Shown here piece by piece: positions 1 through 36,363 of a DNA stretch of 36,363 nucleotides. Origin of the DNA: Microcaldota archaeon (GTDB lineage: Archaea; Micrarchaeota; Micrarchaeia; Micrarchaeales; CABMGC01); NCBI GenBank assembly GCA_021817305.1, contig JAKAVL010000046.1, positions 1 through 36,363 of the forward strand, written 5' to 3'. Each line of letters opens with the position of its first letter. The stretch's first letter is position 1. Below the pieces are notes generated by a model, which had not been told where the DNA came from, made no database searches, and worked only from the letters and a program-made list of their open reading frames with translations. The position numbers and the translations under genes are program-made.

Positions 1-163
1 ACTCTTATAAGGGTTATCGGATCTTACGAAATTTCTTGCTGAAAGCCGTATGTAAATTCATTTCTTCAAAACATGCACTTTTGTGACTGTAAGCCAGAGA
101 AATATGCTCCCTAACTATGGCGAAGAACCCTTTTACTGTAATATAATACAGAGGCACTAAGTA

Positions 164-1384
164 TCAAAGATCCTCAGGATCAATTATCTCTAATGCCCTA
201 GACGACACCGATGTCTTATCAGGGACAAATAGCATCTTCCTTTTGGCATTTGTTGCGCCGAGAACCTGCTCTGCCCTAGTTATCTCGGCGCTGCTTATCT
301 TTTGCCCCCATTTTACCTCTATGGCAATCTCAGGCCTCTTGAACTTCATAAGCAGGCCGTCTATTTCATGGTCTTTGGACTCTGCAATGGCTTCCATGAG
401 ACCAAACTTATAGGCAAGATGCTCTCTGACGTTGTCTTCTACGAGCCTTGGCATCAATCCTGACACTATACGCAACGCCTCCGCGTCAGTCATCCTTCTC
501 TGCGATATCCCATACTTCTCATCTGCGTAGAAGAAGAGCCTCATCAGAGGGGAGGGTACTTTGTATACGAATCTGTTTTTGCCGTAGACTTCAATGCGCT
601 TAAGCAGACCTATATTCACCAGTGTAGCCAGATATGGCTGAAGCGTGCCGGGGCTGTCCTTTGGAATCAGGCCTTTGGAAAACAGTGAGCTTGATATCTC
701 TCCGGACACAACCTTGCCGTTGGCAACTGCCCTCACAATGCTCTCGTATATCTTTGACAATCCCCGCTCCTCCTCAAGAAATATCTCTCCCATGAGGGCT
801 GGGACGGCATTTACAGAACCCTTAAGTACTTCTGCACATCCCTCCTGGATATTCTTTTCTGAATCAAAATACGCCACATTTATGGGTTCCCTTAACATTA
901 TGGCTGTTTCCAGCAACTCTCTTTTGTCCAGTCTGCGATGCTGCAGTGAGGATATGCAATCATTCAGGTCTATTATGTAAATCTGCTTCTCGTGGAATAG
1001 GCCAAGCAGCGGCGATTTCTCGGAAAGCAGTTTCTTTGCCAAAAAGAGGGTAGACGTAAGCAGTATCAGCCTTCCAGACTTCTTCATGGCATGCAGATAA
1101 TCGAGGAATTTATAGTCAAGCCTGTGGAATTCGTCTATCACAACCGTCTTGCCGGATTCCAGCGCTCTTTTCATTATTTCTACAAGCGTTGCATAATCAA
1201 CCTGAACCTCCTTGCCATTGCCTGTTGATAGGATTGTCCTGTCCCTATTTACGAAGAAGTATTCATCGTAGTGTATGAACTCTTGTATCAGGAAGCTTTT
1301 ACCTGTCTTGCGACGCCCAAATACCAGTGTCCATTTCGCTACATTCTTGAGCTCCTTCTCTTCAAGAGGCCTATGTATAATCAT
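164..1384 (-). CDS. Archaeal P-loop ATPase (AAA/DUF234-type) with PD-(D/E)XK-like C-terminal region
   Basis: Walker A-like FGRRKTGKSFLI; VVIDEFHRL Walker B; C-terminal EIDGLLMKFKRPEIAIEVKW. Start placed at MIIHRPLEEKEL (1384), because the longer ORF extension only re-reads the LamG gene 3' end in another frame. Confidence 0.8.
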   Translation of the reverse strand: MIIHRPLEEKELKNVAKWTLVFGRRKTGKSFLIQEFIHYDEYFFVNRDRTILSTGNGKEVQVDYATLVEIMKRALESGKTVVIDEFHRLDYKFLDYLHAMKKSGRLILLTSTLFLAKKLLSEKSPLLGLFHEKQIYIIDLNDCISSLQHRRLDKRELLETAIMLREPINVAYFDSEKNIQEGCAEVLKGSVNAVPALMGEIFLEEERGLSKIYESIVRAVANGKVVSGEISSSLFSKGLIPKDSPGTLQPYLATLVNIGLLKRIEVYGKNRFVYKVPSPLMRLFFYADEKYGISQRRMTDAEALRIVSGLMPRLVEDNVREHLAYKFGLMEAIAESKDHEIDGLLMKFKRPEIAIEVKWGQKISSAEITRAEQVLGATNAKRKMLFVPDKTSVSSRALEIIDPEDL

Positions 1385-1466
1385 GAATATTATAACTACA
1401 ATTATACTTAAATGCCTTTTGGTCGCTGAAGGCACTTCCAGGATTCTTGCTTGAAGGACTTGTACT

Positions 1467-4070
1467 CTACGGCGGGCTCCCGAAGCCGAGTGCCTGCCAC
1501 TCGTTCTCCACGCCGCCAGGTGAGCCAGGAGCGAGATAGTTTCCGGAAAAGTACGGGTAGAGGACGTTTGTCGGTATGCCGTTATTGCCGTAGCTGCCGG
1601 AGTCGTTTGCGTTGCCGTTGAGAGGCCACCATCCCACGACATTGCCCGCGAGTGATGCGATCGGGGCGCCACTTATTCCGGCATTGTAAAGGCTGCTAAC
1701 CTGCGGGCCTGTAAGAGCAACATTGTAAAGTTGCACGTCTGCCATAGTCCCATTGAAGAAGCCTGTAATCCATGACTTGCTGCCTATCTTCATGAACGTG
1801 GGAACCTGCGGAGTTACGGCAGACTGAGAGCTGTCCAGCTTTCCGTTCAGGTACATGTTTACATCGACCCCGTTGTACGCAACTGTGATGTATGTCCAAG
1901 TGTTCAATGGGACTGTTCCTGTGCTGACCTTGTCGTTGCTTGCTGATGGCCACCACCATAGCACGCCGGTTGATTTTATGCCGAGGACATATCCCGAGGA
2001 GCCACCGTTCTCGTTGCTCTCCAGCAGGGTGCCCCCGATGCCGCCGCCGAAGGATGATTGCATTATGTTAGCGGGGTGCACCCACGCGCTTATGGTGAGC
2101 GGAGACGTAGGCAAATGACTTGTTCCGGTGCTTATATTGCTGCTCTGGCCGTTGAACGAGCCTACTTGGGACAGGCTTCCCGGCTCGAACGGTAAATTAC
2201 TGAGAAAAAGGTTCGGCAGGGAGTTGCTGCTGCATGTTGACATGCTTGTGCAGGATTGTATCCCGGGCATCGGATATGTTTGGCCCGTGTAATTCTGCAT
2301 GAGGCTGTCGCGCAGGTAGTTGCCCGTAGATGATACATAGATCACGTTCGACGGCGTACCGGTGTTCCCCTGACCGCTGTAATCATTTGGATTGCCGTTC
2401 AGTGGCCACCAGCCGACCAGGCCGTTGTTAGGCATCGGAAGGCCCTCTATGCCGCGCGCGTACAGCTGCGCTACTTGATTGGCTGTGAGTGACGTGTTAT
2501 ATACCTGAATGCCGCTGATCTGGCCGTTGAACCAAAGATTGCAGGCTGTGCTGCCCGCTCCGGAGCATTGCGCACCTATCTGGTTGTCTTTGCCTGATGC
2601 AGAGAAGGTCGAGCTGGCAGGCCCAAGGACCTTTGCCCCGTCAACGTAGAGCGTAACATCAAGTCCGTTCCACGTTGCGATGACATTATGCCATGCGCCG
2701 TCGTCTATTACCTTGGATGAAGCGAGTGTGCCTCCGCTGTTCGCCCATATGGCCGCTACCCCGGTAGTCGCGCTGTCAAAGACTTGGTAACCGTATGTAC
2801 CGTCCCATGTGGAGAATATCATCCCATCTGGATGTGTGGTTCGTATCCACGCGCTTACTGTGGCTTTGCTGTTAGTTATCCCGTCCAGCAGGTTTGAATT
2901 CGGTATACTTTCAAGGCTGTTGGCTCCGTTGAAGCCTGCTGCCTGTCTATTATATCCCTGGAACGTTGACACGCCCGCGACAGACGCATTGAATGAGTCA
3001 TTTACCCTGGAAAGGTACGATGGAAGGAAGGGAGAGGCGATGTAGTAGCCGTTCGATATTGCCTGCCTCAGGTTCTCTATGTTGAGAGTAGAAAGCTGCG
3101 GGCCATAGAGCAGCACGCTCTGCCCTGAAACGAAGTAGTTTGAGAGTATTACGTTTTGTGAGTATACGAGGTATGGCACCGTGGGGCTTATCGAGGTAAT
3201 GCTGTTTGTTATGAAACCCATGAAGCTGTTCTCGCAACCGGATAATGAACCGATGTTCGGCATTACGAGGATTATGTTTGACTCGGTGCTCGCCGTGAGA
3301 GACGGGCAGGATGTACCGGAGGAGTAGTATACCGTGCCGTAAGCGTACGTGAGGGAGTTTCCGCTGCTTGCGAACGTTCCTGCCACTAGACTGGTAAGAT
3401 TGGAGGGATTCACAAAATGCATGTAGCGCAGTATGCCCTGCTGGTCGTAGAACAGATCAGGGGTGTTGTTTATCGGAACTGAGAAGCTGATAGGCAGCGA
3501 ATACAGCGACGCCAAACCCCCTGTGCTGATGTTTACGTTCTCGGTGTAGCTCACGTTTATGGAATAGGGGCTCTGCTGCGTTATCCTGAGGCCGTTCTCG
3601 GTTACGGATTGCAGGCCTGCGCCAGAGTAGTTGGATACGAGGAGAGCATTGTACGCCGTGAAGGTAAGGTTGTACATGGATCTTTTCAGGTAGTTTGCGG
3701 CTACGCTGCCTGCCGCCACGTTCGGGAGCATTGCGTTGGTCATTAGGTATTGCAGGTACTGTGCCGTGTTCTGTATCAGGTTGCCCTTTCTCAGCGATGC
3801 GTTGTATTCGTAATACGCAAGCGTCGCGAGCGCGCCTTTCAGGCTGGCGCTGCCGGATTGCGGCGCGTCCTGGCGCAGGGATGCGATAAGGCTGACTGAT
3901 GACTTGGACTGGAAGGTACTCTGCGCTATGTTGCTGTACTGGATGCCTATCACCACGAAGGAGAACAACTCGGCAAGTATCAGTATCAGCGCAAGAAGCA
4001 CGGTAAGGCTCATTAGCTGCGCTCTTGATGACCCTCCGGGTAGCCTTTTCAGAGCTGTATTCATTTCCAT
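1467..4070 (-). CDS. Large membrane-anchored surface protein with two LamG/ConA-like domains
   Basis: N-terminal TM helix (LMSLTVLLALILILAELFSFVVIG); two LamG modules each ending in a VGWWPLNGNxND motif; many Asn-X-Ser/Thr sites. Confidence 0.8.
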   Translation of the reverse strand: MEMNTALKRLPGGSSRAQLMSLTVLLALILILAELFSFVVIGIQYSNIAQSTFQSKSSVSLIASLRQDAPQSGSASLKGALATLAYYEYNASLRKGNLIQNTAQYLQYLMTNAMLPNVAAGSVAANYLKRSMYNLTFTAYNALLVSNYSGAGLQSVTENGLRITQQSPYSINVSYTENVNISTGGLASLYSLPISFSVPINNTPDLFYDQQGILRYMHFVNPSNLTSLVAGTFASSGNSLTYAYGTVYYSSGTSCPSLTASTESNIILVMPNIGSLSGCENSFMGFITNSITSISPTVPYLVYSQNVILSNYFVSGQSVLLYGPQLSTLNIENLRQAISNGYYIASPFLPSYLSRVNDSFNASVAGVSTFQGYNRQAAGFNGANSLESIPNSNLLDGITNSKATVSAWIRTTHPDGMIFSTWDGTYGYQVFDSATTGVAAIWANSGGTLASSKVIDDGAWHNVIATWNGLDVTLYVDGAKVLGPASSTFSASGKDNQIGAQCSGAGSTACNLWFNGQISGIQVYNTSLTANQVAQLYARGIEGLPMPNNGLVGWWPLNGNPNDYSGQGNTGTPSNVIYVSSTGNYLRDSLMQNYTGQTYPMPGIQSCTSMSTCSSNSLPNLFLSNLPFEPGSLSQVGSFNGQSSNISTGTSHLPTSPLTISAWVHPANIMQSSFGGGIGGTLLESNENGGSSGYVLGIKSTGVLWWWPSASNDKVSTGTVPLNTWTYITVAYNGVDVNMYLNGKLDSSQSAVTPQVPTFMKIGSKSWITGFFNGTMADVQLYNVALTGPQVSSLYNAGISGAPIASLAGNVVGWWPLNGNANDSGSYGNNGIPTNVLYPYFSGNYLAPGSPGGVENEWQALGFGSPP

Positions 4071-6211
4071 GAGTAAACACCTACCTTGTATAACTTTGGA
4101 ACGTTCGTGTACAGGGAGTTTGCGCCGTTGAATCCCGCATATTTATTGAATGGCACAAGAGTTGACGACACTGATATGCTTGACGCGCCGGAGTACCCTG
4201 CAGGCAGGTAATTGCCCTGGACATAGGTTACACCAAAGGGGTATCCAGTGTTGTTGTACCCCGAGTAGTCGTTCGCGTCGCCCTCGAGAGGCCACCAGCC
4301 CACTATGTTTGCGGAAGCTACAGGTGCGCCGGAGATGCCTTCGTCGTAGAGCTGCCGGACCTGGGTTGAATTGAGCGCTGTATTGTAAAATTGCACGTTT
4401 GTGATTAAACCATTCCATGGAAACTGGAGGACTAGGCTACCGGTTCCCCCGCCTATTACTGAAGGATTCGACGCAGGCAGTACAATATTTTGCGAGGGTA
4501 TGCTCATGGAATTTGAGTTGGAATTTAGATAAAGAATAAGGTTACCATTGGAGTAGGTGTATCCCAAGAAATGCCATTCGTCTGAAGATAATGCGAGCGA
4601 GGTAGTATAGGAAGTCACACCATTCCAGAAATCAAGATCAGAACCGCCAGTATACAGTCCCGCCATCTCGCTCGTACCTCCATTAGTTCCATAGCTGAAT
4701 ATGTCCATATGCGCGTTTGGAGTTGGAGTATAGGCCCACATAAAAACCGAGCTTGGATTATTGCCAAGGGGCAATCCTGTAGTTCCTGTACTTACATAGC
4801 TGCTCTGGCCGTTGAACGAAGAGACGTACAGGGAAGGCGCATATGAGCCGTTTATGAACAGGCCGGTGTTGCTCTTTGGATACGCCTTGTCTACCAAATA
4901 TGTTGCGCAGCTTCCCCTGCCTTCCAGGTATAGCTGAACTATGTTCTGCAGCAGCGATGAATACGGCTGCGAGGAGCATGGGCCATAGGCTATGAAGTTT
5001 CCGCCGGCTGCCACGTAAAGGTCGCCGTATGCTGCGGAGAACTGGCTTACTGCACCGTATGTGCTTGGAACCTGAGTGCTCCATTGTACTGCACCAGTAG
5101 TTGCATTCTGGTTTATGACGTAGTTGCCGGACCAGACGCTGTACACCGAGCTGTTGGTTAGTAGGGGGTACTGGAGCGGCGTGCCGTATGAGGATAGCGA
5201 TTTACCCCAGAGAAGGGCTCCGGAACCTGAGAACGCTGTCACTCCGCTTTCATTCTCATATACCGCCAGGCTCCTGTTCGCCGCGACTCCTGTGACTGTG
5301 CTGCCGTCGTTATCGCAGAACTTCTGTGTAAGGTTCAGATAGAAACTGCATGCAAAGACGGTATTGCCAACGTAGAGCATTCCACCGGAGGCGGCGATGT
5401 TGGTTGTTGCGAACGCGTAAGATGACGTGAGAACATTGCCTCCTGCCTGATCCAGAAGCACGACGTTGTTGGATGTGAGCCACACTAGCACAGAGCCATT
5501 CTCCTCAAGCACCTCGTTGATGTTGGTGCCGAGGTTGTTGTTGAGCATAAGGGTGCCGTTGTTTGCATTGGATACCATAAGGTTCGTGCTTCTTGCGCCG
5601 GTCGATAGTATCGAGTACAGCTCGCCCCCGTATGCAAGCGCCTGCGATGACGCCGTAGAGCTCGACCACATGCTTGTGCCGTTGCCCGCGTTGAGCGCTC
5701 CCGTGTTCGATGATGTGCCGTATATGAGCGCGCCGTTGTAGAGCGCGAGGCCGTATACGCTGCTTGCGAGCGTATTAGACCATGAAAGCGAGCCGTAGCT
5801 CGCGTTCAGCGCGTAGAGGGTGTTGCCTGCGCCGAAGTAGACGTTGCCGTAGCCCGCAACTATGGGAGTCGATATTGCGGCGCTTGCAGAAAAGACGTAC
5901 TGGATTGTCGGAAGTATCGGGCCATGGGCCTCGTACGCGGAGCGCGAAGGGCCGCCCATGAACTGCGTCCAGAACTCTGAGGATGAGTTGTACCCGTTCA
6001 GGATGGAGAGAGCAGCCTGATCCGTAGCGGAGAGCAGCGCAGGGGATTCTGATGAGAACACACTGAGTGCTTGGCTTATTGTGGACGAGCCTGCGGTGTA
6101 CGGCACCTGTATTGCGTAGTTGAAGTATGCGAGTATGGACACGGCGACTCCGACTATTACAAGAGCGAATATAGCGTCGGTAGTGAAGACCATGCCCTTC
6201 AAGAGATGCAC
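4061..6211 (-). CDS. Surface protein with PQQ-like beta-propeller repeats and a C-terminal LamG domain
   Basis: Repeats such as NVYFGAGNTLYALNASYGSLSWS and LYVAAGGNFIAYG; LamG motif IVGWWPLEGDANDYSG; N-terminal GMVFTTDAIFALVIVGVAVSIL. Start chosen (GTG 6211 or ATG 6193) from a TATA-like stretch at about 6232-6245; the ORF extends to 6277. Confidence 0.75.
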   Translation of the reverse strand: MHLLKGMVFTTDAIFALVIVGVAVSILAYFNYAIQVPYTAGSSTISQALSVFSSESPALLSATDQAALSILNGYNSSSEFWTQFMGGPSRSAYEAHGPILPTIQYVFSASAAISTPIVAGYGNVYFGAGNTLYALNASYGSLSWSNTLASSVYGLALYNGALIYGTSSNTGALNAGNGTSMWSSSTASSQALAYGGELYSILSTGARSTNLMVSNANNGTLMLNNNLGTNINEVLEENGSVLVWLTSNNVVLLDQAGGNVLTSSYAFATTNIAASGGMLYVGNTVFACSFYLNLTQKFCDNDGSTVTGVAANRSLAVYENESGVTAFSGSGALLWGKSLSSYGTPLQYPLLTNSSVYSVWSGNYVINQNATTGAVQWSTQVPSTYGAVSQFSAAYGDLYVAAGGNFIAYGPCSSQPYSSLLQNIVQLYLEGRGSCATYLVDKAYPKSNTGLFINGSYAPSLYVSSFNGQSSYVSTGTTGLPLGNNPSSVFMWAYTPTPNAHMDIFSYGTNGGTSEMAGLYTGGSDLDFWNGVTSYTTSLALSSDEWHFLGYTYSNGNLILYLNSNSNSMSIPSQNIVLPASNPSVIGGGTGSLVLQFPWNGLITNVQFYNTALNSTQVRQLYDEGISGAPVASANIVGWWPLEGDANDYSGYNNTGYPFGVTYVQGNYLPAGYSGASSISVSSTLVPFNKYAGFNGANSLYTNVPKLYKVGVYSWK

Positions 6212-6341
6212 CGTTGTTAAGACGACGTTTATATCTTTATATATTACTGAGACGGCTTTGCAGCGTCTCGCGCGCATTTCTTATACGCGATGCGCAGGAA
6301 AATATGAAATAATTTAAATAACTAATGGCAACAAATCAAGC

Positions 6342-7952
6342 ATGCGAACGAAGTACATCGTGATCCTCGGCTCGGTGATGAGCGGCCTCGGGAAGGGCGT
6401 AGTCACATCGTCCATACTCAAGCTCCTCGACTTCTATGATTACAGGGCTCTCCCCATAAAATTCGACGGCTATCTGAACTACGACTGCGGAACCATGAAC
6501 CCCTACCGCCACGGAGAAGTCTTCGTCCTTGATGACAAGGGCGAGGTCGACATGGATTTCGGGCTGTACGAGCGCTTTCTCAACAGGAACATGACAAGCG
6601 CGCAGTCGATAACCGGGGGAAAGCTCTTCGGCTCGGTGATCGAGAAAGAGAGGCAGGGAGGCTATCTCGGCGTTGACGTGCAGATAATACCGCACCTCAC
6701 CGGCAGGGCGGTGGAGATGATAGAGACTGTTGGTAAGGAGAACAAGCTTGATGTCGTCGTAGTTGAGGTAGGGGGCACGGTAGGAGACCTGGAGAACAGC
6801 TACTTCATAGAGGCAGTGAGGCAGCTTGCGCTGAAGGAACCTACAGTCTTCGTGAATCTCACATATACGCCAACCATGGAGGTGGTCGGTGAGCAGAAGA
6901 CCAAACCAGCGCAGCTCGGATTCAAGAACCTGCTGCAGTCCGGAATCATGCCGAACTTCGTTGTATGCAGGAGCAGGGAGCACCTTCTGGACAAGACCAG
7001 GGAGAAGCTGGCGCTGTTCGCCAACCTCACTAGGGATCACGTGATCGACGATTCAGACCAGGAGAGCACGTACATGCTCCCATTGCACTTCATGGAGCAG
7101 GAATTCGACAAGAAGCTGCTCGAGCAGCTGGGCCTGCCCGGCAAGAGGAACAGGGAGAAGCTGGACAGCTGGAAGAAGAGGGTGCACAACATACTAAACC
7201 CGAAGTACAGCGTTGAGATAGGCATACTGGGCAAGTACACCGGACTGTCGGATTCGTATGCGAGCATAAAGGAGGCGCTCGTGCATGCCGGCGCTGAGCT
7301 CGGAGCGATGGCGAAGATGCGATGGATTGAATCGGAGAGCCTTGAGGGCGAGAATGCAGACATGAGCAAGCTTGACGGCATAGACGGGCTCATAGTCCCC
7401 GGCGGCTTCGGCAAGAGGGGCATAGAGGGCATGATAAACGGGATAAGGTACGCGCGCGAGACGCACATGCCATATCTTGGGATATGCCTTGGCATGCAGC
7501 TGATGACTGTAGAGTACGCAAGGAACGTATGCGGGCTCAAGGATGCCAATTCTTCGGAGTTCAATCCGCTTACAGAGCACAAGGTCATAAGCCTCATGGA
7601 GGAGCAGCGGGGAGTGAGAAAGAAGGGGGGCACCATGCGCCTCGGCCTGTGGGAGTGCAGGCTAGCAAAGGGAACTACTGCCTACTCGCTGTACAAAAAG
7701 GAGAACATAGGCGAGAGGCACAGGCACCGCTACGAGTTCAACAACAGGTACCGTGATCTGCTCCAGAAGAACGGCCTCGTGATAAGCGGCACGACTCCGG
7801 ACAACAAGCTCGTCGAGTTCGTGGAGTGGAAGGACAGCTTCGGCATTGCAACGCAATCGCATCCAGAGCTGAGGTCAAGGCTCGAGGCGCCCGCGCCTCT
7901 GTTCGTGGGATTGGTCAGGGCCGCGCTTGAAAGGAAATCGAGCGGAAAGTGA
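6342..7952 (+). CDS. pyrG: CTP synthase
   Basis: MRTKYIVILGSVMSGLGKGVVTSSI N-terminus; class I glutamine amidotransferase motif YLGICLGMQLM; full length 536 aa; TATA-like ATTTAAATA about 30 nt upstream. Confidence 0.97.
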   Translation: MRTKYIVILGSVMSGLGKGVVTSSILKLLDFYDYRALPIKFDGYLNYDCGTMNPYRHGEVFVLDDKGEVDMDFGLYERFLNRNMTSAQSITGGKLFGSVIEKERQGGYLGVDVQIIPHLTGRAVEMIETVGKENKLDVVVVEVGGTVGDLENSYFIEAVRQLALKEPTVFVNLTYTPTMEVVGEQKTKPAQLGFKNLLQSGIMPNFVVCRSREHLLDKTREKLALFANLTRDHVIDDSDQESTYMLPLHFMEQEFDKKLLEQLGLPGKRNREKLDSWKKRVHNILNPKYSVEIGILGKYTGLSDSYASIKEALVHAGAELGAMAKMRWIESESLEGENADMSKLDGIDGLIVPGGFGKRGIEGMINGIRYARETHMPYLGICLGMQLMTVEYARNVCGLKDANSSEFNPLTEHKVISLMEEQRGVRKKGGTMRLGLWECRLAKGTTAYSLYKKENIGERHRHRYEFNNRYRDLLQKNGLVISGTTPDNKLVEFVEWKDSFGIATQSHPELRSRLEAPAPLFVGLVRAALERKSSGK

Positions 7953-7977
7953 AAATACGCATCGGAGAGTGATCAGC

Positions 7978-9579
7978 TCAGCCGGCAAACCTGGACGCAT
8001 AGACTAGAAGCGCGTCAAGAACAGGGCCTATCACAGGAAGCCTTGCGCCGGCCATGCGCATTATTCCTATGTCTTTTTGCCCGATGGCGCGTGTCTTGGC
8101 TGCCAGCGCAGGGTACACTGCAAAGTAAAGTGCAGCGCCTATTATGAGAGCGATTATCGGCTGCAGCCCGGAGAGGGCCAATGCGCAGAGCATTAGGCCA
8201 GGAACGATATTCGACAGTATTATCAGAAGTATTTTGCGCGCTTCGAATCTCGCGCCGTGGCCGGAGATGTAGTTGAGGTATAACGCGCTCGGAAGCAGGT
8301 TTCCGATGTAGAATATGGCTATTATGGTACCTATGACCCCGAAGTACAATGTCATCGGGATCATGGACGCCAGGGTGACTATGCCGGTGAATACGGCGTA
8401 TTTCAGCACCTTCCGGGGCTTGCCCACGCCTATCATGTAGTTTGTGCCGTAGGTGAAGAATATGGATACGAAAAGGCTCAGGGTTATGAGCTGCATGTAC
8501 ACCGTTGCACCCAGATACGTGCTCGAAAAGAGGAGCAGTATTAAGTCATGGGAGAACACCGTTATGAACACGACGAGCGGCGTTGCGAACAACAGGCTCA
8601 GGTATATCGAGTAATGAAACAACTTACCGGCCTGCGTGCTCGGGTCCTTCATGCGCTGCGCCTCAGAGAACATGGGTATCATGGAGAGGGCTATGGAGCC
8701 AACAAGTATGTCAAGTGCGTTTAGGACCTTCTGTGAGATTCCGTAATCGCCTACTGTTGACGGAAGCACGAAGAATCCGAGGTACACTGTCGAAATGTTC
8801 GATAGGATTCCGGATATGAAGCCGGATATGGTAAGGTACTTGGAGAAGCCTATCGCTTCCCGGAACCTGCGCAGCATGCCATTTGCGGTGAACCTCAATG
8901 GATAAATGCGGTGCAGCAGATAGAACTCGACTGTCGATGCCAGGAGAAGGCCTGCCGAGAAGCCCGCAAGTGCACCCGTTATCCCGTAGCCCAGCAGCAC
9001 CAGAGTTATGCTTACTATAGCCTGGGCCGAGGAGTGGACCACCGCTGCCGTCGCTGCGCCTGAGCCGCTGCCGACGCTTATCAGCGCGTCGTTGAGAGTC
9101 GAGTAGACTATGCCAAGCAAAATGCTGAGGAACCCGACCATTAGCGCGAGGCCGTAAGACCCCGTATGCAGGAAATAGCTGGATATCACGTTGCCGAGGG
9201 CAAGCGCCACAAGGAGCAGTATGACGCCTATGCCAATGGACAAAAACAGTGCGTCGCCCAGCGCGGTTCCGGCGTCGTGCGCCCTCCTTTCCGGGCGTAT
9301 CCTCGGTATCTTCTCCTTGAGATAATTGCCGATGTTCGGATTGCCGAGAGCACCGATTATGCCAGCTGCGCTCATTATGAGTATGTATATGCCGTAGTCG
9401 TGCGGCTGCAGGAGCCTCGCGACTATTACGAACATGGCTGTGCTTATGACTATCCCTACGAACCTGCCTGACATCAGGAAAGATGCCGTCTTTGCAGTAC
9501 GAACGCCGAGCGCCTCCGTGGCGTTACCGGATGCGGGGCCTTTATCATTCCTGTGCACATGCCTAGGCATTTGAGCCAC
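7978..9579 (-). CDS. Flippase / polysaccharide biosynthesis membrane protein (Wzx/MATE-like)
   Basis: Multi-TM protein with the N-terminal pattern ASFLMSGRFVGIVISTAMFVIVARLLQPHDYGIYIL, typical of the oligosaccharide flippase family. Confidence 0.8.
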   Translation of the reverse strand: MAQMPRHVHRNDKGPASGNATEALGVRTAKTASFLMSGRFVGIVISTAMFVIVARLLQPHDYGIYILIMSAAGIIGALGNPNIGNYLKEKIPRIRPERRAHDAGTALGDALFLSIGIGVILLLVALALGNVISSYFLHTGSYGLALMVGFLSILLGIVYSTLNDALISVGSGSGAATAAVVHSSAQAIVSITLVLLGYGITGALAGFSAGLLLASTVEFYLLHRIYPLRFTANGMLRRFREAIGFSKYLTISGFISGILSNISTVYLGFFVLPSTVGDYGISQKVLNALDILVGSIALSMIPMFSEAQRMKDPSTQAGKLFHYSIYLSLLFATPLVVFITVFSHDLILLLFSSTYLGATVYMQLITLSLFVSIFFTYGTNYMIGVGKPRKVLKYAVFTGIVTLASMIPMTLYFGVIGTIIAIFYIGNLLPSALYLNYISGHGARFEARKILLIILSNIVPGLMLCALALSGLQPIIALIIGAALYFAVYPALAAKTRAIGQKDIGIMRMAGARLPVIGPVLDALLVYASRFAG

Positions 9580-11149
9580 CTCTAGAGCCCATGAACAGGA
9601 GGGTATATCTGCGCAGCAGGCGCACCGCGGATCCGGCGTACCTTATGCCGGATGTCGAGGCTGCAAGCCTGTCCAGGTCGCTTCTCTCGACAAGGTGCAT
9701 TATGCCGATTATCGCGGGATACGCGAGCAGCATTATGGTGAAGCCTGCAACGAGCTCAAGCAGATGGCCGGGCAGCAGGAGAGCGGCGTATATCGGTATT
9801 GCGAGTATGAGGTTTGCAAGGAGAACCATCGACATGCGCCCGTAGCTCAGCTTGGCCTTAAGATCGCGCATGGATAGCCGTATGAAAAGAAGGTTTGAAG
9901 CTATGCTGCCTATGATGAAGACGGAAAGTATGACGCCGATAGTGTTAAGGTATGGGATGAGCACCGCCATGGAGGCGAGCTGTATGGACACCGACAGAAG
10001 GCTGTAATAAAGGTACTTTCTGGTCGCGCCCTCCGAGGTGATCAAGCTGCCGAGAAAAACGCCTATCATGCTTATCGCTGTCCCAAATGCTATGAGCGTG
10101 AGGTAAAGCGGCGCATAGGAGTACTTGCTGGATAGGAGTATGCCAAGGCCGGGGCTGGCCATGACCCCAATGTAGATTATGAGGGGCATCGAAAACAGCA
10201 GGGAGTACAGGATTATCTTGTTGAATGACGAGTTCCTTGCCGCACGGCTCTTGCGGCCGTGGCCGGCCCTTGAGAACACCGGCACAAGAAACGAGGAGGA
10301 GGTTGTGAATAGAGTTGTCGTGAGAGCAAGGCCCTTCAGCGCGGCGCTGTAGTTTCCCAGAATCGTTGCGCTCGCGAAGGCACCCAGAATTAGCACGGAG
10401 AGGTTCTGCGTTGCAAGCTTTGACAGGTTTATCAGTCCCAGGGGCACCGAGAAGCTGAAGGCATGCATGAACTCGCTGCGGGAGGGCATGCGCAGCGAGA
10501 AGCCCCTGTATCCTGAAGCTATACGCAGCGCATAGGATACGGCTGTTGCTGCGCCTATGACATACCCGAGGAGCATGCCGAGAAGGGCGCCGTCGACGCC
10601 GAGCCCGAGGTGCAGGAATGCGAGTATGGCCGCAAGCTGTATCAGGTCTATGACTAGGGTGATCACCGCAGCGGACGTCGGCCTTGAAAGGCCTATCAGG
10701 GCCATTATCGACGAGTTCTGCAGCATCATGAAGAATATCCACAGCGACGCCAGAATGAGCGACAGGGATGACACGCCGACGTTTCCGAAGAGGACGTTTG
10801 CCACAAGTCCGCTTAACCCTACGCCGGCGAGGGTGATCACCAGCGCTGCAGGAACCAGCAATGCGTATCCCGAGGACATGGTGCGCGATATTCCTTTTGC
10901 ATTGTTGCTGCTGGAGAACCTTGAGAGGTTCCTGCTGAGATATGCCCCGACACCGAAGTTCTGCATCCCGCCTACTATGGCAGCGAAGCTTACTGCGAAC
11001 ACGTAGAATCCGTAGCTGCTTGGACCCAAGGACCTTGTAAGCACCACGAAGGTTAGGACGCTAACGATTATGGCAAAGACCTGGCCGAAGTAAAGGATGT
11101 AGGCCATCCTCGCAGCAGATGATGAAAGGCTCTCCTTCTTTGTTGCCAT
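9563..11149 (-). CDS. Flippase / polysaccharide biosynthesis membrane protein (Wzx/MATE-like)
   Basis: AARMAYILYFGQVFAIIVSVLTFVVLTRSLGPSSYGFYVFA; multi-TM. Start set to MATKKESLS (11149), just downstream of a minus-strand TATA-like box; overlaps the next flippase by 17 nt. Confidence 0.8.
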   Translation of the reverse strand: MATKKESLSSSAARMAYILYFGQVFAIIVSVLTFVVLTRSLGPSSYGFYVFAVSFAAIVGGMQNFGVGAYLSRNLSRFSSSNNAKGISRTMSSGYALLVPAALVITLAGVGLSGLVANVLFGNVGVSSLSLILASLWIFFMMLQNSSIMALIGLSRPTSAAVITLVIDLIQLAAILAFLHLGLGVDGALLGMLLGYVIGAATAVSYALRIASGYRGFSLRMPSRSEFMHAFSFSVPLGLINLSKLATQNLSVLILGAFASATILGNYSAALKGLALTTTLFTTSSSFLVPVFSRAGHGRKSRAARNSSFNKIILYSLLFSMPLIIYIGVMASPGLGILLSSKYSYAPLYLTLIAFGTAISMIGVFLGSLITSEGATRKYLYYSLLSVSIQLASMAVLIPYLNTIGVILSVFIIGSIASNLLFIRLSMRDLKAKLSYGRMSMVLLANLILAIPIYAALLLPGHLLELVAGFTIMLLAYPAIIGIMHLVERSDLDRLAASTSGIRYAGSAVRLLRRYTLLFMGSRGGSNA

Positions 11150-11172
11150 TGCAAGACCGGGACTTCTACTAT

Positions 11173-11206
11173 GCTTTTTATTTGTTTGTATGGGAAAGTA
11201 TAAAAG
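11173..11206. promoter_or_regulatory. Divergent archaeal promoter pair (TATA-like boxes on both strands)
   Basis: Plus TATAAAAG at 11199-11206, about 30 nt before ATG 11234; minus AAATAAAAAGC (plus 11173-11183), about 27 nt before start 11149. Confidence 0.6.
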
Positions 11207-11233
11207 CAGCCATTCCGGCGCAATGAGGTTTTC

Positions 11234-13558
11234 ATGAAGTCTTATTTTGCATTGCAGGCAGTACTCAAGGGAAGGCTTGCGGAACATGCACTCGCATTAG
11301 CAATTTATCTCGTCATTGCGCTGGCCATGTTCTGGAACCTTGCTGGAAATGCGGCGGGATCGCTCCCTAACAGCGCAGGATCCTCGTACCAGAGCGCGTG
11401 GGGCCTGTGGTGGGTCAACTATGCCACGTTCGTGCTCCACCAGAATCCCTACTTCACAAGCTATATCCTTTACCCCATAGGCGCGAACCTGAATGCGCAG
11501 GCGCTTGCCCCGATAGCAGCGTTCCTTACCTGGCCTTTGCAGCAGATAGGCGTCGCCTTCGCATACAACGTCCTCCTCTTCTTGGGATTCGCACTCTCCG
11601 GGCTTTTCATGTACATGCTTGCAAAATACATTACAGGAAACAGGTACGCCGCGTTCATTGCCGGGCTCATCTTCGCGTTCGCCCCTGCGCACATAGCGCA
11701 GTCGTATACAGGCCTGCAGTGGACAAGCGTAGAGTTCATGCCCCTTTTCGTGCTCCTTATGCTTATGACTATACGGGAGACGAGGCACAGGTATTTTTAT
11801 GCCGTGCTTTCTGGAGCCAGTTTCTTCATGGTAACGTTCTTCGGGGACATTCAGCAGGGGGCGATGATGCTTTTCTTCGCGATCCTGGCACTTGCCATTC
11901 TTCTCTTCGCCGAAAGGAGGCTCTTCGACAGGAATACTGTGTATGCGCTGGCCATCATGACTGCGGTAGCTGCACTCATGTGTGCGCCACTCCTTGCGCT
12001 GATGGCAACTGCGCCGGGGCAGGGCGGAGTGCAGCAGGCGCAGCTCAGCAGCATACCGCGCGGCATGCTATTCAGCGACACGCTCGCGTCGTTCTTCCTA
12101 CCCAGCTACTACAACGGCATTCTGGGCGGGTCTGCGGCGTACTACAATAGCACCTATGGACTGAATTATACTGGGATCCCCACACTATCGGCTGCAAGCA
12201 GGAAGGTGGCGTATCTAGGTTATACTGCCATGGCGCTTGCCGCCGTAGGCATAGCCTTCTCGTTTAAGAGGGAGCGCAAGCAGCTTGCGCTCTGGTCTGC
12301 AGTGCTGGTTGTGTTCGCATTGCTCGCGCTCGGACCGGTGCTGCAGATTACCGGCGCGGTCAGCGGTTCCCATGGCCCGGTGTACATAGGCATGAACGTT
12401 TCCAACGGCAACGTATCCGGCATGCCGATGCCATACCTGCTTTACAGCTATGTCCCCGTGATAAACTCGGTGACCCAGCCGGGGGCATTCGACATCGTGG
12501 CGGAGATGGCCCTCGCAATGCTGGCCGCGATCGGAGTTGGTCACCTGATAAAGACGGAGGCCATAGGCGGCAAGGGCCTTGCCTTTGCCGTGGCCCTTTC
12601 ACTGCTTATACTTATAGAATACAACGGCATGCCTCTGTCTGGGACGTCTGCGGCTCGGCTGACATCCAGCGCAGCGGTGCCTGCGGGGTTCGCTGCCCTG
12701 GGCAACTTCAGCGGCAATTACTCAGTTCTGTCATTGCCCGCACTGCCTGCGCAGAACGGGAGCTTCGGGTATCCGGGCACTGCCATGCTATACTCTACGG
12801 CATCAAAGAAGCCCCTGGTCGGAGGCTACTCCGCAATCATGAACGCATCGCAGCAGACAGCCCTAGAGACTATTCCGCTTGTAGTTCAGACCACGTACCT
12901 GCAGGGAAGGCAGGGATTCCTTTACCCGTACCCGATAAACGAGAACTACAGCAACCTCACGCTCCTGCTGCTTGACGAGTATGGCACTGGCATAGTTTCC
13001 ATGCAGAACGGCGCGTTTTCGCCAAACGACTCCGCGAGCCTGAGGAACTATCTGGAGAGCATTTTCGGAGCGCCGTGGTACTCCGATAACGGCACGACAA
13101 TGTTTCAGACAGGCGGCGCCATAAGCAGGCACATCGCTGTCGGGCTTGACGCGTACACTGTGGGGACATGGACGCCCGGGTACATATTCTGTGCGCAGCA
13201 GTGCAACTCCCAGTTCGCAACGATGTGGTGGGGCGGAAATCCGCGCGGCGTATACGTTTACTCGTACAGGAATGGCAGCATTGCGATGGGTACCGATGCG
13301 CTGTCGTACTATGGAACTGCCAATGTTGCAGTAATAGACAATGGCAGGCTTGCGGGCTTTATCAACGCGACCAACAACACAATTGCAAGGCAGAGGTTCA
13401 GCGTTACGCTGAACGTCACGCGGGGCCTCAACCAAGTGATACTGTACGAGCCCAACTCTACCATTGGACAGCAGAATCCGAATTACGCGCAATACCCGTA
13501 CTTCAACTTCGGGATTTACAACATGACAGTTACGTACGCGAACGACACGACGACATGA
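11234..13558 (+). CDS. Large polytopic membrane protein, GT-C/YfhO-like putative glycosyltransferase
   Basis: About 12 TM helices then a soluble C-terminus; strong similarity to the 18805-21096 product (WWVxYxxFxLHQ, GANLxxQ, NRYAAFIAGxIFAFxxxHIAQxY, SFFLPSYYNG). Confidence 0.7.
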   Translation: MKSYFALQAVLKGRLAEHALALAIYLVIALAMFWNLAGNAAGSLPNSAGSSYQSAWGLWWVNYATFVLHQNPYFTSYILYPIGANLNAQALAPIAAFLTWPLQQIGVAFAYNVLLFLGFALSGLFMYMLAKYITGNRYAAFIAGLIFAFAPAHIAQSYTGLQWTSVEFMPLFVLLMLMTIRETRHRYFYAVLSGASFFMVTFFGDIQQGAMMLFFAILALAILLFAERRLFDRNTVYALAIMTAVAALMCAPLLALMATAPGQGGVQQAQLSSIPRGMLFSDTLASFFLPSYYNGILGGSAAYYNSTYGLNYTGIPTLSAASRKVAYLGYTAMALAAVGIAFSFKRERKQLALWSAVLVVFALLALGPVLQITGAVSGSHGPVYIGMNVSNGNVSGMPMPYLLYSYVPVINSVTQPGAFDIVAEMALAMLAAIGVGHLIKTEAIGGKGLAFAVALSLLILIEYNGMPLSGTSAARLTSSAAVPAGFAALGNFSGNYSVLSLPALPAQNGSFGYPGTAMLYSTASKKPLVGGYSAIMNASQQTALETIPLVVQTTYLQGRQGFLYPYPINENYSNLTLLLLDEYGTGIVSMQNGAFSPNDSASLRNYLESIFGAPWYSDNGTTMFQTGGAISRHIAVGLDAYTVGTWTPGYIFCAQQCNSQFATMWWGGNPRGVYVYSYRNGSIAMGTDALSYYGTANVAVIDNGRLAGFINATNNTIARQRFSVTLNVTRGLNQVILYEPNSTIGQQNPNYAQYPYFNFGIYNMTVTYANDTTT

Positions 13559-13788
13559 GTTTGCTTATAAGTCTTTGGGTGCTGGATATTTATACCAGTG
13601 GGTGCATACTATAGTGCGAAGAAGGAATTTCAGTTTAAGTACAGCATTACAGCTTATTCTTAAAATGATAAAAACAGCAAGACGAAAAGTACAGCGATCT
13701 AACATTGATTTCGGGCTAGCGCAATGCGAAGCCAGCTTTTGAGATTCGACTGCTTTTGATTTGTTGAAATTCCTCTTCTCATAATTTA

Positions 13789-13832
13789 ATACCAGGAGAA
13801 TTCCCCCAACCTCGTTGGGGGTTGTCTGGTAT
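13789..13832 (+). repeat. Left-end nested inverted repeat of the tnpB element
   Basis: Outer ATACCAG (13789-13795)/CTGGTAT (13826-13832); inner CCCCCAAC (13803-13810)/GTTGGGGG (13814-13821), both perfect. Confidence 0.7.
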
Positions 13833-13891
13833 CTAATACTAAAGTCCTATCCCTAATATAAACGTATATATTTTATCTACCTATCAAGCTC

Positions 13892-15324
13892 GTGGAACTT
13901 ACCGCGAAGATAGAGATATTTCCCACGCCCGCACAAAAAGATACGCTATGGAAACTGTCGGAACGCTGCAGGCTGCTGTACAACTTCGCACTGAAGGAAC
14001 GGATGGACGCGTTCAAGGACAACGTCAAGATAGGCTACCTAGAACAGCAAAACGATCTTCCGCGAATAAAGAAGAGGTATCCGCAATACGCATGGGTCCA
14101 TTCAAAGGTGCTACAGGGCACACTCCGGCACCTCGATACGGCATACGGATCGTACAACGCGCTGAAAAAGAACGGAGACAAGGCGGCGAGGCCGCCGAGA
14201 TACAAGGGAAGGGGCGAGTTCGCCACAATGACCTACAACCAGTCGGGATTCAAAATAAGGGACAGCAGGATAACACTTTCGCAGTTCTGCAACAACACTG
14301 CGCTTGCATTCGAGATACCGAAAAAGTACGTATTCGATAAGGTGCTTGAGGTGTCAATGTCGTCAAGGCACGGCAGGTACTTCCTGTCGGTAGTATATCA
14401 ATTCAGGGAGAAGGAGTACGTGGACAACGGCAGGTACATTGCGATAGATTTGGGGGTGAGCAACATAATCACATCGGTAAATACCGAGGCAAAGTCCCTG
14501 CAGGTCAGGAACAAGAGGCCGGATACCTACTGGGAGAAAAGGATCGAGAGCATACAGGCAAGGAAATCACACTGCAGAAAGGGAAGCAGGAAGTACAAAA
14601 ACTCCACAAGCACGAACTTTGGATGAGGAACAAGTCTGCAAACCAGATAAGGGACTTTCAGCACAAGGTATCCGATAAACTCGTAAGGAACACAAAGGCG
14701 AATACCATAATAATCGGAGACCTCTCACCGAAACAGATGGTCATGAAGGATTATGCTTCGAAATATGCCAAGGGCCTGCACAGGTCGCTCCAGAACACAG
14801 GCACGATTGGCAGATTCGCCGGTTTCCTCAAATACAAGGCAAAGAAGATGGGGAAGAAGGTTGAGGAGATAAGCGAAAAGGACACGACAAAGATGTGCTC
14901 TGCATGCGGAAAGATGCACGGCATGAAACTGTCGGACAGGATTATGGAGTGTGATTGTGGAAACCATATCGACAGGGACATAAACTCTGCGATAAACATA
15001 ATGAACGGGTTCCTATCACAGAATGCCCTAGTGGCGGGGCTGAGCGCATTTGCGCTCAAACTGCGACAAACAGGCCTGCTGAATGACAATGACGGCAGTG
15101 CGCTCGCGGAAGTACCTTATGCGGGCGGGGATACCGCCGGCTTCGCCGGCGGAGAGGACCCGCCCGTGCGTGGGGTTTATAAGGGGCGAAGCCCCTTATG
15201 TCATTACATAGACTTGCAGCAACAGCGTATCGCGCTTTGTAGAAAAGGCTTAAATACTCTATTGCAGCAGAAGGTATCAGGGAAGACCAAACGATGGGGG
15301 ATAGAATGGAAACAAATGAGTTAG
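13892..15324 (+). pseudogene. tnpB: TnpB-family RNA-guided nuclease (IS605 OrfB), split by a -1 frameshift at 14597-14601
   Basis: ORF 13892-14626 (RuvC-I YIAIDLGVSNI) and ORF 14623-15324 (zinc finger CSACG...CDCG, RuvC-III DRDINSAINIMN). Together they make one OrfB protein if one base is regained at the A5 run. GTG start with TATA-like box about 25 nt upstream. Either a pseudogene or a frameshifted gene. Confidence 0.8.
15122..15199 (+). ncRNA. Candidate omega/re-RNA scaffold at the tnpB 3' end
   Basis: Perfect stems CGGGCGGG (15122-15129)/CCCGCCCG (15159-15166) enclosing CCGCCGGC (15134-15141)/GCCGGCGG (15145-15152), then ATAAGGGGC (15179-15187)/GCCCCTTAT (15191-15199). Confidence 0.5.
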
Positions 15325-15551
15325 TAGAAGGTGGAACGTACGACGTTCGTTTGAACGCAAGGAACCCTAAGGGAGAGGGGATAGGCAGGATAAACGACAT
15401 CGTTGTGTTTGTGCGCAATGCGCACACGAGGATTGGGAAGACGCACCGCGTAAAGATAACAAAGCTTTACAGGACATTCGCGTACGCCGAACTCGCAGAA
15501 ATGATGGGTGGCAGTAAGTATTTTATAGGTAATGGTAGCCAAATAGTATAG
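15294..15551 (+). CDS. TRAM domain protein
   Basis: YDVRLNARNPKGEGIGRINDIVVFVRNAHTRIGKTHRVKITKLYRTFAYAEL fits TRAM; TATA-like CTTAAATACT at 15249-15258. Start may be 15306. Confidence 0.85.
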   Translation: MGDRMETNELVEGGTYDVRLNARNPKGEGIGRINDIVVFVRNAHTRIGKTHRVKITKLYRTFAYAELAEMMGGSKYFIGNGSQIV

Positions 15552-15667
15552 ACCTGTTTATTTTATTTTGAAATTTTTATTTTATGCGACATTATGGCAC
15601 AAGAACGGCCAGCAGTCGTTCTTGCATTTAGGGGCAGTGGCCCGGATAGATTTGAGGAAGGGATTTT

Positions 15668-16303
15668 ATGGATTACAAAGAATTCTCTGAGAGTGTGAAG
15701 CATGGCACGACTACGCTCGGCCTTGTGTGCAGCGACGGCGTGGTCATGGGGTCTGACGTAAGAGCGACAGGAGGGACTTACATATTCAGCTCTGAAGCGG
15801 TCAAGATACACAAGATAAACAACGAGCTCGGGGTCACCATAGCCGGCGGCGTTGGAGACGCGGAGTACCTTGTAAAGATACTGAAGGTGCAGAGCGAGAT
15901 ATACGGCATGAATGAGGGTAAGCTGATGACGCCGAAGGCAGCGACTTCGATAATATCGCTCATAATGCAGGAGAACAAGATGATGCCATTTTACGTTGAG
16001 CTCATATTGGGGGGCCTGAACAACGGAGTCCCAGAAGTTTACAGCGTGGACCCGGTAGGGGGCCATATAAAGGAATCGAAGTTCACCTCCACTGGAAGCG
16101 GATCCATAGCTGCTACAGGCTACATAGAGGGGGTCTACCAGGAGGGCATGAGCACGCAGGAGGCCGCAAGGCACATAGCGAAGGCGCTGAAGATAGCGAT
16201 GAAGCGCGACTCCGCAACAGGCGACGGGATACGCATGGTCTCGATAACGAAGAAGGGTTACAAGGAGTACGGCAAGGATGAGATAGAGAAACTGCTTAAG
16301 TAA
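15668..16303 (+). CDS. psmB: Proteasome subunit beta
   Basis: Propeptide ending ...VKHG|TTTLGLVCSDGVVMGSDVRAT; VYSVDPVGG; GSGS...GYIEGVYQEGMS. Confidence 0.95.
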   Translation: MDYKEFSESVKHGTTTLGLVCSDGVVMGSDVRATGGTYIFSSEAVKIHKINNELGVTIAGGVGDAEYLVKILKVQSEIYGMNEGKLMTPKAATSIISLIMQENKMMPFYVELILGGLNNGVPEVYSVDPVGGHIKESKFTSTGSGSIAATGYIEGVYQEGMSTQEAARHIAKALKIAMKRDSATGDGIRMVSITKKGYKEYGKDEIEKLLK

Positions 16304-16375
16304 ATACGACCTACGGCGCGTTTTCAAGGTTGCATTCATTGGAATGAGCCGATAGTCTAATCAGCCAGTGATTCA

Positions 16376-18316
16376 TTGGAGAACGAAGTGCGGGAGAACA
16401 ACAAGGACATAAAGGAGAGGATAAAGGAGCTCATGCCTGCGGAAGCGGGCCTGTCAAACATAGAGTTCGAGGGCCCGGACGTTGCCGTGTACGTTAAGGA
16501 TATAGCCTACGTGTACAACGACGAGAGCATAATAAGGAACATCTCCTCCTCGATAAAGAAGAGGCTCATAGTCAGGAGCGATGAGGCGAAGCTCACCGAT
16601 GAGGAATCTGCGCTAAGTGCGATAATGAGCATCGTGCCCAAGGATGCCGGCGTGACAGAAGACAACATACACTTCGACAGGCAGTTCTCGCAGGTCTACA
16701 TAGAGGCCATGAAGCCCGGCCTTGTCATAGGCAAGGGCGGAAGCACGCTCATAAGGATCATATCGGAGACAAAGTGGGTGCCAAAGGTATTGCGCATACC
16801 CACCATGAACAGCGACGTGATAAAGGGGGTCAGGAGCCTTGTTGTCAAGGAGAGCGATTTCAGGAAGAAGTTCCTTTCCTCGCTTGGCAAGAAGATAAAC
16901 CAGCCAATGGTGAAGAGCGAGTGGGTAAAGGCAACGGCGCTTGGCGGCTTCCGCGAGGTGGGCAGATCGTGCCTGCTGCTTGAGACCAACCATTCGAAGA
17001 TTCTCATAGACTGCGGCATAAGCCCCGAGCCAGGCATAAAGGGATTCGACACCACTGCCACGGAGAACAAGGCGTTCCCCTATCTTGACGGAGCGAACAT
17101 AACGATAAACGACCTCGATGCCGTAGTGCTCACGCACGCGCACATGGACCACATAGGCTTCGTGCCTTATCTCTTCAAGTTCGGCTACAGCGGCCCGGTA
17201 TACTGCACGCCGCCCAGCAGGGATCTTGCCGCGCTTTCATTGTACGACTACAACAAGCTTGTTACTAGATCGGGGGGCACGCCGCTCTACGGCGAGAAGG
17301 ACATCAAGACGATGCTCATGCACATGGTACCCCGGGACTTCGGCGAGGTAACCAACATAACGGACGAGATAAAGCTTACGTACCACAACGCAGGGCACAT
17401 ACTGGGGAGCAGCACTGTGCACCTTCACATAGGCGAGGGCCTGTACAACATAGTGCATACGGGGGACATGAAGTATGGTTTCACGAGGCTGTTTGACCAG
17501 GCTGAGACAAAGTACCCGAGGATAGACGCGCTGTTCATGGAGAGCACGTACGGAGGGCCCAGGGACATGGGCTCCGACAGGCAGCACGGGGAGGAGGACC
17601 TCATGACCTTCATAAAGAAGGTGACAAGCGAGGGCGGCAAGGTGATGATACCGCTTTTCGCCATAGGAAGAGCGCAGGAGCTGCAGCTTGTCCTTGAGAG
17701 CTATATGAATAATCCGGCGTACAAGATGGAGGTTCCCGTGTTCCTCGACGGCATGATACTCGAGGCCAGCGCCATACACACCGCTTATCCGGAGTACCTG
17801 AAGATGGGCCTTAGGCACAGGATACTCAACAACAACTCCCCATTCGAGAGCGAGATATTCGAGATAGCGAAGGGGGAGCGCAGCGAGATAGCGGATAAGG
17901 GGCCCGCGGTAATACTCGCAAGCGGCGGAATGATGAACGGCGGAACGAGCCTGGAGTACTTCAAGCTCCTTGCAGATAATCCGAAGAACGCGCTTGTGTT
18001 CGTCGGTTACAACAGCGCAGGCTCGTTTGGAAGGAGGGTGCAGAACGGATTGAAGGAGACGGCATTGCCGGGGGAGGACGGAAAGCTTGAGCCGATGAAG
18101 ATAAACATGCAGGTCAAGACAATGGACATGTTCTCAGGCCACAGCAACAGGCCGCAGCTTATGAGCTTTGTCGAGCATCTCAGGCCGCAGGCGAAGAAGA
18201 TTTACACGATGCATGGGGAGGAGAGCAAGTGCGACGACCTCGCGAGGACGCTGAGCAGCAGGTTCAGGGTGGAGGGCCGCGCACCTATGAACCTCGACAG
18301 CATACGCTTCAAGTGA
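16376..18316 (+). CDS. KH-domain beta-CASP ribonuclease aCPSF1 (FttA-like)
   Basis: N-terminal KH region (GLVIGKGGSTLIRIISE), metallo-beta-lactamase HAHMDHIG, beta-CASP motifs, C-terminal HGEESKC; TTG start. Confidence 0.95.
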   Translation: MENEVRENNKDIKERIKELMPAEAGLSNIEFEGPDVAVYVKDIAYVYNDESIIRNISSSIKKRLIVRSDEAKLTDEESALSAIMSIVPKDAGVTEDNIHFDRQFSQVYIEAMKPGLVIGKGGSTLIRIISETKWVPKVLRIPTMNSDVIKGVRSLVVKESDFRKKFLSSLGKKINQPMVKSEWVKATALGGFREVGRSCLLLETNHSKILIDCGISPEPGIKGFDTTATENKAFPYLDGANITINDLDAVVLTHAHMDHIGFVPYLFKFGYSGPVYCTPPSRDLAALSLYDYNKLVTRSGGTPLYGEKDIKTMLMHMVPRDFGEVTNITDEIKLTYHNAGHILGSSTVHLHIGEGLYNIVHTGDMKYGFTRLFDQAETKYPRIDALFMESTYGGPRDMGSDRQHGEEDLMTFIKKVTSEGGKVMIPLFAIGRAQELQLVLESYMNNPAYKMEVPVFLDGMILEASAIHTAYPEYLKMGLRHRILNNNSPFESEIFEIAKGERSEIADKGPAVILASGGMMNGGTSLEYFKLLADNPKNALVFVGYNSAGSFGRRVQNGLKETALPGEDGKLEPMKINMQVKTMDMFSGHSNRPQLMSFVEHLRPQAKKIYTMHGEESKCDDLARTLSSRFRVEGRAPMNLDSIRFK

Positions 18317-18320
18317 GGCC

Positions 18321-18731
18321 ATGAAACGCCCCGCAGTAGGCGTGTCCTGCATAATAGTCAAGGAGGACATGATCCTGCTCGGCAAGAGGAAGAGCACGCT
18401 TGGCAAGGACACATGGGCATTTCCAGGAGGGCATCTCGAGCTGAGTGAGGAGCCTGAGAAAGCTGCGGTAAGGGAGACCCTCGAGGAAACGGGGCTCGCT
18501 GTCCGCAATCCGAGATTCGGCGCCATGACGAACGACATCTTTGCCGACATGGGGAGGCACTACATAACGCTGCACTACGTATGTAAGTACGAGTTAGGAG
18601 AACCGAGGGTCATGGAGCCGGAGAAGTGCGAGAAGTGGGAGTGGTTCCGATGGGACTCGCTTCCTGAACCGCTGTTCCCGCCTGTACGCAACCTGGTGAA
18701 GCAGGGCTTCAGCCCTTTTGATCTGGTCTGA
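18321..18731 (+). CDS. Nudix hydrolase
   Basis: Nudix box GGHLELSEEPEKAAVRETLEETGL. Confidence 0.93.
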   Translation: MKRPAVGVSCIIVKEDMILLGKRKSTLGKDTWAFPGGHLELSEEPEKAAVRETLEETGLAVRNPRFGAMTNDIFADMGRHYITLHYVCKYELGEPRVMEPEKCEKWEWFRWDSLPEPLFPPVRNLVKQGFSPFDLV

Positions 18732-18804
18732 CACAGAGGATGCGAATACATCCCGCATAGCCTTTATATGTTTTCCATTCAATAAATAGCTTAGTTTCGG
18801 TGCA

Positions 18805-21096
18805 GTGATGGATTTTCAGCCGGGCCCTGGCGCAGAGGATTTGAATAGGGAGGGATTCCTAAGGTCAAACAAAGCAAATCTCATTGTGCTCCTCGCATAT
18901 CTCTTTATAGCGCTCATAATTTTCTGGCCCATGACGGCCAACATCGCCGGAACTGTCGCGGGCACCGGAGGGGATCCGTACCAGAGCATGTGGAACCTGT
19001 GGTGGGTCCCTTACTCTTTATTCACATTGCACCAGAGCTTCTGGACGACAAACATGGTCTTCTGGCCCGTAGGCGCGAACCTGATATATCAGACGCTCAT
19101 GCCGCTGGGCGCAATTCTTGTATCTCCGTTCCAGTCCGTGAGCCCGATGCTCGCATACAACATGCTGTTCTTCATTGGGATAGTGATCTCGGGATTCGGC
19201 ATGTACGTGCTTTCCGATTACATAGTAAGGAACAGGTACGCAGCGTTCATCGCAGGGATCATATTCGCGTTCAGCGCTTTCCACATCGCCCAGGCGTATG
19301 GCCACCTAGATTATGCGAATATCGGTTTCGTGCCCCTGTCGATATACATGCTCCTGCGCGCCATAAACAGGGATTACATCAGGGTGAGGTACGGAAAATA
19401 CGCGACTGCGGCAGCCCTCTCATTGCTCTTTGTCCTGTGCATCTCAATTGGCGAGCTTGAGCAGGGTTTGATACTTGTCATGGCCATGGTGTTGATAACC
19501 CTGGGTTATGCCGTAAGCAGAAGCCAGAGGGCCAAGGTGCTCAACGCGGAGTTCGCTTCCCTGGCTGTCGTGTTCATAGTAGTCACTTTCGTGCTTGGGT
19601 CCTGGATGTTCATACCTGTAATCAACGGGCTTTCTACGTCGACAGTAAACCAGCTGAATGACGTATACCACAATGCCATCTGGAGCGACGACATAGTATC
19701 GTTCTTCCTGCCCAGCTATTACAACGGCGTATTCAACGGTGCTGCGCAGTCGTACATCAGTATATACCACCAGGATGCAGGGGAGACTACTTCCTACATA
19801 GGCTACGTGGCGCTTGCGCTATGCGCATACGGGGTATACCGTGCAGGCAGGCAGACCTATCTGTGGATTGCCCTAGGAGTCATATTCTTCCTTCTGGCGC
19901 TCGGCCCGTACCTCCTGATCAACAACAACGTGACCGGCGTGCCTGGGCCGTACATGATAATAAAGGCCATACCGATACTGAATGTGATCAGGGAGCCGGG
20001 GCGCTTCGACCTCATAGTCTCGGTTGCGGTCGCAATCCTCGCAGCGTTCGGGGCCAAGGCGCTCTTCGAGAGGATGCAGGGCAGCATGGGCGCGATCAAC
20101 GGCAGGAAGCTGCTCGGTGCGGCAGCAGTCATTTCCATTCTCATACTGCTGGAGACCGCTGCCCCTCCGCTTTCCGGGTCGCTTGCTGCGAACATCACCA
20201 CCACCCCGAATGTGTCGTCGCTGTACAAGTACCTTGGCAATGAAAGCGCCAGTTTCTCTGTACTGCAGCTGCCCATACTTCCTGACCAGTACAGCACGCA
20301 GCCAGGCCTTTACCCTGGAGAGGCGATGTTCTCCACCATATACACGCACAAGCCCGTGCTTGGCGGCTACCTGACAAGGGAGAATGTAACGCAGGAGTCC
20401 ACGCTGTACAACATACCAATGGTGATAGACACCTTTGACATGGAGATCGGCCTCGCGCCAGGATATTTCTCCGTGATAAACCAGAGCTACGTGAACCAGA
20501 CGCTGCTCGCCCTTTACCTCTACAATGCAACAGTAGTCACCTTGGACAAAAGCGCGTACAACGGCACGACGCTGCCTGCGGTGGCGCGGTACATGGAGGG
20601 CATCTTCGGCGCGCCCCCGTACAGTTTTTCCAATGATTCGATAGTCGGATGGAGCACGGTGAACGCCGTAAGCAGCGCCGCATTCAAGAGCTATGTTGCA
20701 TTCCCAAGCGTGTCCGAGTGGAATGCGAGCAGGTACAGAATCAACGGCACCAACGTCACTCTGTGGAAGCCCGCGGGGGATGGACTGGTACTGGCATATG
20801 CGCCTTACCTCAACGGCAATTACAACTCTGCATCGTACTCGGTCAATACCATAATAACCGTTTCAGCTGTTTCTTTGGGAGGGGCATCACAGCTCGGGAT
20901 AGGAAGGATCACGAACTCCGGAATAACAAGGATAGCGCTTCTCAACATCAGTGGCGGCATTAGGGATTACAGCTTTGCAGCAAGCCTTTCGCCAGGGGAT
21001 TATGGCAACGGCCTTGTATTCCAGCTCGGCGGGAATGGGCAGCAGAGCTCTGCGGCCGGGATAACTGGGATAAGATTCTCCCTGGGCACCAACTAA
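18805..21096 (+). CDS. Large polytopic membrane protein, GT-C/YfhO-like putative glycosyltransferase (paralog of 11234-13558)
   Basis: GGDPYQSMWNLWWVPYSLFTLHQ...GANLIYQTLMPLG...RNRYAAFIAGIIFAFSAFHIAQAY; many TM helices and a soluble C-terminus. Confidence 0.7.
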   Translation: MMDFQPGPGAEDLNREGFLRSNKANLIVLLAYLFIALIIFWPMTANIAGTVAGTGGDPYQSMWNLWWVPYSLFTLHQSFWTTNMVFWPVGANLIYQTLMPLGAILVSPFQSVSPMLAYNMLFFIGIVISGFGMYVLSDYIVRNRYAAFIAGIIFAFSAFHIAQAYGHLDYANIGFVPLSIYMLLRAINRDYIRVRYGKYATAAALSLLFVLCISIGELEQGLILVMAMVLITLGYAVSRSQRAKVLNAEFASLAVVFIVVTFVLGSWMFIPVINGLSTSTVNQLNDVYHNAIWSDDIVSFFLPSYYNGVFNGAAQSYISIYHQDAGETTSYIGYVALALCAYGVYRAGRQTYLWIALGVIFFLLALGPYLLINNNVTGVPGPYMIIKAIPILNVIREPGRFDLIVSVAVAILAAFGAKALFERMQGSMGAINGRKLLGAAAVISILILLETAAPPLSGSLAANITTTPNVSSLYKYLGNESASFSVLQLPILPDQYSTQPGLYPGEAMFSTIYTHKPVLGGYLTRENVTQESTLYNIPMVIDTFDMEIGLAPGYFSVINQSYVNQTLLALYLYNATVVTLDKSAYNGTTLPAVARYMEGIFGAPPYSFSNDSIVGWSTVNAVSSAAFKSYVAFPSVSEWNASRYRINGTNVTLWKPAGDGLVLAYAPYLNGNYNSASYSVNTIITVSAVSLGGASQLGIGRITNSGITRIALLNISGGIRDYSFAASLSPGDYGNGLVFQLGGNGQQSSAAGITGIRFSLGTN

Positions 21097-21103
21097 GGTC
21101 TGA

Positions 21104-22507
21104 TCAGAAGAAGCGCAGGCGCTTCCTGTGGGACTTGCCCCAGAAGCATTTTATTGAGTCGCTGGTAGAGCCGTTGGCCTGGTGCCCGTAAATAAGCATG
21201 TAGTTCTTCGCGTTCATCCTTCGGGCGTAGATCTTGGCTTCAGAGTCCACGCTTTCGCCGCTGCCGTCGTGCTTGCCCACCCTGACGCCGACCACCCCGT
21301 AATACAGGCCCAGTGACCTGCGGACCTTGTCAGAGCTTGAGAGCGCAACAACGGTGGAGTCGGGGCGCATCCCGGAAAGCATGCGCACCGTGGTGCCGGA
21401 ATGCGTCGGCACGAATATGATGTCCATGTCGCACGTATGGGATATGCCCGCTGCGGCAGCAGCTATGCCCTCATGCCCGCTGCTGGCGCTTTTCTGCGGC
21501 GTAAAATTGCTTGGCATCTCCTGTTCAGTATATGAGAGTATGTTCGAGAGCGCGGTCACTGCCTCTACAGGATGATTGCCTATGGCTGTCTCGCCGCTGA
21601 GCATTACGCAGTCGACGCCGGACTTGACTGCGTTGGCCACGTCTGTCATCTCGGCGCGGGTAGGAGTGCGGTTGTTCAACATGCTCTCCAGCATCTGCGT
21701 GGCGACTATCACGGGTTTCTTCGCGCTCCTGCATACGCGTATTATCCTGTCCTGCATGAGGGGCACCTTGCTGTAGTCTATGTTGAGCGCCATGTCGCCC
21801 CTTGCTATCATTATACCATCTGACGCCTCGGCTATGCCCTCTATGCCGTCTATCGCCTCCTGGCGCTCTATCTTTGATATGACGCCCATGCCGTCGACGA
21901 CCTTCCTTATCCTTGCGATGTCCTTCGCTGACTTGACGAACGACAGGGCTATGAAGTCGAGGTCGTTCTCCATGGCGAACTTGGCGAACTTCATGTCCTC
22001 TCCGGTCGGGGGCTCGGCATTTATCGAGGATCCCTTGACATTTATGCCCTTCCTGCTCCCTATGGCCCCGTCCTGCATTGCCTTGCAGATTATCCTGCCT
22101 TTCGACAGCTCCGTTACTAGGAGTTTTGGCTCTCCGTCGCCTATGGAGATCTCGGATTCTTTTCTCATGCCCTTGTACATGTCAAAATCGGTTGGCACCT
22201 CCGACCCCCTTGCCTTCTTTGAGTAGCACAGGACGACGCGCTGGCCCTTCCTTATCGGGATTTCGCGCTCGAGCCTCGATACCCGTATCTTAGGACCCGG
22301 AAGGTCCGCGAGTATTGCGACCTCCCTGCCTATTTCCCTCGACAGTTTTCTAATCTTGCGTATTGCGGCGAGCTTTTCCTCTAACGCGCCGTGCGAGAAG
22401 TTCAGGCGTATTATGTCAACCTGCTTTAGGATTTCGCGCAGTTTCCTGTCGTCTGCTATGCTGGGCCCGTACGTCACAATTATCTTTGTCCTAGGCATTG
22501 ATACCAT
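21104..22507 (-). CDS. pyk: Pyruvate kinase
   Basis: PRTKIIVTYGPS, IIRLNFSHG, ILADLPGPKIRV, GIMIARGDMALNI, VATQMLESM, DVANAVKSGVDCVMLSGETAIGNHPVEAV. Confidence 0.95.
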   Translation of the reverse strand: MVSMPRTKIIVTYGPSIADDRKLREILKQVDIIRLNFSHGALEEKLAAIRKIRKLSREIGREVAILADLPGPKIRVSRLEREIPIRKGQRVVLCYSKKARGSEVPTDFDMYKGMRKESEISIGDGEPKLLVTELSKGRIICKAMQDGAIGSRKGINVKGSSINAEPPTGEDMKFAKFAMENDLDFIALSFVKSAKDIARIRKVVDGMGVISKIERQEAIDGIEGIAEASDGIMIARGDMALNIDYSKVPLMQDRIIRVCRSAKKPVIVATQMLESMLNNRTPTRAEMTDVANAVKSGVDCVMLSGETAIGNHPVEAVTALSNILSYTEQEMPSNFTPQKSASSGHEGIAAAAAGISHTCDMDIIFVPTHSGTTVRMLSGMRPDSTVVALSSSDKVRRSLGLYYGVVGVRVGKHDGSGESVDSEAKIYARRMNAKNYMLIYGHQANGSTSDSIKCFWGKSHRKRLRFF

Positions 22508-22580
22508 CTGCCGCCGCATCTATTTTTCAGGCAAGGTATTTAAGGCTCATGTAGGGGTAAGTTGTTTGGCGATTCCGCTG

Positions 22581-24233
22581 TCAGTCGGCTTTCGCCAGTA
22601 TCATGCCGCGCCCTGGGCCGTAGTTTGTATCGAAGGCAACGGTGTAATACACAAGCGTGCCTATGGGCGCGTTGGGAACACTGAAATCCAATGTCACATA
22701 ATCATAGCCTACCAGGGAGAAGTTATTTAGCTGGGCCAGGGAATGCGACGAGTAATTGGCAGTTGTGTAGTTCAGCCCTGTGTAGTTATCGTGCCTTGCT
22801 ATGTACCTGGTAAATTGATAGTAGGTTGCATTGATGATGCGGATGCCTTGGCATCCTGGCATGCTCTGCAGGCTCTGGTTGTACAATATACTAGCCTTGT
22901 CCCAAGGCACTATTACTGGGATTGGATGCAGAGCACACTTTACCGATACATTCGATATGTTTAGGGCGGGGTAGCCGTAATCATGGAAGGATAACAGCAT
23001 ATTTCCTTTTGATGTAAGGGCTGACGTTAATGGCAATGCCGGGCTGACATAGACTGCACCGGAGAGCGTGGTGTTTCCTACATTCACGCTTATGTTGTGG
23101 TTCCCTAGCCCCAGATGCGTGTTATATGATATTAGGTCATTGTAATACCTCGTGAACTGCGTTTTGTTGTTGTCAACGTAAAGCGTTATGCTTGGACTTG
23201 CCAGGTTGAGATTCCCGAGGTTCAGTAGCAGGGTGTTGTTTGCGTAATAAGAGAGGTCTATGTTTGGGGTTATGCTCACATTGTAGAATATCTGGGATAG
23301 TTCGTAACCCAGATACTGCACAAGGGCTAGTTTATAGAACATGCGATTAAGGGAAGAGGCATTTTCACGCGGAAGGCCGTATGGGCCGGCGGCGTCGCCC
23401 ATGAGGGACAGAACGCCGGTGCTCATCTGTGCAGGGCTTGACAAATCAAAGTAATTGCCGTTCAACGGGCCTGTCTCCGAGAGGAGTGGTGCGAGGCCCG
23501 TATATTGCCCGGTATCCAGCCCCACGCCAGGTTGGGGGGTAGTTGTAATGGCTACCAGTTCGCCTTTGAAGATCCCTGTCTTGTATAAGCTGGCGAGAGC
23601 TTCTGCGCCTGAGAGGACGCCCAGACCGGATAGCTTAAGTTCGTACACTGACTGAAGCGGGGTCGTGTTTTCTGGTATGCCAAGCTGCCTTTCCACTGTG
23701 CGGTTTATTGCGGCGTCGCCGTCGGGTTTATTGTTGTTTGACTCTAACAGGACATAGCTGCTGAATAGGTTGGAGCCTGCCCGTCCGAAGTACCCAATGT
23801 TGAGCAGTTCCTCAAGCTCTATTGCCCTAGCGTAATTGCTGTAGGCGTACCAGTCGCTTCCTTGCGCAAGCATATCGGAGAGAGCAGTGTCTTGTATTCC
23901 GGTATATCCTTGCTGATTCGCGATTGCGCTAACGGAGAGCGCATCTGAGATGTTTCCGTATGGGCCCGAAATGCCTACGAGGCCATTATATAGTGAGGTG
24001 TAGCTCGCGTTTGAGACTGCGTCTGAGCCTAACGCCGAGTAGAATGCGCTGCTGTTCATGAGCAGGTACCTGACATTTGAACCGTAGAGCAGTATCTTGC
24101 TGTTGAGCGAGGCGAGGGCAAGGCTGTTGTCTTGCGCGGTCTTGGCTGCTGGCCAAGTTAGGAACAGGTATGCTGCCGCTGCGCAGATGACGAGTATGAC
24201 AATTATTCCGTATGTCGGTCTTTTTGCCAGCAT
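22581..24233 (-). CDS. Hypothetical secreted/membrane-anchored protein
   Basis: Single N-terminal TM (YGIIVILVICAAAAYLFLTW) and a long Asn/Ser/Tyr-rich extracellular domain. Start set at MLAKRPTYG (24233), because the upstream extension overlaps peroxiredoxin antisense. Confidence 0.7.
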   Translation of the reverse strand: MLAKRPTYGIIVILVICAAAAYLFLTWPAAKTAQDNSLALASLNSKILLYGSNVRYLLMNSSAFYSALGSDAVSNASYTSLYNGLVGISGPYGNISDALSVSAIANQQGYTGIQDTALSDMLAQGSDWYAYSNYARAIELEELLNIGYFGRAGSNLFSSYVLLESNNNKPDGDAAINRTVERQLGIPENTTPLQSVYELKLSGLGVLSGAEALASLYKTGIFKGELVAITTTPQPGVGLDTGQYTGLAPLLSETGPLNGNYFDLSSPAQMSTGVLSLMGDAAGPYGLPRENASSLNRMFYKLALVQYLGYELSQIFYNVSITPNIDLSYYANNTLLLNLGNLNLASPSITLYVDNNKTQFTRYYNDLISYNTHLGLGNHNISVNVGNTTLSGAVYVSPALPLTSALTSKGNMLLSFHDYGYPALNISNVSVKCALHPIPVIVPWDKASILYNQSLQSMPGCQGIRIINATYYQFTRYIARHDNYTGLNYTTANYSSHSLAQLNNFSLVGYDYVTLDFSVPNAPIGTLVYYTVAFDTNYGPGRGMILAKAD

Positions 24234-24320
24234 CACGTATAGATTCAAAGAGAGGTATAATAAGGCTTGTTGCGCGGCGCGTAGGTATAGGAATTTATAG
24301 TTTTCCTGCGGAGTAATAGC

Positions 24321-24926
24321 GTGATTATGATGTACGCAGCATGGAGCATAGGCGAACCTGCGCCTGAGATAAAGGCGAAGGCGTGGTTCCCGGAAACAGG
24401 GAAGATAAGCGAGTTCAAGCTCTCGGGACAGAAAGGGAAATGGGTCATACTTACCTTCTACCCTGGCGACTTCACCTTCGTCTGCGCAACTGACATAGAA
24501 GCGTTCATGTCGAGCTACGAGGAATTCAGGAAGAACGGCGCGGAGATAGTGGCCATAAGCACTGACAGCGTATTCTCGCACAAGGCCTGGAGCGAGACCT
24601 CTCCGAGGGTGAAGGAAAGCAAGATACCCCTCATTGAGGACTTCAACAAGAAGATAAGCACCGATTACGGATTCCTCAATTCGGAAACAGGAGCAGCGCG
24701 GAGGGGCAGCGTTATAATAGACCCGGATGGCGTGGTACAGTACGCGGCGATACACAACGACGCCCTCGGAAAGGATGTTGACCACATATTCACCTCCTTC
24801 ATGGCCCTGAAGTATGTAAGGGACACCCCGGCAGCAGAGGGCCACGTCTGCGCGATACCTGCAAATTGGCGCATAGGCAAGCGCGCGCTTGACATAGACG
24901 TAGTGAAAGACATAGGCAAGCTGTGA
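24321..24926 (+). CDS. Peroxiredoxin (AhpC/Prx family)
   Basis: FYPGDFTFVCATDIEAF peroxidatic Cys; resolving Cys in GHVCAIPANW. Start may be ATG 24327 or 24330. Confidence 0.95.
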   Translation: MIMMYAAWSIGEPAPEIKAKAWFPETGKISEFKLSGQKGKWVILTFYPGDFTFVCATDIEAFMSSYEEFRKNGAEIVAISTDSVFSHKAWSETSPRVKESKIPLIEDFNKKISTDYGFLNSETGAARRGSVIIDPDGVVQYAAIHNDALGKDVDHIFTSFMALKYVRDTPAAEGHVCAIPANWRIGKRALDIDVVKDIGKL

Positions 24927-25357
24927 CCATGAAAAGGGTAATGGCCTTCGGCTCTTTCGACATACTGCATCCGGGGCACATTGACTATCTAAGCAAGGCA
25001 AAGGGGCTGGGCGACTTCCTGATAGTGGTTGTCGCTAGGTCCGAGAGCATAAGGAAGCTCAAGGGCAGGATGCCGTTCTTCGATGAGAGGGACAGGCTGC
25101 GCACCATAAGGTCGCTCGGGATTGTGGATAAGGCGGTCTTGGGCAACCGCATGGGGAATCCGGAGGACAGGTATGGGGTACTGAGGAAGTACAGGCCTGA
25201 TGTGGTGGTCTTTGGCTACGACCAGAGGATTGACGTTTCAAGTGTCAGGAACTGGCTCAGGAGGAACGGGATAAAGGCCAGGGTAGTGAAGCTGCGTGCT
25301 GGGCTTATGACGCATAAGTACAAAAGCTCCAAGATAAGGAGGGCTCTTGAGGCTTAG
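24923..25357 (+). CDS. ribL: Archaeal FAD synthetase (cytidylyltransferase family)
   Basis: AFGSFDILHPGHIDYLSKAKGLGDFLIVVVARS nucleotidyltransferase HxGH motif; 144 aa; overlaps the Prx stop. Confidence 0.85.
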   Translation: MTMKRVMAFGSFDILHPGHIDYLSKAKGLGDFLIVVVARSESIRKLKGRMPFFDERDRLRTIRSLGIVDKAVLGNRMGNPEDRYGVLRKYRPDVVVFGYDQRIDVSSVRNWLRRNGIKARVVKLRAGLMTHKYKSSKIRRALEA

Positions 25358-25358
25358 A

Positions 25359-25766
25359 TCAGCCGCTCTTGCTCGTCAGGGTATTGAGCTCGCATTCCCT
25401 GCAGTTCCTGTTCACGCACCCTGCGTCTATCGAGTAAAGGTCGACTCCCAATTGCTTGCTGCTGCGTATGAAGTCCTCGAATATCCTGCCCTTGTCCGTG
25501 AGGGAGTAGCTCGTGTGCACGGCCCCGTGTTTTTTTGTTTCGACCTTTTGTATGACCTGCGCCATTGAAAGGTCAGAGAGTATGTTGCTCAGGGCGCGGG
25601 GGGTTACCCCGTTCAGGCGCTTGAGCATGTAATTGAACTGAGCCTTCCTTTCCGAGGACAAAATCTCCATCACGTCTATGGTCCATCTCTTCCCCAGTAT
25701 GTGGATTAGCGAAAGGGTCTTGCACTTGAAATACAGTCTCTTCTGGGGTTTCTCGCGCGCAGGCAT
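25359..25766 (-). CDS. HxlR-family winged-helix transcriptional regulator
   Basis: FKCKTLSLIHILGKRWTIDVMEILSSERKAQFNYMLKRLNGVTPRALSNILSDL...YSLTDKGRIFEDFI. Confidence 0.85.
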   Translation of the reverse strand: MPAREKPQKRLYFKCKTLSLIHILGKRWTIDVMEILSSERKAQFNYMLKRLNGVTPRALSNILSDLSMAQVIQKVETKKHGAVHTSYSLTDKGRIFEDFIRSSKQLGVDLYSIDAGCVNRNCRECELNTLTSKSG

Positions 25767-25810
25767 TTTATCGCATCGTCTATTACTGGATATAGATTTT
25801 TATATCTTGC

Positions 25811-26080
25811 TCACTGGTCCTTTATGGATTCCAGCAGGCTGAGTATGTTCCATATGACGGTGATCGCGGAAGGGGGCAGGTTTATGTCGTTGCTTACCTC
25901 GTCTATCTTGTACGTCGCGCCAGAGGCCCGTACCGAATAGCTCTCTTTGGCATCGAGGGACTTCCTCGCCTCGTCCAGCGCCGCCTTTACGTTCCTAGGC
26001 ACGCTGTTGTCGTTCAGCAATACCTCTATCTGCTGCCTTACCTGAGCTATCGTTTCGTCTATATTCTTGTCATCTGCCAT
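25811..26080 (-). CDS. UPF0147 family protein
   Basis: 89 aa; IEVLLNDNSVPRNVKAALDEARKSLD pattern. Confidence 0.85.
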   Translation of the reverse strand: MADDKNIDETIAQVRQQIEVLLNDNSVPRNVKAALDEARKSLDAKESYSVRASGATYKIDEVSNDINLPPSAITVIWNILSLLESIKDQ

Positions 26081-26093
26081 GCAATCACTTTTT

Positions 26094-26182
26094 CGGGCCC
26101 GGCGGGATTCTCAAACCAGTTTTTGAACCCGCGACCATCAGATTAGAAGTCTGCCGCTCTATCCAAGCTGAGCTACGGGCCC
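26094..26182 (-). tRNA. tRNA-Arg (anticodon UCU) with a 14-nt T-loop intron (plus 26108-26121)
   Basis: Minus strand GGGCCCG-TA-GCTC-AGCTTGGATA-GAGC-GG-CAGA-CTTCTAA-TCTG-ATGGTC-GCGGG-TTCAAA[AACTGGTTTGAGAA]T-CCCGC-CGGGCCC-G. Acceptor, D and T stems are perfect. No encoded CCA. Confidence 0.92.
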
Positions 26183-26928
26183 TCGCTGATTATTATACCG
26201 AAGTAATCTTTAATGGTTTGCATCATTCTTAAACCTATCTCATCAAAGCTTTTACCCTTGAGCTCCGACACCTTTTCGATAACCCTGGATGCGTCTGCTG
26301 GAACCCTGCCAACTAGGGGCGCGTCGGTCTCTGCGACGAGGCTCTCCGCGTCAACCGCCTTTATCACGCGCCTCAGCCTGCCAGAATCGAGCGGCGGTAT
26401 CGAAATTAGGTATCCGTGCTTCTCAGCCATTTTTGCATCGTCCTCGCTGCCTCCGAAGAAATGGAACATCGCCTTCTCGATGCCTTTCTCCTCGAGGGTC
26501 TTCAGGCACTCACCGAACATTCCCCTTGAATGTATCACAGCGGGAATGCTGAGCCTCTGTGCGATGTCCAGTTGCGCGGAGAATAGGCGCACCTGATCCT
26601 CAATGCTTATCTTATCCACGGCCTTGGTGTCCAGGCCGATCTCGCCTATCCCGACTATCTTCCGGTTCGCTTTTGCCATGCCTTCAAGGCTGTCCATCAG
26701 TTCCTGGCTGTGAAGCGTCTCTTCCGGCCCTATCCCTATGGTAGCAAAGACATCGTCTATGCGGGTCAGCCCCGAAGCGATGGCATTCGATTTGATGCTC
26801 CAGCCCGAGGTTATGATTGCGGCAACGCCATTCTTCTTTGATTCAGACACGATGGCATCCGGATTATCGAATAGCTCAAGATGGCAGTGGGCATCGACTA
26901 CGACCCCAACAGTACGGCTTTCTTTCAT
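26173..26928 (-). CDS. TatD-family metal-dependent hydrolase/DNase
   Basis: VDAHCHLELF, GIGEIGLD, PAVIHSRG, FHFFGGS, VAETDAP. ORF extends to 26958. Confidence 0.9.
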   Translation of the reverse strand: MKESRTVGVVVDAHCHLELFDNPDAIVSESKKNGVAAIITSGWSIKSNAIASGLTRIDDVFATIGIGPEETLHSQELMDSLEGMAKANRKIVGIGEIGLDTKAVDKISIEDQVRLFSAQLDIAQRLSIPAVIHSRGMFGECLKTLEEKGIEKAMFHFFGGSEDDAKMAEKHGYLISIPPLDSGRLRRVIKAVDAESLVAETDAPLVGRVPADASRVIEKVSELKGKSFDEIGLRMMQTIKDYFGIIISEGP

Positions 26929-26999
26929 TTGCACCACTGATGAACATCTAAAACGCACACAAGCCTTATATATTGTTATACAGGATAAGATACGATGTT

Positions 27000-28073
27000 A
27001 TGCCATCTTCAAAGTCGAGGACGAGGCCTAAAGCGCAGGGGCAGCGGCTCGTGTATATAGCAATGGCCCTGAGCATCGCGGCCGTGGTGATTTCCGCATT
27101 GAGCTATGCGAATCCTAGAACAGTCTACGTAAACAAGATCGGAATGGTTTACTCGAACGGCACCGCGACCGTGAACCTGACGGGCTACAACATCTCCGGC
27201 CAACTGATAACGCCATTGTATTACCTTCGGAGTTATCCTCCGATAAACGCCTCAGGAAGCCCGGGCAACACGCTGCAGGGCCTGAATGCGCAGCTTAACG
27301 CTTCGGACCTTGCGGTGATAAACGGTGCACCGGACTCGTACTTCGAGAAAGCCGGTGAGATGTACCTCAACAGGAGCCTTGCGAACAGCGTAGGCACCAC
27401 CGTTAAGAAGGTTCCCACATTCATAGTCAATGGAAAGCCCAGCGTGCTGTACTTGGGATCGATAACGTGCATATTCTGCGGGGAGAACAGGTGGGCGATG
27501 GCCCTGGCGTTGTCCCGCTTCGGGAACTTCTCTACGCTGTTCACAGGATACAGCGCCCTTGGAGACAGCGACGTACCCACCATATACTGGTCTCCTTCGG
27601 AGTACAACGCATCGAGCATGGACCTTGGATCTTTCTACAGCAGCGATTACATAAACTTCATAGCCTTCGAGAGCAGCGACCCGATAACCCTTGGGTTCGA
27701 CATACAGCCTCTGAGCGTTATGCAGCAGATAGTCAACCAGAGCGGCAACTCCGTATACATGGCCGCATTTGATTACATCATGCAGATAAACAACTTCCAG
27801 GGAACACCTTACACCATATGGGGCTCATCGCAGGTTCCTGGAGCAGACGCCGTAGATTTTGGAAACAGCACCGCGACTGCGCCGCGGCCGCTCGCGAACT
27901 GGACGCATGCGCAGGTGTTCTCGCTGCTGAAGAACCCTAACTCGCAGTTCGCATGGACAGAATACGCGGCAGCTGACCTTTACATAGCAATGACGTGCGC
28001 CTCGATAAACAACACGGCCCCGGTGTGCCAACTCCCTGCAATCTCGCAGATAGAGAGGGCAAACGGCTACTGA
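27000..28073 (+). CDS. DUF929 family protein (thioredoxin-like, membrane-anchored)
   Basis: N-terminal TM; VPTFIVNGKPSVLYLGSITCIFCGENRWAMALALSRFGNF. Start at ATG 27000, 26 nt after TATA-like CTTATATATT (26965-26974). Confidence 0.85.
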   Translation: MPSSKSRTRPKAQGQRLVYIAMALSIAAVVISALSYANPRTVYVNKIGMVYSNGTATVNLTGYNISGQLITPLYYLRSYPPINASGSPGNTLQGLNAQLNASDLAVINGAPDSYFEKAGEMYLNRSLANSVGTTVKKVPTFIVNGKPSVLYLGSITCIFCGENRWAMALALSRFGNFSTLFTGYSALGDSDVPTIYWSPSEYNASSMDLGSFYSSDYINFIAFESSDPITLGFDIQPLSVMQQIVNQSGNSVYMAAFDYIMQINNFQGTPYTIWGSSQVPGADAVDFGNSTATAPRPLANWTHAQVFSLLKNPNSQFAWTEYAAADLYIAMTCASINNTAPVCQLPAISQIERANGY

Positions 28074-28101
28074 GGGCTGTGTTTCCCGTTTATAAGACAG
28101 T

Positions 28102-29100
28102 TCAGTCCCAGGCAAGCTCGCCGCGGTGCTTGTACTCTGTAACGCGCGTCTCGAAGAAGTTCTTCTCCTTCTTGAGGTCTACTATCTCGCTCATCCATGG
28201 GAAGGGATTCTCAGAGCCGTAGGCCTTTGCCAGGCCTATGCGCTCAAGGCGGCGGTCGCCTATGTACTGCATGTACTCCTTTATCATCTCTGCGTTGAGG
28301 CCCATTATGCCCCTCGGAAGGCAGTCCTTTGCGTACATGACCTCTAGCTCGACGCCCTTCTTTATCGAGTCTGTGACTTCGGCCTTGAACTTGTCCGTCC
28401 ATATCTCCGGGTTCTCCTGCACTATGGTGTTTATCAGGTCGCTTCCGAAAGCGAGATGCACCGTCTCGTCGCGGAGTATGTACTGGAACTGCTCGCCGAC
28501 TCCTACCATCTTGTTGCTGCGCAACAGCGACAGCATCATCGCGAATCCCGCGTAGAAGAATATGCCCTCCATGATGACGTAGTAGCCGACTAGGTCGTAC
28601 ACAAACCTCTGCATGTTATCGATGCCGACAGTCGTGAAGTTAGGGTCGAGGATTGATTTCGTCAGATCGACAACGTAATCGTCCTTGGCCTTTATGCTGG
28701 GTATGTTCACGTACATGTTGTAGACTTCATCAGGATCAAGGCCCAGAGAGTCGCAACAGTATATGAATGTCTCGGTGTGCACCGCCTCCTCGTATGCCTG
28801 GCGCAGGAGGTACTGCCTTGATTCGGGATTGGTCAGATGCCTGTAAATCGACAGCACTATGTTGTTCGCCGTCAGGCTCTCCGCCGTGGAGAAGAACCCT
28901 AGGTTCCACATAATCATGCGCTTCTCGTCCTCGTTGAGTCCGTCCTTCTTTTTCCAGAGCTCTATGTCCTGCTGCATGGGTATCTCTTCTGGAACCCAGT
29001 TGTTGTTCACCCCGTTCTTGTAGTGCGTCCTTGCCCATTCGTATTTTATCGGGAGTATCTTGTTCGGGTCTACCTCTGATGCGTTCAGCATTTGTTTCAT
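28102..29100 (-). CDS. nrdB: Ribonucleotide reductase class I beta subunit (class Ic-like signature)
   Basis: NLGFFSTAESLTANN, AYEEAVHTETFIY, MEGIFFYAGFAMM, RDETVHLAFG metal-ligand motifs. Confidence 0.95.
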   Translation of the reverse strand: MKQMLNASEVDPNKILPIKYEWARTHYKNGVNNNWVPEEIPMQQDIELWKKKDGLNEDEKRMIMWNLGFFSTAESLTANNIVLSIYRHLTNPESRQYLLRQAYEEAVHTETFIYCCDSLGLDPDEVYNMYVNIPSIKAKDDYVVDLTKSILDPNFTTVGIDNMQRFVYDLVGYYVIMEGIFFYAGFAMMLSLLRSNKMVGVGEQFQYILRDETVHLAFGSDLINTIVQENPEIWTDKFKAEVTDSIKKGVELEVMYAKDCLPRGIMGLNAEMIKEYMQYIGDRRLERIGLAKAYGSENPFPWMSEIVDLKKEKNFFETRVTEYKHRGELAWD

Positions 29101-29117
29101 GTTATCACCCTAACCGC

Positions 29118-32027
29118 TTACTGGCAGGCCTCGCACGTCGGGTCATCCATCGGATTACCGGTAACCTTGCAGACCTTGCCCTCTATGATCGCCTCGCCAT
29201 GCCCTGCCGGCGGCGCTCCTTCCGGCCGCGGCGCAGTCGCCTGTTCCGCTACTGTGATGTTCACATCTGCAACGGGGGTGGATTCCTGCTGCACCTGCAC
29301 CTCGACCTCGCCGCTGCCGGTACTCAGATCCACGGTCTTCGCCTTGTTGGTTATCTCAAGAGTGCTTTTCTCTATGGAGGTTGCCGCTGTAGTGCGCAGG
29401 TAATAGGTGCTCTTGAGGCCCATGCGCCACGCATAGGTGTATATCTCCGAGAGCCTTTTCCCGGAGTTCGTCGCGGTGAAGATGTTCAGCGACTGGCTCT
29501 GGTCTATCCACTTGCTCCTGCATGCGGCTGACTTGATCATCCACTCCGGCTCTATGTCGAACGCCTCCTTGTACTTGTCCTTGAGCTTCTTTGGTATGCT
29601 CTCTATGTGCTGTATGTTGCCATCGTGCTCCTTTATCTTCTCCAGCATGGTCTTGTTCCACAAGCCCAGCGCCTTAAGATCCTCGACAAGATGATTGTTC
29701 ACTACAGTGAACTCGCCGCTCATGTTGGACTTGACGTATATGTTCTTGTATATAGGCTCTATAGAGGGATAGCAGTCCGCTATGTTGGAGATTGTTGCGG
29801 TGGGGGCTATGGCCATGCAGTTGGAATTTCTCATTCCGTTGCTCTTTATTGAATCGCGCACTGCCTGCCAGTCCATCTTGGAGGTCCTGGGCACCTCTAT
29901 GCGCACGCCGCGCTCCTTCTCGAGCGTGTCGAGGGTGTCTAGCGGTAGGATCCCGCGCTCCCACTTGGATCCCTTGAAAGATTCGTAGGCGCCCTTCTCC
30001 TTCGCGAGCTCTGACGATGCGAGTATGGCGTAGTATGAAATGGCCTCCATGCTCTCGTCTGCGAAGCGCACCGCCTCCTCCGAATCGAAGTTCAGGTTTA
30101 GCAGGTAGAGCGCATCCTGGTAGCCCATTATGCCCAGCCCTATTGGCCTGTGCTTCATGTTCGAGTTCTTTGCCTCGGGGGTAGGGTAGTAGTTTATGTC
30201 AACAACGTTGTCAAGCATGCGCATTGCAGTGGTGACGGTCTGCTTCAGCAGCTCTATGTCGAGGCTGTTGCCCTTTATGTGCCTGGCCATGTTAATCGAG
30301 CCGAGGTTGCATACGGCAGTCTCGTCCTTCGAGGTGTTTAGGGTTATCTCCGTGCACAGGTTCGAGCTGTGCACAACTCCGACGTGGTCCTGTGGCGAGC
30401 GCACGTTTGCCGGATCCTTGAACACAAGCCACGGATGCGATGTCTCGAAAAGCGAGGTTATGAGCTTCCTCCACAAAGCGCTTGCCTTTACCCGCTTGTA
30501 TAGCCGTATCTTCCCCTCGTCGGCAAGGCGCTCGTACTCGGCGTAGCTCTCCTCGAACTTCCTGCCGTATATGTGGTGCAGGTCAGGAACCTCGTCAGGT
30601 GAGAACAGCGTCCAGTCTTTGTCTTCCATGACGCGCTTCATGAACAAATCGGGTATCCACGCGGCCGTGTCCATGTCCTGCGTCCTGCGCCGCTCATCTC
30701 CGGTTGTCCTGCGCAGGTCTATGAAGTCCTCAATGTCCATGTGCCATACCTCGAGGTACGCGCACGTGGCGCCCCTGCGCTTGCCGCTTCGGTTTATTGC
30801 CACAGTTGTATCGTTAGCTATCTTGAGGAATGGGATGACTCCCTGGCTCTCGACGTTCGTTGTCTTTATCAGCGCTCCTGTCGCCCTGAGGTTCGACCAG
30901 TCGTTCCCGAGGCCGCCGGACCATTTGGACAGCTGCGCGTTGTCCCCTATTGCCTTGAATATATGGCCAAGGTCGTCCTCGACAGTTGTGAGATAGCATG
31001 AGCTCAGCTGCGGGTGCCTTGTGCCGGAATGAAACAGGGTCGGAGTGGAAGAAACGAAGCGCAGCGATGAGAGCGCCTCGTAGAACTCCATGGCGCGCTC
31101 TTCCTTCTGCTTCTCGTTTATCGCGAGTCCCATGGCCACGCGCATCCAGAAGAACTGCGGCGTCTCCATCGGGACGTCGGTATCCTTGTCGCGCATGAGG
31201 TACCTGTCGTAGAGCGTCTGGAGTCCGCGGTATGCGAGGATCTCGTCGCGCTCCGGGCGCAGGGCCTTTGACAGCTTTTCCATGTCGAAGCCCTCCATTT
31301 CAGGGGTAAGCGTTCCCTGGCGTACGCCCTTGGCTATGGCTGCGGCGAAGCCCTTCCCATAGGCGTCACCGATGTTCTCGTACGTGCCGAGGGTTTCCCG
31401 GTAAAGATCGTATAGGAAGAGCCTTGTGGTTACCATCGAGTATGCGGGGTCCTTCTCTATGAGGGCCCTTGAGGAAAGGATCGCGAGCTTTGATATCTCC
31501 CCGGTCTTTATGCCCTCGTATATCCCTGATTCGCACTGCCTGGTGAGAGCATCGACGTCCACCACCCCCTCGTATCCGCTGCAGGCCTTCTTTATGTAAT
31601 TCCTGAATTCATGGTCGTCGAACATCTCCGTGCTGTCGTCCTTCTTCTTGACAGGCATCTTGCCCGAGCGGATTTTTCTTATCGTCTCGTTCTTCTGGCT
31701 CTCGCGCAGCTCCCTGTGCCTTTCCCTGTATAGTATGTAGGACCTCGCGACGTCGTACAGACCGAACTCCATGAGCGTGCGCTCTACTATGTCCTGTATG
31801 CCCTCTACGTCAGGGGTCTTGTAGCCCAGGTACCTTGCATTCATCCCGTCTATAACGTGCTGCGTGAGCGCCCCAATGTCTATGTCGCCCACCGTGCCTC
31901 TCGTCGCCACTATGGCGCGCCTCATCGCGTTTGTAACCTTTACGGGATCAAATTCCACTACGGAGCCGTCCCTTTTCTTCACAGTCTCAAATCTTGAGTC
32001 AGAACCACCACCCATTGTATGCACCAT
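29118..32027 (-). CDS. nrdA: Ribonucleotide reductase class I alpha subunit with ATP-cone
   Basis: KKRDGSVVEFDPVKVTNAMRRAI ATP-cone; STPTLFHSGTRHPQLSSCYL; NLCTEITLNTSKDETAVCNLGSINMARH; C-terminal PTCEACQ. Start may be TTG 32042. Confidence 0.95.
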   Translation of the reverse strand: MVHTMGGGSDSRFETVKKRDGSVVEFDPVKVTNAMRRAIVATRGTVGDIDIGALTQHVIDGMNARYLGYKTPDVEGIQDIVERTLMEFGLYDVARSYILYRERHRELRESQKNETIRKIRSGKMPVKKKDDSTEMFDDHEFRNYIKKACSGYEGVVDVDALTRQCESGIYEGIKTGEISKLAILSSRALIEKDPAYSMVTTRLFLYDLYRETLGTYENIGDAYGKGFAAAIAKGVRQGTLTPEMEGFDMEKLSKALRPERDEILAYRGLQTLYDRYLMRDKDTDVPMETPQFFWMRVAMGLAINEKQKEERAMEFYEALSSLRFVSSTPTLFHSGTRHPQLSSCYLTTVEDDLGHIFKAIGDNAQLSKWSGGLGNDWSNLRATGALIKTTNVESQGVIPFLKIANDTTVAINRSGKRRGATCAYLEVWHMDIEDFIDLRRTTGDERRRTQDMDTAAWIPDLFMKRVMEDKDWTLFSPDEVPDLHHIYGRKFEESYAEYERLADEGKIRLYKRVKASALWRKLITSLFETSHPWLVFKDPANVRSPQDHVGVVHSSNLCTEITLNTSKDETAVCNLGSINMARHIKGNSLDIELLKQTVTTAMRMLDNVVDINYYPTPEAKNSNMKHRPIGLGIMGYQDALYLLNLNFDSEEAVRFADESMEAISYYAILASSELAKEKGAYESFKGSKWERGILPLDTLDTLEKERGVRIEVPRTSKMDWQAVRDSIKSNGMRNSNCMAIAPTATISNIADCYPSIEPIYKNIYVKSNMSGEFTVVNNHLVEDLKALGLWNKTMLEKIKEHDGNIQHIESIPKKLKDKYKEAFDIEPEWMIKSAACRSKWIDQSQSLNIFTATNSGKRLSEIYTYAWRMGLKSTYYLRTTAATSIEKSTLEITNKAKTVDLSTGSGEVEVQVQQESTPVADVNITVAEQATAPRPEGAPPAGHGEAIIEGKVCKVTGNPMDDPTCEACQ

Positions 32028-32339
32028 TTCAATATTACACAAGATATTGTGCGTTGAGTCAAATCCTCAAGCGCCCATATTGGTTAAACAAAAAAGTATT
32101 TAAAGCATCTTGCAGCGGAAGGCGCGCTGGATATACATTTGCATACTTGCCGTATTTACGGCGTCAGTATTGTGACCTCTTATAAGGAAGGCGGCTTGCG
32201 ATTATTCGCTTCCGCATAGACGGGCCCTCCTGCTCACGGCGTCTGAAGCGCTTCTTGGATGATTTCGGAGCGGCACACCGGGCCGCGGGCCTGGGGGAAC
32301 TACAAGAAGGGTTATAAGCAATGGAGTTGCAAAGTGTTC

Positions 32340-32858
32340 ATGGAACTGCAGGTCCCGACGGACTTCATGTCAACCTATGCGTGGATATTCATAGCGGTGT
32401 CCATAATAGCCATGGTCGGCGTTGGGGCCGCCCTGTCCTGGCCCTCTGCGCCCGCAATGGAGCATTCGTGCAGCATCGTATCCGGGTTCGCATGCATGTC
32501 TGCGGCGCTTGGCAGCTATCCAGGAGGGAGCGCGCTTTTCCTGAGGATAACGAACAGGCAGGGCGCGTATGTCTACATGCCAGGCAATTCTGTGATCGTG
32601 CATCCGTACCTGAATGATACGTCATACAATGGCAGCTGCGTGCCTGAGACCGTGGCGAACGGGGGAAGTCTCCTCTGCGTGGCGTACATGAACGGCTACG
32701 AGCCTGGCTACGGCGCGTCTGTCGGACCTGGATTCTCAATAGTCTTCGGGATATGCGGCGGAAAGTGCAGCAGCGCGGATTTGGGATACCAGGTGTCAGG
32801 CACGACATACATAACAGCTGGGGAAAGCATGCAGCAGGCCGCAAATGCGACAGCATAG
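32340..32858 (+). CDS. Hypothetical membrane-anchored protein
   Basis: MELQVPTDFMSTYAWIFIAVSIIAMVGVGAAL TM helix and extracellular domain with Cys; TATA-like GTTATAAG at 32311-32318, leaderless spacing. Confidence 0.65.
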   Translation: MELQVPTDFMSTYAWIFIAVSIIAMVGVGAALSWPSAPAMEHSCSIVSGFACMSAALGSYPGGSALFLRITNRQGAYVYMPGNSVIVHPYLNDTSYNGSCVPETVANGGSLLCVAYMNGYEPGYGASVGPGFSIVFGICGGKCSSADLGYQVSGTTYITAGESMQQAANATA

Positions 32859-32897
32859 CCGCGTCGCCCCGGCTACGTTTATAAGGGTTGCCATGGA

Positions 32898-33881
32898 ATG
32901 TATATCGGTAGCATGGTCGTCAGGAAAAGGGGAGGGCAGCGCGCGCGGAGTTCGCGCGTCTCCGGAAGGCCTGCCGTGACAGACAGGAAGCGAGAGGCGG
33001 GGCGCGAGCCCGTACACGATTCATTCGAGGCGCTTCTAGACAAGTCGGTTGCACATAATGCGCACAGTGCATCGGGCCTCCACGCGCTGCTTTACGGCGC
33101 AACGAGAAGCCTGAATATCCTGGGTTACAAGTATGGGTTTACCGTTGGCAGGACGCTTCACAGCAGGCATAAAAGAATCGAGAGCCTGTTCGCAATCCTG
33201 GAGCGAGGGGGCCTGGGCAAGGTTCTTTACACCCCTTCTTCGGATAAATCGTATATAAGGTCGAGCGCATCCGGAAACCAGGTTATGCGCATTGAGGCGG
33301 GGCGCGTGCACTATTACGAGGCGGGAATGATTGCGGGCTTTCTGTCATCGCACACGAAGGCGTATATGCGCACCGAGGAAACGTCGTGCGTGATGAGCGG
33401 GGATCCTGAGTGCACCTTTGTGTCGAGCACTACGGCACCCATTTCATATGGCGGTCTGGGCAGGGGGCCTGACTCTCTTGTCAAGGACATGGCGGAGGTT
33501 GCGAAGGGTCGGAAAGGCAGCGGCGCGTCAGACTATTATACGTACCTGTCAATGCAGCCCCTGCTTTCCGGAAGGATATCAGAGAAGCTTGCAGGCCTGA
33601 TGTTTGCGGCTGGGAGGGAGCTGCGCGTCTCATCTCATGAGAGCATTGGTGAGATCGTGAAGACCGCAGGGCTGTTCATAGGCGCTGGCGCGAAGATGGT
33701 GAAAAACACAAAGGCTAAAAAGTCTATAGTGTTAAGATATAACTCATTCGGCTCTGTAGGTTATGTGGCGCTTACCTCGCCAATATTCGCAGGCGCAGTA
33801 GGCGGCGAGTACAAGGCAGGAAGGACCTATAGCAGGCTGAAGGACGGCGCCTACTCGGTGCGTATTGACTTCAGGATATGA
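32898..33881 (+). CDS. V4R (4-vinyl reductase-like) domain protein
   Basis: YYEAGMIAGFLSSHTKAYMRTEETSCVMSGDPECTFV matches the V4R E-x-x-C-x-x-x-G-D-x-x-C-x-F pattern. Start may be 32913. Confidence 0.7.
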   Translation: MYIGSMVVRKRGGQRARSSRVSGRPAVTDRKREAGREPVHDSFEALLDKSVAHNAHSASGLHALLYGATRSLNILGYKYGFTVGRTLHSRHKRIESLFAILERGGLGKVLYTPSSDKSYIRSSASGNQVMRIEAGRVHYYEAGMIAGFLSSHTKAYMRTEETSCVMSGDPECTFVSSTTAPISYGGLGRGPDSLVKDMAEVAKGRKGSGASDYYTYLSMQPLLSGRISEKLAGLMFAAGRELRVSSHESIGEIVKTAGLFIGAGAKMVKNTKAKKSIVLRYNSFGSVGYVALTSPIFAGAVGGEYKAGRTYSRLKDGAYSVRIDFRI

Positions 33882-33891
33882 TGGTGCAGTG

Positions 33892-35349
33892 ATGAAAATC
33901 CCATTCCTTAACGCGATACTTGACAGGATACCCGGGATAAAGAATCCGGCGGCTCCGCTCTCTTTCAGGGAGAAGCTCAAGTGGACTGCAATAATAATGG
34001 GCATCTACTTCGTCATGTTCAGCGCCCCCGCGTTCGGAGTCAACATAGGCGTGCTGAACAGCTCCCAGTATGCCATAATAAACATCATATTCGCAGCGAG
34101 GATAGGGACACTTGTCACCGTTGGAATAGGCCCGATAGTCCTCTCCAGCATAATACTGCAGATGCTCCAGGGCGCAGGAGCATTCAAGCTTGATCTCAAC
34201 GATCCGGAGCAGAAGGCCAGATTCCAGAGCATGCAGAAGCTTGCCGCGATCGTCATAGCGGTTATCGAGGCGCTGATATTCACCTCTACGGCAGTATCGC
34301 TAACCAGCCCGGCCTACTTCTGGATCGTTGCGCTGCAGCTGGCGATATGCGGCGTAATAATCATATATCTGGACGAGATAATGACCAAGTACGGAATAAC
34401 CTCCGGGATAAACCTGTTCATAGCCGGCGGCGTCGCGTACGCCATAATCGCCGGCACCGGCACGATACTTTTACCGGAGGCGGCTAACTCTCTCAGCGTC
34501 GGCGGCGCTACCGCGATACCGCAGATGATTCTTGATTTCGGCCCGTTGTTCTTTGCCATAGTCGTGTTCCTGATAAGCATATACGTGCTTGACATGAAGA
34601 TAGAACTGCCTCTGGTCTTCAGCCAGTTCAGGGGCATAGGCGGAAGGCTCCCCATCCCGTTCCTGTACGTGAGCGTTCTTCCGGTAATACTCGCCACGTC
34701 GCTTACCGTAAGCATGGGGATATGGCTGCGCGTGGCGTCAAACGTCAGCGGGCCCATTGCGCCTGCAGTGCACTTCCTTGCGTATTACAGCAACAGCTCC
34801 ACGGGCTCGCCGCAGCTTGCAGGGGGCTTGATATACCTGATGCAGCCCCTTGGGTTCCTTCCTTACTCCACTAATTACGGAGGGGTTGGAGGCTACGGGA
34901 ACTATGTGTATCTCTTAGCTACGCAGACGTCCCCGTTGTACATGCCGTGGGGCGGAGCTCCGCTCCTCATTCCGGAGTGGGTGCACTTCATAGTCTATAC
35001 GCTTATACTGATATTGCTCTGTATTGTCTTCGGCAAGTTCTGGGTGGGCATGACTGGCCAAAGCCCGAAGGAGGTTTCGGAGCAGCTGCAGGATGTCGGC
35101 TGGCAGATACCGGGGTTCAGAAGGGACCCGCGCATGACAGAAGGGATACTGAACAAATACATACCGACCATAACCGTTCTGGGAAGCATATTCGTCGCGC
35201 TTCTCGCATCATTCGCGACACTTACCGGAGCCATAGGGAATGGCATGGGGATACTGCTTACCGCAGGCATAATGTACGGAGTGTACCAGCAGCTTGAGCA
35301 GGAGAGCGTCTTCAAGGGAGTGCCTGCCCTGGAGAAGTTCCTGTCTTAG
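33892..35349 (+). CDS. secY: Preprotein translocase subunit SecY
   Basis: FLNAILDRIPGIKNPAAPLSFREKLKWTAIIMGIYFVM; ILQMLQGAG; GITSGINLFI; PLVFSQFRGIGGRLPIPFLYVSVLPVI; archaeal SecY architecture. Confidence 0.95.
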   Translation: MKIPFLNAILDRIPGIKNPAAPLSFREKLKWTAIIMGIYFVMFSAPAFGVNIGVLNSSQYAIINIIFAARIGTLVTVGIGPIVLSSIILQMLQGAGAFKLDLNDPEQKARFQSMQKLAAIVIAVIEALIFTSTAVSLTSPAYFWIVALQLAICGVIIIYLDEIMTKYGITSGINLFIAGGVAYAIIAGTGTILLPEAANSLSVGGATAIPQMILDFGPLFFAIVVFLISIYVLDMKIELPLVFSQFRGIGGRLPIPFLYVSVLPVILATSLTVSMGIWLRVASNVSGPIAPAVHFLAYYSNSSTGSPQLAGGLIYLMQPLGFLPYSTNYGGVGGYGNYVYLLATQTSPLYMPWGGAPLLIPEWVHFIVYTLILILLCIVFGKFWVGMTGQSPKEVSEQLQDVGWQIPGFRRDPRMTEGILNKYIPTITVLGSIFVALLASFATLTGAIGNGMGILLTAGIMYGVYQQLEQESVFKGVPALEKFLS

Positions 35350-35396
35350 TAGCACGCCCGCTTACCGCAGAAGCGGCTCTTGCCGCTAGGTCGGAG

Positions 35397-35841
35397 GAAC
35401 TAAATAAGCCCTCGGATCATACTCGTAGGTTGCATTTTGAGTGCTTGTGCCATATAGCCAACCTGTTTTGTTTAAGCCCTCGCGAAGTTATTAGCAAAAA
35501 ATTTCAAAGAAAAACCGGCAGTTCCTAAGTTGTCGTAAAGGTTTACAGTAAGTATGACTGCACCTTTCGAATGGATCAGGTTATAATACTGTGACGTAAT
35601 AATTGTGAACTTTGCGAACACGACGAACATCCTGTAGTCATAAACCAAAGAACCACGGTCTACCATGAAAGTCGTCCAAGGTAACATTGGTGCCATTTAC
35701 CAATGTTACTGGTATATTTGGTGCAGCTTGACCTATATCTATTCCGACACTGTCCTGGCGTGGCTGAAGAATCGTTTTCCCAAACAATGCAAATACGAGC
35801 ACTGCAAGACTGGCACCAAAAAGCAGCCAAATTTTCTTCAT
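35397..35841 (-). pseudogene. Decayed thioredoxin/TlpA-like redoxin with several frameshifts
   Basis: Frame pieces: MKKIWLLFGASLAVLVFALFGK...IGQAAPNIPVTLVNGTNVTLDDFHGRP / VLWFMTTGCSSCSQSSQLL / [39 protein letters not shown] / [27 protein letters not shown]. Confidence 0.75.
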
Positions 35842-35844
35842 GTT

Positions 35845-36351
35845 TCAACCTCTCTTGCAGCATGAGATATTCTTGGCAGTGTAATGGAACGCTGCAAGGA
35901 AAATCAAAAAGGACAGGATATAAAAGTATGGATAGTTTTGTTCGAAGAAAGCTTGGATATGCGGCGAATATGCAAATAAAACTGGCGTAGATGCACCCAA
36001 AAATGCTAAAATAGAAGGTATTATCGGCGTACAGCATAATGCGTTAACTAATGTGCCAATAAGAACACCAGCAACAGGCCCGCCTTTTGATGTGCGTATT
36101 TTTAATTTCGCAGCGTATATATTGAGTGTTATCATTAGACCTATCATAATTCCAAATATAAATGAGAAAATTATCTGCATTGGCGTAATGAATTCTATGA
36201 ACATGGGGTTTATAGTTCCGTTCGGAAGTGATGGGAGGAGAACGAGGTAAATTGCAGTAAATATGGCTGACAACAGCACTAATAGCAAAACATGCCTTCT
36301 GTCCTTAAGTACCATGTGCATTACAATGCGTTCGTATTTCAACAGAGACAT
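35845..36351 (-). CDS. Small polytopic membrane protein with ALCCTPIIP motif
   Basis: About four or five hydrophobic helices; GVLIGTLVNALCCTPIIPSILAFLGASTP; 4 nt upstream of the redoxin remnant. Start may be 36321. Confidence 0.65.
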   Translation of the reverse strand: MSLLKYERIVMHMVLKDRRHVLLLVLLSAIFTAIYLVLLPSLPNGTINPMFIEFITPMQIIFSFIFGIMIGLMITLNIYAAKLKIRTSKGGPVAGVLIGTLVNALCCTPIIPSILAFLGASTPVLFAYSPHIQAFFEQNYPYFYILSFLIFLAAFHYTAKNISCCKRG

Positions 36352-36363
36352 CGTATCAAAATT

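Follow-up and report, generated by a model that had tools for sequence, protein, structure and literature searches.

The window, a stretch of 36,363 nucleotides, belongs to a draft Micrarchaeota MAG of 840 kb (57 contigs, 81% complete). On its minus strand, at 26094..26182, we found a tRNA-Arg(UCU) gene of 89 nt with intron, which was detected by ARAGORN, as tRNA-Arg(tct), and by the Rfam model RF00005, and which has orthologs in almost every one of 60 relatives. The location, strand, anticodon and T-arm given in the preliminary description agree with these results. All features of the gene listed below lie on the same strand. The anticodon TCT was placed by ARAGORN at 26145..26147, and both the sequence and the predicted fold show the T-stem to consist of GCGGG (26128..26132) and CCCGC (26102..26106). 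This stem closes a T-loop of 21 nt, TTCAAAAACTGGTTTGAGAAT. As had been claimed, removal of 14 nt, AACTGGTTTGAGAA, leaves TTCAAAT, the same T-loop as in intronless orthologs. Alignment to such orthologs (L049, L056) assigned tRNA positions 1–59 to a 5′ exon at 26122..26182 and positions 60–73 to a 3′ exon at 26094..26107, with the intron (26108..26121) between positions 59 and 60. Every stem is complete but for the anticodon stem, whose topmost pair (27-43) is a G-A mismatch. The Rfam tRNA model gave the gene 32.9 bits, just above the threshold, and misplaced its 3′ half, because of the insert in the T-arm. Two genes flank the tRNA on the same strand: a TatD-family gene (26173–26958), which shares the 10 nt at its 3′ end with the tRNA gene, and a UPF0147 gene (25811–26080), which starts 13 nt past the 3′ end of the tRNA. 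An ORF start close after the tRNA was seen in many relatives too, which suggests possible co-transcription.

We searched the 60 relatives with the 89-nt gene and read the resulting loci individually. We obtained 55 distinct orthologous inserts of 12–43 nt, all with identical boundaries between TTCAAA and T, so that splicing would yield TTCAAAT in each case. The two intronless orthologs read TTCAAAT, and the intron was also missing from the outgroup genes found and from those of some relatives. In the window, the exon strand UUCA (tRNA positions 54–57, 26124..26127) faces the intron strand UGAG (26110..26113) in a central helix, the intron strand being defined throughout as the four bases placed two nucleotides ahead of the 3′ boundary. 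With related introns taken as independent, which overstates the significance, 216 of 220 cells of this helix were paired over the 55 introns vs. 90.7 ± 6.6 in shuffles (maximum 114), and the inner helix totaled 185 bp over the set vs. 35 in shuffled introns (maximum 62). A register test, which is unaffected by this relatedness, gave a mean of 3.93 pairs of 4 in this register and of about 2.2 when it is slid by one. Furthermore, T-loop introns of tRNA-Lys(CUU) carry UUCA/UGAA in one genome (L322) vs. UCCG/CGGA in a second genome (L158), i.e., a compensatory double change. At the level of sequence comparison, boundaries, helix, register and compensatory change are the marks expected of BHB splice sites at 59/60. 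The shared insertion point and the maintained helix thus lend support to the archaeal tRNA intron that had been proposed at about this position.

The predicted fold of the window intron contains the helix UUCA/UGAG and a 3′ bulge AAU (26107..26109), which is unpaired in both the MFE and the centroid structure and holds the putative 3′ splice site between AA and U. The nominal 5′ bulge AAA (26121..26123), with the putative 5′ splice site between its second and third base, is an open loop here and not a closed bulge. In the MFE and centroid structures UUCAAA is zipped to UUUGAG, with A58–A59 paired with intron uridines and a 6-nt loop in the MFE, and the BHB register leaves an inner helix of 1 bp. 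Of the fold proposed earlier, the helix and the 3′ bulge were therefore recovered, but the 5′ bulge was not. The window copy shares with archaeal BHB-family introns the restoration of a canonical tRNA upon removal of the insert, a 4-bp central helix between exon and intron, and a 3-nt bulge at the 3′ splice site. The 5′ bulge closed by an inner helix, which characterizes the strict two-bulge BHB, is absent from it and present in the L033 ortholog of the same genus. As the inner helix is of about 1 bp, the modeled substrate is classed as a relaxed bulge-helix-loop rather than a strict BHB. The 16-nt intron at this site in a sister genome of the same genus (G004) can form a strict BHB in the predicted fold. 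Across the orthologous set, introns of up to 14 nt have 0–2 inner pairs and those of 16–24 nt have at least 3, with one exception; shortening of the intron and relaxation of the motif go together. It should be added that cuts at 57/58, 58/59 or 59/60 would equally result in TTCAAAT, while 56/57 would give TTCGAAT, and it is the BHB register only that singles out 59/60 as the probable exact cut position.

An EndA of 385 aa is encoded by the source genome (G000:C25). Its residues 4–385 align to residues 7–387 of 4FZ2 (E=5.6e-148), and it is 56% identical to ARMAN-2 EndA (4FZ2/9W2K). Residues Y233, H249, K280 and K158 match the published Y236, H251, K282 and specificity-loop K161 (PMC6379350). 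The three-unit single chain of about 390 aa, alignable end to end with ARMAN-2 EndA, as well as the catalytic Tyr/His/Lys and the specificity-loop Lys, are features of the epsilon2 type, to which this EndA belongs as judged from its sequence. This agrees with the link drawn in the preliminary description between non-canonical intron positions and ARMAN-type archaea with broad-specificity endonucleases. Relaxed-motif introns have been reported to be removed by epsilon2 enzymes (PMC4033280; PMC6379350; PMC12397907). A search of the 81%-complete draft genome did not recover RtcB. It is present in 275 of 301 Micrarchaeota, including five genomes of the same genus, and we therefore rejected a lineage lacking the tRNA ligase. 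We also considered epsilon2 EndA as the cause of the T-loop introns and found no support for it, since full-length homologs occur phylum-wide, even in families with few such introns. Its role toward these introns would be permissive at most.

The comparative data make it very probable that tRNA-Arg(UCU) is encoded here by a functional gene, apparently present in one copy, and that an endonuclease-type (BHB-family) intron of 14 nt splits its T-loop at 59/60. Excision of this intron by the broad-specificity splicing enzyme of the host is almost certain. The transcript would fold with the T-stem as the outer helix and UUCA/UGAG as the central helix. Epsilon2 EndA would then cleave on the 3′ side of A59, which lies in the open loop of the 5′ strand, and between the AA and U60 of the 3′ bulge, and ligation of the exons by RtcB would give the canonical T-loop UUCAAAU. 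The relaxed bulge-helix-loop would be a substrate of the kind reportedly accepted by epsilon2 enzymes.

Three other explanations were weighed and rejected on comparative grounds. The gene might be a decaying pseudogene or relic, with UCU supplied by another gene absent from the assembly, and a MAG that is 81% complete does leave room for a second copy. Yet the copy described here is the lone UCU gene found in it, and AGA codons are in use (52 in 20 ORFs of the window, or 5.1 per 1000 codons). Within the genus the exons differ at just 1–2 of 75 positions, while the introns vary in length and sequence, which suggests a constrained gene with an insert that can change freely outside the helix. The insert boundaries are under constraint as well, and one strict pattern alone recovers the gene with its intron in 58 genomes. 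We consider a relic highly improbable. Alternatively, the mature tRNA might keep the insert and have a larger T-loop. This draws some support from the predicted fold, in which the GCGGG/CCCGC stem and the remaining cloverleaf form with the insert in place. However, a T-loop of 21–50 nt is not expected to permit the usual contacts between the D-loop and the T-loop. Invariant TTCAAA and T flank inserts that vary from 12 to 43 nt, intronless orthologs have exactly the spliced T-loop, and the genome encodes a splicing endonuclease of the matching type; a retained insert can hardly be maintained against these observations.

An origin of the 14 nt in faulty sequencing or assembly has in its favor that the source is a draft metagenome assembly, and is practically negligible. 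Independent assemblies have an intron at the same place. Two of them are complete genomes, that of ARM-1 (AP024486.1), with 13-nt introns in both its UCU and its CCU tRNA, and that of Micrarchaeum sp. A_DKE (NZ_CP060530.1). In the tRNA-Arg(UCU) of the latter, Ca. Micrarchaeum harzensis A_DKE (L125), the T-loop intron is of 32 nt and the spliced form would read GGGTTCAAATCCCGCC. A same-genus genome (G006) has a 14-nt intron with 3 differences from that of the window, none of them in the central helix. The preliminary description had named a second intact UCU gene, combined with RNA data for an unspliced or silent locus, and an assembly error as outcomes that would speak against its reading; no second gene was found in the 81%-complete MAG, and the error is contradicted by the independent assemblies of relatives.

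Many more T-loop introns occur in this archaeal lineage. The strict UCU-intron pattern matched 58 of 164 genomes of the order and truly matched none of 137 other genomes of the phylum; the lone strict-pattern match outside the order (G105) was discarded as an intronless gene with a chance match downstream. About 22 genomes of the order, and 30 outside it, had a match to a UCU gene with no intron. A pattern for any T-loop intron was found in 147/164 genomes of the order and 40/137 others (2/301 for the reversed control); within the order, matches were confirmed to lie in tRNA genes for Arg(UCU), Arg(CCU), Arg(UCG), Lys(CUU) and Ala(GGC) and in those of the Ser type, and the remaining ones, including all those outside the order, are matches to the pattern only. 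In a named genome collection, the DNA pattern of gene plus intron was present in 55 stretches, whose titles refer to Candidatus Micrarchaeota, except for some labelled Marsarchaeota, Mancarchaeum or bacterium. The intron is also less isolated in the source genome than had been supposed, as three tRNAs with T-loop introns were found there. Besides Arg(UCU), these are tRNA-Ala(GGC), with a 59/60 intron of 37 nt and a 9-bp inner helix (L296, G000:C11:12224-12273), and tRNA-Ser(GGA), with a 59/60 intron of 23 nt and a second intron in the anticodon loop (L297, G000:C49:2492-2527). Neither of the two was listed by an Rfam scan of the source genome. The finding carries a warning for annotation, as a covariance search for tRNAs barely passes the Arg(UCU) gene and misses the Ala(GGC) and Ser(GGA) genes.

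In four relatives, tRNA-Arg(UCU) has a 12–13-nt intron at 37/38 in place of the T-loop intron (L161 in G034, L162 in G047, L165 in G053 and L167 in G016), indicating that the position at which this tRNA is interrupted is labile. The gene of G021 (L166/L266) apparently has both. Some other arrangements were observed in the group. A tRNA-Arg locus (L192, G004:C13:45340-45480) has a seeming tandem duplication of the anticodon arm (CCU and UCU) with an intron-like insert of about 30 nt, and such duplication is a possible route of intron gain. Several tRNA-Ser(CGA)-like genes (L299, L302, L306, L307) combine a T-loop intron with an apparent intron at about 30/31 to 31/32, on the 5′ side of the anticodon arm. 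In several tRNAs of the group (L027, L181, L184, L185, L158) the T-loop has TCC in place of TTC, which puts C at position 55, the usual site of pseudouridine.

Many of the 37/38 introns have in common a hairpin AACUUYU(U)...AAGUU followed by A-UCAARAA. The corresponding element is of about 28 nt and has the form AAACTTYTT-loop-AAGAAGTTT-n-ATCAARAA (L013, L018, L022, L026, L028, L047, L216-L265; e.g., G000:C16:649-674). Its last strand can alternatively pair with the 5′ strand of the hairpin. The exact pattern occurs 57 times, in 28 of the 60 genomes, and its reversed form not at all. Copies are located in 37/38 introns and in some of the longer T-loop introns, immediately after the 3′ ends of tRNA-Ala and of 16S rRNA, and in tandem in intergenic regions. 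The motif was also observed at the beginning of archaellin/pilin-like ORFs, directly before QSAMEYLM (L219, L228, L245, L247-L249), and in L219 and L247 it seems to read through in frame, as a K-rich signal peptide; coding convergence, insertion or an mRNA intron could each account for this. For the Ala(GGC) T-loop intron of the source genome, the matches to the Phe 37/38 intron and to the 16S flank each exceeded those of all 2000 shuffles. This resemblance makes spread of introns between tRNAs and positions plausible in the source genome, as far as similarity can indicate. The window intron itself is without such a family match: it lacks the AACUUYU hairpin and A-UCAARAA, and it scored against members of the family no better than shuffles, so that its derivation from the element was dropped as having no sequence support. 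A wider proposal would derive the introns in the T-loops and anticodon loops of Micrarchaeales tRNAs from a short, dispersed hairpin element, which spreads among tRNA genes and is located beside the 3′ ends of 16S rRNA and tRNA-Ala as well; the window intron would be a worn-down remnant of such an insertion. This proposal appears doubtful to us. If it were true, one strand with two possible partners might make splice-site formation switchable.

Comparison with known systems places the window intron, by its sequence features, in a known class of archaeal introns. Archaeal tRNA introns are 11–129 nt long, with medians mostly of 12–25 nt, 59/60 is already listed among their positions, and relaxed motifs such as HBh′ have been described (PMC4090602). 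The window intron shares with the 59/60 introns of that survey the position, the logic of the splice motif and the length range. The near-minimal length claimed for it holds insofar as 14 nt is short, yet it is ordinary within that range and relatives reach 12 nt. According to the passages of PMC4033280 and PMC6379350 that cite Fujishima 2011 and Hirata 2012, the epsilon2 EndA of ARMAN-1 and ARMAN-2 cuts relaxed motifs at various tRNA positions; these organisms are of the same phylum and have the same type of enzyme as the source genome. A known case from a different phylum, with similar introns across tRNAs and positions, is paralleled here by the Ala(GGC) 59/60 and Phe 37/38 introns, whereas the similarity of the 14-nt window intron to a shared family is undetectable.

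What appears to be new is the scale, i.e., the T-loop-intron pattern in nearly all sampled genomes of one Micrarchaeota order. Introns of the 59/60 type are richest in Crenarchaeota and Nanoarchaeota in PMC4090602, while here they are an order-wide trait in Micrarchaeota and span tRNA-Arg(UCU), Arg(CCU), Arg(UCG), Ala(GGC), Ser and Lys(CUU). The range of 59/60 introns is thereby extended across an order of DPANN archaea. The orthologous introns also provide a natural length series at one tRNA position, from 12 to 43 nt and from relaxed to strict motifs, in a group that includes cultured hosts and whose type of enzyme has been solved structurally, which makes the limits of broad-specificity EndA on minimal and irregular substrates directly testable.
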